Shown piece after piece: positions 1-64,000 of a DNA stretch of 64,000 nucleotides. Made by a program: the position numbers and the translations under genes. Below the pieces are notes generated by a model, which made no database searches, was not told the origin of the DNA, and worked only from the letters and a program-made list of their open reading frames with translations. Numbering within the stretch: position 1 is the stretch's first letter; each line of letters starts with the position of its first letter. The DNA is from Myxococcales bacterium (GTDB lineage Bacteria; Myxococcota; UBA727; VGSZ01). The DNA lies in contig JAHFED010000003.1 in assembly GCA_023248635.1 (NCBI GenBank), positions 1 to 64,000 on the forward strand, given 5' to 3'.

Positions 1-168
1 CGCGGAGGTCACGGCGGCGGCGGCGGCGGCGGCGAGTCTTTCTGCATCTACCGCCAGGGCTCGACCCCGACCTTGTCCGGCATGACGCTGGTGCAGGGCA
101 CGGGTGGGGCGGGCGGCTTTTCGCCGGGCAGCAACGGCACGGCGGGCGCGCGCGGAACGCTGCACTGA
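1..168 (+). CDS. C-terminal end of a Gly-rich protein (partial)
   Basis: An open frame enters from the left edge and stops with TGA at 166-168. The 55 visible residues are rich in Gly and Thr, beginning with a run of Gly and ending in SPGSNGTAGARGTLH. That composition resembles the C-termini of secreted or cell-surface Gly-rich repeat proteins. No catalytic motif is visible and the N-terminus lies outside the window, so the function is unknown. The next gene starts about 190 bases downstream on the same strand. Confidence 0.5.
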   Translation, partial: RGGHGGGGGGGESFCIYRQGSTPTLSGMTLVQGTGGAGGFSPGSNGTAGARGTLH

Positions 169-354
169 TCCCGCCCACGTTTCTCGCAGCATCCGCACTT
201 TTTCCGAGGCGACGCCGAAAACCATCGGGTCGCGCCAACTGCCCCTCGATCGGTTCTCGTGAGCACGACGTCAGAAAAATCACCGACCCCCCCTCGTCGT
301 CGTCGACGGAGCCGGTACAGGTCGGATCTCGATTCTGGTTTTGGGAGATCACCA
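169..354 (+). other. Intergenic gap before the first lipoprotein
   Basis: This 186-base gap has a run of alternating GTC/GTCG units near 294-310. The frame of the next gene stays open upstream to 259, but the residues encoded there are Arg/Ser-rich and unlike a signal peptide. GGGAGA near 343-348 sits at ribosome-binding distance from the ATG at 355. No gene is seen. Confidence 0.4.
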
Positions 355-3207
355 ATGCTTCGACTTCGCACCTTGACCGTGACGCTCGCGACGATGCTGG
401 TGTGGGCCGTGGGCTGCGAAGAGGAAGTGGCGGCACCGAGCCCGGATCCGGAATGTGTTCTCGACGCTGATTGCCCTGGGCAGGTCTGTGAAAAGGGCGT
501 GTGCGTCGTCGAGATCCTCGCTGAGGGCGAGGGTGAGGGCGAGGGCGAAGGCGAAGGCGAAGGCGAAGTGGCCACCGGCGTCTTGCTCGTGCTCCCCGGC
601 GACGACGTCGAATTCGGCGCGGTGCGCTTGGGTGCGGCGGTCGAGCGCAACATCACCTTGAAAAACACGGGACCGGTACCGCTCACGATCGTGCAGATCG
701 TCATCGACGACAACGAGGCCGGCACCTTCTCCGCCGAGCCCATCGGCGCCCTGAACCAAATCCTCGGCCCGGGCCTCGAGCTCGGCATGCTGCTGGTGCA
801 CACCCCCAACGACGGCGTCCCAGACACCGCCGAGCTCAAGATTCTGCACACAGGAGCCGGGCAGCTCGCGTCGGTGACGATGCACGCGGAGTTCAAGGGA
901 GTCTCGACTCTCTCGGTCACGGATGTGCCAGCCCTGCTCAGCCCCGACATCGTCGAGATCGACGTCGGCGACGTCGCCATAGGCGAGAGCCGCGCGGTTA
1001 CCCTCTTGGTGCGCAACGACGGCGATGCCGACAGCGTCCTGACCATCGAAGGCGCCTCGTTGACGCCGGCCAACATCGGCTTTGGTCTCTCGGTGCAGGG
1101 CTTGCCCCGCGCCCTTTCTTCTTTCGACGGCTTGTGCACGGTCGACGTCGCTGAGTGTCCGCCGGGCAGCGCTGCTTGCACCGCCGGCGTCTGCGTCGAC
1201 GGCAGCGGGGTTCCGGTCGATGCCGTCGCTGTGACCATCACTTTCGCCCCCACCAGCCCGCAGGCGCGAGAGGCCGCGTTCACCGTGCGCAGCGACGTCG
1301 GCGGCATCCCCAACACGGGCACCGATTTCGTCGTGCGAGGCCGAGGCGTCGCTGGCGAGCTCGACATCAACCCGGCGGCGCTGGTCTTCGACGAGGTCTT
1401 CGTTGGCGCTCCCGAGCGACGCACGGTCAGTGTGACCAACATCGGCGGCGCCGCCGCACAGATCGACGGCGTCAGCCTGCTCTTTCCGAGCGCCACCTTT
1501 TCACTGGAGCACGGCTTCCCTGCGGTGCTCGCCCCCAACGACACCATCAGCATCGACGTCGTCTTCGACCCCGCGGCCGAGGGGCAGTTCAACAACATCA
1601 TCAACTGGGACGTCGCCGGCAACGGCACCGATCCCCAGACCGTCATCACGGCCAACGCCCGCCTCGCACCCCAAGTGGGTCTCTACGACGCCGCCCGCGA
1701 TCCCCTCGACCTCGACGCCGCTGCCGTCGTCTTCGGCAACCTCTTCATCGATCGTCAGACCACCCGCACCCTGCGCATCGTCAACGACGGACCGGCGGGA
1801 TCGACCCTGGCCGTGCGGCGCATGGTGCTCGAGGGACCCCAGGCCGAGCGCTTCGCCTTCGCGCCGACGACCATCGATGATCAGCTGGCCGGCAACATCA
1901 ACCTCGAGCCCCACGTCGACCTCACCGTCACCTACCTCCCGCAAGAGCTCACCGGCATCGACGATCAAGCGACCTTGGTGATCGAAACCGACGATCCCAC
2001 CCGCCCCGTCGTCGAGCTGGCGCTCACGGGCACGGCCATCCGACCCATCATCGTCGTCGATCCGCTGGCCGTGGACTTCGGGCCCGTCCTCGTCGGCACC
2101 CTCCCCTCACCCACGCGCACCGTCACCCTTCGCAACGATGGCATCGGTCCCCTCGTCATCAGCGAGATCACAGCACCTGGCCTCGCGGTTTACGCCCTGA
2201 TCACGAGCCTGCCCTTGCCGACGACGCTGGAGCCCTTCGCCACCATGACCGCGACGCTGACCTACACGCCCCTCAACCCCAACAACTTCGTGGCGGCCAC
2301 CAGCATCGAAGTGCGCAGCAGCGATCTCGATCGCGGGCCCGTCACGGTCTCCGTCGTCGGCAGCAGCGGTGGATGCCCAGCGCGGGCCAATGCCAGCGTC
2401 GTCGTCGTCGGCACCACCTGCACCTACACTTGCAATGGCGGCTTCCACGGCTGTGGAGCGGCGTGCCTGTCGAACACGAGCCCGGATTCCTGCGGCTCCA
2501 GCTGTACCCCGTGTCAGACCCGCAGCAACGCCGCGCGGGGCTGCACGCAGGCGACGTCGACCTGCACCTACTCCTGCGACGCCGACGCCCGCGACCTCAA
2601 CGGCAACCTGAGCGTCAGCCAGGCCGCGGCCAGCGACGGCTGCGAGTATTCGTGTCCGGTGTTTCCCACGACAACCGAGCAATGTCTCGGCGGCGACCAA
2701 GACTGCGACGGCCAGATCGACGAAGGCCTGCTCGCCGACGACTTCGATCGCAACGGCGGCAGCGCCAAGAACACCAATGACAATTGCAGCGTCGCCGAGG
2801 GCATCACCACCGTACAAGAAGGTGGCACTACTTCACTGAATGGCACCATCTATCCAATGCCCTCTCTCGCTGGCGACGACGAGGACTGGTACCGGGTCAG
2901 CGTCGCCGAAGACGAAGCGCTGTGCGACCCGATCTTCTCGCCGGACGAGGACTTCCGGGTCACGGTGCAGCTGACCGGTATTCCATCGGGAAGCGACTAC
3001 GATTTGTTCCTGCACAACGACGACTGCGGTGGCGCGTTGAAGCAGTCCGAGGCTGGCAGCAACACCAGCGAAAGAGTGGACTTTGATTACGACGGCAGCT
3101 GCGATCCGTTCGGCAGCGACAACCGCACCTTCCGCATTCGGGTGAAGCGCTTCAGCGGCGGCTCTTGCGACGACTATCAGCTCAGCGTGGCTTACCGGCA
3201 GCTCTGA
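355..3207 (+). CDS. Large surface lipoprotein with Ig-like (ASPM/SPD-2/Hydin-type) repeats
   Basis: The predicted product is a 950-aa outer-membrane or surface lipoprotein. ATG at 355 was chosen because it follows GGGAGA and gives a lipoprotein signal ending WAVGC (Cys21). After it come a small Cys-rich stretch and a tract of about seven Gly-Glu pairs (523-568), a tether typical of Bradymonadota and Myxococcota lipoproteins. At least five Ig-like units of the type 'VDFGxVxVG...R.VTLRNDG' follow (about residues 75, 200, 340, 450 and 560). After these come a Cys-rich segment (about 680-790), a DCDGQIDEG motif seen in MopE-like surface proteins, and a C-terminal part resembling a bacterial pre-peptidase (PPC) domain. 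No enzyme motif is visible; adhesion or a structural surface role is inferred. It is convergent with the next minus-strand gene across a structured repeat. Confidence 0.8.
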   Translation: MLRLRTLTVTLATMLVWAVGCEEEVAAPSPDPECVLDADCPGQVCEKGVCVVEILAEGEGEGEGEGEGEGEVATGVLLVLPGDDVEFGAVRLGAAVERNITLKNTGPVPLTIVQIVIDDNEAGTFSAEPIGALNQILGPGLELGMLLVHTPNDGVPDTAELKILHTGAGQLASVTMHAEFKGVSTLSVTDVPALLSPDIVEIDVGDVAIGESRAVTLLVRNDGDADSVLTIEGASLTPANIGFGLSVQGLPRALSSFDGLCTVDVAECPPGSAACTAGVCVDGSGVPVDAVAVTITFAPTSPQAREAAFTVRSDVGGIPNTGTDFVVRGRGVAGELDINPAALVFDEVFVGAPERRTVSVTNIGGAAAQIDGVSLLFPSATFSLEHGFPAVLAPNDTISIDVVFDPAAEGQFNNIINWDVAGNGTDPQTVITANARLAPQVGLYDAARDPLDLDAAAVVFGNLFIDRQTTRTLRIVNDGPAGSTLAVRRMVLEGPQAERFAFAPTTIDDQLAGNINLEPHVDLTVTYLPQELTGIDDQATLVIETDDPTRPVVELALTGTAIRPIIVVDPLAVDFGPVLVGTLPSPTRTVTLRNDGIGPLVISEITAPGLAVYALITSLPLPTTLEPFATMTATLTYTPLNPNNFVAATSIEVRSSDLDRGPVTVSVVGSSGGCPARANASVVVVGTTCTYTCNGGFHGCGAACLSNTSPDSCGSSCTPCQTRSNAARGCTQATSTCTYSCDADARDLNGNLSVSQAAASDGCEYSCPVFPTTTEQCLGGDQDCDGQIDEGLLADDFDRNGGSAKNTNDNCSVAEGITTVQEGGTTSLNGTIYPMPSLAGDDEDWYRVSVAEDEALCDPIFSPDEDFRVTVQLTGIPSGSDYDLFLHNDDCGGALKQSEAGSNTSERVDFDYDGSCDPFGSDNRTFRIRVKRFSGGSCDDYQLSVAYRQL
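523..568 (+). repeat. Gly-Glu coding microsatellite
   Basis: A 6-bp GAGGGC/GAAGGC unit is repeated about seven times inside the lipoprotein gene and encodes alternating Glu and Gly. It is a flexible acidic tether just after the lipidated Cys. A longer tract of the same kind lies at 25131-25331. Copy number may vary between strains by slippage. Confidence 0.8.
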
Positions 3208-3232
3208 ACGTCCCGGCGAATGGCGCGAGCCC

Positions 3233-3448
3233 TGATCCCCGATCTCGCTGAACTTCGACCGCGGGTCTCGTTCAGCTCCGTCGGGGATGCCCTTCTGGGA
3301 GGTCTGATGCAGACCTCCCCCCACGCCGGCGGAGCCGGACGCGGGCCCCCCACCAACTCCGCGTTCCGCGGGCGCGCTTCACGCGCATCATCCCGCGTCC
3401 TTCCCAGCTCGGAACGCGGTCGAACATCAAGCGGACCCGGGATGAGTC
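3233..3448. repeat. 216-bp structured dispersed repeat, copy A
   Basis: This segment matches closely two tandem copies at 33536-33750 and 33751-33969. It begins TGATCCCCGATCTCG and ends CCCGGGATGAGTC. Internal inverted repeats include GGAGGTCTG/CAGACCTCC (3298-3306 and 3310-3318, 3-nt loop) and CCGCGTTCCG/CGGAACGCGG (3359-3368 and 3410-3419). The arms are kept in all copies. It lies between the 3' ends of two convergent genes. Open frames across it are short and differ between copies, so it is probably non-coding: a REP- or MITE-like element or a structured RNA. Confidence 0.85.
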
Positions 3449-3455
3449 CCTGGCC

Positions 3456-3496
3456 AAGAACCGCACCCCCGGCGCTTCGCCGGGGGTGAAGTTCTT
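3456..3496. terminator. Strong hairpin between convergent genes
   Basis: A near-perfect stem: CACCCCCGGCG (3464-3474) pairs with CGCCGGGGGTG (3478-3488) over a CTT loop, extended by AAGAAC (3456-3461) with GTTCTT (3491-3496). It lies between the lipoprotein gene (ends 3207) and the minus-strand membrane-protein gene (ends 3511). There is no U-tract, so intrinsic termination is uncertain. Its place suggests a shared end for both transcripts. Confidence 0.5.
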
Positions 3497-3510
3497 CGCT
3501 CCAGCGCGGA

Positions 3511-4260
3511 TCATGTTTCCCGCCGCAATCGGGCCACCGCAGCGAGCACGGCCAGCAGCACCAGCAGGCCCGCGCAGAGGCCGAAGACGACGTCGACGTG
3601 CGCGCCGGGTACGGGATCGGCGGGTCGCCAACAGCCGCCGATGTGAGCGCCGAGGAAGACGATCCAGAAGCAGAGGTTGGCGGCGATGCGCTGGCCGCGC
3701 TCCCGCACCTTCTGAGGCCAGGGATCGGGGGCCAAGAAGGCCTCGCCGAAGCCCGCCAACACGCTCTGCGCCGACGCCACCGCGAAAGAGATGCCGAGGG
3801 GCGTGAGCACATCGACGAAGCGCCACAAGGGCACATCGCTGGCCTGCGTCGTCGACAGGGGCAAGAGCTGGGCTCCAGGCCAGCCGAAGTGTTGGGCACT
3901 CCATTCGACGACGACGACGGCGGCTGGGAGGGCCAGGGGTCCCAAGGTCGGCAGTTCGCGCATCGCGACGCGGTGGGCGCAGAGACAAGCGACGATCGAC
4001 ACGGCAGCGACCGCGGCGGCGACGACGACGCTGCCCCCTTCGTTCAGGGCACCGTGCCACCCGATGGTGCGGCCCAAGAGCACGACGGCGAAGGAGGTGC
4101 CCAGGAACAAAGGCCACGATGCGGAACGCGCCAACACCGCCAGCGACACCAGGCTCAACCAGGCTGCGACGGCAAACGACAGCCAACCCGACGCGCAGAT
4201 CTGGAAGATCAGGCCGCTCACCAACATGGGCACGAGGTTTCTCAGCGGCAGCATCGGCAT
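3511..4260 (-). CDS. Lnt-like polytopic membrane protein without a nitrilase domain
   Basis: A 249-aa protein made almost wholly of hydrophobic helices (about seven or eight). The central part reads VEWSAQHFGWPGAQLL, then PLWRFVDVLTPLGISF. This resembles the membrane half of apolipoprotein N-acyltransferase (Lnt), where a similar segment precedes the periplasmic C-N hydrolase domain. Lnt proteins are usually about 500 aa. Here the hydrolase domain with its Glu-Lys-Cys triad is absent and the protein ends after a last helix in ARLRRET. It is therefore either an Lnt-derived orphan membrane module or an unrelated integral membrane protein. It is transcribed away from the RadC-like gene across a 165-base gap. 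The Lnt relationship rests on motif reading only. Confidence 0.5.
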   Translation of the reverse strand: MPMLPLRNLVPMLVSGLIFQICASGWLSFAVAAWLSLVSLAVLARSASWPLFLGTSFAVVLLGRTIGWHGALNEGGSVVVAAAVAAVSIVACLCAHRVAMRELPTLGPLALPAAVVVVEWSAQHFGWPGAQLLPLSTTQASDVPLWRFVDVLTPLGISFAVASAQSVLAGFGEAFLAPDPWPQKVRERGQRIAANLCFWIVFLGAHIGGCWRPADPVPGAHVDVVFGLCAGLLVLLAVLAAVARLRRET

Positions 4261-4425
4261 CTCCGACCACCCGTCTCAGCCCTCAGCTCGCCGAGGTCAA
4301 CGTCGTCACGCAGATCGTGCTGGAACGCGCGAGATGATGATTGGAACGGAGAGTATCTCTGCGGCCAAGACCACGGCAGCCGACCGCGACGTCGACGAAG
4401 GCATGTTCCCTGCCCTGCCGGCAGC

Positions 4426-5040
4426 ATGTCGCGTCCTCCTCAAGATCTTCGCGCTCTCGGCGCTCGCGCCCTCCCCACCCGCGCCCTGCTGCGCCTGCTG
4501 CTGGGACCCCGAATCAAGGAGGGCGACGTCGACGACGCTGCGGCTGCCTTGTTTCTGCATCCGCGCGCCCGGGAAGCGGCCTTGATCGGCTTGCCCCACG
4601 GTCCGCGCCTGCTCGCTGCCGTGGAGCTCGGACGGCGTTCTTGGATGGCGACGCCGCCGCTGGGCACCCGGCTCCAAGGTCCCGTCGATGTCGCTGCCCT
4701 CGCCGCTTCACGTCTGGTCGATGAGCCGCGGTGGTTGGTGCTCGTGCTCGATGGGCGCGGACGCGTCGCGCGGCTCACGTTGGTTGAAGACGACGACGGC
4801 GACGTCGCGGTGTTGCAGGAGATCCTCGTGGCGGGCTGCCACCGCGGCGTGGTGTGTCGGCGTGTGTCCGGGCCGGCGGCGCCCACCCACGACGACGTCA
4901 CCCGCTTGGTCACCTTGCGACGCGCCGGAGCGACCGTGGGCATCGAGGTGGTCGACGGCGTGCTCCTCGGCGACGATGGCTTCTGCTCGCTGCTGCGCTT
5001 GGGCTTGATCGGCCCGGCCAACGACCGTCGCTACAGCTGA
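4426..5040 (+). CDS. RadC-like (UPF0758/JAB-type) protein with degenerate metal site
   Basis: The 204-aa product begins MSRPPQDLRALGARALPTRA, which matches the N-terminal helical region of RadC-family proteins (LLxLLLGPxxKEGDV...AAALF). It continues with the usual VELGRR segment and a JAB/MPN-like fold (WLVLVLDGRGRV, LQEILVAG, VGIEVVDGVLLGDDGFCSLLRLGLI). In RadC the metal site is HNHPSG followed by D. Here the aligned stretch at 4855-4896 is CRRVSGPAAPTHDD, so both His ligands are replaced (Cys, Arg) while SG and the following Asp remain. It should therefore not work as a standard zinc isopeptidase or nuclease. The start is the first in-frame ATG that removes an Arg-rich, shadow-like N-terminus. 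It is convergent with prfC. Confidence 0.7.
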   Translation: MSRPPQDLRALGARALPTRALLRLLLGPRIKEGDVDDAAAALFLHPRAREAALIGLPHGPRLLAAVELGRRSWMATPPLGTRLQGPVDVAALAASRLVDEPRWLVLVLDGRGRVARLTLVEDDDGDVAVLQEILVAGCHRGVVCRRVSGPAAPTHDDVTRLVTLRRAGATVGIEVVDGVLLGDDGFCSLLRLGLIGPANDRRYS

Positions 5041-5078
5041 GCGAGCGCCACGGCCCCACACCGCAGCACCTCGGCTTC

Positions 5079-6752
5079 TCAGGCTTTGGCTCGCCCGGGC
5101 TGCACCGCGGCGACAAACTTCCATTCGGGGTGCTTTTCTTCGAAGCGGCGACGCATCCAGTCGGTCTCGAAAAGGAGAAGTGGACGCTCTTCGACGTCGA
5201 GAAGACATTGTACGGTTCCGGTGCGGGTGACCTCTTTCATGTCCACATTTTCGCCGAAGACCCAACGGGCTTGGGTGTAGGGCAGCTTGTCGAGCTGGGC
5301 CTCGACGCCGTACTCGGCCTTGAGCCGGTGTTGCACCACTTCGAACTGCAGCCAGCCCACCGCACCGAGCACCGGATCGACGAAGAGCTCGTCGCGCTCG
5401 CGGAAGAGCTGCACGGCGCCTTCGTCGGCGAGCTGCTCGAGGCCCTTCTTGAGCTGCTTGCGCTTGAGGGGATCGCGCAACTTCACCCGCACGAAATGCT
5501 CGGGCGAGAAGCTGGGGATGCCCTCGAAAGCCACTGCTGGACCCTCGACGAGGGCGTCGCCGATGCGAAGGTTGCCGGGATCCCAAACGCCGATGATATC
5601 GCCGGCGTAGGCCTCTTCGACGGCGGTGCGCTCTTGGGCCATGAAGATCATGGGCCGGTCGATGGTGAGCTTCTTGACATTCTCGCCGCCCTCGACGCCG
5701 GTGCCGACGCGGACCTGCTTGACCGTCATGCCCTTTTCGAAGCGACCGCTGGTGAGACGCACGAAGGCGATGCGGTCGCGGTGGCGCGGGTCCATGTTCG
5801 CCTGGATCTTGAAGACGAAGCCGGAGAAGGATTCGCTGCCGGGATCGACGGCGACGACGTCACCGAGCTTGCCCGTCTTTTGATCGACCGAGCGCACTTC
5901 ACGGGCGCGGGGCGCGGGACACAGTTGCGTAAAGCGATCGAGGAAAGGCTCGACGCCGAAATTGGTCATGGCCGAACCGAAAAAGACGGGCGTGACCCGA
6001 CCCTCGAGGAAGGCGTCGACGTCGAATTTGTTGCCGGCATCTTCGAGCAGGGCGAGCTCGGCCTTGAGATCTTTGATGGCGCTTTCGCCGACGTCGTTGA
6101 TGAGGCCAGGATCGCTCAGGGCGACCACTTCCATGTTGGCCTCCCGCTGGCCGCGCTCGACGCGCTCGAAACGCAGAAAGCGGCCGGTCTCTCTTTCGAC
6201 GACGCCGGCGAAGCTCTTGCCCATGCCCAGGGGCCACGTCAGCGGCGCGCAGGGAATGCCCAGCACCTGCTCGACCTCGTCGAGGAGATCGAGGGGAGCT
6301 TTGCCCTCGCGATCCATCTTGTTGATGAAGGTGACGATGGGGATCTTGCGCAGGCGGCAGACGGCGAAGAGCTTGATGGTCTGCGGTTCGACGCCCTTGG
6401 CGACGTCGATGAGCATGACGGCGCAGTCGGCGGCAGCCAGGGTGCGATAGGTGTCTTCGGAAAAGTCGTTGTGGCCCGGCGTGTCGAGCAGGTTGAAGAA
6501 GCAGCCTTGGTGCTCGAACTGCATCACCGACGACGCCACCGAGATGCCGCGCTCTTTTTCGATGGCCATCCAGTCCGAGGTCGCGTGGCGGGAGGCGCGC
6601 CGCGCTTTCACGGTGCCCGCGAGGTGGATGGCCCCGCCGTAGAGCAAGAGCTTCTCGGTCAGGGTCGTCTTGCCGGCGTCGGGGTGCGAGATGATCGCGA
6701 AGGTGCGACGTCTTTGGACCTCGCGCTGCAGGGTGCTCGAATCAACAGACAT
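5079..6752 (-). CDS. prfC: Peptide chain release factor 3
   Basis: RF3 is a cytoplasmic translational GTPase that recycles RF1/RF2 from the ribosome after termination. The 557-aa product (family about 530 aa) has P-loop SHPDAGKT (residues 22-29), DTPGH (90-94) and NKMD (144-147). The RF3-type segment MAIEKERGISVASSVMQF and the C-terminal domain are complete, ending in the usual region around WRxEFVAAV. The ATG at 6752 is preferred over one 42 bases upstream because MSVDSSTLQREVQRRRTFAIISHPD matches the family N-terminus. It follows epmA on the same strand with about 90 bases between, where a perfect palindrome lies (6783-6806). Identification is secure. Confidence 0.95.
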   Translation of the reverse strand: MSVDSSTLQREVQRRRTFAIISHPDAGKTTLTEKLLLYGGAIHLAGTVKARRASRHATSDWMAIEKERGISVASSVMQFEHQGCFFNLLDTPGHNDFSEDTYRTLAAADCAVMLIDVAKGVEPQTIKLFAVCRLRKIPIVTFINKMDREGKAPLDLLDEVEQVLGIPCAPLTWPLGMGKSFAGVVERETGRFLRFERVERGQREANMEVVALSDPGLINDVGESAIKDLKAELALLEDAGNKFDVDAFLEGRVTPVFFGSAMTNFGVEPFLDRFTQLCPAPRAREVRSVDQKTGKLGDVVAVDPGSESFSGFVFKIQANMDPRHRDRIAFVRLTSGRFEKGMTVKQVRVGTGVEGGENVKKLTIDRPMIFMAQERTAVEEAYAGDIIGVWDPGNLRIGDALVEGPAVAFEGIPSFSPEHFVRVKLRDPLKRKQLKKGLEQLADEGAVQLFRERDELFVDPVLGAVGWLQFEVVQHRLKAEYGVEAQLDKLPYTQARWVFGENVDMKEVTRTGTVQCLLDVEERPLLLFETDWMRRRFEEKHPEWKFVAAVQPGRAKA

Positions 6753-6782
6753 GACGAGGACGTAGGCTGCACAGTGCTGATG

Positions 6783-6806
6783 TTCAAGACGCATGCGCGT
6801 CTTGAA
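6783..6806. promoter_or_regulatory. Palindrome upstream of prfC
   Basis: Perfect 10-bp arms TTCAAGACGC (6783-6792) and GCGTCTTGAA (6797-6806) around a 4-base centre. It lies between the epmA stop (6843) and the prfC start (6752). It could be an operator, a weak hairpin terminator or a member of a short repeat family, because the core CAAGACGC recurs in other gaps (28812, 28876, 47739, 47773). Confidence 0.5.
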
Positions 6807-6842
6807 GGGGGATCCGCAAAGGGCCTGTGTCTCTCGCTAGGG

Positions 6843-7880
6843 TCAGCGCCAGGGAAGAGCGGTGACGTCGTCGATGTCGTCGGCCCCGGTGAGCAGCATC
6901 AGCAGGCGATCGAAGCCCAACGCGTTGCCCGCCGTCGGCGCGGGGAGCTGGGGCAGCACCCGCAGGAATTCTTCGTCGAGGGGGACCTCCTCTTTGCCCA
7001 GGGCCCTGCGGGTGGCATTGTCGGCGACGAAGCGGGCGCGCTGTTCGTCGGCGTTTTGCAGCTCGTCGAAGGCGTTGCACAGCTCGAGACCACAGGCGTA
7101 GGCCTCGAAGCGGCGCGCAAAGCGGTCGTCGTCGTCGAGGCGGGCCAACACCGCCATCTGCGCCGGCCACTGCGACACGACGGCGATGCGATCTTGGCCG
7201 ATGGCCGGCTCGACCTTGGCTCCCATGACTTGGAAGAAGGCGTCGTCGAAGTCGGCTCCGGGTCGCAGCATCTCGCCGCTGGCCTGCACGCGCCGGGGCA
7301 AGGCCAAGGCGTCACCAGCGCGCATCTCGTCGAGGGCGGCTCCCAGATCGACTTGGGCAAAGCGCGCAAAGGCCTCGTTCACGCTCAGGGACTCGACGGC
7401 GGCGTCGACGTCGATGGGCGATTGGTTGCCGATGGCGGCGGCGACGGCACGGATCACACCCACGGTGTCGTCGAGGATCTCGGCGAGCGTTCCGGGCCCG
7501 CGGTACCACTCGAGCAGGGTGAACTCGGGGAGGTGACGGCGTCCGCGTTCGCCGTCGCGAAACACGTGCACCAGCTGAAAGACCCGGGGCACGCCGGCGG
7601 CGACCACACGCTTCAAAGCGAGCTCGGGCGAGGTGATCAAGAAGCGGCGCTCCAGCGGCGACGACGTCGTCATGCCCCGGTGCACCGGCACGGACAGCGG
7701 ATCGATGTGCGGCTCGGTGCCAGGCGCGGGCACGAGCTGCGGAGTGTCTGCCTCGACGAAGCCCCACTGGTGAAAAAACGCGCGGGCCGCACGCAGCGCC
7801 TGGTCGCGGCAGTGGAGGCGGGCTTTGATGTCTCGCGAAGGGGACTGCACGACGGGACTCGTGCCATGCTGCCGCGGCAC
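6843..7880 (-). CDS. epmA: EF-P beta-lysyltransferase, GenX/PoxA-type lysyl-tRNA synthetase paralogue
   Basis: EpmA attaches (R)-beta-lysine to a conserved Lys of elongation factor P. The 345-aa product is a class II LysRS-like catalytic core with no anticodon-binding domain, the expected architecture (E. coli form about 325 aa). Visible markers are FFHQWGFVEADTPQLVPAPGTEPHIDPL near the N-terminus, YLITSPE-like RFLITSPELALKR, motif 2-like VFQLVHVFRDGE..RRHLPEFTLLEWY, and motif 3-like GNALGFDRLLMLLTGADDI at the C-terminus. It starts 30 bases from the divergent fadL-like gene, so the two promoters must overlap. EpmB and EF-P are not in the window. Confidence 0.9.
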   Translation of the reverse strand: MPRQHGTSPVVQSPSRDIKARLHCRDQALRAARAFFHQWGFVEADTPQLVPAPGTEPHIDPLSVPVHRGMTTSSPLERRFLITSPELALKRVVAAGVPRVFQLVHVFRDGERGRRHLPEFTLLEWYRGPGTLAEILDDTVGVIRAVAAAIGNQSPIDVDAAVESLSVNEAFARFAQVDLGAALDEMRAGDALALPRRVQASGEMLRPGADFDDAFFQVMGAKVEPAIGQDRIAVVSQWPAQMAVLARLDDDDRFARRFEAYACGLELCNAFDELQNADEQRARFVADNATRRALGKEEVPLDEEFLRVLPQLPAPTAGNALGFDRLLMLLTGADDIDDVTALPWR

Positions 7881-7909
7881 TTGACCAGTGCGATGTCACA
7901 AGGAGCAGC

Positions 7910-9685
7910 ATGCGTCGGTTTGTCGTCGTCACCAGCCTCATTGCCAGCGCCCTCCTCGGGGCTCCTTCCGCGCAGGCCGCCGCCTACTACGTCGGCGAGA
8001 TCGGGACCCGCAGCCTCGCCCGCGGCGGCGCCAACACGGTGAACCCCGGCGATCCCTCGGCGGTATGGCTGAACCCCGCGGCCATCACCTTGGCCACTGG
8101 CGTGCAGTTGCAGCTCGACCTCGACACCATCTTTTTGGCGAGCGACTTCATCCGCGACTGCGGCGGCAAGGCCAATGGCTGCGCCCCCAGCGACGACGAC
8201 ATCGACCGCAGCTTCAACGACGCCCAAGGCAACCCCGACCCCGAGCGTGTGTACGCAGTCAAAGGCGGCTCCCGCGTCGTCGGCGCCCGCGCGTCGGACG
8301 GCACCGAGGTCGACAACGCCGAGCCCAACCGCCTCGGCAACCAAGGCAAAGGCAGCCGTTTCGACGGCAAGACCGACAAAGTCAGCAACCAGGCCGGCCC
8401 CTTGTTCAGCCCGCGCATCATGGCCACATTCAACTCCGACTCCTTTGGCATCGACGGCATCGCCGCTGGCATCTACGTCTATGCGCCCAACGCCGGTGAC
8501 TATAAATTTGGCGAAGAGCAGTTCACCCGTTACACCTTCGTCGATCGAGACCTGCTCGAAGTCTTCTATGGATTTACACTGGCCTATCGCTATCAAAACT
8601 GGATTGCGATTGGCGCGAGCTTGCAGGGCGTCAGCGCCGGCCTGAACCAATCCCTGCGCTTGAGCGCCGACAAGGCCGGCAACGAAGACCTCAACTACGA
8701 CGTGCAGGTGCGCATCGACGCCAAAGGGGACTTCGTTCCCTCGGGCAACATCGGCATCTGGAGCAATCCCCTCAAGGGCCTCGGCTTCGGCGACCTCGAG
8801 CTCGCCGGCTCGGTGCAACTGCCGCGTGTCGTGAAGATCACCGGACCGATGACCATCGAATCCGTGGGGCCCAAGCTGCAGGCCGAGTTCTTCGACTCTG
8901 GGCTCGCCGAGCTCAACGCCGACGGTGCCACCGCGACGGCCGAATTCGTCATGGCCCCCTTCTATCGCCTGGGTGCGAAATACACGCAGGACAACGTCTT
9001 TCACGACATTGAAAAGACCTTTGGCTTTGACGTCGAGCTCGACTTTGTGTACGAGGCCTGGTCGACGTACGACCATGTCTTTGTGACGACCAAGGATCTG
9101 ACTTTCGCCATCGGCGGCGCGGCACCCGAGCCCTTGCCGGCCATCGTTCAGGTCAAGGACTGGACCGACGCCATGAGCCTCCGCGCCGGCACCACCCTCT
9201 CGTTCTTCGACAAGATGCTCGAAGTGCACGGCGGCGGCTTCTACGAGACCTCGGCCATCCCCAACACCACCTATTCGGTGGAGCTCGTCGACGGCGACAA
9301 GGTCGGCGTCGGCACCGGCATCTCTGCCAAGCTCTTCGGCGCGCGCCTCGACGTCGGCTACAGCCACATCTTCATCTTCGAGCGCAAGATCGGTGACGAG
9401 AGCATCGTGTTCAATGGCGCCGTCGTCGTCCCGCCGCCGGTCGGGGCCGACAGCGAAACGCGCACCCGCATCGCCATGGGGACCTACAACGCCGGCTACG
9501 ACCTGCTCAACGTGGGTCTCACTGTGGCCTTCGACGACATGTTTGGCTTCGGCGTGCACGCGCCCAAGACACCGCCGGAGCCCGAGGCCCGGCGCGCCGT
9601 CGACGAACCTGCGCCGAAGTCCGCCGTCGTTCCCCCCGCGGAGCCGGCGAAGGCGCCGTCGGAGCCGACGACCTCAACGCCCTGA
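7910..9685 (+). CDS. FadL/OmpP1/TodX-family outer-membrane transport protein
   Basis: The 591-aa product has a signal peptide (MRRFVVVTSLIASALLGAPSA, cleavage near residue 23) and then the FadL signature: GTRSLARGGANTVNPGDPSAVWLNPAAI. The rest alternates in the way of a beta-barrel, with many aromatic residues and paired Gly. Its end is a Pro/Glu/Ala-rich extension (about residues 545-591). FadL-type barrels take long-chain fatty acids or other hydrophobic molecules through the outer membrane; the substrate cannot be told from sequence. An AAGGAG-like site lies just before the ATG. It is transcribed divergently from epmA. The next gene begins 121 bases downstream. Confidence 0.85.
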   Translation: MRRFVVVTSLIASALLGAPSAQAAAYYVGEIGTRSLARGGANTVNPGDPSAVWLNPAAITLATGVQLQLDLDTIFLASDFIRDCGGKANGCAPSDDDIDRSFNDAQGNPDPERVYAVKGGSRVVGARASDGTEVDNAEPNRLGNQGKGSRFDGKTDKVSNQAGPLFSPRIMATFNSDSFGIDGIAAGIYVYAPNAGDYKFGEEQFTRYTFVDRDLLEVFYGFTLAYRYQNWIAIGASLQGVSAGLNQSLRLSADKAGNEDLNYDVQVRIDAKGDFVPSGNIGIWSNPLKGLGFGDLELAGSVQLPRVVKITGPMTIESVGPKLQAEFFDSGLAELNADGATATAEFVMAPFYRLGAKYTQDNVFHDIEKTFGFDVELDFVYEAWSTYDHVFVTTKDLTFAIGGAAPEPLPAIVQVKDWTDAMSLRAGTTLSFFDKMLEVHGGGFYETSAIPNTTYSVELVDGDKVGVGTGISAKLFGARLDVGYSHIFIFERKIGDESIVFNGAVVVPPPVGADSETRTRIAMGTYNAGYDLLNVGLTVAFDDMFGFGVHAPKTPPEPEARRAVDEPAPKSAVVPPAEPAKAPSEPTTSTP

Positions 9686-9806
9686 GGCCGGGCTCCCCTG
9701 AGCAAACCTTGCGGTCCAAGGCCAAGTGCCTGTATCAATACGGGACGCATTGATCACGGATCACACGCCTTTTTGTGTCTCGCTTTGTCTACGCCGGAGT
9801 CCCGCC

Positions 9807-11195
9807 ATGGCCGCCGCTCCCAAATCCCATGTTACTGCCCGGGTCCTCCTCATCGACGACGACGACGCCATTTGTGGCCTCGTCTCGAAGTACCTGCAGC
9901 ACCACGGGCATTCCGTCGAGGTCTTGCACGAGGGCCGCGAAATGGAGCGTTCGCTGCAATCCCCCTTCGACGTCGTCCTCCTCGACATGGGGTTGCCGGG
10001 AATTGATGGACTGAGCCTGCTCGACCGCATCACGCGCGAGCACCCCGAGATTGCCGTGGTGATGATCACCGCCGCCGTCGGCGTCGATTCCATCGTCGAC
10101 GCCATGCGCCGCGGGGCTTTCGACTACCTCACCAAGCCCATCGATCTGCAGCGCCTGGCCATCGTGGTGCGCAACGCCGCCGAGCACACGCGCTTGCGCC
10201 TGGAGAGCGACGGATTGCGCGCTGCCATGTTGCGCGGCGACGGCGGGCCCCATTTGATCTGCGGCAGCCAGGCCATGAGCGAGGTCATCTCGCTGGTCGA
10301 ACGCGTGGCGGCCTCGCGCGTGCCCGTGCTCATCTATGGCGAAGCTGGTGCGGGCAAAGAGCTGGTGGCCCATCGCATCCACGCCCGCAGCCGACGCCGT
10401 GATGGGCCCTTCGTCGTCGTCAACTGCGCGCAGAAACCGCCGGAGCTCTTGGGCGAGAAGCTCTTTGGCTCCACCATGGGTGGTGGCAAGTTCGAGGAGG
10501 CCCGCGGCGGCACGCTCTTTCTCGACGAAGTGGGCGAGCTCTCCTCTGAGCTGCAAGCGCGCCTGCACCGCACGATGCACGAGGCCAGCCTGCAAGAACG
10601 GCGCACCGGCGGCGACGGCGACGTCCGCGTCGTGGCGGCCACGGTCAAGCACCTGCCCACCGAGGTTTCGCGCGGCACCTTTCGGGCCGATCTCTTCTAC
10701 CGGCTGAACGTCTTCTCCATCACGGTGCCACCGCTGAAGGACCGCAAAGACGACATCCCGGCCCTTGCTCGCTATGCCCTCGCCCGCTTCGCGGCCCGAG
10801 AGAACCAGCCGCCGCCATCGCTGAGCGACGACGTCCTCGAAGCCCTCATGACCTACGTGTGGCCGGGCAACGTGCGCGAGCTCAACAACACCATCGAACG
10901 CATGGCCCTGGTCGCGCTGGGCGGCATCATTCGCGCCGAAGACCTGCCCGACGAGATCCGCGTGCACTCGGCTACGCACAAGAAAGACGAACCCGCGGCC
11001 GGCTCCTTCGACGACGATAGCGGCGCCATCGTTCGCCCCCTGCACGAGGTCGAGCGCGAGATGATGATCGCCGCGTTGCGAGAAACCGAGGGCAACGTCA
11101 GCGAAGCGGCCCGACGTCTCGGCATCGGTCGGGCCACCTTTTATCGCCGCGCCCAGCGGCACGGCCTCACCCGCGACGACGGCTTCCCGGGCTGA
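9807..11195 (+). CDS. NtrC-family response regulator lacking the GAFTGA loop
   Basis: A 462-aa cytoplasmic regulator. The receiver domain has the acidic pocket DDDD (17-20), phospho-acceptor Asp60 in LLDMGLPG and Lys110 in YLTKP. The AAA+ domain has Walker A GEAGAGKE (178-185) and Walker B GGTLFLDE (234-241), with the arginine-finger region FRADLFYRLNVF. The C-terminus is a Fis-type helix-turn-helix (NVSEAARRLGIGRATFYRRAQ). Between LFG and FEEA the usual GHEKGAFTGA... loop is replaced by STMGGGK (10467-10493), so contact with sigma-54 is not expected. It may act at sigma-70 promoters or as a repressor. ATG at 9807 with GGAG upstream was chosen over an in-frame ATG 81 bases earlier. No sensor kinase is next to it. 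Confidence 0.88.
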   Translation: MAAAPKSHVTARVLLIDDDDAICGLVSKYLQHHGHSVEVLHEGREMERSLQSPFDVVLLDMGLPGIDGLSLLDRITREHPEIAVVMITAAVGVDSIVDAMRRGAFDYLTKPIDLQRLAIVVRNAAEHTRLRLESDGLRAAMLRGDGGPHLICGSQAMSEVISLVERVAASRVPVLIYGEAGAGKELVAHRIHARSRRRDGPFVVVNCAQKPPELLGEKLFGSTMGGGKFEEARGGTLFLDEVGELSSELQARLHRTMHEASLQERRTGGDGDVRVVAATVKHLPTEVSRGTFRADLFYRLNVFSITVPPLKDRKDDIPALARYALARFAARENQPPPSLSDDVLEALMTYVWPGNVRELNNTIERMALVALGGIIRAEDLPDEIRVHSATHKKDEPAAGSFDDDSGAIVRPLHEVEREMMIAALRETEGNVSEAARRLGIGRATFYRRAQRHGLTRDDGFPG

Positions 11196-11239
11196 CACCA
11201 CAGTGCATCGATGCTGCTCACCACCGGGAACGGGCCGTG

Positions 11240-13120
11240 ATGAGCCTCGCGACCTATCGTAAGGACATCGACGGTCTGCGCGCCGTCGCCGCTTTGGCGG
11301 TCCTCGCCTTTCATGCCGGCATCTCCGTCGCCCGCGGCGGATACGTCGGCGTCGACGTCTTCTTCGTGATTTCTGGCTACCTGTTGTCGTCGACGATCTT
11401 GAAAGAGCTTCATCGTGGGGAATTCTCCTTTCTCCGCTTTTACGAACGGCGCGTCCGTCGCATCGCTCCGGCGTCCGTGTTCATGTTGGCCGTGTCTTCG
11501 GTGTTCGCGTGCTTGCTTTTGACGCCGACGGACCTCGAGGACTTCGGGGAAACGTTGCTCTCCGCTTCGACCTTTGGCTCGAACCTCGTCTTCTGGGCAA
11601 AGGCGGACTACTTCGACGGCTCAGCACAGCTCAAGCCATTGCTCCACACGTGGTCGCTCTCCATCGAGGAGCAGTTCTATATTGTATTTCCGATCATCGT
11701 CACCGTGCTCCACCACTTGAGACCGACGCGCGTCAGGCTGGGGCTCGTCGTCTGTTTCGTTGGCTCGCTCGTCGTTTGCGTGATCGGCACATGGCGATCG
11801 CCGTCGGCAGCATTTTATCTCGCGCCATCGCGCGCATTCGAACTGTTGCTCGGCGCAGCGTTGGGTGCATCACCGGCCATCGAGCTGCGTCGACCTGCGC
11901 TGCGCGAGCTCGTTGCCTCGATCGGGCTGGTGCTGATTGTGGCGTGCGTGGGCACCTTCTCGGAGGCCACGCGCTATCCGGGCGCGTGGCCGCTGCTTCC
12001 CTGCGTCGGAGCGGCGTGCATCATCCTCGCAGGTCCGGGGACGCGGATCGGCCAAATCTTGAGCACGGGGCCCATGGCGTTCATCGGGCAGCTCTCGTTC
12101 TCGCTCTATCTGTTGCACTGGCCGATGCTCGTCTTCGCGCGCCATTGGGTCGCTGGGCCACTCGCGCCCCCGCAGATCGCCGTCCTTCTTGTGCTCGCGT
12201 TCATCGCGGCGGCGGCATCGAGGAGATGGGTCGAGGAGCCCTTTCTCAGCATCCATGGCTTTCGGCGCCGGTGCGCGTTCCTCGTCGCCGGACTCGGCAT
12301 GCTTGGGTCCCTCGCGTTTTTTCTCGTCCTCGAGCTCAGCAACGGTTGGCCGTCGCGCATGAACCAATTGGCATTGCGGATGGATGCAGCGCGCCTGGAT
12401 AGAAACCCAGATCGCACCCGCTGTCATGCGAGCGATGCCCACCCAATCCCCTTCGAGGAGAAGTGCACCTACGGCGCTGCAGGTGCGGACCCGACCCTTG
12501 TGATTTGGGGGGATTCGTACGCGGCCGAGCTCGCCATGGCGCTCGGAGACGAGGCCCGTTCGCACGGACGATCGCTGATGCTCGCGAGCTATTCAGGCTG
12601 TCCACCGGTGCTCAGCGGCCTGGGCGACCTATGCCTTAAATACAATGAAGAACTATTAACAAGGCTCCTCAACAACCCAGTCCAAGTCGTCATCCTCGTC
12701 GCGCGCTATCAGTCATATGTGAAGACCTATGGCCCCGTGTTTTTCGACGGCTTCGATCGCGTCATCAAGACGCTGACGAATGCGGGGCGCACCGTCGTCG
12801 TGACCTATCCGATTCCGGAACCGCCGGCGAACGTCCCGTGGATGCTGGCGCGGGTTGCTCAGACGGGCGGCGATGCGCATGGGATCTTCATCGACCAGCG
12901 CGCCTACATGAGCGCCAATCAGCCGACGATCTCGTTCCTCGACGGCGTAACGCAGGGACCGCACGTTGTGGGCGCGCACCCGGAGGACCGTCTGTGTGGC
13001 GGTGGACGCTGCGAGGTCTACGTCGGCGATCAGGTGCTCTACTTCGACGAACATCACCTCAGCGTCGAAGGGGCGCGCTTCATCGCACCGGCCTTCGACC
13101 GCGTCTTTGATGTGCGTTGA
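11240..13120 (+). CDS. Acyltransferase 3 (OafA/YrhL-type) with C-terminal SGNH domain
   Basis: The 626-aa inner-membrane protein begins YRKDIDGLRAVAALAVLAFHAG and GGYVGVDVFFVISGYLL, the hallmark of acyltransferase-3 proteins (catalytic His in the FHAG segment). About ten helices are followed, from about residue 400, by a periplasmic SGNH-like domain with VIWGDSYAAE (nucleophile Ser) and DEHHLSVEGARFIAP (catalytic Asp/His block). Such proteins O-acetylate lipopolysaccharide O-antigen, peptidoglycan or exopolysaccharide; the acceptor is not known here. A short patch near 12630-12665 is AT-rich with codons unlike the rest. An in-frame GTG at 11237 is the alternative start. Only 3 bases separate it from the convergent top6A gene. 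Confidence 0.88.
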   Translation: MSLATYRKDIDGLRAVAALAVLAFHAGISVARGGYVGVDVFFVISGYLLSSTILKELHRGEFSFLRFYERRVRRIAPASVFMLAVSSVFACLLLTPTDLEDFGETLLSASTFGSNLVFWAKADYFDGSAQLKPLLHTWSLSIEEQFYIVFPIIVTVLHHLRPTRVRLGLVVCFVGSLVVCVIGTWRSPSAAFYLAPSRAFELLLGAALGASPAIELRRPALRELVASIGLVLIVACVGTFSEATRYPGAWPLLPCVGAACIILAGPGTRIGQILSTGPMAFIGQLSFSLYLLHWPMLVFARHWVAGPLAPPQIAVLLVLAFIAAAASRRWVEEPFLSIHGFRRRCAFLVAGLGMLGSLAFFLVLELSNGWPSRMNQLALRMDAARLDRNPDRTRCHASDAHPIPFEEKCTYGAAGADPTLVIWGDSYAAELAMALGDEARSHGRSLMLASYSGCPPVLSGLGDLCLKYNEELLTRLLNNPVQVVILVARYQSYVKTYGPVFFDGFDRVIKTLTNAGRTVVVTYPIPEPPANVPWMLARVAQTGGDAHGIFIDQRAYMSANQPTISFLDGVTQGPHVVGAHPEDRLCGGGRCEVYVGDQVLYFDEHHLSVEGARFIAPAFDRVFDVR

Positions 13121-13123
13121 TGC

Positions 13124-14320
13124 TCAGGGCAAAAACTTGTCGATGCTCTTCAGTTTCACGGGAAGATATTCATCGATGACGAAGTTCAACCCGTGCAGTG
13201 AGAGCGCCTGTTGTTCGGCGCGTTTCTGCATCTTCATCAACATGTCGATCGCGGCCTTCCATGGCTTCTGGGACTGGAAGAAGGGATCGTTCTTGAGTGC
13301 ATCGAAGGCACGCTTCACGTCGACCTCGGCCAAGGGGTGCGTGGCCTTGTTCAGATCGAAATCGACGATGTCCTGCGGTGTAAGACCCAGGTAGCGCACC
13401 TCGGGCACACAGAAGAACTGATTGATGTGGGCCGCGTTGCCAGAACCGACCTTCAGGGTCCGGTAGATGTTGGTGAAGCCATAGGGGTCGCAGTCTGTGA
13501 AGGCATAGACCGGGATGTTCGCCTGCTCACTGAGCAGCCGGACGAAGCGGCGGCACGCGCGGGTGGGGACGCCGCCCATCGACACCAGGACGCAGCCGGC
13601 CTTCTGCCAATATTTGTGGGACTGCAATCTCTGGAACATGCCCTGGGTTTCAATGCACAGAATAAATTTGGCCTTCGTGCGGAACTTCAGGTGCTCGACC
13701 CAAGAAGGGACGGCGTAGGCGCCGGAGCCGAAGCGGGTGCAATCGATCTCGATGAGGGCACCCGTTTCGATGTCACGATCAACGACAATGAGCTCGCCGG
13801 CGACGGCGCCACCGTGCTGGTCCGGCACATAGCGCAGCTGCTCGCGGGAGACGCCGAGCTCGCTGAACAGGGCCTCGATATCGTCCATGACGGTATCGCT
13901 CTCGGGCTGTTCCTCAAAGCGCGCATCACCCCAATTTTTGGACTGATAATAAGCATCTCGCTTGGTAGCGAAATCGTTGCTCCGGATCAGATCCGCCGAC
14001 AATGACATCATCTTCAGGGTCTGGGCGAAGGTCTTCACGGTGGCCACCGAGAGGGTGCGGATCTTCTTGTCCTTCCCAAGCTCGAAGTAGCCTTTTTTCT
14101 GATCGTAGGTGACGTTGCTGAGCGAGCGGACTGGCATCTTCAGCTCGGGTCTCTTCACCGCGTTGATGGCCTTGTGGATGCCCGACGCCGTCCTGGCGAT
14201 GGCGTCGAGGGTGAGCTCGTCTTTGGGATCCTTGGTACGACCCTGTCGCGCCGGCGGCGTCGGCTTCGTCGCTGCTTCGCGGGCGGCCTGCTTCTTCGAG
14301 GGAGTCTTTTTCGTCGCCAT
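13124..14320 (-). CDS. top6A: DNA topoisomerase VI subunit A (Spo11-like), orphan
   Basis: The 398-aa product matches the type IIB topoisomerase A subunit. A Lys-rich N-terminal extension (about 1-45) is followed by a winged-helix domain with PVRSLSNVTYDQ. Next is the catalytic-Tyr block ATKRDAYYQSK (Tyr125 aligns with the RDxFY tyrosine), then FEEQPESDTVMDDIEAL. The Toprim domain has CIETQGMF (Glu224) and FTDCDPYGF (Asp276, Asp278), and the family end EYLPVKLKSIDKFL is present. Topo VI is an A2B2 enzyme that cuts and passes duplex DNA. The ATPase subunit (top6B) is usually adjacent but is not in this window: neighbours are an acyltransferase and a MocA-like oxidoreductase. All catalytic residues are kept, so it is probably active with a distant B subunit or as a Spo11-like cutter. 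Confidence 0.9.
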   Translation of the reverse strand: MATKKTPSKKQAAREAATKPTPPARQGRTKDPKDELTLDAIARTASGIHKAINAVKRPELKMPVRSLSNVTYDQKKGYFELGKDKKIRTLSVATVKTFAQTLKMMSLSADLIRSNDFATKRDAYYQSKNWGDARFEEQPESDTVMDDIEALFSELGVSREQLRYVPDQHGGAVAGELIVVDRDIETGALIEIDCTRFGSGAYAVPSWVEHLKFRTKAKFILCIETQGMFQRLQSHKYWQKAGCVLVSMGGVPTRACRRFVRLLSEQANIPVYAFTDCDPYGFTNIYRTLKVGSGNAAHINQFFCVPEVRYLGLTPQDIVDFDLNKATHPLAEVDVKRAFDALKNDPFFQSQKPWKAAIDMLMKMQKRAEQQALSLHGLNFVIDEYLPVKLKSIDKFLP

Positions 14321-14402
14321 CTGGCGCGTCTAACACTTGCTGGCACCGGGCGCAGCCACGGTCGAGCTTGCACCGCGGTTTCGAGTGCGGCAGAGCGGCC
14401 CC

Positions 14403-15443
14403 ATGACGACGAGCCCAAGGCCTGCACGAGCTCCCACGTTGCGCATTGGTGTCCTTGGGGCCGCCCGCATCACACCGATGGCCCTGCTGCGACCTGCGGC
14501 CCAGGTCGCTGGCGTCGACGTTGTCGCCGTGGCGGCGCGGGACCCAGCGCGGGCTGCCACTTTCGCCCGCAAGCACGGGATCCGCGCTGTGCACGAGCGC
14601 TACGAGGCCCTCTTCGACGACGAGGGCATCGATGCCATCTACAACCCGCTGCCCAACAGCCACCACAAGACCCTGACGATCCGAGCCTTGCAGGCCGGCA
14701 AGCACGTGCTCTGCGAGAAGCCGCTGGCCGCCAACGCCGACGACGCCCGCGCGATGCACGAAGCCGCCGTGCACAGCGGCAAGGTGCTGATGGAGGCCTT
14801 CCACTGGCGCTACCACCCTCTCGCTGCGCGCGTGCTCGAGGAGATCGATCGTTTGGGCCCGCTCAAACGCGTGCGCGCCTCCTTCTGCATTCCCCTGCCC
14901 CTCCCCGGCGACATTCGCTTTCGCAAAGATTTGGCGGGTGGCGCGCTCATGGACACCGGCTGCTACGCCGTCAACATCGCCCGCACCTTCTGCGGCGTCG
15001 CCGGTACGGCGCGTTCCCTCATCGTCGACGACGCCAAAGCGCTGCTCATGTCCCCCGAGGTCGATCGAGCCTTCTCGGGCCGTCTGCACACACCCGAGGG
15101 TGTCGAGGTCGTGATCGAGTGCTCGCTGCTGTCGTCGCGTCTTTTGTCCGCGCGCGCGCAGATCGAGGGCGAGCGCGGCTCCATCGACGTGTGGAACCCC
15201 GTGGTCCCCCAGTTCTTTCACCGCCTGCGGACCTGCATCGATGAGCCGGCGGGGCGACGCTGGTCGTCGTCTTTGGTGCCCGGCCAAGCAACCTATGTGC
15301 ACCAGCTCGAGGCCTTCCGCGATGCCGTCGTCGTCGCCGCGCCGTTTCCCAGCACGAGCCTCGACGGCATCGCCAACATGGCCACCATCGATGCGCTCTA
15401 TGCCAAGGCGGGGATGTCGCGGCGGGAGAGCTACTCGTCGTAG
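14403..15443 (+). CDS. Gfo/Idh/MocA-family NAD(P)-dependent oxidoreductase
   Basis: The 346-aa cytoplasmic protein has an N-terminal Rossmann fold (RIGVLGAARI), the family segment YNPLPNSHHKTLTIRALQAGKHVLCEKPLA with the conserved EKP Lys, and a C-terminal alpha/beta domain containing GALMDTGCYAVNI and the helix with conserved His/Tyr (EAFHWRYHP). This resembles the dimeric dihydrodiol and glucose-fructose oxidoreductase branch. The substrate, probably a sugar or cyclitol, cannot be told. ATG at 14403 removes a 22-residue N-terminal piece that does not fit the fold. It is divergent from top6A and overlaps the convergent lytic transglycosylase by 13 bases. Confidence 0.85.
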   Translation: MTTSPRPARAPTLRIGVLGAARITPMALLRPAAQVAGVDVVAVAARDPARAATFARKHGIRAVHERYEALFDDEGIDAIYNPLPNSHHKTLTIRALQAGKHVLCEKPLAANADDARAMHEAAVHSGKVLMEAFHWRYHPLAARVLEEIDRLGPLKRVRASFCIPLPLPGDIRFRKDLAGGALMDTGCYAVNIARTFCGVAGTARSLIVDDAKALLMSPEVDRAFSGRLHTPEGVEVVIECSLLSSRLLSARAQIEGERGSIDVWNPVVPQFFHRLRTCIDEPAGRRWSSSLVPGQATYVHQLEAFRDAVVVAAPFPSTSLDGIANMATIDALYAKAGMSRRESYSS

Positions 15444-17545
15444 GGAAAGGTCGAAAAGGTCGTCGCCGGGCTCAAGCGCTCCGGCAGGTCCAAGGTGAGC
15501 ACGCCGCCGTCGAGGGCCCGGTACATCGCTTCGACGACGAGCACGCGCTTGATGTACTCGCGGGTCTCTTTGAAGGGCACGCGCTCCACAAAGACGTCGA
15601 CGGGGAGCTGAGAGAAGCGCTTCGCCCAGGCTTGCGCGTTTTCGGGAGCGCCGTTGTACGCCGCCGCAGCCATCAACAAGGAACCGTGTTCCTTCACCAT
15701 CAGACCGAGGAGGGCGGCACCAAGAGCGATGTCATCGCGCACGCCGGTGCTGACGGCCGGCAGGCTCGCATCCTTGCCGGCGAGGCCACGGGCCACCGAC
15801 GGCAAGAGCTGCAGCACGCCCTGGGCGCCGGCACTCGACGAAGCCGCAGCATCAAATCCGCTTTCTGTACGCATGATGGCATACACGAAAGACGATGGAG
15901 ATCCGGACGCGGCAGCGGCGGCGTCGACGACCTCGCGCCACGGCGTCGGATACGAAACACGCCAGGAAGCGCTCGGCACCAGTCGATTCTTTTGCGTCGA
16001 TGGCGATGGCAGATACAAACCCCCACGCCGCCAACCGAAGCTGGCGTCCTCCACCGATTGCGAGAGCCCGATGTTGGGGAGCGACACCCGCTGATCGCGC
16101 AACCCCCGCGCGCGAGCGCGGTCCCGGGCCTCGGCATCGAACCCGAGCCCATACAAGAGGCGAATGAGCCGGACTTCTTCGTCGACGACGATCCCTTGTT
16201 CGAGGATCCGCGGCGCCACGACAATTCCCCGCAGCGGGGCCTGCCCCAGGTCGCGGCGGGACAAGAGGCCGTACCAGTCGACAGCTTCTTCGTTGATCAG
16301 GGCCTGCCGTTCGCGCTTGGCCCGAGCCGGGTCGACGATGTCGAGGGCACGGGCCCGCCAATAGCGGTGCTTGCGCACCTCTTTGTCCTTGAGCGCGATC
16401 GCGGCGTCGAACCACGGCAGCGCAGCCTTCGCGTCGTGCTTGGCGCTCAGCAACAGAAACGCGCGCTGCCATTTGGTCTGCACATCCCAGACGCTGTCTT
16501 GCACGAAGGCTTCAGCCCCTTGCAAGCGGAGCAGGGCGCCGTCGACGTCGTCACTCTCGATCAGGGTGAAGGCCGCGAAGAAGGCGGCCTCGGCCAGCTC
16601 CTTCTTGTCGACCTGGTGCCAAGCGGCGAAGGACAGAATTTCGTCGTAGCGGGCCAGTGCGCCTTTGACGTCGCCAGCGCGGCTGCGGGCCTTGGCGTTG
16701 GCTTTGGCGAGGGCATAATCGAGGCTGGCCAACTCGCCGCCGTCGGCGTCGCAGCCTCGGTGGGTGTCGATGGCGCCTTTGGAATTGTCTACAGGTTCAT
16801 CGCCTGGCGGCGATGAAATCTCGATGGCCTCGTCGATGCGCGCGAGACGCAGCAGGGCATCGACCCGAGCGGCGATCCCCTCGACGTCGCTGACGCCTTC
16901 GCTCTCGGCCGCTGCTTGTCGAGGTCGGCCCGCCGCCAGCAGCGCCCGCGTCCGCGCCGGCGTGTTCGCCAAGCGCCTGCCCAGCGCGCTCTCTCTCGCC
17001 CGCGCGGCAGGGTGCCCGGCGTAGCGCAACAAGAGATCGCCACAGGCGCCCACGTCGCCGCCGTCGCACAAGGCCCCCAGGGCCTCGGGATCGCGGCTGC
17101 TCAACTTCCTCAACAGCGTCGTCGTCGCCGTGTCGTCTTTCTTCGCGCGGGCGATCGCGAGCTCGATGCGCAGCCGCCAGACGACGGCAGTCTCGGGCAC
17201 ACCGGCCAAGGCGGTTTCGGCCTCGGGCACGCGGTTCAGCTCGGCCAGCAACAGGGCGCGGTGGGGCGCCAGCGACACAGCCAATTCCGGCAGACCGCCA
17301 ACGACGTCGTCGAGCAAAGCCAGGGTGCGCAGTTTGTCGCCGTCGACACGGGCGGCTTCAGCAGCCACGGCGGCGGCGCAGGCGTGGGCTCGGCCACTGC
17401 TCGCATTGACCTCCGCCTCGACGCGTTTGCGCAACTCCGCTCGCGCAGGGGGTGACGCCGCCCGAACGCTTTGGATGTCGGCCCGCCGATCGCAGACATC
17501 AGCGACCGGCACGAGCGCGGCAAGACAACCCAGCACCAGGAGCAT
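15431..17545 (-). CDS. Soluble lytic murein transglycosylase-like protein
   Basis: The 704-aa periplasmic protein begins with a short hydrophobic signal (MLLVLGCLAALVPVA). It has a long alpha-helical region rich in Ala/Arg/Asp resembling the superhelical 'doughnut' of Slt70 (about 30-530), then an SLT domain (about 540-690). The domain has the catalytic Glu in YAIMRTESGFD, then GAQGVLQLLPSVA and the AAYNGAPENAQAW motif, ending with FVERVPFKETREYIKRVL. It cleaves the MurNAc-GlcNAc bond of peptidoglycan with 1,6-anhydro product formation. It lies 22 bases downstream of the M2 peptidase gene on the same strand, so the two are probably co-transcribed. Confidence 0.9.
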   Translation of the reverse strand: MLLVLGCLAALVPVADVCDRRADIQSVRAASPPARAELRKRVEAEVNASSGRAHACAAAVAAEAARVDGDKLRTLALLDDVVGGLPELAVSLAPHRALLLAELNRVPEAETALAGVPETAVVWRLRIELAIARAKKDDTATTTLLRKLSSRDPEALGALCDGGDVGACGDLLLRYAGHPAARARESALGRRLANTPARTRALLAAGRPRQAAAESEGVSDVEGIAARVDALLRLARIDEAIEISSPPGDEPVDNSKGAIDTHRGCDADGGELASLDYALAKANAKARSRAGDVKGALARYDEILSFAAWHQVDKKELAEAAFFAAFTLIESDDVDGALLRLQGAEAFVQDSVWDVQTKWQRAFLLLSAKHDAKAALPWFDAAIALKDKEVRKHRYWRARALDIVDPARAKRERQALINEEAVDWYGLLSRRDLGQAPLRGIVVAPRILEQGIVVDEEVRLIRLLYGLGFDAEARDRARARGLRDQRVSLPNIGLSQSVEDASFGWRRGGLYLPSPSTQKNRLVPSASWRVSYPTPWREVVDAAAAASGSPSSFVYAIMRTESGFDAAASSSAGAQGVLQLLPSVARGLAGKDASLPAVSTGVRDDIALGAALLGLMVKEHGSLLMAAAAYNGAPENAQAWAKRFSQLPVDVFVERVPFKETREYIKRVLVVEAMYRALDGGVLTLDLPERLSPATTFSTFPYDE

Positions 17546-17567
17546 CAGCGCTCTCCGTCTGTCGACG

Positions 17568-19547
17568 TCACCAGCCGCATTTCTGTGATTTGTTTTGCTC
17601 CTTCAACCATTTCTGCAGCGGCGCGAAGTAGTCGAGCAAGGGCGCCGCATCCATCTGCGTCCCCCCGGTCAGCTTCTGCAGGGCCTCGGGCCAGGGCTTC
17701 GACGCGCCCATGGCGAGCATGTCGCTGAGCTTCTTGCCGGCGGCCTTGTTGCCCGCCACCGAGCAGCTGTGCAGGGGCCCTTTGTAGCCAGCGGCGTCAC
17801 ACATGGCCTTGTGGAACTGGAACTGGAGAATGCGCGCGAGGAAGTAGCGCGCGTAGGGAACGTTGGCCGGAATGTGGTACTTGGCGCCCGGATCAAAGGC
17901 ATTCACTGGACGCGCCGATGCCGGCTCGATGCCCTGATACTTCTTTCGCAGGTTCCACCATGACTTATTGTACTCCGACGACTTGGTCTTGCCGTTGAAG
18001 ACGTCCCATCGCCATTTGTCCATCAGATAGCCGAAGGGAAGAAATGCGACCTTATCGAGGGCGTCCTTCATCTGCAAATTGATCAGGGCCTTCTCGTTGT
18101 TCGGCACGTCCTTGAGGATCCCCAGCTGGTTCAAATAAGTAGGGTTCACGGAGAGAGCGACGGCGTCGCCGATGGCTTCGTGAAACCCGTCATGGGCGCC
18201 CTGTTGAAAGAGCACCGGCTTGTCGTTGTAATACTGATAGTAGTAGATATGCCCCAGCTCATGGTGGACTGTGATCAGGTTGTCTTCGTCGACCTGTATG
18301 CACATCTTGATGCGCACATCATTCGCATATGTCACATCCCACGCCGACGCATGACACACGACCTCACGATCCCTTGGCTTGGTCAACATCGATCGAGTCC
18401 AAAAAGTCTCAGGGAGCCTCTTGAGACCGAGGTTGACAAAGAAGTCCTCGCCCATGTGTGCGACCTTGGCTTCGTCGACGCCCTTGGCCTTCAAGGCCGC
18501 CGTGACATCGAGGCTGCCCTCGCCGGGGTAGGGCTCGATCAGCGGATAGACGTTGGCCCACTCTTGCGCCCACATGTTGCCCAGCAGGTGCGCCGGGATG
18601 GGGCCGCTGTTTTTCACCTTGCCCTCGTACCGGGCGGCGAGCTTGGCGCGCACATAGCAGTGGAGGTCTTCGTACAGGGGTTTCACCTGGCCCCAGAGCC
18701 GCTCCATCTCGGCCTCGAATTGCGCCGGCGTCATGTCGTAGCGCGACTTCCACAGGGCGCCGGTGTCAGCGAAGCCGAGGTTGACAGAGCCTTCGTTGGC
18801 GAGGCTGACGTACTTTTGAAAGAGCGGCTGAATCTCCGGACTGATGGTGTGCCAGCCATTCCAGGCGTCCAGCAGCGCATCGTAGTTGCGGCTCGACGAC
18901 ATCACGTTCGTCAGCTGTTCGAGGTCCCGGCAGTGCGGGGCCTTCTTCGCTAGGCCCGTGGCGGCCTCGAGTCTGGCGGCGTCGGCCTGCCCCACGGCCG
19001 CCTTGAGACCCGCATCCTCAGGCGCTGCAACCGACGCCGCCGTCGCCGTAGCCAACGCGGCCTTGGCCTCTTCGAGGTCCGAGGGCTTCCAGGCCCGGCA
19101 GTACTTTCCCTTGCCATAAAGCGAGGTCATCTGGCTCGCGATTTTGGCGAGCTCTGCCGTTTTGGCTGCATCATTGGGCGCCGGAAGATCGGCGGAAATC
19201 TTCAGCAAATGGATCGCGCGATCCGTGTCGGCATCTAAGGTGAGACCATCGAATTGTGTCGCTTCCTTGATGGCCTTTGCAGTGTACACCATGACCTTCT
19301 CAGCAGCGTCGGCCGTTAGAATTTCGGTGTCCTCGGTGATGTAGGTGCTCTTGACCCAGTCCGCGCGCGCGGCGTCGGTGTAGAGCTTCTTGAGGTCGTC
19401 GTTGACGCGTTGGACGAAGGCCTTGGCGTCGGCCGGTGTCGGCTTGGCCGCAGCAGCGACGGGTGCCTTGGAGTCAGCGGGTGCAGCGAGGGCGACGTTT
19501 CCCAGCAGAAGAACGCCAGCAGCAGCGAGGAGGAAGGGCTTGGTCAT
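17568..19547 (-). CDS. M2-family (ACE-like) peptidyl-dipeptidase
   Basis: The 659-aa exported zinc metallopeptidase has signal peptide MTKPFLLAAAGVLLLGNVALA. The zinc motif HHELGHIYYYQYY lies near residue 428, followed by the downstream Glu ligand in GFHEAIGDAVALS. C-terminal family segments such as YHIPANVPYARYFLARILQFQFHKAMC are present. M2 enzymes remove C-terminal dipeptides (angiotensin-converting enzyme is the animal member); in bacteria they are usually periplasmic or secreted. Length fits the bacterial members. Codons around 18220-18330 are unusually AT-rich, including the Tyr run after the zinc motif. It is the first gene of a likely two-gene unit with the lytic transglycosylase. Confidence 0.92.
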   Translation of the reverse strand: MTKPFLLAAAGVLLLGNVALAAPADSKAPVAAAAKPTPADAKAFVQRVNDDLKKLYTDAARADWVKSTYITEDTEILTADAAEKVMVYTAKAIKEATQFDGLTLDADTDRAIHLLKISADLPAPNDAAKTAELAKIASQMTSLYGKGKYCRAWKPSDLEEAKAALATATAASVAAPEDAGLKAAVGQADAARLEAATGLAKKAPHCRDLEQLTNVMSSSRNYDALLDAWNGWHTISPEIQPLFQKYVSLANEGSVNLGFADTGALWKSRYDMTPAQFEAEMERLWGQVKPLYEDLHCYVRAKLAARYEGKVKNSGPIPAHLLGNMWAQEWANVYPLIEPYPGEGSLDVTAALKAKGVDEAKVAHMGEDFFVNLGLKRLPETFWTRSMLTKPRDREVVCHASAWDVTYANDVRIKMCIQVDEDNLITVHHELGHIYYYQYYNDKPVLFQQGAHDGFHEAIGDAVALSVNPTYLNQLGILKDVPNNEKALINLQMKDALDKVAFLPFGYLMDKWRWDVFNGKTKSSEYNKSWWNLRKKYQGIEPASARPVNAFDPGAKYHIPANVPYARYFLARILQFQFHKAMCDAAGYKGPLHSCSVAGNKAAGKKLSDMLAMGASKPWPEALQKLTGGTQMDAAPLLDYFAPLQKWLKEQNKSQKCGW

Positions 19548-19618
19548 CCCGCGGCCCTAGCTCAGGGGCCGCAGCCGGCAAAGTGCTGACGGTTGGCGCA
19601 TGCACGGCACCGGTGGGA

Positions 19619-21304
19619 TCAGGCCTTCGTCGGCGGCTCGTAGTCCTTGGTCGGCATCTCCTGCAGCACGGTCAGCTCACCGCGCCCGTGGGCAAAGGTG
19701 CGCAGCGCAGGCTCACCGAACACGATCTTGCTGCACTCGAGCTCGCACAGACCGCAGCCGACGCAGCGGACGTAGTCGACGCTGGCGGGGCGCCGGGGGT
19801 TCTCCTTACTGGCGTTGCTGTGGGCGGGCTCGATGGCGAAGGCCTTGGTCGGACAGATATCGAGACACTTCCCGCAGGCGACTCCATCTGTATAACAAAT
19901 GCAGCGCCCCTTCTCGAGCACTGCAGTTCCCATCTTGGTGGCCCACTTGGATTTTTCCTCCTTGTGAAAGACCGGGATGGCGTCGGTCGGACAGGCCACG
20001 CTGCAGGCGTCGCACTCGGGCAGGCAGCCGCCGACGGTGGGTGTGATGGCCGGGGTCCAAAAGCCTGCGATCCCGGCCTCGAAGTGAACGAGCTGCAGCG
20101 TCTGCGACGGACAGGCCTGCACGCACATCGCGCACCGGATGCACTGATCGGTGAACGTTTCTTCGTCGAGGACACGGGGCGGACGGATGACGGCGTTTTC
20201 ACTGCCGCGGTGGTAGGCGCTGGCCGCCGCCAGAGGCGCCAGCGCCAGACCGGTGCCGCCGGCGACGACGAAAGCACGGCGGCTCAAATCGACGGGGACA
20301 TCGGGAGCATCGGGGACCCCCCTGGTCTTCATCCAGTCGAAATGGATGGCCTCCTTGTGGCAGAAAGACCGGCCAGAGAAGCAGCGAATACACTCATGAT
20401 TCTGAGTCTTGTGTGGGTTTGTATTGACGGCACCCATGCGACAACCGCTGACACATTGTTTCTCGGTCTCCACGCCGGTGCATGCATCGCAACCTGTGAC
20501 CCGCCGACGCAAGAGCGGCGCTCGCGACAGCAGCCCGTAGAAGGCTCCGAGGGGACACACATAGCGACAGTAGAAGCGGGGCGTGATCGCCGTGCCGGCC
20601 AAGACGACGACGAGCAAGGCCACCGGGGCCAAGGCCAGCCCGTGGTAGGCCATCCACACCGAGCCGCGTTCGACTTCGCCGGTCTTGCTGAAGAGCTCGT
20701 GCGCCACGGTGGCGACGGGCCAGATCCCTGTCGCTCCCGCCCGAAAGAGCAGCACCAGAGGATCGAGGAGATAAATCCACTGCGCCGAGGCGAAGGCGCC
20801 GACGACCATCATGACGAGTACGATGTACTTTATATATTGCAGCTTTAGATGCGTCTCCATCGAGAATGTGTGCTCACGTGGTGTGAAAATCTTGGCTGAC
20901 AAATCGATGAGTGTGCCCAGCGGGCAGATCCAACCGCAGAACGCTCGGCCAAATATGAGCGTGAAGACAATGAAGAACAGCGCCGGAACCAGGGTCCATA
21001 CGATCACGTGCGAAGCGCCCATGGTCAGCGCCGCGACCAGAGGATCCGTGATCAGATACAGCGTCGGCGGCACCACTTCCTGTATTGATTGATTTCGCGT
21101 CGCAAGAAACAATCCGAACCACAACAAAAGAAAGAATATTTGGGCGATACGTCGCCAGTTTCTCAACACAACTTTCGGCGTCGTTTGATAATAGGCATCC
21201 TGCCCCACAATCGGCAGCCCCTTCTTCGGCTTCGCCGGCAGCGCCGTTGCAAAGGGGTTTGGCGTCTTCCCACTCATCGCCATTTCTCCAGGCGCAATAC
21301 TCAT
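19619..21304 (-). CDS. NapH-NapG-like fusion: membrane polyferredoxin with internal twin-Arg segment
   Basis: The 561-aa electron-transfer protein has two parts. Residues 1 to about 330 resemble NapH/MauN/NosR-type membrane ferredoxins: several helices with paired CGWICPLG (123-130) and CRYVCPLG (246-253) motifs and Cys clusters (GCDACTG, CVSGCRMG, CIRCFSGRSFC). Residues 335-561 resemble the periplasmic ferredoxin NapG. A twin-arginine-like SRRAFV (341-346) is followed by a hydrophobic stretch, then four cluster motifs (CIRCAMCVQACP, CLPECDACSVACP, CGKCLDICP, CVGCGLCELEC). In Nap systems these two proteins pass electrons from the quinol pool to a periplasmic acceptor. The start overlaps the stop of the FMN-binding gene by ATGA, implying translational coupling. 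No NapA is nearby, so the acceptor is probably the flavoprotein and cytochrome modules. Confidence 0.85.
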   Translation of the reverse strand: MSIAPGEMAMSGKTPNPFATALPAKPKKGLPIVGQDAYYQTTPKVVLRNWRRIAQIFFLLLWFGLFLATRNQSIQEVVPPTLYLITDPLVAALTMGASHVIVWTLVPALFFIVFTLIFGRAFCGWICPLGTLIDLSAKIFTPREHTFSMETHLKLQYIKYIVLVMMVVGAFASAQWIYLLDPLVLLFRAGATGIWPVATVAHELFSKTGEVERGSVWMAYHGLALAPVALLVVVLAGTAITPRFYCRYVCPLGAFYGLLSRAPLLRRRVTGCDACTGVETEKQCVSGCRMGAVNTNPHKTQNHECIRCFSGRSFCHKEAIHFDWMKTRGVPDAPDVPVDLSRRAFVVAGGTGLALAPLAAASAYHRGSENAVIRPPRVLDEETFTDQCIRCAMCVQACPSQTLQLVHFEAGIAGFWTPAITPTVGGCLPECDACSVACPTDAIPVFHKEEKSKWATKMGTAVLEKGRCICYTDGVACGKCLDICPTKAFAIEPAHSNASKENPRRPASVDYVRCVGCGLCELECSKIVFGEPALRTFAHGRGELTVLQEMPTKDYEPPTKA

Positions 21305-22026
21305 GTGGGGTCCGCTTTCTTTTCACCTTCTTTTGGCTCTTCCGGCAGCTGGGCGGCGCCGTCTTTGCCTTCCTTCTTGAGGGTCTCGCCGGTTTCGATG
21401 GCCTTTTTGATCTTGGCGGCCGCGGTGGCCCGGGCCTTCTTCACATCGGCATCGATGACAACGTTCTGGTTCCCGCCGAAGAAGAGGTTGTGCAACGACA
21501 CCGCTTTGCGCGCGGCCGTCGACGCGGCCTCTGAGGAGAGCGTGGCCCCGGTGATGCCATCGATGTCTGATTTCGTCGTCAGCGGATCGGTGTGTCTTTT
21601 GTCTTTGAACTGGCCAAGAAACGCTTTCTTATTAATTGGAAAGCTGCGCGGACATGTCAACTCCACCACCACCGACTCGAGAATCTTGCCACTCGGATCC
21701 ACGCCAATTGCATACTTGTGAAAACAGGTATTGAAAATCTCAGGAATGATGAAGACGTAGCCCAGGGGTTTGTCGGCGGCGTCTTTGCCCACGAAGGTCT
21801 CGAAGGTAGGGTCGCTGGCTTCCCAGCCGTAGTCGTCGAGGAGTCGCCTGCGCTGCTCGGGCGAAGGCGTGTTGGTCACCTTCACGACCTTCGCGCCTTC
21901 GGGCACGAACTTCTTCACCGCCTCGCCGATCTTCATGTACTTGACCGCCCCGGCGTTCGACGACGCGAGCAGCGTGAGCGCCGCAAAGAGGATGGGGGCT
22001 GTGCTTCTCGAACCGAAAAACGTCAT
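21301..22026 (-). CDS. Exported FMN-binding domain protein (covalent flavoprotein)
   Basis: The 241-aa protein has a signal peptide (MTFFGSRSTAPILFAALTLLASSNAGA) and an FMN-binding domain of the NqrC/RnfG/NosR kind. The ApbE target motif DGITGATLSS spans residues 156-165, with Thr162 the likely site of phosphoester-linked FMN. The C-terminus is Lys/Glu-rich (KKEGKDGAAQLPEEPKEGEKK) and probably unstructured. It would act outside the inner membrane as a one-electron flavin carrier. The apbE gene that would load the flavin lies upstream in the same strand cluster. The downstream membrane ferredoxin overlaps by four bases, as expected if it hands electrons to this flavoprotein. Confidence 0.9.
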   Translation of the reverse strand: MTFFGSRSTAPILFAALTLLASSNAGAVKYMKIGEAVKKFVPEGAKVVKVTNTPSPEQRRRLLDDYGWEASDPTFETFVGKDAADKPLGYVFIIPEIFNTCFHKYAIGVDPSGKILESVVVELTCPRSFPINKKAFLGQFKDKRHTDPLTTKSDIDGITGATLSSEAASTAARKAVSLHNLFFGGNQNVVIDADVKKARATAAAKIKKAIETGETLKKEGKDGAAQLPEEPKEGEKKADPT

Positions 22027-22033
22027 GGCAACC

Positions 22034-22465
22034 TCAAGAGGGTTTCACGGGAGCAACGACGGCCTTCTTCTTCGGTGCCATCCGGGCGCGGGCGCTGGCG
22101 ATCTCGCCCTTCACGCGTCCCTCGCGCCAGTCGACGTTCCACATCAGCACCAACAGCGGCAGCAGCGGCAGCAGACCCAGCCACGGATGTCGATCGTATT
22201 CAGGCACGCCGACGACCGCGGCTTCGTCGAGGGTGTCGAGGTCGACGACTTCTTCGACGACCTTGCCCACCTGGGGCAGCGCGCTCTCCGGTAGGTGCGT
22301 GTGCTCGCCCGGAGGCTGCGGCTTCTTCGCCTGAAATGCGGGCTCATCGAGCGTGTCGAGGTCGACGACCTCTTCCACCCCTGCCGCTCCGGCGGCGCTC
22401 GCCCCCAACGCGACGATGGCGAAGGTCGCAACCCGAAGCGTTGCCTGTCTCCTCCCCTCTCCCAT
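22034..22465 (-). CDS. Small membrane-anchored protein with two VEEVVDLDTLDE repeats
   Basis: The 143-aa product has an N-terminal signal-like segment (ATLRVATFAIVALGASAAGAAG), two copies of the acidic motif VEEVVDLDTLDE about 45 residues apart, and one helix (HPWLGLLPLLPLLVLMWNV). It ends in a basic Ala/Lys tail that probably faces the cytoplasm. I do not recognise a family. It sits 7 bases upstream of the FMN-binding gene in the same direction, so it is probably a subunit or assembly factor of the flavin module. The start ATG lies inside a hairpin (22454-22479). The longer open frame upstream is unlike a leader and was rejected. Confidence 0.6.
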   Translation of the reverse strand: MGEGRRQATLRVATFAIVALGASAAGAAGVEEVVDLDTLDEPAFQAKKPQPPGEHTHLPESALPQVGKVVEEVVDLDTLDEAAVVGVPEYDRHPWLGLLPLLPLLVLMWNVDWREGRVKGEIASARARMAPKKKAVVAPVKPS

Positions 22466-22479
22466 CCTCGGGAGAGGGG
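22454..22479. promoter_or_regulatory. Hairpin over the start of the small membrane protein gene
   Basis: Perfect 10-bp arms CCCCTCTCCC (22454-22463) and GGGAGAGGGG (22470-22479) with a 6-base loop. The start codon of the minus-strand gene (22465-22463) lies in loop and stem. The hairpin could end transcription from the upstream lipoprotein gene or hide the ribosome-binding site and lower translation. Confidence 0.4.
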
Positions 22480-22524
22480 GAAGCCTTCGAGCCGCAGCAC
22501 GGATGGCCGGTTCGTGCTGCAGCG

Positions 22525-25392
<2,868 letters not shown>

Positions 25393-25414
25393 GAGGTTTT
25401 CGCTCCAGGCACCG

Positions 25415-27673
25415 TCAAGGGCGCCACACAGCACGAACAGGGGATGACAAGAAGATGAGCCGGGCAGCACCAGCCTCGGGGTCAGGCCCGGAGAGTTCGT
25501 TGGCAGCACCGGTGGCAGGAACCTCATAGGCGACGTCGCCGAGGCTGACGGGGATGGTCAAGCGGTGCATGCCACGGCCGGCGTCGGCGGCGTTGCCCCA
25601 GCAGGTTTCGACGTCATTGCTGCTGAGAAAACCCGCCGCGCGATCGAGGTTGATCACGATGTGCAGCAGGTAGTCCCCTTGGGCGAGGGGTGCGTTCGTC
25701 GACGTCGCCTGCGACCAGGTCGCTCGCACCGTATCGCCGCCGTTGAGCGTCGCTTGCGAGAGGCCGTCGAGCCCCGCCAGATCGCCCTCGCCGATGACGC
25801 CGGGATCGAAGCCGGCAAGCGGTGAGCCGTCGACGTCGCGGCGATCACCACTGCGGGCCAGCCCCAGGGCTTCGAGCTCCCCAGCCGAGACCAGCGCGGC
25901 GAGGAAATCGGGATCGCGAAAATCCTCGTCGCCCCAGGGCGTGATGTGCTGGGCCTTGCTCCCCTGGTACCGCAGGATCGTGTCGGCATATTTGATGGCC
26001 TGTCGATCACCGCTGGCCATCACGCAGGTCTCGCCCTCGACCAGAGGCCCCTCGAGCCACATGTCGACGCCGTAGTGGGTGCCTTCGGCCAACTCGCCGC
26101 GCACAGGCACCGATGCATCGAGGTTGCGCAGCCCAAAGGAGATCTCGAGCTCAGCGTTCTCGCCGACGGAACCCTGGTAGTCCTGTTGCAGCGTCACCTC
26201 GATGGGCGTGGGATCCGACAGCGTCACCGAGCCGTCGGCTTCGACGCGCTTGGCAAAGAGGTTGCGCGCGTTGCGGCCCGGCGCGAGCTCCAGGGTGAAG
26301 GCAAAGGCAGTGGCAGCGCCCCGAGGCACGACGACGTTGCTGTCGTCGTCGAGGGCAATGCTGGTGTTGGCTTCGCGCGTGCCGGACACATCGAGGCTGG
26401 CCCTCTGCGTGATCGAAGGCGGCGGGGGGGCAAGCACCGGAGCTGCCGGCCGGAGCTGCTCGCGCACGACGTCGATGGCGAGCTCGGGGCCGTCGACGTT
26501 GGCGACGGAGCGGGCGGCGATGCGCAGGGTCTGGGGGCCGACGGCAAGATCCACTGCCGCCGTCCACGTCGTAGATCCAGAGAGGAACACCCGCTCGACC
26601 CCATCGATGAGGAGGGAGCTCGGCGCGCTCTTGGTGCCAGACAAGGTGATGGTCGACGTCGTCACCACGCTGGGGATGGGCGAGGGACTGGTGACGATGG
26701 GGGCCGCGGGCGTGCTCCCGTCGTCGACAGCCACCGCCGTGCGCTGAAAGGAGGCAAAGAGCTGGGCGTTGCCGGCGCGATCGAAGACGAGCGCGCCATC
26801 GATGCGAAAGGTCAACAGCGCCGCGGGCCACCCGCCGAGGGGGGGCGCGATGCGCAGCGTGTGGGTCACGACCTCGTAGCTCACGCCGACGTCGGACAGG
26901 GAGATCAACCCGTTGAGCACGCGCACCAAGCCCGGCGGCCCGGCGCCCAGGAGATTGACGTCTTCGCTGAGCGGCACGCTGACGATGCCGTTGCGCGCGA
27001 GGTCCTGGCCCTCGAGGGGAAAGATGTTGGCGGCATCAAGGTCGGGCGGCGTGGTGTCAAAGACGATGGTGACGTCGACGGGCTCGCTGATTTGTTCCCG
27101 CAGGTCGGCGGCGACGACCGCGATTTTGCGAACTTCGTCGGCGCTGAACTCCACCGGCACGCTCCAGGTCGTGGCCTCCCCAAAAGACACGACCTTGACG
27201 CCGTCGAACAACAAGCTGGTCTGCGCGGGCTTGGTCCCCGTCAGCGTGACCGGCGAAGTCGCCGAGACGACCGTGAGCGCGCCGTCGACGGTGGGCGGAT
27301 CGGGAAAGAGCGGCTCGAAGGTCAGGCTGCTCTGCAGGAATTCGTAACTGAGCCCGGCTTCCTCCGAGCGCGTCCACAGAAAGAGCGCGTTGTCGGTGAA
27401 GGGCAAGAGATCGAAAGGCAAGGCCCCGGTCCACACCTCTTGATCGTCGGCGGCAGCGATGACCAGAGCTTCGCCGTCGTTGGCATTGGTGCCGCACAGC
27501 ACTTCGGTGCCGATGGTCTTGCCGCCGGTGAGCGCGGGGCGACGCACGCGCACCAGATCGCTGACGAGGCTGAGGGTCGGCGGGTCGGGAGGCAGCACGA
27601 TGTCGTCGAGGCAAGCGGCCGAAGAGGCTGCAGCGACGACGACGAGCGGGCTCAAGAACGCGCGGACCCTCAT
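25415..27673 (-). CDS. Lipoprotein with Ig-like domains and DUF2271-like C-terminus
   Basis: The 752-aa product has lipobox SSAAC (Cys21 after MRVRAFLSPLVVVAAASSAA). It contains several Ig-like units (for example FDTTPPDLDAANIFPLEGQD then VSVPLSEDVNLL, and repeated ITLSGTKSAPSSLLIDGVE and SLDVSGTREANTSIALDDD). The C-terminal 230 residues include VDMWLEGPLVEGETCVM, IKYADTILRYQG, DGLSQATLNGGD and GDYLLHIVINLDRA, which resemble DUF2271 proteins. Its start overlaps the apbE stop by ATGA and it is followed after 22 bases by a similar larger lipoprotein, so the three genes form one unit. A role as an exposed partner of the flavin electron-transfer module is inferred from context only. Confidence 0.75.
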   Translation of the reverse strand: MRVRAFLSPLVVVAAASSAACLDDIVLPPDPPTLSLVSDLVRVRRPALTGGKTIGTEVLCGTNANDGEALVIAAADDQEVWTGALPFDLLPFTDNALFLWTRSEEAGLSYEFLQSSLTFEPLFPDPPTVDGALTVVSATSPVTLTGTKPAQTSLLFDGVKVVSFGEATTWSVPVEFSADEVRKIAVVAADLREQISEPVDVTIVFDTTPPDLDAANIFPLEGQDLARNGIVSVPLSEDVNLLGAGPPGLVRVLNGLISLSDVGVSYEVVTHTLRIAPPLGGWPAALLTFRIDGALVFDRAGNAQLFASFQRTAVAVDDGSTPAAPIVTSPSPIPSVVTTSTITLSGTKSAPSSLLIDGVERVFLSGSTTWTAAVDLAVGPQTLRIAARSVANVDGPELAIDVVREQLRPAAPVLAPPPPSITQRASLDVSGTREANTSIALDDDSNVVVPRGAATAFAFTLELAPGRNARNLFAKRVEADGSVTLSDPTPIEVTLQQDYQGSVGENAELEISFGLRNLDASVPVRGELAEGTHYGVDMWLEGPLVEGETCVMASGDRQAIKYADTILRYQGSKAQHITPWGDEDFRDPDFLAALVSAGELEALGLARSGDRRDVDGSPLAGFDPGVIGEGDLAGLDGLSQATLNGGDTVRATWSQATSTNAPLAQGDYLLHIVINLDRAAGFLSSNDVETCWGNAADAGRGMHRLTIPVSLGDVAYEVPATGAANELSGPDPEAGAARLIFLSSPVRAVWRP

Positions 27674-28785
27674 GGCGAAGCCTCGGGAACGTCGATGGCG
27701 GGAAAGCCCGCCGTCTTTGTGACACGAAACGGCCCACCGTTCAGATCGCCTTGCTTTTGCGAGACGGTCTGCGACGGCGACGCAGCATGGATGAAGAGCG
27801 CTTCCATCCCGGGGTGACCGGCAATGATGGCCCGCGCCTTTTCCTCACCGAGAATCATGAAGGGCGTGTCGAAGCCGTCGGCGCTGAGGGCGTCGGGGTA
27901 GAGCACGGTGACGCTGACGAGGTCGCTGTCGATGGGTCGGCCGGTCTTGGGATCGAGGATGTGGCTGTAGCGCCTACCCCCAGCCTCGAAAAAGTTGTGG
28001 TAGCTGCCGCTCGTCGTCAGCGACTGATCGATGAGCGGAACCGTCGCTGCGACCGACGTCGGATCGTCGTCGGCGCGGGGCACCTTGATGCCGATCTTCC
28101 ACGGCGCGCCCCGCGCGTTTTTGCCGTGCGCGCGCACCTCGCCGGTGATCTCCACCATGTAGTCGTGAAAGCCCGCCCGCTCGAGCAGCAGAGCAACGAC
28201 GTCGACGGCGTAGCCCGAGGCGATGCCGCCGAGGTTGATGGTCGTGAGGGGATCGCGCTTCTGCAGTGCAGCACCGACGACGGCGACGCGATCGGGGCCC
28301 ACATGTGCGCGGGCGGCGGCGATGTCGGCGTCGGTGGGCACCTCGGTGCGGCGGCCAGCGCGATCGAAGCCCCACAGAGCAATGAGGGGATCGAGGGTGA
28401 TGTCGTAGGCGCCTTCACAACGCTTGCCGATGGCCAGGGCCTTGGTGACGACGAGCAGCAGCTCTTCCGACGCCACAAAAGGCTCGGTGCTTTTGTGGTT
28501 GTTGAAGCGCGAGATCTCGCTGTTGGGCCGGTAGGTCGACATCACGTCGTTGATGCGCTCGCAGGTCTCGTCGATCTTGGTCTGCAGGCCCTGAGCGACG
28601 ACCACTTGCGCGGGATCGGCCACGGCAATCTTGATCGTGTAGGTCGATCCCATGGTCTCGCCCTGCAGCACCACCTCCGTCGGCGGCGACGCCGGACGCA
28701 CCGCGGGAATTTCAGCCGGTGCCGCCTGCCCGCTCTCGCAGGCGGCTGCCAGCAGCAGGCAGCAAGCGAACAAGGCCGCGCCCAC
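27670..28785 (-). CDS. apbE: FAD:protein FMN transferase (lipoprotein)
   Basis: ApbE moves FMN from FAD onto Thr of a target motif in exported flavoproteins. The 371-aa product has a lipoprotein signal (LFACCLLLAAAC), then the ApbE domain: GETMGSTYTIKI, the helix ending in MSTYRPNSEISRFN, DITLDPLIALWGF, and INLGGIASGYAVD. It also has the Mg-binding C-terminal part with TTSGSYHNFF, YSHILDPKTGRP and DALSADGFDT. GTG at 28785 is chosen because AGGAG lies nine bases upstream and the signal peptide is then compact; an ATG at 28836 is the alternative. It is coupled by ATGA to the next lipoprotein gene. The target in this window is the FMN-binding protein at 21301-22026. Confidence 0.92.
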   Translation of the reverse strand: MGAALFACCLLLAAACESGQAAPAEIPAVRPASPPTEVVLQGETMGSTYTIKIAVADPAQVVVAQGLQTKIDETCERINDVMSTYRPNSEISRFNNHKSTEPFVASEELLLVVTKALAIGKRCEGAYDITLDPLIALWGFDRAGRRTEVPTDADIAAARAHVGPDRVAVVGAALQKRDPLTTINLGGIASGYAVDVVALLLERAGFHDYMVEITGEVRAHGKNARGAPWKIGIKVPRADDDPTSVAATVPLIDQSLTTSGSYHNFFEAGGRRYSHILDPKTGRPIDSDLVSVTVLYPDALSADGFDTPFMILGEEKARAIIAGHPGMEALFIHAASPSQTVSQKQGDLNGGPFRVTKTAGFPAIDVPEASP

Positions 28786-29137
28786 GACGCTGGGCTCCTG
28801 TGACTGCGATCCAAGACGCGCCAGCGTGTTGAACATCAAAACTGTTAGACGCGCCAGCGTCTTAGGCACCGATTCCAAGACGCGAAGCGGGCCGCGGCAA
28901 TCGAAGAGCTCGTTTCCCTCGAGCTCTGCCGGCGCAAAGGTGCTCGTGCCCCTGGCGCCGCGCAACGACGACGACACCAAGGCGCCGGCAACAGCTCGTG
29001 GGTACGCGTCTACACAAGGGGCAGGGGGTCCAGGGGGGGTTGCCCTGGAGCGCTTCGCCACCACCAGGTAACCCCCATGGCCCGGCCGGAGGCCTTCTCC
29101 GCGCGAAGCGCGTGCTTCGGCTTTCAACGTCACAACT
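28786..29137. other. 352-base gap with short direct and inverted repeats
   Basis: No gene is convincing here. The 14-mer AGACGCGCCAGCGT occurs at 28814-28827 and 28847-28860, 33 bases apart, with another CAAGACGCG near 28876. Inverted pairs include GAGCTC...GAGCTC near 28900-28925 and CCAGGG...CCCTGG near 29030-29048. The apbE leader lies at the left end (AGGAG complement at 28795-28800). The rest is probably the apbE promoter region plus the end of the barrel-protein transcript. Confidence 0.4.
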
Positions 29138-30466
29138 TCAGAATTGGAGAAAGACCTTGGCGTAGAGGACGTCGCCCGGCACGAGTGGGTCATAGACGAG
29201 GTCCTCGGGAAGCAAGAACTGATAGGCGGCCGTCAGCTGCACTTTGCCGTGCGCGATGGTCCACAGGAGAGCAGGCTCGACCATCCACAGGTCGGATGCC
29301 TCGCGCTTGGTGTTGTCGCCGTTGATGCGCCCGCCCCTCACCCGAAAGCCCAGGGTGTCGACGATGGAGTAGGTCGCTTCGCCGTAGAAGCCGACGCGAG
29401 CGATGGCGAAGCCGCCGGTGGCGCCGATGACGCCGTCGGTCTGCAGGTTGCGGAAAGGCAGCTCGATCTCACCGCGCCCATATTCTCCGCGGAGCCGCAA
29501 ACGATCGAGCCAGGGAAGGGCGATGAACCCGCGGCGGGCCTCGAAGCCCAGGGAGTAAAAGAGCAGGCGGTAGGTGTTGTCGGGGTCCCAGACGTCGAAA
29601 TAGACGCTCGGCGTGACCACGAAGTCGTTGAAGAGCGTGATCTTGGCGCGGCCGCCCAGGGCCTTCGAGTAGTTGTTGTCGTTGGCCGCGGCACCAGCAC
29701 CGACGGTGGGCACCTCTTGAGCGGCAGGGCTGTCGGCGACGTTCCCTTGTGATCCGTTGACCGCGTAGAACGTGGTCTCGACGTTGACCCACTCAGTGTC
29801 TATGGCGTTCCAGTTCACCGCGATGCCGTAGTCGCTCCAGGTCTCGGGCAAGAAGAAGGACTGTTGATCGACGCGTCCGCCGATGAGGTGGTGGAACTCG
29901 TTGGTCCCAAAGGGCACCCAGATCTTGCCGACCTTGAACGAGAGCCCAGGCATGGCCTCGTACTGCAGCTCCCAAAACACCGGGTTGGTGTCGACGTGGA
30001 TGATGAAGGAGATGTCGTCGGTGACCTGGGCGACGACGAAGACGTAGGTGTGGTTGGGACGAAAGACGAAGCTCTTTTTCGCGAGGTCGGCTTCGGCGAG
30101 GAAGTCGACGAAGAGCTTCAAGCCCGACGACGTCTCCTGCGCCGATGCGCCACCGCTCTCAGCGCCCGCCCCCGCGCGGATTTGCTTGCTGCGCAGGTCT
30201 TCCTTTTCTTCTTCTTCGTCGAAGTCCACGGGCTCTTCGACGGCAAGCGGTGGGCTCGGCGCGAGCGCGGCGGGTTCGGGCACGGGCACGAGCACCGGCT
30301 CGTCGGGAACAGCCTCGCTCTCTGCCGACACGGGCGGCACAAAGACCGGTGGTCCGGCGTGCACAGCCGCGGCCGCGACGACGATGACGACGACGACGAC
30401 GACCTTCCGTCGCGCTGGGGTTCTTTTTTCGAAGAGAGCTGCAAGCGCGGGGAGGGTCGGGGTCAT
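29138..30466 (-). CDS. Porin-like outer-membrane beta-barrel protein
   Basis: The 442-aa product has an N-terminal signal (basic PARRK then VVVVVVIVVAAAAVHAGPP), an acidic Pro-rich linker (about 40-100), and a C-terminal barrel-like region of about 320 residues with alternating hydrophobic residues, ending in the typical terminal Phe (YAKVFLQF). Segments such as LSFKVGKIWVPFGTNEFHHLIGG and FFLPETWSDYGIAVNW resemble the phosphate-selective OprO/P and DUF3138-type porins seen beside cytochrome clusters. It precedes apbE on the same strand, so it may be the outer-membrane part of the flavin module. ATG at 30466 is preferred over one 39 bases upstream because it shortens the n-region. Confidence 0.7.
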   Translation of the reverse strand: MTPTLPALAALFEKRTPARRKVVVVVVIVVAAAAVHAGPPVFVPPVSAESEAVPDEPVLVPVPEPAALAPSPPLAVEEPVDFDEEEEKEDLRSKQIRAGAGAESGGASAQETSSGLKLFVDFLAEADLAKKSFVFRPNHTYVFVVAQVTDDISFIIHVDTNPVFWELQYEAMPGLSFKVGKIWVPFGTNEFHHLIGGRVDQQSFFLPETWSDYGIAVNWNAIDTEWVNVETTFYAVNGSQGNVADSPAAQEVPTVGAGAAANDNNYSKALGGRAKITLFNDFVVTPSVYFDVWDPDNTYRLLFYSLGFEARRGFIALPWLDRLRLRGEYGRGEIELPFRNLQTDGVIGATGGFAIARVGFYGEATYSIVDTLGFRVRGGRINGDNTKREASDLWMVEPALLWTIAHGKVQLTAAYQFLLPEDLVYDPLVPGDVLYAKVFLQF

Positions 30467-30534
30467 GGCAGGCAGAATCCTCGACGCCTTCGTCGGGGCC
30501 GTCAAAGAAACCGTTCACAATCCACTCTCGCTTC

Positions 30535-30590
30535 GGGTCCCTTCTCACGGACGCCAAAGCGGGCGGTCACAGAGAAGGGACCCTGCGCGA
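30535..30590. repeat. Short palindromic dispersed repeat, copy 1
   Basis: Perfect 12-bp arms GGGTCCCTTCTC (30535-30546) and GAGAAGGGACCC (30572-30583) enclose 25 bases that include GCGGTCACA. A related copy lies at 49192-49251. It lies between the 5' end of the barrel-protein gene (30466) and the 3' end of the DUF4403 gene (30601), both on the minus strand. Confidence 0.65.
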
Positions 30591-30600
30591 GCCAGTCGCG

Positions 30601-32091
30601 TTATTGGGCGGTCTCACGCGAACGGATGTTCCAATCGCTGCTCTCGCTTTGAGACAAGTGCAGGCCGGGCTCACAAGGCAGCGAGGCCGACAACAACGCC
30701 GTCGTCGTCACGGTGGCCCGCAGATAGGGATCGTGAACGGCGATCTCTTTGATCTCAAGACGGCCGAGCTCTGCCCGTGTGCACAGCGGTGGAACACCTT
30801 CGACGACGACCTTTTCCATCGACAGGGCATCGACGAGCTTCTCTTTCACCGCCGCCAGGCGCGCCGACAAATCCAGGCGCAGCGCCTTTCGCACCGCCGT
30901 CGTGAGCTCGACCTCCTGCAAGGCGATGGCGACGGCGAGCAGGGCCTGCTCGGTCTCGATGGTGGGCCTGAGATCGGGGAACTCCAAGAAGTTGTCGCGC
31001 ACGGCGGGACGGCCCGTGAGAAAGAGGTCGCCGTCGACGTCGATGCGCACGCCTTTTTCGACGTGGCCGCCGATGCGCACGACGACGACGACCTCGCCTG
31101 CTGCTGAGCTCACCCGCGGATCGGTGATGTAGAGCCCGGGGTGCTCCTTCGAGAAGAAGAGCTTGCCGTCGGGGAAGGCGGCCCACATCGCCTTCTGCAA
31201 TTCCGCGTAGCCAGCGGCAACCGGGACGCTGAGCGTGAAGGGTCCGCCTTCGATGCCTGAGGAATTGCGCAACGCAGGCAGCGGGGGCAGCTCGCGCGCA
31301 TTGGCACCGGCTGCCTCGGTGAGCGTCATCGGCCGCCCGTCTTTGCCGGCGACGGTGCAGGGCAGGGTCAACGACGGCGCCACCGTCAGGGCCAGCTCCT
31401 TCTCCAATCCGTCGGCGAGGATGGAAGGTCCGGCTTCGATGCCGCGCACGTCGAGGGTGAAGCAGGCCGATGCTTCGCCGATGGACAGGAACATCGGCGC
31501 CCCGAGCTTTTCGTGCAGAGCGCCAAAGGCCGGCGCGAGATCCACCTGCAGCGTCGTCAGCTTCTCTTGCAGCGTCTTTTCGACGTGGGCTGTGAGCCCG
31601 GCCCCGAACTCGGCCATCTTGATGCGTCGGTCGTCGCTGCGCACGCTGACCTTCACGGCTTGCAAGACCAACTTGTGTTGAGCGGTGAACACCGGCTGCG
31701 CATCGGCGGCGACCTTCATGGCGATCTGCATGGCCGTACCGGGGAGCTCCACCGTGGCTGTGACGTCGGTGGTCGCGGTCATGCTCTTTCTGGCGTCGTC
31801 GAAAGCGAGGGCGAAGGGCGTGCGGCTCCACGACCAGGCGCGCGCGCCGAGCAGGGCGTAGTTGCCGGTGTCTGTGCGCGGGATCAGCGCGTCGAGCAGA
31901 GACTGCAAGCCACTGCGGCTGATGGTGAGGTGCAGCGTCGGGCGTTGCAGCGGAGGATCGGCCACAGGCGGCGAAGACGTCGCAACGGGACCCTTGGGAT
32001 AAAGCGACGCCGTCTGAGACGCAGGTGTCGGGCCCGCAGGCGTGGTGCCACAGGCAGCAATGACGACGACGACGACGGCGAAGCAACGCAT
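30601..32091 (-). CDS. DUF4403-family lipoprotein
   Basis: The 496-aa product has a short lipoprotein signal MRCFAVVVVVIAAC (Cys14), then a Pro/Thr-rich linker and a long alpha/beta region. The pattern (two repeated halves, segments like ADAQPVFTAQHKLVLQAVKVSV and DGDLFLTGRPAVRDNFLEFPDLRPTIET) fits DUF4403, whose members resemble lipid-binding BPI/SMP-type tubular folds. Family length (about 450-500 aa) fits. Function is not established. It starts 81 bases from the divergent ABC1-kinase gene; the two promoters share this short gap. Confidence 0.75.
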   Translation of the reverse strand: MRCFAVVVVVIAACGTTPAGPTPASQTASLYPKGPVATSSPPVADPPLQRPTLHLTISRSGLQSLLDALIPRTDTGNYALLGARAWSWSRTPFALAFDDARKSMTATTDVTATVELPGTAMQIAMKVAADAQPVFTAQHKLVLQAVKVSVRSDDRRIKMAEFGAGLTAHVEKTLQEKLTTLQVDLAPAFGALHEKLGAPMFLSIGEASACFTLDVRGIEAGPSILADGLEKELALTVAPSLTLPCTVAGKDGRPMTLTEAAGANARELPPLPALRNSSGIEGGPFTLSVPVAAGYAELQKAMWAAFPDGKLFFSKEHPGLYITDPRVSSAAGEVVVVVRIGGHVEKGVRIDVDGDLFLTGRPAVRDNFLEFPDLRPTIETEQALLAVAIALQEVELTTAVRKALRLDLSARLAAVKEKLVDALSMEKVVVEGVPPLCTRAELGRLEIKEIAVHDPYLRATVTTTALLSASLPCEPGLHLSQSESSDWNIRSRETAQ

Positions 32092-32171
32092 GGGCTTCGT
32101 TCCCCCGCGAGGCGCAATTTGTCCAGCCGATCGACCAGACGCACCGGTCTCTCGAATGTTAGGAGGAGGCG

Positions 32172-33554
32172 GTGAGCGACCCTGACGACCAAGAGAACGC
32201 GAAACCAGAGGCGCCGACGTCCTCGCGCTTTGCTCGCTTCGCCCGCATGTCGAGCCTCACCGCGGGTGTGGCTGCGCGCCATCTGGGCCAGAAGGTGGCC
32301 TCGGCCTTTCGCGACGACCACAGCCAAGAGAAAGCCGAGAAGGTGTCGCAGCTGAAGTCAGCAACGCAGATCACCAAAACCCTCGGCGAGCTCAAGGGCG
32401 CCGCCATGAAGCTCGGCCAGATGCTGGCCACCGACCCCGAGCTCTTGCCCAAAGAGATGGTCGAGGAGCTGCAGAAGCTCCAGCACTCAGCACCAGCCAT
32501 GCCCTTTGCCGTCGTGAAGCAGGTCATCGAAGAGGCTCTGCACCAACCCCTCGACGACGTCTTTGACGACTTCGGCGAGCGACCCATCGGCGCTGCCAGC
32601 ATCGGCCAGGTCCACCGGGCGCGCACCAAAGACGGCGCCGACGTCGCCATCAAAGTCCAATACCCGGGCATCGCCGACACCATCGTCTCCGACATGAAAA
32701 ACCTCGGCGGCCTGCTCTCGCTGGCGCGGGCCCAACTGCCCAAAGAGCGGGTCGACGCCTACCTCGACGAAGTCACATCGGTGATCCAGGCGGAGTCGAA
32801 CTACCTCAAAGAAGCCGAGAATCTCGAACGCTTTCAAGTGGTGCTCAAGAATCTCCCGGGAGTGCGCGTGCCGACGCCGGTGCACGAGCTGACCCGCAAG
32901 AACGTGTTGGTGATGGAGTACCTCTCGGGCCAGAAGATCGAGACCTGGCTCGAGACCGCACGCGCGGAGGACAAAGCCGAGCAGGGCAAGCGTCTCCTCG
33001 AGGTCTTTCTGCAGACCATCCACCGGCACCACGTGCTGCACGCCGATCCCCATCCGGGCAATTTCCTGATCCTCGACCAAGTCGAAGCCGTCGGCGGCGT
33101 ACCCGTGCTCGGCATCCTCGACTGCGGCTGCGTCCGCGAGTACGAGAGCGTATTTTGCGATGACCTGATCGCACTTCTCGTTACCCTGTGGAAGCACGAT
33201 CTCGACGCCATGCAAATCGCCTGGCGCCGCTTGGGATTCATGGACAAGGGCGTCGACGCCGACGACGTCTATGAGTGGTGCCAGCTCATTCTCGCGCCCA
33301 TGCTGCGCGACGAGGTCTGGGACTTCGGCGCTTGGAAGATCCAAGAAGAGGCCTTCGCCTTCGTCCTCGCGCACCCCAGGGTGAAGCTCTGGGCTCCTCC
33401 GCGCGAGGTGCTCTTCTACATCCGCACGCTGGCGGGCCTGCGCGGCCTGCTGAGCAAGACCGGCCTGAAGCTCAACGCCTACCGCCTGAGCCGCGCGATG
33501 GCCGAGGAGCGCGGCCAGCTGAAGAAGGCCACAGGTGATCCCCGATCTCGCTGA
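32172..33554 (+). CDS. ABC1/AarF/UbiB-family atypical kinase
   Basis: The 460-aa product carries the ABC1 family signatures: the KxGQ motif in GAAMKLGQMLATDPELLP, PIGAASIGQVHRARTKDG (Ala-rich loop replacing the P-loop), DVAIKVQYPG (Lys), the EXD-like region with EAENLERFQ, HADPHPGNFLI (catalytic loop) and LGILDCGCVRE (metal Asp). Members act as ATPases that support ubiquinone or isoprenoid-lipid metabolism; the exact role here is unknown. A GTG start follows an AGGAGG-like site. The last codons and stop (33536-33554) lie inside the structured repeat, so the tail DPRSR was probably supplied by repeat insertion. Confidence 0.88.
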   Translation: MSDPDDQENAKPEAPTSSRFARFARMSSLTAGVAARHLGQKVASAFRDDHSQEKAEKVSQLKSATQITKTLGELKGAAMKLGQMLATDPELLPKEMVEELQKLQHSAPAMPFAVVKQVIEEALHQPLDDVFDDFGERPIGAASIGQVHRARTKDGADVAIKVQYPGIADTIVSDMKNLGGLLSLARAQLPKERVDAYLDEVTSVIQAESNYLKEAENLERFQVVLKNLPGVRVPTPVHELTRKNVLVMEYLSGQKIETWLETARAEDKAEQGKRLLEVFLQTIHRHHVLHADPHPGNFLILDQVEAVGGVPVLGILDCGCVREYESVFCDDLIALLVTLWKHDLDAMQIAWRRLGFMDKGVDADDVYEWCQLILAPMLRDEVWDFGAWKIQEEAFAFVLAHPRVKLWAPPREVLFYIRTLAGLRGLLSKTGLKLNAYRLSRAMAEERGQLKKATGDPRSR

Positions 33555-33750
33555 ACTTCGACCGCGGAGCGGTCTCGTTCATCTCCCTCGGGGATGGTCT
33601 TCTGGGAGGTCTGGTGCAGACCTCCCCCCGCGCCGGCAGCGCCGGACGCGGGCCCCCCCACCAACTCCGCGTTCCGCGGGCGCGCTTCACGCGCACCATC
33701 CCGCATCTTTCCCATCTCGGAACGCGGTCGAACATCAAGCGGACGCGGGA
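33536..33750. repeat. Structured dispersed repeat, copy B
   Basis: A 215-bp copy of the element at 3233-3448, immediately followed by copy C. It holds GGAGGTCTG/CAGACCTCC and CCGCGTTCCG/CGGAACGCGG arms like copy A. Its left end overlaps the 3' end of the ABC1-kinase gene and provides that gene's stop codon. Confidence 0.85.
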
Positions 33751-33969
33751 TGATCCCCGATCTCGGGGAACTTCGACCGCGGAGCGGTCTCGTTCATCTC
33801 CCTCGGGGATGCTCTTCTGGGAGGTCTGGTGCAGACCTCCCCCCGCGCCGGCAGAGCCGGACGCGGGCCCCCACCAACTCCGCGTTCCGCGGGCGCGCTT
33901 CACGCGCATCACCCCGCGTCCTTCCCAACTCGGAACGCGGTCGAACATCAAGCGGACCCGGGATGAGTC
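33751..33969. repeat. Structured dispersed repeat, copy C
   Basis: A 219-bp copy in tandem with copy B and nearly identical to it, with differences mainly in unpaired positions. It ends eight bases before the stop of the minus-strand transglutaminase-like gene. As at copy A, the pair separates two convergent genes. Confidence 0.85.
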
Positions 33970-33976
33970 GACGTCG

Positions 33977-34936
33977 TCAAGGGGCCGGACGGCCCGGGGG
34001 CACCGAGCTTCGCGGCCCCGGCCTCACCACGCGGAAGTTGGCCAGCTGATCGATGGGCGGCATCGGCTTGAGGGGGGCAAAGAGGGCGCGCACCGGAATC
34101 CAGTAGATCGGGTACGCCGCGACGCTCAGCGTGCAGCCATACATCGACGGCGACGACGTGCTCCCGGGCAGCCTCTTGTCCCGTGCTTGGGATCCGCCCG
34201 GCCGGGTGAGGTCGTCGAGAAAGAAGCCGTGGAAATTCCGGTTGTAGCTGTCGACGACGATCTTTCTGCCGTGCTCGTCGACGGCGAGGGCGACGGCGTG
34301 GTCTTCGGCGCGCCCACCTTGGGCGGCCTGGCAGTACAGGTACTCGCTGTCGACGCCCGCCTCGAGGAGCGCCAGATGGGTCAGCAACGCATTCTCGCGG
34401 CACACGCCAGCGCCCTGCATCAGGTAGTCACCGAGCGTGACGTTGGTGCGCTGCTGGCGGTTGTCGGCGAGGAGCTTCAGGTAGGCCGGCGCATCGTAGG
34501 CCCCCTGCGTGAGCGTCTTTTGCACCAGCGCGACGACGCCATTCACTTTGTCCTCGAGGGACTTGCCGCTGACGTTGAGCGCCCGTGCCTGGGAGAGCAG
34601 TGCCTTGAGGCGGGGATGCTGGAGGTCGATGACGTAGTTGGGCTGCAGTCCGCCGAAGTCGACGCTGCCTTCGATGATCGAGCCATGGTTGAGCCGCACA
34701 CTGCGGCCGCTGACCTGGCGATAGACCACGCGTTTGTCGCGGGGATCGTTGCTGGCAAGATCCTGGGAGGTCTGGGGCGGTGCAGCACCCCTCAGTTGGC
34801 CAAGACGCGCGTCGCGCACCAGCTCACTGGCATCGAACAAGCCCGCCTGGCCCACAGCCGAAAGAGGCGTCGTCGTCGTCGTCGACGTCGCCGGCGTGCC
34901 AAAGAGCAGGCGGAAGGGATTCCAAGAGACGGGCAC
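33977..34936 (-). CDS. Transglutaminase-like protein
   Basis: The 319-aa product has a Cys-His-Asp arrangement typical of the transglutaminase or papain-like fold. Cys lies in QGAGVCRENALLTHLALLEAG, His in EDHAVALAVDEHG and Asp in KIVVDSYNRNFHG. The N-terminal 100 residues have no recognised domain, and there is no clear signal peptide. The C-terminus is Pro/Arg-rich. Bacterial members act as peptidases or crosslinking enzymes; the substrate here is unknown. It is the last gene of the cytochrome cluster, 12 bases after the cNMP-ferredoxin gene. Co-transcription is likely but a role in electron transfer is not shown. Confidence 0.7.
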   Translation of the reverse strand: MPVSWNPFRLLFGTPATSTTTTTPLSAVGQAGLFDASELVRDARLGQLRGAAPPQTSQDLASNDPRDKRVVYRQVSGRSVRLNHGSIIEGSVDFGGLQPNYVIDLQHPRLKALLSQARALNVSGKSLEDKVNGVVALVQKTLTQGAYDAPAYLKLLADNRQQRTNVTLGDYLMQGAGVCRENALLTHLALLEAGVDSEYLYCQAAQGGRAEDHAVALAVDEHGRKIVVDSYNRNFHGFFLDDLTRPGGSQARDKRLPGSTSSPSMYGCTLSVAAYPIYWIPVRALFAPLKPMPPIDQLANFRVVRPGPRSSVPPGRPAP

Positions 34937-34948
34937 GCCGGTACGGGC

Positions 34949-36397
34949 TCAGCGCTTGGCCATCGAGACGATGTCTGGTGCTGCTCCCCCGCGGTGCAGC
35001 TCGTCGAAGTACTCGTTGGGATCGATGCGGACGATGGCGCCCTGGGGGCAGTTGTAGACGCAATTGGGCGCTTCGTAGCCGCGGCAGATGTCACATTTTG
35101 AAGCCTTCCGCTGCGGTTTTGCTGCCTTCTTATCGCCCACGATCACCATCGAAATATTGCCGAACTCGCAGGCCTTGGCGCAGCCGCCGCAGCCGACGCA
35201 GTGGTCCTTGATGTAGACCTCGCCTTCTTTGTCGCGGGCGATGCTGCCGACGGGACAGGGCGCCATGCAGTCGGGCGTGCGGCAGTGCAGACAGGAATTG
35301 GGGAAGAAGAGGTTCTGCAATTTGCCGGTGGACTTCTCACGACGTGTGAGCTTTTTGCCGCGACGAATCAAGCGCGAATAACCATTGTGCAAATCGGTGC
35401 AAGCTTGCACGCAGTTGCCGCAACGCACGCACGAGTCCATGTCGATGATCAGGGCCGAACGGGCCTGGGCGACGCCGAGACCGATGAGATCGGCCGTAAA
35501 CATCATGCCGGTCTTTGAGCCCGTCGCTGGTCCGCCGCCGCCGCCGCCGCCCGCGCGGGCGTCGAGGTCGTAGCGCCGGTACGCCTGGATGACCTGGGGG
35601 TAGCGTTGGTAGAGGCCGGCAAAGACCGAGCGCGGAATCTCGATGATCTCGACGGGCTCCATGGCGGTGACCGTGGCCGTGCGTGGACGGCCGTCGACGA
35701 GCTCGAGGTCGCCGAAGAAGTCCTTGTCCCTCAGGTAGGCGAGGATGCTCTCGTCCTCGCCCTCTGTGCGCCAGGCCTTCAAGAAGCCTTGGCGCACCAG
35801 ATAGAACGACGTCGCCGCCGCCCCCGCCTTGTAGATGTCGGCCATGGCCTCAAAGCGCAGCAGCTTGGCGGCCTCGATCATCAGCTTCTTGTCGGCGTCG
35901 GAGATGTCCCGGAGGAACTCGTTGTCGCGGATGAACTTCTCGACGTTCTTGCGCGCGTAGATCTCCTCGAGCTGCTTCTTCAACCCACCGGTTTTGTCCT
36001 CCTTCAACATGCGATCGAAGGGACCCTTGTAGATCTCGAGCACCTGGCAGTTGGGTGTCACGGCCTTGATGCTGGCGGTGCGCATGCCGCGACCAATCAT
36101 GGCGAGCTCGCCGAAGTACGCGCCCCGCTGAATCGAGGCCACCTGCACGGGAATGCCCTGATCATTCCATACTTCGACAGCGAAGGTCCCGTTCAACACA
36201 ACATAAAAAGTATCGCCGAATTCACCCTCTCGAATAACAAAGTCACCGATGGGCAGATCGACCACCGACGCCGGCTGCTCGGCTTGCGGGATCTTGCCCA
36301 TGATGAGCTTGTCGCGGATGACGGCGTCGGTGAGCATGCTGAGAAACGGGATCTGCTTCACCAGCAGCGTCCACTCGTCGGCCATTTGCGCGCTCAT
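34949..36397 (-). CDS. Two cyclic-nucleotide-binding domains fused to a four-cluster ferredoxin
   Basis: The 482-aa cytoplasmic protein has two CRP-like cNMP-binding domains: about 30-150 (DFVIREGEFGDTFYVVLNG, YFGELAMIG) and 160-275 (SFYLVRQG, FFGDLELVDGRPRTATV). A Gly-rich linker (about 285-292) leads to a C-terminal iron-sulfur domain of the DmsB/NrfC type. Cys motifs there are CVRCGNCVQACTD, CLHCRTPDCMAPCP, CVGCGGCAKACEFG and CDICRGYEAPNCVYNCP, enough for four 4Fe-4S clusters. Each cNMP domain has the RxAxV-type end of the phosphate-binding cassette. This joins a second-messenger sensor to an electron carrier, so electron flow into the neighbouring cytochromes may be gated by cAMP, cGMP or a related ligand. 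A 195-base gap separates it from the 15-heme gene upstream. Confidence 0.88.
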   Translation of the reverse strand: MSAQMADEWTLLVKQIPFLSMLTDAVIRDKLIMGKIPQAEQPASVVDLPIGDFVIREGEFGDTFYVVLNGTFAVEVWNDQGIPVQVASIQRGAYFGELAMIGRGMRTASIKAVTPNCQVLEIYKGPFDRMLKEDKTGGLKKQLEEIYARKNVEKFIRDNEFLRDISDADKKLMIEAAKLLRFEAMADIYKAGAAATSFYLVRQGFLKAWRTEGEDESILAYLRDKDFFGDLELVDGRPRTATVTAMEPVEIIEIPRSVFAGLYQRYPQVIQAYRRYDLDARAGGGGGGGPATGSKTGMMFTADLIGLGVAQARSALIIDMDSCVRCGNCVQACTDLHNGYSRLIRRGKKLTRREKSTGKLQNLFFPNSCLHCRTPDCMAPCPVGSIARDKEGEVYIKDHCVGCGGCAKACEFGNISMVIVGDKKAAKPQRKASKCDICRGYEAPNCVYNCPQGAIVRIDPNEYFDELHRGGAAPDIVSMAKR

Positions 36398-36592
36398 AGT
36401 TGACCCTTCACAAAAACCTCAAAACGAAGCGAAGCCAGATCGGGAACCAAGACATAGCACCACCGCGCCCCAGCAGCAGCCCGCGCCTCAATCGCTCCTG
36501 CTGCACACAGCGTCGAGCGCGTACGAGGAGCAGGGGCGCCACCGAAGGTGACTCCGCCGTCTCAGCAGCAGCGGACCTCTGCTGCACCGGGC
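36398..36592 (-). other. Gap upstream of the cNMP-ferredoxin gene
   Basis: The 195-base gap has no gene. On the minus strand it contains GCAGCA/TGCTGC arms near 36565-36590, just after the stop of the 15-heme gene, which could form a hairpin. It leaves room for a separate promoter for the cNMP-ferredoxin gene. Confidence 0.3.
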
Positions 36593-38842
36593 CTATTTTT
36601 GGACGGCTGTGTGGCAGCGGGAGCAGGTCTGCTCGAACTTGTGGCATGTCAGGCAGGCCCCGAGCTCGAGGCGACCCCGCGAGCTGTGGAGGCCCTTCTC
36701 GACCCACACATTGAGCGGGAAGTGGCTCTTGGGGATTTCTCGGTGGCAGCTCTCGCAGCGCTCAGCGCGATGGCAGGTCGTGCAACGCGCAGGATCGACC
36801 TGGGCGGTGCGGCCGTGCACGCGATCCCGGAAGCCAGCGGTGTGATCCCGGGGCTTCATGGTGGCGTGGCAGGTGTCGCAGCGGTTGCCGTCGTTGGGAT
36901 CGGCGCCCTTGTGGCAAGAGGCGCACATTGGCGCGTTTTCCTGCGCCGCCGTGGCGTGATGACGACGGAAAAACGCCGTGTGGTCGATGGGCTTGGCGGT
37001 CACGATGAGCTCGTTTTGCGGCATGTGCCCCTGGCGCTGTTGCAGGTGGCAGTCGACGCAGCGCTCCGGGGGCTGCAGGCCGACGGCGTTGGCCTGGCGA
37101 TGACACTCCATGCAGCCCTGCATCTTGACCTTGGAGATCGCTTCCTTGGTTTCGGCTTCGTAGGCGTCGGCGTGACAGGCGCGGCAATCGATGCTGGGTC
37201 CAGGTCCACCAGGAACGCCACCGGCACCAAAAGTCGCATGGGTCATATGCGTGAAGAACACGTCGCCGACGCGGCCGAAGGGGCGAATGAGGTGGTTGCG
37301 GAGGTAGCGCGAGCGTTCGGGCGACAGCGGCTCTTCTTCCACAGACCCAGAGTGGCACACGGTGCACGACAGGCCGCTCGGGTCGCCAGCGACGTAGGGA
37401 GGGATGCTCCCCTGGGTGTGGCAAGCGGAACAGGCCTCATGACCCTGGGTCGCGATGCCAAGAGGACGGTCGGGCTCCTGCATGTGACAGATGGTGCAAT
37501 CGATCTGGTTCTCGCCCACGTGCAGCTTGTGGTTCATCTTGAAGGGCAGGCGCTTGAGCTGCCCTTTGCGCAGCGCCGGCGGCATGACCTCTGCCTGGCG
37601 ATGACAGAGCAAGCAGTTCGCCTGCGACGGCGGCTTGGTGGCGAAGCCATTGGGATCGGAGTGCTCGTGGCAGGTCAGGCAGCCGACGGGCTTGCCGGCG
37701 ACCGTCAGCGGCGCGTGCAACCCGTGGGAGAAGCCCGTGAGCGTGGCCAGCTTGCTGGTCACCGGCATGCCCTCGGCACCCGGCATCACCGTGGGCGGCG
37801 TGCCCATGATCGGCGGCGGCGTGACGACGGCGACCGGCGGCGTGACGACGGCGACCGGAGGCGTGACGACGGCAACGGGCGGCGTGGCGACGGGAGCGGT
37901 AGCGACGACGGCAGCGCGGACGGCCCCGAGGGTCACGAGGTAGGCGAGCACGTTTTCGAATTGATCGGGGGCGACATCGTGGCGGCCCCCCACGGCGGGT
38001 TTGAGCGGCCCAGGCAACGACTTGCCGGCGAGGGCTGGGCCGACGCCCTTGTTGCCACCGGGATGGCACTTATTGCACTTGGCCTGCCAGTAGACGGCGC
38101 CCTTGGCAGCGTCGCCGGCGGTGGCGGTGGCGACGGCGACGGCGGGCGGGGTTTCGCCGACGGGGGGAGCGACGACGGCAACGGGTGGGGTTGCCACAGC
38201 GAGCGGCGGCGTCACGACGGCAACAGGCGGCGTCACGACGGCAACGGGTGGGGTCACCACAGCGACCGGCGGCGGGGTCGCCCCACCGCGCGGCTCGAGA
38301 CCGACCAGCGGCACATAGGTCTTGCCACCGAGCTTGCCGCCGTCGGCGACACCGTTGTAGCGGCGGATGCGCGCACCCAGGTTGGCGTCGCCCAGGTACA
38401 AATCGGCGATCTCTTCGGCTTTGCGACCGTTGGTGCGCACCTCGATCTCGGCAAACACGCTCAGGACCTGGCCGGGCTTCAGCTTCGCCGTCGCCGCAAG
38501 TCCGTTGGCCTCGGCCAGCAGGGCCGCGCCGCCGTCGCCGGAGAAGAAGCGATCGGCCACCTTCTGCATCGTCTCACCGTCAGCAACGGTGTGGATGGTG
38601 GTGCCCGGGATCTTGAGGAAGGCGCCGTCGGCGGGTTGTTCGCCGTCGTTGATCTTGTTCGCCGCGCGGATGACGGCGGCCTTTCGGGCGTCGCCGTACA
38701 GGCGCTCGGCCATCGCCTCGACGGTCTCGCCACCTTCGGCCTTGATGCGAATGGTCGCCAGCGACGCCGAGGCAACGACACCGAGCAGGGCGGCGACGAG
38801 GACGGGCCACAAGGTGCGGACAGGCCGGAGAAATCGGCTCAC
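36593..38842 (-). CDS. 15-heme c-type cytochrome with LysM-like and Pro-rich regions
   Basis: The 749-aa exported cytochrome has a signal sequence (MSRFLRPVRTLWPVLVAALLGVVASA) and three LysM-like repeats (about 30-190; for example GETVEAMAERLYGDARKAAV and GETMQKVADRFFSGDG). A Pro-Val repeat linker follows, then one mono-heme cytochrome c domain (CNKCHPGGNKGVGPALAG), a second Pro-Val linker, and a multiheme domain of 14 CXXCH motifs (CLTCH to CSRCH). In all 15 CXXCH motifs were counted. The many His outside the motifs would give bis-His ligation. LysM-like modules suggest anchoring to peptidoglycan, so it may carry electrons across the periplasm to the outer-membrane barrel. It lies 71 bases downstream of the 9-heme gene. 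Confidence 0.88.
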   Translation of the reverse strand: MSRFLRPVRTLWPVLVAALLGVVASASLATIRIKAEGGETVEAMAERLYGDARKAAVIRAANKINDGEQPADGAFLKIPGTTIHTVADGETMQKVADRFFSGDGGAALLAEANGLAATAKLKPGQVLSVFAEIEVRTNGRKAEEIADLYLGDANLGARIRRYNGVADGGKLGGKTYVPLVGLEPRGGATPPPVAVVTPPVAVVTPPVAVVTPPLAVATPPVAVVAPPVGETPPAVAVATATAGDAAKGAVYWQAKCNKCHPGGNKGVGPALAGKSLPGPLKPAVGGRHDVAPDQFENVLAYLVTLGAVRAAVVATAPVATPPVAVVTPPVAVVTPPVAVVTPPPIMGTPPTVMPGAEGMPVTSKLATLTGFSHGLHAPLTVAGKPVGCLTCHEHSDPNGFATKPPSQANCLLCHRQAEVMPPALRKGQLKRLPFKMNHKLHVGENQIDCTICHMQEPDRPLGIATQGHEACSACHTQGSIPPYVAGDPSGLSCTVCHSGSVEEEPLSPERSRYLRNHLIRPFGRVGDVFFTHMTHATFGAGGVPGGPGPSIDCRACHADAYEAETKEAISKVKMQGCMECHRQANAVGLQPPERCVDCHLQQRQGHMPQNELIVTAKPIDHTAFFRRHHATAAQENAPMCASCHKGADPNDGNRCDTCHATMKPRDHTAGFRDRVHGRTAQVDPARCTTCHRAERCESCHREIPKSHFPLNVWVEKGLHSSRGRLELGACLTCHKFEQTCSRCHTAVQK
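37818..37900 (-). repeat. 21-bp minisatellite coding TPPVAVV (second linker)
   Basis: Near-identical 21-bp units encode Thr-Pro-Pro-Val-Ala-Val-Val repeats in the 15-heme cytochrome. They form the linker between the mono-heme and multiheme domains. A second block lies at 38161-38280. Confidence 0.8.
38161..38280 (-). repeat. 21-bp minisatellite coding TPPVAVV (first linker)
   Basis: Five or six 21-bp units of the same type encode the linker between the LysM-like part and the mono-heme domain of the 15-heme cytochrome. Copy number and thus linker length may vary. Confidence 0.8.
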
Positions 38843-38912
38843 AGGTGCACTCCCAGCAGAGGACGAGAAATGAGGTTTCGGTGTCGACGATCTCGAGAGA
38901 CCAGCGCGTGAA

Positions 38913-39845
38913 TCACTGGATGCCGCCGGCCGGTGCGGACTCCGTCGGGTGTCCCGGGGGCAAGGGCACGCCCTGGATGCTGCCCGCGAGGTGGCACTTC
39001 AGACAGGAGGAGAAATGGAAGGCGCCCGAGCCGTTGACGCCGGGGATGGTGGGGTGCGGCTTGCTCGGATCCGATCCGTCGTGGCACTGGACGCAGGCCA
39101 CCATCGGCGGCGCGGCGATGCTGCGCAACGTCGTCGCTTGGGTGGTGTTGATGTGGCACTGCGTGCACTCCGTCGACTTGCCGTTGCGCGAGTCGGTGTT
39201 GTGCAACTTGTGGCTGAAGTCGTGAATCTTCGACGGCGGCCTTCCTGCGTTTTTCGAAGCCGAGTGGCAGGCTTCGCAGTTGTTCATCTGCGGGACCATC
39301 TCGGCGGCGACGTGGCACTCGCAGCAGTTGGGGTGGCTCGGGTGCGCGACCCGCTCGCCGCCCTTGATGAAGGCATGACACTTGGTGCAGGCGGTGCCGT
39401 CGTGGCTTTTGTGGCTGAATTCAGCGCGGCGCGGCGTCACTTGACGAGTGAGTTCTTTGAGTGGGTTGTTCGCTGAGAATGCCGTGTTCTTATGACAGTT
39501 GGTGCAGATGGTCAGCGGCGGCGTGTAGAAATTCGCGGTGTGGCAGCCGGCGCAGGCCTCGTGCTTGGGGAAGCGCACCTCGGTCTTGGGGCACTGCCCG
39601 TTGGCGGCGACCATCTCGTGACAGGTGCCGCAAGACATGGCCTTGCCGACCTTGTCTGGGTTCATGTGGTGGTCGTGCGAAAAGGGGCTCGACGTGTCCA
39701 TGACTTGCTGCGCGACCTTGCCCTGGGCTTCGGCGGGTTCGGCGCCGAAGGTCGAGAAAAGGCCGATGCCGACGAGCCCAACGGCGACGACGGCAGACAT
39801 CAGGGCAACGCGGACGGGGGAGGGAGCAAGATGCGAGCGGTTCAC
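38913..39845 (-). CDS. Nine-heme periplasmic c-type cytochrome
   Basis: The 310-aa exported protein has a signal peptide (hydrophobic VALMSAVVAVGLVGIGLFS, cleavage after AEA) and nine CXXCH motifs: CGTCH, CAGCH, CTNCH, CTKCH, CCECH, CEACH, CTQCH, CVQCH and CLKCH. Repeating FSHxxH segments (SPFSHDHHMN, AEFSHKSHDG, HDFSHKLHN) supply distal His ligands in the manner of cytochrome c3/c7-type multiheme proteins. It probably works as a periplasmic shuttle to the 15-heme cytochrome or outer-membrane complex. GTG at 39845 with GAGAGG upstream is chosen over a TTG 24 bases earlier. It lies 80 bases after the barrel gene. Confidence 0.9.
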   Translation of the reverse strand: MNRSHLAPSPVRVALMSAVVAVGLVGIGLFSTFGAEPAEAQGKVAQQVMDTSSPFSHDHHMNPDKVGKAMSCGTCHEMVAANGQCPKTEVRFPKHEACAGCHTANFYTPPLTICTNCHKNTAFSANNPLKELTRQVTPRRAEFSHKSHDGTACTKCHAFIKGGERVAHPSHPNCCECHVAAEMVPQMNNCEACHSASKNAGRPPSKIHDFSHKLHNTDSRNGKSTECTQCHINTTQATTLRSIAAPPMVACVQCHDGSDPSKPHPTIPGVNGSGAFHFSSCLKCHLAGSIQGVPLPPGHPTESAPAGGIQ

Positions 39846-39925
39846 GGTGGCCTCTCGGGGCTTTCGCAATCAATCGGACGGAAACAACAACAAGGGGGAC
39901 GAGCAGGGAGCGCTGGGCGCAGGCG

Positions 39926-41716
39926 TCAGAAGCGGACGGAGGTGCCTACGAGGGCGCCGAGGTAGTAGCTGGCGTTCAAGGTGTCGATGGGCGTGAGCGC
40001 ATCGGCGTCGAAGCGCACATTCACCTGCCACCAGTCGAGGACGTCGTAGCGGGTCGTCGTCGCCACCGCGCCGCCCCATTGGCCGTTGCCGGTGAGGCCC
40101 TTGGTTTGGATGTCCTGGCGGCGAACGAAGACCTCGCTGAGGTTCGACAGCTTTCCTTCAAGCAAGGTGCTGCGGATCCACATGCGGGGCTCGACGTAGC
40201 TGACGACGCCTTCGGCCTTGAGGTCGTAGGCGAGCCCGTTTTGCAAACCGGAGTCGACGAAGCCGCCGACGAGATCGGTGCCGACGTCGAAGGCGAAGCC
40301 CGGGTTCCAGCTCACGCCGGCGCCAGCCTCGTAGAAATTCGTGCGGAAGGCGTCGAGGTCGGCGGGATCGAAGTGTTGGCGCAAACGTCCACGCAGGGTC
40401 ACCTGGAACGAGGCCGGTAGCTGGCGTTCGACCTCGCCACTCAAGTAGATGTGCTCTTGCGGCGGCCCGAAGTTCAAGTGGCGAATCTGATCGCGGGCCC
40501 TCAGCTGCTCCTGCTCGTCGGCGGTCGCCTGGTTGAAGATGTCAGCGGGATTGAAGGCCCGGAAGGTGCCGTCGTAGGCCGTGATGTCCTCGGCGAACTG
40601 CAGGCGAGAAACGACCTCGACGCGGGTGGTGCCGTCGCCGGTGAGCGCGTCGCCGCGCAAGCTGACATTGCGGGGGATGAAATCGGTGGCCTTGGTGTCA
40701 AGAGCGACGTCGGCCAGCAGGAAGTCCGAGTCGAAGCGGTAGGAAACACCCAGGGTGCTGCGCTGCATCGGCAGGAGGTCAGCGCCCGACAAGGTCTGGG
40801 CCGGCATCAAGCTGTGGTTGAGCACGAAGCCGAAGCCGGCGAAGCGTCCGTCGATCGCCAGGCCGCCCACAGGATTCAAGATGGGATCGACGATGGCGGT
40901 GCGGGTGGTGATGAACGCCCCCGGATTGGCGAAGAACTCGGGATCCTCGGCATAGGTTTCGGCGTAGGCGCGGTTGCTGGTGCGGCTGAAGGGGTCGTTG
41001 GCCAGCCGCTGGGGCGCATCGAGCCCACCCCAGACCTTGGCGTTCAGGTGGCCGAGCCCCGCAAATTTCAGCTGGGCCCCGAGGGAAGCACCGTCGTAGG
41101 TGATCGGGCTTTCGACGATCTCGGTCATGCGTCCCAGGTAGACCTTGACCGGCTGCAGCCCGGGCTCGGCCGACGTGCCCGAGAGGCCGACAAAGGCCGA
41201 GTAGAGGCGCATGCGCGGCGCCACGCTTTGATCATCCAGATAAGGGCTGACCGGCGAATCACCGCCGACGTCGGCGCCGAAGTCACCGAAGCCGTCGAAC
41301 ACGATCGGGATGCCAACGGGGCGGTCGTAGCCGAAGATCACGGTGCCAGCGACGTCGAGGTCGTTGCGATCGAGGACCTTGTCGTCGACGTCGAGGCGCA
41401 CCGGCGGATCGGGCAGTCCCGCGGCGCCAAAACGAGTGCCGAGATCGGCGCGGAAGCGCAGTCCCCGCTTCACCGTGTCCATGGTGGTCGGCACCACGGA
41501 GGCATCGAGCGGAGGAGCAGTCGCCACCGCCGGCGACGGAGCGGGGGTCGTCGTCGGTGCCGGGGTCGCTGCCGGCGTCGGAGTTTCAGCGGGCGCCTGG
41601 GCTCGGGCTGCTGGCACCAGCACGCAGCCGAAGATCGACATCGCCACGGAGAGCGGAAGGCGCCGACGACGACGCCAAAGATCAGGCCAAGGATCAGGGT
41701 TGCGCAGTGGAGTCAC
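39926..41716 (-). CDS. Outer-membrane barrel of a likely porin-cytochrome complex
   Basis: The 596-aa protein starts with a basic n-region (WRRRRRLPLS) and hydrophobic segment ending AARAQA, followed by a Pro/Thr/Ala-rich linker of about 35 residues. The rest alternates like a large beta-barrel and ends in a terminal Phe (YYLGALVGTSVRF). No heme motif is present. Its place between a multiheme lipoprotein gene and periplasmic multiheme genes is the order seen in porin-cytochrome conduits (MtrCAB; OmbB-OmaB-OmcB), so it probably forms the channel through the outer membrane. GTG at 41716 follows AGAGGG and is preferred over an ATG-like start 90 bases upstream, which adds a leader unlike a signal peptide. 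Confidence 0.75.
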   Translation of the reverse strand: MTPLRNPDPWPDLWRRRRRLPLSVAMSIFGCVLVPAARAQAPAETPTPAATPAPTTTPAPSPAVATAPPLDASVVPTTMDTVKRGLRFRADLGTRFGAAGLPDPPVRLDVDDKVLDRNDLDVAGTVIFGYDRPVGIPIVFDGFGDFGADVGGDSPVSPYLDDQSVAPRMRLYSAFVGLSGTSAEPGLQPVKVYLGRMTEIVESPITYDGASLGAQLKFAGLGHLNAKVWGGLDAPQRLANDPFSRTSNRAYAETYAEDPEFFANPGAFITTRTAIVDPILNPVGGLAIDGRFAGFGFVLNHSLMPAQTLSGADLLPMQRSTLGVSYRFDSDFLLADVALDTKATDFIPRNVSLRGDALTGDGTTRVEVVSRLQFAEDITAYDGTFRAFNPADIFNQATADEQEQLRARDQIRHLNFGPPQEHIYLSGEVERQLPASFQVTLRGRLRQHFDPADLDAFRTNFYEAGAGVSWNPGFAFDVGTDLVGGFVDSGLQNGLAYDLKAEGVVSYVEPRMWIRSTLLEGKLSNLSEVFVRRQDIQTKGLTGNGQWGGAVATTTRYDVLDWWQVNVRFDADALTPIDTLNASYYLGALVGTSVRF

Positions 41717-41902
41717 GAAGCCCTCTTTCTCTGTCCGCACGGTCCGGGGGGGAGACTCGCCCAAGGTCGACCACGACGGCAACTTGTTCTGCAGCCCGAG
41801 CAACATCGCGGCGCGGCGCGGAGGCTTGGGCCTGAACGAAAACGGCGCCGGCCGCGAAGCCGACGCCGTCTACCGCCGCTGAGCCGGCTCATGGTGCTTC
41901 CG

Positions 41903-44900
41903 TCAGGGCAAGACCGTGCCAGGAATGCAGCGTTGGGTCGTGGCGTCGACGGCCACGTCCCCTTCGTCGCCATCTCGCACAATGCAGCCGACACCGTCGC
42001 CGCGAGAGTCCTTGGTGTTGGCGACTTCCTTCACGACCACCGAGCGCATGCGGGCGATGGTGCGTTGCTCCAGCGGGTGCGCACCGATGGCCCAAGAATC
42101 ACGCATGCGCCGGCCGCCCTTGTCGGCGATGTTGTCGAGGCCCAGGCCCCGGGCGAGGGCGACGACGCCACCGCTGGCCGGGAACACAAAGATGTTGCGG
42201 GTGGCGTTCTTCGGATCGAAGGGCGTCAGCGGATCGTTGCGCTCATGAGACAAGCGGAAGCCCCGGAAGGCGTCAGGGTTGTCGTCAGCCGCCTTCAACG
42301 CGAGGCGGAAGTCGATCACCGGCGTGATGTTGACCGCAAGAACGTTGGCTCCGTTGGCAACGATGGCAAAGGTGCGGGTCGGCACTTCGGCCATAACGAC
42401 GGCGGTGGCGTTGTTGATTTGTCCACCCCCCGGAATGTTCTGAATGGTCTCTTCGAGACGGGGATCCGCCGGCGTCGAGACGTCGAGGATCCGCAAGCCG
42501 TTGCGGCCGTCGGCGACGACGAGGCGGCTGCCCCACATCGCGACGCCGCGACTGTCGGCGGGTTGCTGCTGATCGATCAGGGCCCGCGCGATGGGCGCGA
42601 GGTTCACAGCTTGGGGCGTCAGATCCCCTCGCTGCTCGGTGAGGGGATAGACGACGGGGCCGACGTCGAAGATCTCGACGCCGCCTTCGCCGGTGGCGAC
42701 GTAGGCGAAGCGACCGTGGATGATGACGTCGAGCGCAGGGCGACGCGTCTCGAAGTTGGTGAGCTCGGCCAGCGGGGGACCAAGGTCGATGTCGGCAATC
42801 TTCGCCGCAGCCTCACGCTCACCAAGCGCGAAGACCGCAAGGCCCTGGGCGTGGGTGACGAAGGCAAAACGACCGTAGAGCCGAACCTTGGTCGCTCCAT
42901 CCAGACCGTGGGGCAAGGAGCCGACGACGACGGCACCTTGCTCGCCCGATCGGGCGCCGCCGTCGACGAAGTCGTTCTCGTCGACGTCCGGGTCGTTGCC
43001 GGCGTCGGGATCGAGCACGTTCAAGAAGCCGCCGTTTTGACCTGTGGCGTTGTTGAAATCGAGGGCGGCGCGGTAGTCGATGACCGCGATCTCTTCCTCG
43101 GTCAAGGCAATGAAGCAGGTGGTCTGCGAGGCACCGGTCTCGACGATGTCGACGCTGCGCACGGGTCCCAAGGTCTCCAAACGCACCAGCTCGACCGGAG
43201 GCATGCCGATCGCCGGGTTCTTGCCGCCGCCGATGCCGAAGTCGTTGTTGTCGCGGCCGAAGACGTCGATGACGGAGACGCCCTTGCCGTGCCCGATGAT
43301 GGCGACGTCGGTGACGTCACCGCTGCCATTTTCGAAGGAGACACCGCGCTGCAGGGCCACGTCGAAGGCCGGGTTGACGACCGCGGGGTTGGCATCGGTG
43401 TCGAGGTCGAAGGACACGCGGCGTCGCTTCTCGGCGCCGACATTGTTCTTGTCGGAGAAGTCGAAGCCCGGGAAGGTGACCCCGCCGACGGCCTCTTTCT
43501 TCATGTCCAGCAGGTCGAGGCCAGCGCCGGTGGCGGCGACCACCCAGTCGCCGACATTTTGGTAGCGGCCGGTGCCCTGGGCGGTGGCCTCGGTGATCAA
43601 ATGATCATTGGCGACGTTGCCGGCGGCGTCTTCGAGGGTGTGGCAGCGCACGCACTGCTTGGTCTCGACGGTGCGCACGGTGTGCGGGAAATAGGCATTG
43701 GAGACCAGCGACGACAGGTTCGCCTTCGTCGAAAACACGGCGCTCTCGGCCAGCTGAATGCCGCCGGCGACGACGGTGAGGTGCACCTGCATCGTCGAGC
43801 GGTGGGTCGCGATCTTGTTGCCCTCGGTGTTGCCGGCGTGGCCCAAGTAGAAGGGCGAGCGGGTGTAGCTGAAGAGCTGGAAGAACACGTCTTCGATGTC
43901 GTCGTCACCCCACCAGATCTCCTGCTTGGGCTTGGCGACGTCCATCTTGAGGTGGCAGCTCAAGCAGTTGGGCTGCCACGAGGAGTGGCAGGAATAACAC
44001 TCGAGGCCACCCTTCTCGTTGGGCTCGGCGATGTGCGAGAATTTTCGGTCGTAGCCGTTGCATGTGGTGCCATCCCACGAGCAGACGGCGGCGGCGCAGG
44101 TGTCTTCGGTCAAGAAGGGCGCGCACTGCTCGGTGCCGTGGTCGAGGGCCGGGTCGAAGGTCTCCAGCGGCTGGCGGTGGGCATAAGCCGAGGCGTTGTC
44201 CTTGGGAGCGGTCAACACGGGCACGAACCAGCCGAGGTTGGGATCGACGCGGCTGCGCTGAAAGACCTTGCCGTCGACGTTCTCGAACCAGGGCTTGCCG
44301 AAGGCGGTGTTGTAGCGGACGGCGGTCATGTCGTCGCCGCCGTTGGGGCCGGAGAACTTGAGCGCAGGAGGCGTGTCGTTGGTGCCGTGGCAGTCTTCGC
44401 ACTCGATCTGGATGGCGTCCCAGTTGCGCGTGTAGATCTGGCCGTCGCCGTGGACGTCGTTGCCGATGTGGCAGTCGACGCAGTTGAAGCCGCGCTCGAT
44501 GTGGATGTCCTGCAAGCGGACTGCGCCGTTGGCGCCGCCATAGATGATGCGGTTCTGGCGGCCGTCGAAGGCGTCGGAGCGGCGCACGCGATCGGGGATG
44601 TCGAGGGCGCCGTTGCCGTTGACGTCTTCGTTGATGACGACGTCGTCGCCGTCGAGGACGCCGTTTTTGTTGAGGTCTTCGTTGGGCTGCAGGATGCCGT
44701 CGCCGTTGAGGTCGCTCTCGACCAGCGCAGTCTCGAGCTCGCCGTTGTTGTTCAGATCTTCACTGAGACCTTCGCCGTCGTTGAGAATGCGGCCGTTTTT
44801 GTAATGGGCGAGGTTGTCGAAGATGCGGACGTTGTTTCCGCTCGGCGCTTGGTACTCGAAGGTGCCGATGGTGTTGATGGTCTCGAGGTTGGTGAAGTCG

Positions 44901-46597
44901 GTCTCCTGCTCGTAGGAGCCGATCATGGACACGTCGATGCGCGTGACGAAACCATGGCAAGCGCCGCAGGCCTCGGTCTTCACCGTGCGCTTGATCTCGT
45001 GGCGCTTGGCGTAGGCGTGCTGGCCCAGATCCTGGCGAATGCCGAAGGGCAGGTCCGTCGACGGACTCTTGCCGTTGTCGGCGACGGTGCGGTCGATGGG
45101 TTCCTGGTTCTTGCCGTCCTTGGCGTACTCGATGTGGCAAGCGGTGCAGCCCGAGGGACGACCCCGCCCGAAGGGGTTGTTCTTGTTGCGCAGCTCGGTG
45201 TCGGAGGCATCGCTGGGGGGCGCATCGTTGGCGTTGGGCGAGGTAAAGAAGTCGACGAAGCCGAAGTTGTCCGAGGGGCCCCACCAGTTGACGGAGTGGT
45301 AGGCACGGAAGTTCCGCAAGGCTGCGTCGGCGGGGTTGGTGATGGGCTGGTTGTCGAAGAGGTTGACGATGGTGGTGTTGCGGTCGTCGATGAAGCCGGC
45401 GCCGACGACGGGCACCGCCGAGATCATGCGGGCGAGGCGCAGCTGCAGGCCCTTGTTCTGGACCTTGTCGGGCCACACGCGGCCACCGGTCGCGTCGCCG
45501 TCGCTGGCGTTGCCGCCTCGGTTGCTGATGCTCTGCAGCACCTCGACGGCGCGGTTGTTGGCGGCCTCGGGAGAGTCGAGGTCGTCGACGTAGAACTTGT
45601 AGCGCTGGCCGGTGCGGGTGGTGCCCAGGCCGCCCGGGGGAGCGAACTTGCCGTCGCTGCCGCTCTTGCCGTCGGCGAAGATGGCGCCTTCGGTGGCCTC
45701 GAACTTGTTGTCTTCCTCGTCGACGTTGGTGCCCGCCGCCGCCGCGAGCTTCTCCCGATCGAAGCCGCCACCGCCGATGAGATTCTGCTTCTCGTCTTTG
45801 AGCTCGGGATCGAAGGCCTCGTCGATGGCGGTGAAGTCGATGACGTAGCCGACGTGACCGACCCGGGGGTTGCGCAGGTCGTAGCGGCGCCCCGCGTCCG
45901 ACGCCGCGAAGGCTTGGCCGAAGTCGATGGCCTTGGGCAGCTGGGCGTTGCCGTAGGTCGCTGCGCTGGGGACGGTGCCGAAGCTGCTCATGATCGAGCG
46001 GCGCATGTCGTAGACGACCTCGGCATGGCAGATCATGGCGTCGTTGGAGCTCTTGTTGCGGCTGCCACACGAAGCCTCAGCAACGCGCAGGTCACCAGGG
46101 TTCAGCCAGCGCAGGTAGTTCATGTCCCGGTTGATCTCCGAGTCCATCTGGGCCTTGTTGGCGAGGCGCTTGTCAGCCGTGGCGGTGGCCGTCTCGACCT
46201 TGGCGCGGCCGTCAAAGAACTCGCCGGACTCGTCGACCTGGTTGTCGCCGTCGTCGTCGATGCCGTTGGGCCACCACATGGTGGAGTCGTTGGGCAGCAC
46301 GTGGCTGAGCTTGAGCAGGGCCTGATCGCGGATGTTGAGCTGGGCCGGCAGCGCGACCTGGTCGTTGCCGCCATGGCAGTCGACGCAGGCGAGGCCGAAG
46401 AAGGGGTGCACGTCGGTGATGCCTTCATGGCAGCCGAGGCAGGACCCACCCAGGGGAGCCTGGGTTTGGATGATCTTCTCGCTGCATCCAGCGGACGTGA
46501 CGGCGACGATGGCGCCAGCCGTGATGGCCAGAACCCAGGGGGCTGCGGAGGGGCCGGAGGGGGTTGACGTCGCGGCAGGCCTTTTCGGCTCAAACAT
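41903..46597 (-). CDS. Giant multiheme cytochrome lipoprotein with Ca-binding repeats and a propeller-like region
   Basis: The 1564-aa product has lipobox TSAGC (Cys38). Nine CXXCH motifs are counted: CLGCH, CVDCH, CTACH, CGACH, CVDCH, CEDCH, CYSCH, CLSCH, CVRCH. One atypical CX12CH pair (46025-46069) is also present. Between hemes lie Asp/Asn/Gly loops like EF-hand or dockerin calcium sites (DLNNNGELE, DLNGDGILQPNEDLNKNG, DVNGNGALD). The last 600 residues are heme-free and hold LVIVD-like repeats (GRFAYVATGEGGVEIFDV, SRLVVADGRNGLRILDVS), suggesting a beta-propeller. Large cytochromes of this kind are often exposed on the outer membrane and contact external acceptors. It heads the cluster: barrel, 9-heme, 15-heme, cNMP-ferredoxin. 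ATG at 46597 has GGAG eight bases upstream. Confidence 0.88.
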   Translation of the reverse strand: MFEPKRPAATSTPSGPSAAPWVLAITAGAIVAVTSAGCSEKIIQTQAPLGGSCLGCHEGITDVHPFFGLACVDCHGGNDQVALPAQLNIRDQALLKLSHVLPNDSTMWWPNGIDDDGDNQVDESGEFFDGRAKVETATATADKRLANKAQMDSEINRDMNYLRWLNPGDLRVAEASCGSRNKSSNDAMICHAEVVYDMRRSIMSSFGTVPSAATYGNAQLPKAIDFGQAFAASDAGRRYDLRNPRVGHVGYVIDFTAIDEAFDPELKDEKQNLIGGGGFDREKLAAAAGTNVDEEDNKFEATEGAIFADGKSGSDGKFAPPGGLGTTRTGQRYKFYVDDLDSPEAANNRAVEVLQSISNRGGNASDGDATGGRVWPDKVQNKGLQLRLARMISAVPVVGAGFIDDRNTTIVNLFDNQPITNPADAALRNFRAYHSVNWWGPSDNFGFVDFFTSPNANDAPPSDASDTELRNKNNPFGRGRPSGCTACHIEYAKDGKNQEPIDRTVADNGKSPSTDLPFGIRQDLGQHAYAKRHEIKRTVKTEACGACHGFVTRIDVSMIGSYEQETDFTNLETINTIGTFEYQAPSGNNVRIFDNLAHYKNGRILNDGEGLSEDLNNNGELETALVESDLNGDGILQPNEDLNKNGVLDGDDVVINEDVNGNGALDIPDRVRRSDAFDGRQNRIIYGGANGAVRLQDIHIERGFNCVDCHIGNDVHGDGQIYTRNWDAIQIECEDCHGTNDTPPALKFSGPNGGDDMTAVRYNTAFGKPWFENVDGKVFQRSRVDPNLGWFVPVLTAPKDNASAYAHRQPLETFDPALDHGTEQCAPFLTEDTCAAAVCSWDGTTCNGYDRKFSHIAEPNEKGGLECYSCHSSWQPNCLSCHLKMDVAKPKQEIWWGDDDIEDVFFQLFSYTRSPFYLGHAGNTEGNKIATHRSTMQVHLTVVAGGIQLAESAVFSTKANLSSLVSNAYFPHTVRTVETKQCVRCHTLEDAAGNVANDHLITEATAQGTGRYQNVGDWVVAATGAGLDLLDMKKEAVGGVTFPGFDFSDKNNVGAEKRRRVSFDLDTDANPAVVNPAFDVALQRGVSFENGSGDVTDVAIIGHGKGVSVIDVFGRDNNDFGIGGGKNPAIGMPPVELVRLETLGPVRSVDIVETGASQTTCFIALTEEEIAVIDYRAALDFNNATGQNGGFLNVLDPDAGNDPDVDENDFVDGGARSGEQGAVVVGSLPHGLDGATKVRLYGRFAFVTHAQGLAVFALGEREAAAKIADIDLGPPLAELTNFETRRPALDVIIHGRFAYVATGEGGVEIFDVGPVVYPLTEQRGDLTPQAVNLAPIARALIDQQQPADSRGVAMWGSRLVVADGRNGLRILDVSTPADPRLEETIQNIPGGGQINNATAVVMAEVPTRTFAIVANGANVLAVNITPVIDFRLALKAADDNPDAFRGFRLSHERNDPLTPFDPKNATRNIFVFPASGGVVALARGLGLDNIADKGGRRMRDSWAIGAHPLEQRTIARMRSVVVKEVANTKDSRGDGVGCIVRDGDEGDVAVDATTQRCIPGTVLP

Positions 46598-46792
46598 GGA
46601 TGCAGCTCCACCAGGCAAGGGCAGTACACAATGAACCGGAAGTGTGACCCATCGGGCGGGTCGTGCGCGTGCTTTTTTTGCCCGGATGGGCGCAGAAGGT
46701 CAATCCGACGAGAGCACTCGGCCGGCACCCTGTGCGCCGGGCTGCAGAGCGGGGCTGGCGGTGACCGGTCACACTTGCCAGAAAGCTGCGCC
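46598..46792. promoter_or_regulatory. Divergent promoter region of the cytochrome cluster with palindromes
   Basis: This 195-base gap separates the giant cytochrome gene from the plus-strand asparaginase-like gene. It holds the perfect 12-bp palindrome GTGACCGGTCAC (46761-46772). It also has a separated inverted pair AAGTGTGACC (46640-46649) and GGTCACACTT (46767-46776). The TGTGA/TCACA half-sites recall CRP/FNR-type operators. A near-inverted pair CCCATC-GGGC/GCCCGGATGGG lies between. These suggest control of one or both genes; the regulator is not known. Confidence 0.45.
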
Positions 46793-47707
46793 ATGAAGAC
46801 CCGTTTTGCGCCAGCAGTCGTGAGTCATGGGGGCGCGTCCAACGACCCCGCCAACCGCGATGCCTGCGTCGCCGCCAACGACGCTGCACTGCTGGTGTTG
46901 CGCGCGGGGGGCAGCGCCCTGGAGGCCGCCGTCGCCGCCGTCGTCGTGCTCGAGGACGATCCGCGCTTGAATGCCGGGACCGGCGCGACGCTGAGGCTCG
47001 ATGGCCGCGTGCAGCTCGACGCCAGCGTGATGGATCGCCGCGGCTTTGGGGCGGTCGCTGCCCTTGAAGACACCCTGAACCCCGTACGCGTGGCCCGCGC
47101 CGTCTATGACCTGCCCCACCTGCTCATCGTCGGCGACGGCGCCACGGCACTGGCCCGCACCCTCGGCTTGCCCGGCGCTGCGGCCGTCACCGCCGGCCAA
47201 AAGGACAAGCACGAGCGGCGCATGGCCAAGCTTGGTACCCCCGCTGGGGTCTCGGGCTGGCTCGGCCTCTGGCAGGGCGTCGACGAGCGCTTTTGGAAAC
47301 AAGCAAGCGACCTCGGCGGGGCCTGCGACACCGTCGGCGCCGTCGTGCGGGATGCAGGGGGAGACTTTGGGGCGGCGGCATCGACCGGAGGATTGTGGTG
47401 CTCCCTGCGGGGACGGGTCGGCGACGTCGCCGTCCCAGGAGCGGGGATCTTCGTCGGTGCCCTGGGGGCCGTGGCTTGCACCGGTGTGGGCGAGCTGATC
47501 TGGCGCGAGCTGCTCGCCCGGCGGGTGCACGACCTCCTGGGTGCTGGGCGAGGCGTCCAGGTCGTCGTCGACGACGTCATTGCTGGTGTGCGGGAGCGCC
47601 ACCCGGGCTTCGACGTCGGCGTCATCGCCATCGATGCGACGACGGGGGGAGCTGCAGTCACGGGGTCCATGCCGTGGGCGGCTTGTCAGGCGGGCCCTGC
47701 GGGCTGA
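46793..47707 (+). CDS. Ntn-hydrolase isoaspartyl peptidase / L-asparaginase-like protein
   Basis: The 304-aa proenzyme has the family blocks VVSHGGASNDPANRDACV, LEDDPRLNAGTGATLRLDGRVQLDASVMD and DTVGAVVRDAGGDFGAAASTGG. Autocleavage before the Thr of DTVGAV would free the nucleophile. GRVGDVAVPGAG and TGVGELIWRE complete the active-site region. Enzymes of this type remove isoaspartyl residues from peptides or hydrolyse asparagine. It is slightly shorter than the usual 310-330 aa but has no missing key block. ATG at 46793 fits the family N-terminus better than the longer open frame. It is transcribed away from the cytochrome cluster. Confidence 0.88.
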   Translation: MKTRFAPAVVSHGGASNDPANRDACVAANDAALLVLRAGGSALEAAVAAVVVLEDDPRLNAGTGATLRLDGRVQLDASVMDRRGFGAVAALEDTLNPVRVARAVYDLPHLLIVGDGATALARTLGLPGAAAVTAGQKDKHERRMAKLGTPAGVSGWLGLWQGVDERFWKQASDLGGACDTVGAVVRDAGGDFGAAASTGGLWCSLRGRVGDVAVPGAGIFVGALGAVACTGVGELIWRELLARRVHDLLGAGRGVQVVVDDVIAGVRERHPGFDVGVIAIDATTGGAAVTGSMPWAACQAGPAG

Positions 47708-47731
47708 AGGGCTGATCGCGTCTTGACGTTT

Positions 47732-47815
47732 TCATGCTTCAAGACGCTGCCGTGTCCTGCAGTTCTCATGCTTCAAGACGCTGCCGTGTCCTGAAGTTCT
47801 CATGCTTCACGCTGG
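47732..47815. repeat. 34-bp direct repeat, about 2.5 copies, upstream of tatB
   Basis: Two 34-bp units (47732-47765 and 47766-47799) begin TCATGCTTCAAGACGCTGCC and differ at one position. A third partial unit (TCATGCTTCACGCTGG) starts at 47800. They lie between the asparaginase-like gene and tatB. Each full unit contains CAAGACGC, the core also found in the palindrome at 6783-6806, so it may be a binding site array or a small repeat family. Confidence 0.75.
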
Positions 47816-47867
47816 TCGTTGCTACGACGGCCAACGACCCCTACGTTGCTCCCCGGAGGCGAGCCAC

Positions 47868-48320
47868 ATGTTCGGCATGGGCATGAGCGAAATCCTGATC
47901 ATCTGCGCCGTGGCCTTGCTGGTCTTTGGACCGCAACAGCTGCCCGAGATGGCCAAGAAGATCGCCAAAGGCCTGAAAGAGGTGAGGCGGGCCTCCGACG
48001 ACCTGAAGCGCAGCATCAACTTCGACGACGACGACGACCGGCCGCGCTGGAAGCCTCCGGTTCCTCGTCCGCCCCTGATCGAGCCCCCTACCGCCGTCAG
48101 CGCCCATCTGCATGGAGATGATGCCGAGCTGTCTGCGGTGATTCCCGGCTCGGCGCTGGCGAACGGCCTCGCGACGACGCCTGGGGCCCACGCCGAAGAC
48201 GTACCCAGCGTGCAGGTCGCCGCCGGCGTGGCCATCGACAGCCTGGGGACCGACGACGACCCGCCTGAGGCCTTGTCGACGAGCCCCGCGCCCCCCCCAG
48301 CCACGACGAAGGACGGCTGA
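47868..48320 (+). CDS. tatB: Sec-independent translocase subunit TatB (TatA/B type)
   Basis: The 150-aa product begins MFGMGMSEILIICAVALLVFGPQQLPE, a single helix with the SEIL Glu and FGPxxLP hinge typical of TatB, then an amphipathic helix (MAKKIAKGLKEVRRASDDLKRSI) and an acidic Pro-rich tail. TatB binds TatC and receives twin-arginine precursors at the inner membrane. CGGAGGCG precedes the ATG. tatC starts at the base after its stop codon. TatA function might be served by the same protein or encoded elsewhere. In this window the NapG-like domain has a twin-Arg segment and could be a substrate. Confidence 0.88.
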   Translation: MFGMGMSEILIICAVALLVFGPQQLPEMAKKIAKGLKEVRRASDDLKRSINFDDDDDRPRWKPPVPRPPLIEPPTAVSAHLHGDDAELSAVIPGSALANGLATTPGAHAEDVPSVQVAAGVAIDSLGTDDDPPEALSTSPAPPPATTKDG

Positions 48321-49190
48321 GTGGACGAGAAGGAGTACTCGCTCGTCGAGCACCTGGGCGAGCTGCGCAAGCGTTTGGGGCGCGCTTTGATCGGCATCGC
48401 CGTGCTGGCCATGGCGGCCTTTGCCGTCTCTGATCAGCTGCTCGACCTCTTGCGCCAACCCATGCAGAGCATTCTCGTCGAGGTGCATGGGCCGGGGGCG
48501 AAGTTCATCGTCGTCGGCGCTGCGGAATACCTGGTGTGTCAGATGAAGGCCGCCATGGTGGCCGGCGTGTTTTTGGCGTCGCCATGGGTGCTCTACCAAG
48601 TGTGGTTGTTCGTTGCTCCTGGGCTCTACGACCACGAGCGGCGCTATGTGCTGGTCTTTGTGTGGGCCGGCGCCTTCTTCTTCTGCGCCGGCGGGGCCTT
48701 CTGCTACTTCGCCGTCTTTCCGTCGATGTTCCGGTACCTGGTGAGCAACCTGCCTCCCGATATTGCGCTGATGCCGGGCCTCGAAGAGCACTTCAGCTTC
48801 ACCCTCAAGATGCTGCTGGGATTCGGCGTCGCCTTTGAGACCCCCGTCGTCATTTTCATCTTGTCGCTGGCGGGCATCATCGACCCCGCCTCGCTCGGGA
48901 AATACCGGCGGCACATCAGCGTCATCGCCCTGATCATCGGCGCTGTTCTCACGCCGACGCCGGATCCGCTCTCGATGTTCTTGCTCGCGGGGCCGCTCTA
49001 TGTGCTCTTCGAGCTCGGCGTCGTCGTCTCGCGCCTGACCTTGAAGTTCTCGGGCAAACCGCTCGACCGGCGATCCGCCCGCGCCCGGGCCGGTGCCGAC
49101 GGCGTGCCCGGTGGCAGCCAAAGCGACGTGGGCGGGGCCGTCACCAAGGACAAACGCAGCAAGACAGCGCCGCCGAAAGGATCGGGCTGA
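48321..49190 (+). CDS. tatC: Sec-independent translocase subunit TatC
   Basis: The 289-aa inner-membrane protein begins SLVEHLGELRKRLGRALIG, the conserved TatC start with the receptor site for twin-Arg signals. It has six helices, the PWVLYQVWLFVAPGLYDHERRYV loop and the EHFSFTLKMLLGFGVAFETPVVIF region. It ends in a 50-residue basic, Gly/Ser-rich tail. GTG directly follows the tatB TGA, so translation is coupled. Family length (about 240-260 aa) plus the tail explains the size. Confidence 0.95.
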   Translation: MDEKEYSLVEHLGELRKRLGRALIGIAVLAMAAFAVSDQLLDLLRQPMQSILVEVHGPGAKFIVVGAAEYLVCQMKAAMVAGVFLASPWVLYQVWLFVAPGLYDHERRYVLVFVWAGAFFFCAGGAFCYFAVFPSMFRYLVSNLPPDIALMPGLEEHFSFTLKMLLGFGVAFETPVVIFILSLAGIIDPASLGKYRRHISVIALIIGAVLTPTPDPLSMFLLAGPLYVLFELGVVVSRLTLKFSGKPLDRRSARARAGADGVPGGSQSDVGGAVTKDKRSKTAPPKGSG

Positions 49191-49191
49191 T

Positions 49192-49251
49192 GGGTCGCTG
49201 CAGGGGCGTTTCTCACGAACGCCGAGGCAGGCCGTCACAGAGAAGCGACCC
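49192..49251. repeat. Short palindromic dispersed repeat, copy 2
   Basis: Outer arms GGGTCGCT (49192-49199) and AGCGACCC (49244-49251) plus an inner pair GGCGTT/AACGCC. The middle shares TCTCACG.ACGCC and GTCACAGAGAAG with the element at 30535-30590. It lies right after the tatC stop and may fold at the end of that transcript. Confidence 0.6.
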
Positions 49252-49290
49252 CGCGCGACCGTGCCTGGGCCAATGACGTAGGCTCCAGGG

Positions 49291-50925
49291 ATGCTCGCCG
49301 CCGCCGCCGTTGCGCTCTCGTCGATCCTGGCCGCGGGATCCGTCGTCGATGTCGGCATCAAAGGCGAAGCGCGCACGTCTTTCCTGTCCGCCGACGTCGC
49401 CGACGGCTTCGGCAACACGCTCTCGGCCGTGGGCCTCACGCCGACGGTGCGGGCGGCCTACCAGGGACAGGGGCTGGTGCTCGACGCCAACTACGGTCCC
49501 AACCTCTCGCTCATCTATCCCTCGTCGGACTATTTCCTCCTCATGCACCGCTGGGGCGGACGCGTGGATTGGACGGCCAGCCCACGCCTACGCCTGTCCG
49601 TCGACACCACCGGGGCCGCTGGCGACCTCGACGCTGGCTCTGCGGTGCGGGAGCGGGGCGGCGCTGGTGCCTCGAACCTCGGTCAAGTGTTGGGCGGCGG
49701 CAACCTCACGCAGTTCCCCTTTCTCGACATCGTCAGCGGCGCCGACGCCAGCTACCGTTACGACGCCCGGACGACGCTGAGCGCTGGCATCCGCGCCGAC
49801 ATCACCGGCTCGCCCTCTCCTGGCGAAGAGGAGCAGTTGATCCTGCCGCCGCAGTTCCGACCCGAGGCCAACGTCGGCGCCGCCTACTTGCTCACGCCCA
49901 CCGATTCGCTGCAGGGCAACCTCTTGTTCAAGTCCGCCATCATCGCCGACAAGCGCGGGGTCCTCGGCAAGGGCGGCGGCTACGTCGGCCTCACGCCTTC
50001 GTTGTCCTACAACCGCACCCTGATGAACGGCGTCGTTGCCACCGGGCGCGGGGGGTGGCTCACGGCCATCGCCGACGAAGCCCGGGGGCGTGATTTCGTG
50101 TTGGTCGGCCTGCCTCTCGTCGACGGACGCTTGCAGGCCTCGGTGAACCTCTCGGGAGAAGCGGCCATCGAAGGCACGGTGTTGTTCGGCGTCACCCCTT
50201 CCTCCGATCCGCTGGGGGGGTTGATCGAGGAGCGCATCACCACCGGCGTGCAAGGGGCGTGGCGGGTCAACCGCGATCTGACGTTGACGACGTCGGCGAC
50301 GGCTTTTGCCACACTCTTTGCGCTGGGCGGCAATGTGGAGCTGACCCAAGAATCCTCGACCTCCGTCGGCGGCAGCTTCGGTGTTGCCTACAACCTCACG
50401 GAGTGGGTCTCGGTCACCGGCGAGGCCCTGAGCAACATGAGGGTGGTCTCGGACAAGTTCGGCGCGCTGAGCGAGCTGGCCCCAGATCTCACCGTCGTCG
50501 TCGGCCTCACGGGGACCTTCAACGCCTTTCACGAGGGCGAGCGGCCGGCGGGCACCGATCCGCGGCCGGGGCGATCGGTGGGCACCAAGTCCGTCTCCCT
50601 GCCCGGATCGGCGCGGGCCTTCTCAGGCAAGAGCGAGAAAGAAGGGGAGAAGAAAAAGAAGGAGAGTGGCGCATTCCGTCAGGAGCGCGAGGTCGGCAAG
50701 CCTGATGCCGACCTCGACGACGATGACGTGCTCGATCGCCGCCGCCGCGGGCTGACGGTCGACGAAACGCGGCTGAAAAAGAAGAAGGCCGAAGCCAAAG
50801 AAGAAGAAGAAGAGAAGGACGACAAAAAGGATCCCAAGAAGGACGACAAGAAGGATTCCAAGAAGGGTACGAAGAAGCCGCTGAAGGGCGACAAGAAAGC
50901 TGCGACGACGACGACGACTCCCTGA
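49291..50925 (+). CDS. Predicted outer-membrane beta-barrel protein with charged C-terminal tail
   Basis: The 544-aa product begins with a short hydrophobic segment (MLAAAAVALSSILAAGSVV). A region of about 400 residues of barrel-like alternating pattern follows, rich in Gly, Asn and Thr, with many paired segments such as TPTVRAAYQGQGLVLDANYG. From about residue 420 it turns into a highly charged region (KKKKESG, EEEEEKDD, KDPKKDDKKDSKK) ending in a Thr run. I do not recognise the family. The Lys/Glu tail would lie in the periplasm if the barrel is anchored; it may bind peptidoglycan or nucleic acid. The next gene starts 53 bases downstream and encodes a lipoprotein, so both may be co-expressed. 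Confidence 0.65.
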   Translation: MLAAAAVALSSILAAGSVVDVGIKGEARTSFLSADVADGFGNTLSAVGLTPTVRAAYQGQGLVLDANYGPNLSLIYPSSDYFLLMHRWGGRVDWTASPRLRLSVDTTGAAGDLDAGSAVRERGGAGASNLGQVLGGGNLTQFPFLDIVSGADASYRYDARTTLSAGIRADITGSPSPGEEEQLILPPQFRPEANVGAAYLLTPTDSLQGNLLFKSAIIADKRGVLGKGGGYVGLTPSLSYNRTLMNGVVATGRGGWLTAIADEARGRDFVLVGLPLVDGRLQASVNLSGEAAIEGTVLFGVTPSSDPLGGLIEERITTGVQGAWRVNRDLTLTTSATAFATLFALGGNVELTQESSTSVGGSFGVAYNLTEWVSVTGEALSNMRVVSDKFGALSELAPDLTVVVGLTGTFNAFHEGERPAGTDPRPGRSVGTKSVSLPGSARAFSGKSEKEGEKKKKESGAFRQEREVGKPDADLDDDDVLDRRRRGLTVDETRLKKKKAEAKEEEEEKDDKKDPKKDDKKDSKKGTKKPLKGDKKAATTTTTP

Positions 50926-50978
50926 TTCTGAGACCATCGGGACTTCGGGCGTGCCGGCGCCCGAACCACAGAACACTG

Positions 50979-52946
50979 ATGAGGTTTTCCATGCGCTTCG
51001 GCTCCGTATTCATGGCTGGTATTTTCCCCTCCCTCGCCGTGCTGGGCTCCTGCACCATCCCCATCGGTGGCGCCGAAGTCGGTGACCTGCGCGTCACCTG
51101 GTCCTTCGCGGCGGCGGCGGGGGACGACGCCAGCCAGCGCTGCGCCGACGTCGGCGTCGACAACGTCACCATTCAGCTCATCGAGAAGGGCAAAGAGGGA
51201 GCCGGGGCCAAGGCCTTTGGTGCCACCGGAGCCTGCATCGATGGCTCGATGGTGCTGCCCGACGTGCTCGCTGGCACCTACACGCTGACCGCCACTGGCG
51301 ACGGCGAGGTCGCGGTCTTCGACAACGGCGAGGGGCTGACCGTCGAGGTCAAAGCCAATGAAGAGAGCGCCGTCGACGCCCCCCTGGTGCTGGCCAATGG
51401 GGAGGTCGTGAGCCGGGTGGAGTTCCAGTACACCTTCGCTGGCGAGGCCCGCTGCAGCGCCGCCAAGGTCGCCACCATCAACGCCCAGATCATCGACGAC
51501 AACGGTACCCCCATCGCCGGCAGCACGTCGGAGTGCATCGGCGGGCTGGCCGTCGTCGAAGGGGTGCGCGTCGGCGAACACACCTTGCAAGTCGAAGCCA
51601 TCGACGGCGACGGCAACGTGCGCTTCTTCAAAGAGATCACGATCAAGGCCCTGCAAGCGGGCAAGACCGTGCGTCCCAATCGGGTCGATCTCGACGCCGC
51701 CCTCGTCGACGTCGTCGTCAATTTTGGTTTCGAGGATCAAGACAGCTGCGCTGAGGCCGGTGTGGCCACCGTCGACGTGCAGCTGCGGGACAGCGACGAC
51801 AACGTCATCGCCGGCCAAAACGTTGCCTGCGTCGGCGGCAGCGCGGTCTTTCCGAACATGCCGCTCGACGTGAACCGCGACGGCACCATCGACGAGACCG
51901 ACGTCTACACGGTGAAGGTCGATGGCATCGACGGTGGTGGCGAGGTGCTCTTCAGCAAGAACGAAGACGGCGTCACCTTCAGCGCCGAGGAGCCCGCGCT
52001 TGCGGTGACCCTCGATGCGGTGTCGTCGACGGTGCGGGTGCGCTTCACCTTCCCCGCTGGCCTCTCGTGCGCCGACCTCGGCCAGCCCAACGTCGACATC
52101 CAGATTGTCGACAGCGACGGCAACGCCACTGGCACCAACGTGGCCTGCATCGCCGGCGACAGCGGTCCCTTGATCGCTGCTCCCGGGCGGGCCTCGATCT
52201 CCATCGACGCCATCGTCGGCGACGACGTGATCTTCCATGGTGACGACGACAACGTGGGCCTGGCTGCCGGCAACAACGTCGAAGAGATCAACTTGGTCGC
52301 GGTGCGCAGCACCCTCGAGCTGAGCTGGGACTTCTCCTTGGTGCACGGTCCGACGTTTCGCGACGACGGCACCCAGGCGGCCGGAATCGCCGAGCCGCCC
52401 ACGAACTCCTGCATCGATGCCGACGTCGACACCGTCATCGTCCGGATCTTCCGTGGGGGCACGCTCGAGCTGGCGCAGTCGGTCGATTGCGACGACGGGC
52501 GCGTCGAAATGCCGGGAATCGCCGTTGGCAACATCACAGTGCAAATGGAGGGCATTCGCGAGCAAGAAGGCGACGCTCCGTTCAAGCTGGACGACACCGT
52601 CGTCGTCGCGGGCAGCCGGACCGCGCCGCCCCCCTTCACGCTCGAGCCCGCGCTGGTGTTTGCTCTGTTGGTGTGGGCGGGTGACTGCGGCACAGCTGGG
52701 GCTGCCACCGTCGACGTGCGGGTAGAGGCCGGCGTGAACGGCGTGAACTCTGGCATCAACCTGCCCTGTGCCCAGGGCAGCCAGACCCTGGCGTTGCCCG
52801 CTGGGTCCGAGCTGTCCCCCATCACCATCACCCTGCTCGGCGTCGACGGCCAGGGGGTCCCCGACGTCGCTGCCGACCTTTCGACCATCGGGCCGGTCGC
52901 CGTCGCCCCGGGCATCAGCACTTTCCGCTTCTCTGGCCCGGACTGA
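50979..52946 (+). CDS. Lipoprotein with about six tandem Cys-containing repeat domains
   Basis: The 655-aa product has a lipobox (AVLGSC, Cys24 after MRFSMRFGSVFMAGIFPSL). About six units of roughly 100 residues follow. Each begins with a strand ending in a Phe/Trp (VTWSF, VEFQYTF, VVNFGF, VRFTF, LSWDF, FALLVWAG). Next come a first Cys (RCADVGV, RCSAAKV, SCAEAGV, SCADLGQ, SCIDADV, DCGTAGA), a VxxVxIQL-like strand, and a second Cys (ACIDG, ECIGG, ACVGG, ACIAG, DCDDG). Such Ig-like units probably carry one disulfide each. No known function. ATG at 50979 is supported by the signal peptide. It follows the barrel gene on the same strand. Confidence 0.7.
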   Translation: MRFSMRFGSVFMAGIFPSLAVLGSCTIPIGGAEVGDLRVTWSFAAAAGDDASQRCADVGVDNVTIQLIEKGKEGAGAKAFGATGACIDGSMVLPDVLAGTYTLTATGDGEVAVFDNGEGLTVEVKANEESAVDAPLVLANGEVVSRVEFQYTFAGEARCSAAKVATINAQIIDDNGTPIAGSTSECIGGLAVVEGVRVGEHTLQVEAIDGDGNVRFFKEITIKALQAGKTVRPNRVDLDAALVDVVVNFGFEDQDSCAEAGVATVDVQLRDSDDNVIAGQNVACVGGSAVFPNMPLDVNRDGTIDETDVYTVKVDGIDGGGEVLFSKNEDGVTFSAEEPALAVTLDAVSSTVRVRFTFPAGLSCADLGQPNVDIQIVDSDGNATGTNVACIAGDSGPLIAAPGRASISIDAIVGDDVIFHGDDDNVGLAAGNNVEEINLVAVRSTLELSWDFSLVHGPTFRDDGTQAAGIAEPPTNSCIDADVDTVIVRIFRGGTLELAQSVDCDDGRVEMPGIAVGNITVQMEGIREQEGDAPFKLDDTVVVAGSRTAPPPFTLEPALVFALLVWAGDCGTAGAATVDVRVEAGVNGVNSGINLPCAQGSQTLALPAGSELSPITITLLGVDGQGVPDVAADLSTIGPVAVAPGISTFRFSGPD

Positions 52947-52997
52947 GATCGGCACCGGCTGGCCAAGGTGCTCCCAAGGCAGTAGAGCGCGCTCGCA

Positions 52998-53909
52998 ATG
53001 CAAAAGCTGCGGACATCGCTGGTCGGCGGGGTCGTCGTCGTCTCTGTGCTCGGCGCTGGCGGCGGTTTCTACCTCGTCCACCAAACGTCGCCGGAGGCCG
53101 CTCGATCCCTGTTGGCCATCGACGCCGGCATGCTCGTCGCCCTCGCGGTTTGCGTCTGGGTGCTGCTCGGCCCGACGCTGGCACGCATTGACGAGCTGGT
53201 GGAGGCCCTGCGGGCCCTGGCGCGCGGCGAAAAACACACCCGCATCGACGCCGCCGAGTTCGCCGGCCTTGGCGACGTTGCCCGCGCCGTGAACGAGGTC
53301 GCGGCGGCCTTGTGCGAAAACGACGATCCCAACCTGGGCCCCGTGCAAAAGAAGGTCCGGGACCCCAGCGACATCCTCAAGCTCTCGGGCCCCGTCGCCA
53401 GCACTGCCCGGGTCTCAGGTCGCGTGCCCAAGGCCCCCCGAGCCCCTGAGCCCAGCCACGCAGAAGGCGGCGACGACGTCGACGGACGTGTCTCGGCTCA
53501 TCCCGAGATCGGTGCCGTGCGGGTGCGAAAGAAGCCGGATCCTGAACCGGCCCCAGAGCCCGCGCCGGCCCCCAGTGCTGCACCGCCCAGCGCCCCAGCC
53601 AAGGCCGCGGAGCCTCCTGCGCCGGAGCGCTCGCCGGGCCGGCCCTCCGACGACGACACGGTCATCGAGCCGGCTGCTCCCGAGCCACGCTTGCCAGGCC
53701 GAGGCGAGCTGCAGACCCTCTTTGCGGATTTCGTGCGCGAAAAGAGAGCCGCCAATCACGAAGACGTCGACGTCGACTTCGATGCCTTCGCCGACACCAT
53801 CCTGGCCGAATGCGAACGGCTGGTGCAGGAACACAATTGCCGCGGCGTGCGCTTCGAGATCGCCCTCGCCGACGGCGAAGTGTCGTTGCGACCGCGCTTG
53901 CTCCGCTGA
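52998..53909 (+). CDS. HAMP-like membrane protein with MXAN_5187-type C-terminal domain
   Basis: The 303-aa inner-membrane protein has two helices (LVGGVVVVSVLGAGGGFYLV and LVALAVCVWVLLGPTL) framing a short periplasmic loop. A HAMP-like segment follows (LARIDELVEALRALARGEKHTRID...DVARAVNEVAA). A Pro/Ala-rich linker of about 110 residues leads to a C-terminal domain (LQTLFADFVREKRAANHEDVDV... RGVRFEIALADGEVSLRPRL) resembling the MXAN_5187 domain of myxobacterial proteins. HAMP linkers pass signals from membrane helices to output domains, but no kinase or methyl-accepting domain is present. Function is unknown. It sits 51 bases after the repeat lipoprotein and 36 bases before serA. Confidence 0.65.
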   Translation: MQKLRTSLVGGVVVVSVLGAGGGFYLVHQTSPEAARSLLAIDAGMLVALAVCVWVLLGPTLARIDELVEALRALARGEKHTRIDAAEFAGLGDVARAVNEVAAALCENDDPNLGPVQKKVRDPSDILKLSGPVASTARVSGRVPKAPRAPEPSHAEGGDDVDGRVSAHPEIGAVRVRKKPDPEPAPEPAPAPSAAPPSAPAKAAEPPAPERSPGRPSDDDTVIEPAAPEPRLPGRGELQTLFADFVREKRAANHEDVDVDFDAFADTILAECERLVQEHNCRGVRFEIALADGEVSLRPRLLR

Positions 53910-53945
53910 TCCGCACCGGCGCACCCGAACTGCTGGAGGAGCACG

Positions 53946-54893
53946 ATGACCTTTCGCGTCCTGGTTTCTGACAAGCTCGACCAACAAGGCATTGCCGCGC
54001 TCGCTGCCGCCGACGGCCTGAGTGTCGACGTCAAACCCGGCCTCAAGCCCGCAGAGCAAGAGGCCATCATCGGCGACTACGACGGCCTGATTGTGCGCTC
54101 GGCCACCAAGGTGAACGAAGCCCTGCTGGCCAAGGCCGCAAGGCTGAAGATCGTGATCCGCGCGGGCATCGGCGTCGACAACATCGCCGTCGCCGCCTGC
54201 AAAGAGCGCGGCGTCGTCGTCGAAAACACCCCGCGCGGCAACGTGGTCTCCGCCGCCGAGCATGCCATCGCGCTGATGATGAGCCTGGCGCGTCAGGTGC
54301 CTACGGCCTCGCACACCACGAAGTCTGGTGTGTGGGAGAAGTCGAAGTTCATGGGCGTAGAGATCACCGGCAAGACGCTGGGGGTCATCGGCACAGGCAA
54401 CATCGGCGCCGTCGTCGTCGACCGGGCCCTGGGGCTGCGCATGAAAGTGATCGCCTTCGATCCCATCCTGACCGCCGACAAAGCCGAGGAGCTGGGCGTC
54501 GAGAAGCTCGAACACATCGACGAGCTCTGGCCACGCGCCGACGTCATCTCTCTGCACGTGCCCCTGCTGGCGAGCACGCGGAACCTGCTCAACGACCTGA
54601 GCTTCGCCAAGATGAAGAAGGGCGTGCTGCTGGTGAACGCGGCGCGCGGTGGCCTCATCGACGAAGACGCCCTGCTACGGGCCATCGTCAGCGGCGTCGT
54701 GCGCGGCGCGGCCCTCGACGTCTTTGAGACCGAGCCGGCGCGCAAAGACCACCCGCTGTTTGCGCGCGATGAAGTCATCGCCACCCCCCATCTCGGGGCC
54801 TCCACCTTCGAGGCGCAGGTCAACGTCGCCGTCGAAGCCGCGGAGCAGATGATCGCGTTTTCGCGCGACGGCACCACGATCAACGCTCTCTGA
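53946..54893 (+). CDS. serA: D-3-phosphoglycerate dehydrogenase, short form
   Basis: The 315-aa cytoplasmic enzyme is a D-2-hydroxyacid dehydrogenase. It has the Rossmann GTGNIGAVV motif, the catalytic Arg in NAARGGLIDEDAL, Glu in FETEPA and His in ATPHLGAST. N-terminal segments RVLVSDKLDQQGIAAL and GLIVRSATKVNEALL match SerA. It makes 3-phosphohydroxypyruvate, the first step of serine synthesis. The C-terminal ACT or ASB domain of longer forms is absent, so feedback control by serine through an ACT domain is not expected. GGAGGAGC precedes the ATG. Other members of the family use related hydroxyacids, so the substrate is likely but not proven. Confidence 0.85.
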   Translation: MTFRVLVSDKLDQQGIAALAAADGLSVDVKPGLKPAEQEAIIGDYDGLIVRSATKVNEALLAKAARLKIVIRAGIGVDNIAVAACKERGVVVENTPRGNVVSAAEHAIALMMSLARQVPTASHTTKSGVWEKSKFMGVEITGKTLGVIGTGNIGAVVVDRALGLRMKVIAFDPILTADKAEELGVEKLEHIDELWPRADVISLHVPLLASTRNLLNDLSFAKMKKGVLLVNAARGGLIDEDALLRAIVSGVVRGAALDVFETEPARKDHPLFARDEVIATPHLGASTFEAQVNVAVEAAEQMIAFSRDGTTINAL

Positions 54894-55037
54894 GGATGCC
54901 GAGGCACCGACGCCGGCGTTGACATTGGCCGGAGCCAAGGGGAGGGTGCCCCCGTCGTCGAGGACGATCCGACGTCGACAGCGACGCAGCGGATCTCGCC
55001 ACCGCCCCTTCACCGATCTCACAGACCGAGGAGTCCC

Positions 55038-56060
55038 ATGACCAAGCGCATCGCGATCAACGGGTTTGGCCGCATCGGCCGCGTCGCCTTCCGCATCCTG
55101 TTCGAGCGGATGAAAAAGGGGATGAACGACGTCGAAGTCGTCGCCATCAACGACCTCACCGACGCCGCCACCCTGGCGCACCTGCTCAAATACGACTCGG
55201 TGCACCGCCGCTTCGACGCCGACGTGAAGCACGACAAGGACTCGATCACCGTCAACGGCAAGGTCATCAAGATCTACGCCGAAAAAGATCCCGCCAAGCT
55301 CCCCTGGCGCACCCACGAGGTCGACGTCGTCATCGAGAGCTCGGGCGTCTACACGAGCAAGGATGATCTGGTGAAGCACATCGGTGCCGGCGCCAAGAAG
55401 GTCATGCTGACGGCGCCGTACAAGGGTACCGCTCCCGATGCCACCATCTGCTTTGGTGTGAACCATACGATCTTCAAGCCCGAAATGACCACGATTTCGA
55501 CGGCGTCGTGCACCACCAACTGCCTGGCTCCTGTGGCCAAAGTGATGATGGACAACTTCGGCATCGAAAACGCGTTCGTCACCACCATCCACAGCTACAC
55601 GAACGACCAGCGCATCCTCGATTTGCCCCACAAGGACATGCGCCGCGCCCGCGCCGCCGCCCTGAACATGATCCCCACGTCGACCGGTGCCGCCCAGGCC
55701 GTGTCTTTGGTGCTGCCCGAGCTCAAAGGCAAGTTCGACGGTTGCGCCATCCGCGTGCCCACGCCCAACGTCAGCATCATCGATCTCACCTGCGTCGTGG
55801 GCAAGGCGACGACGACGGAAGAGGTCAACGCCAAGCTCAAGGCCGCCGCCGACGGCGCCTTCAAGGGTGTCATGGGCTACACCGACGAAGAGCTGGTCTC
55901 GACGGACTTCATGGGCTCCCTCGAGTCTTCCGTCGTCGACGGACCGTCGACCGCCGTCTTGAATGGCAAGTTCGTGAAAGTGCTGGCCTGGTACGACAAC
56001 GAGTGGGGCTTTACCAACCGCGCCATCGACCTGGTCACCATGATGGCCAAGGCCTGCTGA
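55038..56060 (+). CDS. gap: Glyceraldehyde-3-phosphate dehydrogenase
   Basis: The 340-aa cytoplasmic enzyme has the NAD-binding start RIAINGFGRIGRVAFRI, the catalytic Cys in ISTASCTTNCLAP, THSYTNDQ-like TIHSYTNDQRILDLPH, and the C-terminal WYDNEWGFTNRAIDLV. Family length fits exactly. It catalyses the NAD-dependent oxidation of glyceraldehyde 3-phosphate in glycolysis. GAGGAG lies before the ATG. A clear intrinsic terminator follows at 56081-56107, so it forms a transcript end. serA lies 144 bases upstream. Confidence 0.97.
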   Translation: MTKRIAINGFGRIGRVAFRILFERMKKGMNDVEVVAINDLTDAATLAHLLKYDSVHRRFDADVKHDKDSITVNGKVIKIYAEKDPAKLPWRTHEVDVVIESSGVYTSKDDLVKHIGAGAKKVMLTAPYKGTAPDATICFGVNHTIFKPEMTTISTASCTTNCLAPVAKVMMDNFGIENAFVTTIHSYTNDQRILDLPHKDMRRARAAALNMIPTSTGAAQAVSLVLPELKGKFDGCAIRVPTPNVSIIDLTCVVGKATTTEEVNAKLKAAADGAFKGVMGYTDEELVSTDFMGSLESSVVDGPSTAVLNGKFVKVLAWYDNEWGFTNRAIDLVTMMAKAC

Positions 56061-56080
56061 GAGAGAGATTCTGCCTCGTG

Positions 56081-56107
56081 AAAAGACCGCCTTTGGGCGG
56101 TCTTTTT
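56081..56107 (+). terminator. Intrinsic terminator of gap
   Basis: Stem AAAAGACCGCC (56081-56091) with GGCGGTCTTTT (56096-56106), loop TTTG, then a T-run. It ends transcription of gap, and by symmetry may also end the convergent minus-strand gene that stops at 56112. Confidence 0.9.
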
Positions 56108-56111
56108 GTTT

Positions 56112-56708
56112 CTAGAACAGCTGCATCCCGATGCTGATGGTGCCGTGCCAGTTGAAGAGCCGGTCCTCGATTCCGGAGCCGTCGGCAAAGAGGGCTCCGC
56201 CGGTGTGAAAGACCGGGAGGCCAGCGGTCACCCAGGGCATGACGTAGACGTCGTCGACCAGCGTTCCGCCAGAAGCGGCGCCTTCGAAGGGAAACCAGGT
56301 GAAGCCCGCGGTGGCGTGCACATAGAGCTCGTGGGCCGTGGCGTTGCGGGAGGGTTGGTCAACGTCTGTGTAGCGCAGCTGGTAGGCGTAGAGCTCGGGG
56401 CCGACGAAGAAGCCGCTGTGCTCCCGGGCTCCTGCGGCCGGCGACGATGTCAACCAGCCGATCTGAAAGCAGGTCTCGGTGATGCGCAAGCGCGGATCGT
56501 GGGCGACGACGATGGGGACCAGGAAGCGGGGGACGTCGACGACGAAGGCCGCCACGCTCAGGCGGCTGTCGCTCGATCTCGGCAAGACGTCGAAGCCCAC
56601 CGAGGCGCCGCCGGCCACCACGGTCACCAGGGGATCGATGCGCACGCGCAAACCCGGCGCAGGCTCCTTGCCTGCCAACAACGACACCAGCAAGAACAGC
56701 GGGCTCAA
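56112..56708 (-). CDS. Predicted exported protein of unknown function (TTG start)
   Basis: The 198-aa product is read from a TTG that overlaps the stop of the upstream nuclease gene (TTGA overlap). It begins with a signal peptide (MSPLFLLVSLLAGKEPAPG). The rest alternates in a beta manner (LRVRIDPLVTVVAGGASVGFDVL, HELYVHATAGFTWFPFEG, LFNWHGTISIGMQLF) and ends with Phe, fitting a small outer-membrane barrel. No family is recognised. Longer open frames upstream run through the nuclease gene and were rejected. Confidence 0.55.
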   Translation of the reverse strand: MSPLFLLVSLLAGKEPAPGLRVRIDPLVTVVAGGASVGFDVLPRSSDSRLSVAAFVVDVPRFLVPIVVAHDPRLRITETCFQIGWLTSSPAAGAREHSGFFVGPELYAYQLRYTDVDQPSRNATAHELYVHATAGFTWFPFEGAASGGTLVDDVYVMPWVTAGLPVFHTGGALFADGSGIEDRLFNWHGTISIGMQLF

Positions 56709-58078
56709 TGTTGGTGCGACGACGACGACGGCAGCGCCTTGCCTTCGAGGTAGGCCACCAGATCGCGTTGGGCGCTGGCTTCGCCGTGGTGCAGGGCCAC
56801 CCGCTTCACCCTGGGGATGGCCGAGAGCCAGGCCTTGAGCTCCTTGCGATCGGCGTGGGCCGAGAGGCCGCGCAGGGTCTCGATGCGGGCTCGCACAGGC
56901 ACTTCTTCGCCGTCGAGCCAGACCGAAGCACCGCTCTTGGCAGCCTCCTGGATGCGTCGGCCCGGGGTGCCCACGCTCTGGTGACCGACGAAGAGCAAGG
57001 TGTTGCGCGGGTCGGCCAAGCCGCCGTCGACGAGGTGGTTGATGATGCGCCCCCCCGTGATCATGCCCGAGCCGGCGATGATGATCATGGGTCCTGGTGC
57101 ACTGCGAATGCGCGCAGAATCGCGGCCTTTCTTCGACACATAAAGATCGTCGAAATCGAGCGGGTCGTCGCCGCGGGAGAGCTTGTGAATGGTTTCGGCG
57201 TCGTAGAGCTGGCGGAATTTTGCATAGGTTTCGGTGACGAGCAGGCCCATCGGAGTGTCTAGAGCGACCGGCACACGCTGCAGGCGACCGGACTCGACCA
57301 GCTCGTTCAAGAAATAGAGCAGGACTTGAGTGCGGCCGATGGCGAAGGCGGGGATGAAGATCTTGCCCTTCTTCGCCGCCGTCTCTTTGACCACGGAGAG
57401 CAATTTTTCTTCGATGTCGTCGTGGCCATGCTCGTGCTCGCGGCTGCCGTAGGTGGACTCCATGACGACGACGTCGACGTCTCGGGCGTTTCCCCAATGG
57501 GTGAACGCGTCTTTCAAGATGGGCGACCCCGGGCGCCCGAGATCACCCGAGAGGATCACCCGGCTCTTGTCGCTGACGATGTCGACGGAGGCCGATCCCA
57601 AGATGTGCCCGGCCTCGCGGAAGGTGACGTTGAGGTTGAGTGCGCCGGTGGGACCACTGCTGCGGTCGTAGGGGATGGGGTGGGCCAACTTGTCGAAGGT
57701 CTCGAGGAACCACTGGATCTCTCTGAAGCTCGCGCGCTGCATCGCCAGGCTGTCCTCGAGAGAGATGCGAGCAATGTCCAGCGTCGCCGTCGTCGCCAGG
57801 ATGGGCTTGTCGAAGCCGCCATCGAGCAGCTGGGGCAGCGAGCCGATGTGATCGAGATGCCCGTGGGTCAACAAGACGGCGTCGACGCCCTTGGCCGCGT
57901 CGGGGAACACCCAGCTGCGCGCCTCACGCCCCTGTCCGATCCCGCAATCCACCAGCAGCTTCTGGCCGCCGATGTCGACCCGGGTCATGGCGCCGGTGAC
58001 GCTTTCGATGGCCCCCAGCAAGCGCACCTCGCCGTCGGGAAGGGGATGCACGGCAGTACAGGCAACGACGTCGGACAT
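56705..58078 (-). CDS. Metallo-beta-lactamase/beta-CASP RNA nuclease-like protein
   Basis: The 457-aa cytoplasmic protein has the metal motif LTHGHLDHIGS, GHILGSAS, SGDLGRPG, and the beta-CASP region with ESTYGSREHEHG, IPAFAIGRTQVLLYFL, and GMITGGRIINHL. The RNA-metabolising motif RGLSAHADRKEL closes it, and HHGEASAQ follows. This is the CPSF-like architecture of bacterial and archaeal RNA nucleases (TTHA0252-like). ATG at 58078 is preferred; an in-frame TTG at 58102 overlaps the upstream gene. It stands between two small unknown genes in the same direction. Confidence 0.88.
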   Translation of the reverse strand: MSDVVACTAVHPLPDGEVRLLGAIESVTGAMTRVDIGGQKLLVDCGIGQGREARSWVFPDAAKGVDAVLLTHGHLDHIGSLPQLLDGGFDKPILATTATLDIARISLEDSLAMQRASFREIQWFLETFDKLAHPIPYDRSSGPTGALNLNVTFREAGHILGSASVDIVSDKSRVILSGDLGRPGSPILKDAFTHWGNARDVDVVVMESTYGSREHEHGHDDIEEKLLSVVKETAAKKGKIFIPAFAIGRTQVLLYFLNELVESGRLQRVPVALDTPMGLLVTETYAKFRQLYDAETIHKLSRGDDPLDFDDLYVSKKGRDSARIRSAPGPMIIIAGSGMITGGRIINHLVDGGLADPRNTLLFVGHQSVGTPGRRIQEAAKSGASVWLDGEEVPVRARIETLRGLSAHADRKELKAWLSAIPRVKRVALHHGEASAQRDLVAYLEGKALPSSSSHQH

Positions 58079-58098
58079 GAGACCTGCTTCGAGAAGGC

Positions 58099-58497
58099 TC
58101 AAAACTTCGGCAGCGGGGGGGCACCAGGGCGACGGGCCCGGGGATCGGTGAACTCCTCGAGCTTGCGGCCGCGCTCCCGCTCACCGTCGATCTTCTGGTG
58201 CAACGCTTTGCGCGCGCCATCGAGCTGGGGGAGCGCGCCGGCGCACACGGCCAGGAGCTGAGAGGCCGCCTGCGGCGACTTGCGCTCGACCTCGAGGTGC
58301 CTGCAGAACGAGACCAAGGCCATCACCCCGGCCTTGACGCCGACCGCGCCTCCTTCTTCGCCCTCGAGCTCGTCCTTGATCCACTGCAGGCCAATGGGCT
58401 CGAAGGCGAAAGGCTCGGTGCGGCCGCGCACCAAGTTCTGAATGGCGAGATCCACAAGGCGATGAACCGGAGCAGAAGCGACCTTTTGTGCAGTCAT
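58099..58497 (-). CDS. Small protein of unknown function
   Basis: The 132-aa product is mostly helical and charged (VHRLVDLAIQNLVRG, WIKDELEGEEGG, KALHQKIDGERERGRKLEEF). No signal peptide, helix in the membrane, or known domain is seen. It starts two bases after the stop of the upstream cysteine-peptidase-like gene and lies about 20 bases before the nuclease gene, so it is in one operon with both. Its role is unknown. Confidence 0.6.
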   Translation of the reverse strand: MTAQKVASAPVHRLVDLAIQNLVRGRTEPFAFEPIGLQWIKDELEGEEGGAVGVKAGVMALVSFCRHLEVERKSPQAASQLLAVCAGALPQLDGARKALHQKIDGERERGRKLEEFTDPRARRPGAPPLPKF

Positions 58498-58499
58498 GA

Positions 58500-59585
58500 T
58501 TACTTCGACGGTGGAGGTTTCATGTTACTGAAAGTAGCGCCGTATTCCGTGGCGCTGCCGGATCCGCTGCCCTGCATGTGGGTGCGTAGCAGATACCGCA
58601 TCTTGGCGTCTTCGCTGCTCTTGTTGAAGTCGGCGCCGCCGCGGTCGCCGTAGGATTTGAGATCCTTGACGGAGTCGTTGTCGACGACGAAGCCCTCCTT
58701 GGGATCCTTGCCCCGCACGAAGACGCCGCAGACGACGTGCACGCTGCTGGCGGAGTGCTTGATGTCGAACATGGGCGCGCCGCCTTTCTGGCAGCCGCCG
58801 AGCACGCCCTCGGTCAGGGCGGCAAAGCCCTCGCAATCGATGAGCTTCTTGCCATCTTTGGCAACGGGCTGCCCGGCGAAAGACTTGTCGAGCGCCTTTG
58901 GATCGAGTGCGGGTTTCCAATCCACGCCGGCACCGGGGTGCTTGAAGAAGGTCTGGGTGTACTCCGCGAACTCCTTCTTGATCTGCTCGGGTGGGGCGCC
59001 GTTTTGGGCCAGGGTCTTGAAGTAGCCGCTGGCGGCGTTGACCGAGGGCGGGTTTCCGACGTCGGCGCCGATGACGCCAGTCATCTTGGCGCAGTAGTCG
59101 CGCTGGGCGCCGCGGGCGGCGTTGGCGTCGGCATCGGTGATCGAGGCCATCTTGGCGGTGTCGACCTTGGTGGTGTTTCCGCCGGTTTGGTAGGCAGTGA
59201 TTGCGTTGCCGTGGTCGTCTTTGCCCATGGGCGTTCCGCCACTGCTCATGGCCTTCGGCATGCCATCGGCTCCGAAGTCCGACACCGGCGGGAGATGGTT
59301 GAGCCCCTGCTGGCGGCGCCCGGCGTCGGCGGACAGCTCGTCGCCAGAGCGGGTCAGGTTCAGGCTGCCAACGGTGGTGCCGACGAAGCCGTCGTAGTCG
59401 AGGTTGGAGCTGAGCGCCGCGTGGAGATGCGGCTCCTTTTGCTCGAGCCATTTCAAGGATTCAGTGCTCTGTGAATCCTTCTGGTATGCCTCTTTGATCT
59501 GAGCATACTCCTGCTTGGAGATGTTGTTTGCGCCATCGAGCTTCGACGTCTGCGCCTGCTGGGTGACCTGTTTGATGTCCGTCAT
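58500..59585 (-). CDS. Protein of unknown function with a Cys-His-Asp (transglutaminase-like) pattern
   Basis: The 361-aa product begins MTDIKQVTQQAQTSKLDG and has no signal peptide. Its C-terminal half contains LIDCEGFAALTEGVLGGC, SSVHVVCGVFVRG and GFVVDNDSVKDL. The Cys, His and Asp in this order fit the active site of papain-like or transglutaminase-like enzymes. The N-terminal segment (LDGANNISKQEYAQIKEAY) resembles an EF-hand loop. Many Gly/Asp residues lie in between. I do not recognise the family, and secretion by another route cannot be excluded. ATG at 59585 is chosen over an Arg-rich extension upstream. Confidence 0.55.
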   Translation of the reverse strand: MTDIKQVTQQAQTSKLDGANNISKQEYAQIKEAYQKDSQSTESLKWLEQKEPHLHAALSSNLDYDGFVGTTVGSLNLTRSGDELSADAGRRQQGLNHLPPVSDFGADGMPKAMSSGGTPMGKDDHGNAITAYQTGGNTTKVDTAKMASITDADANAARGAQRDYCAKMTGVIGADVGNPPSVNAASGYFKTLAQNGAPPEQIKKEFAEYTQTFFKHPGAGVDWKPALDPKALDKSFAGQPVAKDGKKLIDCEGFAALTEGVLGGCQKGGAPMFDIKHSASSVHVVCGVFVRGKDPKEGFVVDNDSVKDLKSYGDRGGADFNKSSEDAKMRYLLRTHMQGSGSGSATEYGATFSNMKPPPSK

Positions 59586-59707
59586 GGGCCAAAGAATGCG
59601 GCCCGATGGCATCCGAAAACAAGTGTCGGGGCCGAGCCGGTGACGGCGACCGCCTCCGGTGTAGGTCGTCGCGGCACGCGCCCCCACAGCGCTGCTTCGT
59701 CACAGGG

Positions 59708-60058
59708 CTACCTCGTTGGGGGGCGCGTGCCGGCGATCAGCGTCTCTTCACCGTTGACGACCAGCAAGATGCCCTGAAATTCCTCGGCCGCAGCCGGCCC
59801 CGTCGACGTCGACTTCACATAGACCATGCCTTTGCCCTTGGGGCCTTCTATCTCGAAGATGAAGGTGTCTTCGTCGGCGATGTCCGAAGAGAAGAGCCTG
59901 TCGTCGCACGAGCTCAAGGGCCCGAGCTTGTCGACGATGACGGCATCCCCTTGCAGACGCTGACAAACCTCATCGTGGTACTGGCCCGCTCCCCAGGAAA
60001 GCAGGGCAACGAGCCCGACGACGACGACGACGACGACGGCGGCTGCGATCTTTCCCAT
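59708..60058 (-). CDS. Small membrane protein, Coa1-like
   Basis: The 116-aa product has an N-terminal helix (IAAAVVVVVVVGLVALLSWGA) and a soluble domain with DAVIVDKLGPLSSC, FIFEIEGPKGKGMVYVKSTST and FQGILLVVNG. This resembles the Coa1/Tim21-like fold (cytochrome oxidase assembly factor 1), in which FxI.GPKGKG.V.V is typical. Two Cys (CQRL and SSCDD) may pair. Which complex it serves is not clear; no oxidase gene is next to it. ATG at 60058 removes an Arg-rich shadow-like extension. It is divergent from the next plus-strand gene. Confidence 0.55.
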   Translation of the reverse strand: MGKIAAAVVVVVVVGLVALLSWGAGQYHDEVCQRLQGDAVIVDKLGPLSSCDDRLFSSDIADEDTFIFEIEGPKGKGMVYVKSTSTGPAAAEEFQGILLVVNGEETLIAGTRPPTR

Positions 60059-60108
60059 GGCTCCCCCATCCCTCGGTGTGCACCAAGGCGCATGGTACAG
60101 GTCCACCC

Positions 60109-61125
60109 ATGCGATCGATCGTCGCCCTTGTCCTGCTCTTGCCCACGGCGGCGGCCGCCCAGGATCCAACTCCGGCTGCGCCCACCGACGACGACGTGGC
60201 AACAAGCCCCTCCGACTCCGCTGGCCCCGGCGATGAGGACATCGTCGACGCCGTCACGGTGGCGCCGACAGCCTCAGCGCCCGGCGGTGCCGACCCCGCT
60301 CCTGCCCCCGCGCCGACGGCGGCGACGCCTGCTGCTGCGGTTGCTGACCCCGCGGTGGCCGTGGAGATCCCGGCGGGTCGACGGGTGGGCGATCCCCTGC
60401 CGCTCACCCAGCGCGAGCCGACCCTGAAGGCGCACTCGCTCATGATGGGAGTGCGCTATGGCCTCGTGGGCAGCGGCCCAACCCGCTTCGTCGACGACGT
60501 GCGCTTCTCGCTGACCGACGAGATCGAGCTGCGCACCGCGCTCTACCCCTGGCCCGCCGCCCTCATGGCCCGAGGCCGCTTTGGATCGCAGCAGTCAGAG
60601 CTCGGCGCCTTGGTTGTCGACGGCGGCCTGGCCTATTTCGACGCCGGCCTGCGCATCGTCGAAGACACGGGCGAACCCCAGGTGGGCGTCCGCTTTCACC
60701 TCGAGGGCAGCGGCGGTTGGGCCAAGAGCTTCGGCGAACGCTGGGCTGTGCATGCCTTCGCCCACTACCGAGCGCGCTTGAGCCTGCTCCCCGACGACGA
60801 CCAACACGCCCTCGCTGTCGACGCCCACCTGACCTACGACCTGCTGCCGGCGCTGGCGGTGTCTGGGGGCCTTGGGTTTGCGACGACCTTGGGCACGCCG
60901 GTGCGTGAGGTGGTGGTGAACTTCACCGAGATCGATCGCCCCGGCATCTCGCATCTCTTGGCCCGCGACGACGGCCTCCAGCAGTCCCTTACCGTGCCCC
61001 TCACGCTTACCTACGGGCGCGTGGACTCCTTCGACGTCGACCTCTTCTGCACGACGCGCGTCTTTCCCGAGCTCGGCATCCTCTTTGGCGCTGGTGTGCG
61101 CTTCCGCATCGAGCCGCTCTTCTGA
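60109..61125 (+). CDS. Exported protein of unknown function, probable outer-membrane barrel
   Basis: The 338-aa product has signal peptide MRSIVALVLLLPTAAAAQ, a Pro/Ala/Asp-rich linker (about 20-90), and a C-terminal 230-residue region of barrel-like strands ending in Phe (FGAGVRFRIEPLF). Strand pairs include LMMGVRYGLVGSG, DEIELRTALYPWP and YFDAGLRIVEDTG. No family is recognised. It starts 50 bases from the divergent Coa1-like gene and is convergent with the MprF-like gene, where GAGCC/GGCTC arms occur in the 12-base gap. Confidence 0.6.
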   Translation: MRSIVALVLLLPTAAAAQDPTPAAPTDDDVATSPSDSAGPGDEDIVDAVTVAPTASAPGGADPAPAPAPTAATPAAAVADPAVAVEIPAGRRVGDPLPLTQREPTLKAHSLMMGVRYGLVGSGPTRFVDDVRFSLTDEIELRTALYPWPAALMARGRFGSQQSELGALVVDGGLAYFDAGLRIVEDTGEPQVGVRFHLEGSGGWAKSFGERWAVHAFAHYRARLSLLPDDDQHALAVDAHLTYDLLPALAVSGGLGFATTLGTPVREVVVNFTEIDRPGISHLLARDDGLQQSLTVPLTLTYGRVDSFDVDLFCTTRVFPELGILFGAGVRFRIEPLF

Positions 61126-61137
61126 CAGAGCCAAGGC

Positions 61138-62118
61138 TCAGCGACGCAGAGCAGCAGGTGTGCACCCGACGACGACACGACCCCCCATCAGATTGAGCGC
61201 GGTCAGCGCCAGCGGCAGCAGGTAGTAAACAGCGCGAAAGAGCAAGACGCCGGCGATGAAGCCCGTGCGGTCGACGTCCTCGCCGATCAGCAGGAGCAAG
61301 GTGCCTTCGAGCACCCCGACGCCAGCGGGGACGTGGCTGAAGGCCACCACGACCTGGGCGATGCACAGGGCGCCGAGCACATCAACAAAGCAGAGGTACC
61401 TCGGCAACAGCAGCCACAGCACCAAGGCGCTCAGGGTCCAATGTAGGGCCCCGCTGAGCACTTGAGCGCCGGCCCAGCCGAGCCCCGGCACCGCGACCGA
61501 CAAGCGCCGCACCCGCACCGGACGGAGGCCCGCCCACGCCACGACCAGGTAGGCCAAGGGCAAGGCCACCAGGGCGACGCCGGCGACGCGGGACCAGACG
61601 GGCTCGATGGGCAATCCGTTCGGCGGGCGCCAGATCAGCGTGACGCCCAGGACCAGCGCATAGCCCAGCCACATGGTGACGACGTTGCTGCCGTAGATGC
61701 GCGCGACGGTTTCGGCGGAGATGCCGCGGGATCGGTAACGCCGCGCCCGCACCGCGGGCCCCGTGAGCAGCCCCAGGCCCAAATTGTGGGCGAGGGCGTA
61801 GGCCATGAAGCTGGTGCGCACCGCAAAGGCCGTCGACATGGGCCGCTGCACGACGAAGAAGCCCAGGCGATCGAACCAGCCGAGCCAGCAGTAGACGACG
61901 ACGGCGCCTACGACGGCGGCACCCACGCGCCAGGGGGGCAGAGCCTCGAGGGCGCCGGGGAGACCCGCCCAGACCTCGGGCTGCAGCTCGTGCTGGAGCA
62001 GACGCAGGGCGAGCAGCAGGAACACCACAGCCGTGACGACCACGCCGACCTGCCCGAGGCGTTTGCGCCCCGGCGGCGTGACGGCGCTGGGCATCCGGAG
62101 GCGAAGGGCGCTGAACAC
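61138..62118 (-). CDS. Lysylphosphatidylglycerol synthase-like (UPF0104/YbhN) membrane protein
   Basis: The 326-aa protein has about eight helices and matches the transmembrane domain of MprF-like proteins: TSFMAYALAHNLGLGLLTGPAVRARRY, the conserved RARRYRSRGIS, HVPAGVGVLEGTLLLL and RAVYYLLPL. In MprF this domain flips aminoacyl lipids; stand-alone members are of uncertain function. No aminoacyl-transferase domain is attached or adjacent. It precedes the Nudix gene on the same strand. Confidence 0.85.
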   Translation of the reverse strand: MFSALRLRMPSAVTPPGRKRLGQVGVVVTAVVFLLLALRLLQHELQPEVWAGLPGALEALPPWRVGAAVVGAVVVYCWLGWFDRLGFFVVQRPMSTAFAVRTSFMAYALAHNLGLGLLTGPAVRARRYRSRGISAETVARIYGSNVVTMWLGYALVLGVTLIWRPPNGLPIEPVWSRVAGVALVALPLAYLVVAWAGLRPVRVRRLSVAVPGLGWAGAQVLSGALHWTLSALVLWLLLPRYLCFVDVLGALCIAQVVVAFSHVPAGVGVLEGTLLLLIGEDVDRTGFIAGVLLFRAVYYLLPLALTALNLMGGRVVVGCTPAALRR

Positions 62119-62144
62119 CTGCGAAGCAATGCAGCGCCTGTGCC

Positions 62145-62175
62145 GAGGTTTTGACGCGCCGGTGTCCTGAACCTC
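62145..62175. repeat. Short inverted repeat between membrane-protein and Nudix genes
   Basis: Arms GAGGTT (62145-62150) and AACCTC (62170-62175) enclose TTGACGCGCCGGTGTCCTG. The centre resembles the 34-bp unit near tatB (AAGACGCTGCCGTGTCCTG) with small indels, so it may be a member of the same repeat family. It overlaps the stop of the Nudix gene. Confidence 0.4.
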
Positions 62176-62809
62176 AATCCTTCTCGAATGCGATGTCCCA
62201 GTCCGTCGACGAGCCGAGGTGCGGCAGGGGCAGCGCGAGGCCCTCGAGCAAGAGCTCGTCGAGGATGTAGGCGGTGAGGCCCCACACCGGGAAAGGGCCG
62301 GCCGAAAACACCGGCGCCACCCTCGGCCCCAAGCGCTGGGCGGTGCGGTGCGCGGGATCGATCAGGGACGACAGCGACAGAGCAAAAGCCACATCGATCT
62401 CCGCCCGCGAAAGCACGAGGCGGTCGACGTCGACGTCGCCGATGAAGCCGATGACCGGGGTGACGCCGACGCCGGTGATGGCTGGGACCTCGTGCAACAC
62501 GCCGAGCACCTCCACCTGTTCGCGGCCGATGCCGACTTCTTCGTCGAGCTCGCGCAAGGCGGTGGCGACGACGTCACGGTCGGTGGGATCGCGCCGGCCG
62601 CCTGGGAAGCTCACGTGCCCCTTGTGGGTGGAGACCGTTTCTGTGCGCTTGGTGAAGAGCACCGAGGCGACGCCGTCGACGTGGCACAGCGGCACCAGCA
62701 CCGCAGCACGGGGCAGCGCCCCCGCCATGCGGCGCGGCGAGATGACCCCCAAGCGCCCGCGGATCGCTGCGCGGGTGTCGACGTCGAATTGTCGGGGGGC
62801 TCCGCTCAC
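62174..62809 (-). CDS. Nudix hydrolase, CoA-pyrophosphatase (NudL) type
   Basis: The 211-aa cytoplasmic protein has the NudL/CoA-type Nudix box: SFPGGRRDPTDRDVVATALRELDEEVGI. The family's Asp in place of the first Glu and the conserved REL-EE-G end are present, after HKGHVSFPGG. C-terminal segments HEVPAITGVGVTPVIGFIG and GPFPVWGLTAYILDELL fit this group, which cleaves CoA or related nucleoside diphosphates. GTG at 62809 is chosen; it lies 14 bases after the stop of the TonB-like gene. It is in the same direction as the membrane gene downstream. Confidence 0.88.
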   Translation of the reverse strand: MSGAPRQFDVDTRAAIRGRLGVISPRRMAGALPRAAVLVPLCHVDGVASVLFTKRTETVSTHKGHVSFPGGRRDPTDRDVVATALRELDEEVGIGREQVEVLGVLHEVPAITGVGVTPVIGFIGDVDVDRLVLSRAEIDVAFALSLSSLIDPAHRTAQRLGPRVAPVFSAGPFPVWGLTAYILDELLLEGLALPLPHLGSSTDWDIAFEKD

Positions 62810-62820
62810 CTGGGCGCGTC

Positions 62821-63813
62821 TCAGGGCTTCGGCGGCGGCGGCTTGCCGAGCTTGAAGGGCACGCTGACGTTCTTGCGCTCGCCGCTGAAGCGGGGCCATT
62901 TCAGCGCGCTGATGGCCTTCTGCACGCAGCCGATCACCGGCCGCCCGCGCAACTCGCGGGCGTCGAGGTTGATGTTGATGGCCTTGCCCTCCTCGGTGAT
63001 CGTGTAGGAGAGCACCACCTGCGCGGGCATGTCTGCGTTGGACTCCATCTCGGCCTTGAAACAGGCCTTCATCTCTCCCTGGGCTCCCTTCAGGGGTGAG
63101 ATGGCTTCGACATTGGTCAGGCTCTCGGGGATGGGAGCGTTCTTGTCGTCGTCGGCGTCGTTCTTGGCATCCTTTTTCGTGTTCTTGGTGCGCGGCCGGC
63201 GGGGATCGCGTTGGTCGTCGTCGGCGTCGTCGTTGGCTGCGGCCGCGACTGCGGCGGGGGGGAGCTCGCGTTTCAGCTCGGGCGGTTTTTGCGGCAGATC
63301 CACCAGCGGAGGTACCCGGGCGATCCAATCCGCGGTGTCGTCCCAAGGTCGGGCCACCATCAGGGCGCGGGCCCCGGCAGCGGCAGCGGCGAAGGGCGCG
63401 GCGAAGAGCACCAACACGATGAGGACACGCAGCAGGCGCGCGCGGGCCACGGCGTCCTGGTGGGCTTTTTCTTCGGCAGCGAGGCGGCGCTCCTCTTCGG
63501 CGGCCATCCAGGCCTCGCGAAAGAGCCTCAACATCTTCATCGGCCGGAAGGGCTGACCATCGCGCGCGATGGGCGTGTCGGCGGAGAGCTCCCCCTTCTT
63601 GATCTTTTCGACGAGGACGATGGCGGTGACCGGACCGAGCACCAGCTCATCTTGTTTGAAGAGCCACTCGCCCTGGGTGGGATCCTCGTCGCCCAAGCGG
63701 GTCACGGCGGAGACGCCGTCGAAGCTGGCGTCTCGTGCCTCGTCCTTCGCTCCTGGGCTGGGGCGCTGGGGGGGGTCGGTGCGGGCGAGGGAGGTCACGA
63801 CGACGGCGAGCAT
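62821..63813 (-). CDS. GYF-domain, AgmX/PglI-type TonB-like protein
   Basis: The 330-aa protein has an N-terminal GYF_2-like domain (GEWLFKQDELVLGPVTAIVLVEKIKKGELSADTPIARDGQPFRPM), a helix (LLRVLIVLVLFAAPFAAAAAGARALM), a Pro/Lys/Asp-rich periplasmic linker and a C-terminal AgmX/PglI-type domain (ACFKAEMES, VVLSYTITEEGKAININLD, GCVQKAISALKWPRFSG). Related myxobacterial proteins take part in gliding or polar organisation and resemble TonB. The specific role is not shown. It is divergent from truA with a gap of about 55 bases and coupled to the Nudix gene. Confidence 0.75.
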   Translation of the reverse strand: MLAVVVTSLARTDPPQRPSPGAKDEARDASFDGVSAVTRLGDEDPTQGEWLFKQDELVLGPVTAIVLVEKIKKGELSADTPIARDGQPFRPMKMLRLFREAWMAAEEERRLAAEEKAHQDAVARARLLRVLIVLVLFAAPFAAAAAGARALMVARPWDDTADWIARVPPLVDLPQKPPELKRELPPAAVAAAANDDADDDQRDPRRPRTKNTKKDAKNDADDDKNAPIPESLTNVEAISPLKGAQGEMKACFKAEMESNADMPAQVVLSYTITEEGKAININLDARELRGRPVIGCVQKAISALKWPRFSGERKNVSVPFKLGKPPPPKP

Positions 63814-63868
63814 GGCTGTGCCGGGGCCCCCCTGCCAAGCGCGGCCTGGGGGTGGAACAACTCGATCT

Positions 63869-64000
63869 GTGAAGGACCTCAGCGATCGGACCGCGCTCCT
63901 GGTGCGCTTTGGCTACGACGGCGGCCGCTTTTGGGGGTTGCAGCCTCAGCGCGGGCTCCCCACCGCCGGAGCCGCTCTGGCCCGACGGCTGACCGAAGCC
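63869..64000 (+). CDS. truA: tRNA pseudouridine synthase A (N-terminal part, cut by window edge)
   Basis: The 44 visible codons from GTG at 63869 read through LLVRFGYDGGRFWGLQPQRGLPTAGAALARRLTEA. This fits the TruA start (lRfxYDGtxFxGwQxQ...TVeg.L). TruA makes pseudouridine at tRNA positions 38-40. The catalytic Asp lies beyond the window. A GTG start is assumed. Confidence 0.75.
   Translation, partial: MKDLSDRTALLVRFGYDGGRFWGLQPQRGLPTAGAALARRLTEA

Follow-up and report, generated by a model that had tools for sequence, protein, structure and literature searches.

Does the run of six genes at positions 33977-46597 of the window (the whole 64-kb stretch of DNA analysed here) encode a conduit that carries electrons across the cell envelope, and which of its cytochromes would then work with the barrel? 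A sequence-only reading had proposed six same-strand genes for a giant lipidated cytochrome, a barrel, two periplasmic cytochromes (c9 and c15), a cNMP-ferredoxin and a transglutaminase-like protein, and had joined them into a porin-cytochrome conduit. The inventory was confirmed, as positions, strand, heme motifs and Pfam domains agree. All six genes lie on the minus strand in the order just given, with CXXCH counts of 9, 0, 9, 15, 0 and 0, and their GC pattern marks the six ORFs as real genes; no further cytochrome genes were called within the 64-kb window. The likely starts of the giant, the barrel and c9 were assigned from conservation in relatives. We consider it probable that these genes account for most of an electron conduit across the cell envelope, of the porin-cytochrome type. 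Its features are as follows.

41903..46597, minus strand: giant ExtM-like, putative surface lipoprotein, 1564 aa, nine CXXCH motifs and one CX12CH; ATG at 46597
46025..46069, minus strand: atypical CX12CH heme site of the giant (residues 177-191), aligning with canonical CXXCH of relatives
44594..44779, minus strand: four Asp/Asn-Gly calcium-type loops of the giant (residues 614-663), from a pattern search
41906..43600, minus strand: C-terminal propeller-like region of the giant, with an LVIVD repeat (Pfam PF08309, 3.3e-8)
39926..41806, minus strand: predicted outer-membrane beta-barrel (porin subunit), likelier start GTG 41716; strand pattern z 3.5; no family match
38913..39869, minus strand: nine-heme periplasmic cytochrome c9, 318 aa, nine CXXCH; likelier start GTG 39845
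36593..38842, minus strand: LysM and 15-heme periplasmic cytochrome c15, the strongest candidate for a cytochrome in the barrel or docked at it
38303..38755, minus strand: LysM-type peptidoglycan-binding region of c15 (Pfam LysM, 1.3e-6), aligned in relatives
37922..38113, minus strand: extra class I mono-heme domain within c15, present only in this species
34949..36397, minus strand: cNMP-ferredoxin, a cytoplasmic protein; two cNMP domains and motifs for four 4Fe-4S clusters (Pfam), phosphate-binding cassettes intact
33977..34936, minus strand: accessory transglutaminase-like protein; DUF553 just above cut-off

The predicted barrel and its likely cytochrome partner

The putative barrel has a signal peptide, ~22-23 predicted amphipathic strands and a C-terminal Phe, and its strand pattern is at least as strong as that of a FadL protein in the same window. 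Searches against Pfam, NCBIfam and PDB sequences gave no match. AlphaFold2 runs on the barrel (4 alignment rows, pLDDT 28) and on c9 (5 alignment rows, pLDDT 37) were unusable; because the barrel fold is thus unmodelled, we treat both the fold and its insertion in the membrane as predictions. A profile built from the genus alone and run against 195 genomes of the phylum matched only the genus, plus one weak, stop-containing sequence. The conclusion that the barrel is not conserved outside the genus was nevertheless rejected as a misleading result of the genus-only profile, since following c15 uncovered barrels in another family (f7). There, two genomes encode a 515-516 aa barrel followed by a c15 orthologue, the barrel stop overlapping the c15 start by one base, and the c15 orthologues align over their full length, LysM and hemes included, at 33% identity (E 5e-59). 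The window barrel is homologous to these f7 barrels (z 10.3 for one, with 500 shuffles, and z 3.9 for the second; the controls, outer-membrane proteins with no relation to it, gave z < ~2), and a profile combining them has clear matches in exactly five genomes of the phylum, with a sixth match at the 0.01 limit. A likeness of the barrel to the protein at L168 (z 11.7) proved to be an artefact of a Pro/Ala-rich N-terminus; it fell to z 3.1 once this was trimmed and was not counted as homology.

The pairing extends well beyond these families. A non-heme ORF of 450-640 aa lies directly upstream in 13 of the 13 c15-type loci examined, most of these ORFs having the barrel pattern or a shared motif. 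Eight of the loci examined are distant ones, picked by their match to c15 and carrying c15-type heme arrays (11-13 CXXCH); all eight have such an ORF (454-637 aa), several overlapping by four bases. These upstream ORFs were judged by strand pattern and by the motif GR[M/L/Q/I/V]-x6-14-[Y/F]DG, which is found in most of them and is absent from that of L164. Among 329 proteins checked the motif occurs in 13, nearly all such barrels. In one f7 genome, a kinase and a PP2C gene stand directly behind the barrel-c15 pair. The neighbourhood comparison proposed with the sequence-only reading therefore came out in its favour, as barrel-cytochrome pairing is kept in a congener (G001, with all six genes in unchanged order), in f7 and at the eight further loci; nor was the barrel found to be a member of a transporter family drifting apart from cytochromes, since it matches no family and stays beside them in relatives. 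These data point to a recurring Myxococcota porin-cytochrome family, unnamed by the Pfam and NCBIfam models used, and offer a simple search recipe for more conduits, namely a c15-type cytochrome with an upstream barrel that carries the GR...DG motif.

Which cytochrome partners the barrel is a separate matter. MtrA is of a size comparable to that of c9 (318 aa, nine hemes), and in the window c9 comes directly after the barrel; both points would suit an arrangement in which c9 sits inside the barrel and c15 serves as a periplasmic relay. We regard this arrangement as unlikely, because the f7 orthologues of c9 adjoin the genes of an inner-membrane module (a cNMP-FeS-cytochrome b fusion and an FHA-heptaheme protein) with no barrel alongside, because it is the barrel-c15 pairing that is kept, to the point of overlap in f7, and because the matches of the c9 profile are ActA-type cytochromes, with MtrA not among them. 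Among proteins of solved structure, those closest to c9 and to c15 alike are alternative complex III cytochromes rather than MtrA, which weighs against the conduit reading. Both proteins have signal-like N-termini, and Pfam finds LysM and c7 domains in c15. As judged from gene order, the LysM-bearing c15 is thus most likely the MtrA-like partner of the barrel, instead of c9; it is the best candidate because c15-type loci pair with upstream barrels, as in the Pcc clusters of Anaeromyxobacter. By its neighbours, c9 is assigned to the inner-membrane module. Of the conduit that had been proposed, the barrel beside cytochromes stands, whereas the barrel's likely partner is c15 rather than c9, and c9 and the cNMP-ferredoxin belong with the inner-membrane module.

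The giant, a putative lipoprotein

Pfam identifies cytochrome c7 and the LVIVD propeller repeat in the giant; over the portion compared, it shares 72% identity with its G001 orthologue. The calcium-loop and propeller-like regions noticed earlier are both recovered, by pattern search and Pfam respectively, and the earlier estimate of at least nine hemes is matched by nine CXXCH motifs plus a likely tenth site. Lipidation is less clear-cut; a conserved Cys-Ser-Glu stands behind a signal-like stretch, but the lipobox of the window giant (TSAGC) is weak and atypical, the corresponding sequences being LVAC (canonical) in a giant paralogue and LSGC in a copy from Baikal.

A tenth heme at CX12CH is likely because the column C177-X12-C190-H aligns with a plain CGxCH in many relatives (alignment of 21 sequences, the window copy and 20 relatives). 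Within the giant family (L050, L048, L051, L052, L045), this one conserved heme site is spelled CX2CH, CX4CH, CX5CH, CX12CH or CX13CH. Atypical CX3-15CH motifs have been reported in Pcc outer cytochromes (PMC4245776), and heme 1 of OmcZ has a similar 14-residue loop that serves its subunit interface (PMC9473688); the spellings CX12CH and CX13CH were absent from the literature searched. A heme site whose cysteines are 2, 4, 5, 12 or 13 residues apart would provide a natural series for studying how well cytochrome c maturation tolerates long loops.

The cytochrome region of the giant is part of a wide family touched by the ExtM model, which matches stretches of the giant at 4e-26 and reaches up to 1e-63 in relatives, all below cut-off. 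A porin of the Geobacter ext gene cluster has been linked to the reduction of selenite and tellurite (PMC5877670), so that the giant could be a terminal oxyanion reductase (of, for example, selenite or tellurite) related to ExtM, with the conduit serving the giant and not minerals or partner cells. This seems improbable to us, as the giant scores 91 bits against an ExtM cut-off of 800, and Pfam and NCBIfam searches found no equivalents of ExtI, ExtKL or the Rieske protein ExtO here. A PDB sequence search with the giant gave no significant match.

We conclude that the giant is an ExtM-like, optional outer part of the conduit. The idea that it defines the system was rejected, since solo paralogues exist and the f7 barrel has no giant alongside. 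Second copies in G001 and in a further genome, G002, are 54-57% identical and solitary, with no barrel adjoining in the flanking sequence examined, and a third solitary copy lies on a 5-kb contig from Baikal, in a genome in whose examined sequence the barrel profile has no match. Because paralogues occur with no adjoining barrel, the giant may be able to work alone. These paralogues (L016, L038, L071) have nine CXXCH and the CX12CH, and no other cytochromes adjoin them in the flanking sequence examined. The barrel-side giant of G002 (L036:7512-10312) lacks ~650 residues in frame (six CXXCH gone) and then has a frameshift, through either gene decay or an assembly error. By title, the named relatives are MAGs of Myxococcales or Deltaproteobacteria from lakes, and we take all three sites to be lakes; the taxonomic placement draws on four titled contigs. 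Among known conduits it is common for the core to be conserved while the outer lipoprotein is exchanged (PMC6148476), and the limitation of the giant to part of the family fits this pattern.

Relation to known conduits

By sequence, the system is probably of the porin-cytochrome kind, for which a three-element definition has been given (PMC6148476), and differs from MtrCAB, because no known family matches the barrel and searches of this genome and 58 relatives found no PF11854 (MtrB_PioB). It resembles MtrCAB and MtoAB in its predicted barrel, periplasmic multiheme subunit and putative surface decaheme lipoprotein; no subunit, however, scores above the cut-offs of the MtrA (DmsE) or MtrC/OmcA families (c9 reaches 17 bits against 192 for TIGR03508, and no TIGR03507 match is listed for the giant). 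With the Geobacter conduits OmbB-OmaB-OmcB, ExtABCD and ExtHIJKL(MNOPQS) it would share the three elements, and it shares an outer part swapped around a kept core and an ExtM-like giant (PMC6148476, PMC5877670); it departs from them in a giant that stays under the ExtM cut-off, a barrel with no ExtI-type porin match and a periplasmic subunit with LysM. In Anaeromyxobacter, two-gene Pcc clusters consist of a porin and a cytochrome of the periplasm, the latter with either 12 or 14 hemes (PMC4245776). By description these are similar, a porin gene adjoining a ~12-14-heme periplasmic cytochrome, and L162, where the cytochrome has 12 hemes in 359 aa and the barrel ORF overlaps, shows this layout; here, by contrast, the periplasmic cytochrome bears LysM domains, and the conduit comes with both a giant putative lipoprotein and an inner-membrane module. 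The periplasmic cytochromes of the Gallionellaceae PCC3 carry 21-27 hemes, and no cNMP, FHA or LysM parts are seen in the available portion of its description (PMC10734462). That the barrel is instead an ordinary solute porin, with cytochromes confined to a periplasmic or inner-membrane respiratory chain, would agree with its want of a fold model and a family match but is very unlikely, given its pairing with multiheme cytochromes in many families, the rarity of its motif elsewhere and the surface-type multiheme lipoprotein in the same gene run.

The inner-membrane module and the proposed electron route

In G001 the six genes are part of one run of eight, the additional two, past the transglutaminase gene, encoding a membrane-integral protein and the FHA-heptaheme protein, in which Pfam recognises two FHA domains. 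At 21-27% identity the membrane protein retains two His pairs with a spacing of 14 residues, as known from diheme b cytochromes. A Pfam match of the cytochrome b to Cation_ATPase_C was below cut-off and was disregarded. A point against a single conduit locus is that, in the genome of the window, the genes for cytochrome b and the FHA-heptaheme protein lie away from the other six, on contigs C96 and C35. The f7 genomes have the set split in two, with barrel-c15 apart from c9 and the rest of the module, and there the cNMP, 4x[4Fe-4S] and diheme cytochrome b parts are joined in one protein, a Rosetta-stone fusion. The barrel, c9, full-length c15 and a strong cytochrome b occur in the same five of ~193 phylum genomes, with strong E-values; as the full set is confined to two lineages, this co-occurrence amounts to few independent events.

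While the sequences establish the heme sites, domains, barrel-c15 pairing, co-occurrence and fusion, the physical path and order of parts are our proposal, as follows. Cytoplasmic electrons would enter the cNMP/[4Fe-4S]4 protein and pass to the diheme cytochrome b and then to the heptaheme domain that the FHA protein would have in the periplasm; the genes for these two lie on other contigs of this genome. The heptaheme domain would hand them to soluble c9, and c9 to c15, which would be held on peptidoglycan by LysM and would either sit inside the outer-membrane barrel or dock against it. From c15 and the barrel they would reach the giant decaheme surface lipoprotein and an extracellular partner, electrons being either given or taken. 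Through the cNMP and FHA domains of these carriers, second messengers or Ser/Thr phosphorylation may tune the flow. We speculate, and hold it only tentatively, that Myxococcota possess a full cytoplasm-to-surface route whose electron carriers double as ligand-binding proteins. The two cNMP domains of the Fe-S subunit would take up cyclic nucleotides and the two FHA domains of the heptaheme protein phosphothreonine, so that, with the barrel cytochrome tethered to peptidoglycan, signalling would directly gate the extracellular electron flow. On the evidence of this locus, some conduits may be fixed to the cell wall and connected to second-messenger or kinase signalling.

Searches of viral contigs and plasmids gave no match. 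The cytochrome b gene of this genome (L118:8234-9184) lies tail-to-tail with a gene for an NAD-binding oxidoreductase (PF00175). A separate, widespread Myxococcota module (L120, L121, L125, L126, L128) combines a ~750-aa protein, cytochrome-b-like at one end, with adjacent cytochromes of 20-29 hemes. The accessory transglutaminase-like gene is present in G001 and was not seen at the G002 locus; in the window it is followed immediately downstream (33536-33966) by a ~214 bp tandem duplication with the near-palindrome GGGAGGTCTGGTGCAGACCTCCC in both copies. Elsewhere in the window, positions 17568-19547 encode a peptidase M2, angiotensin-converting-enzyme-like (E 2e-219).
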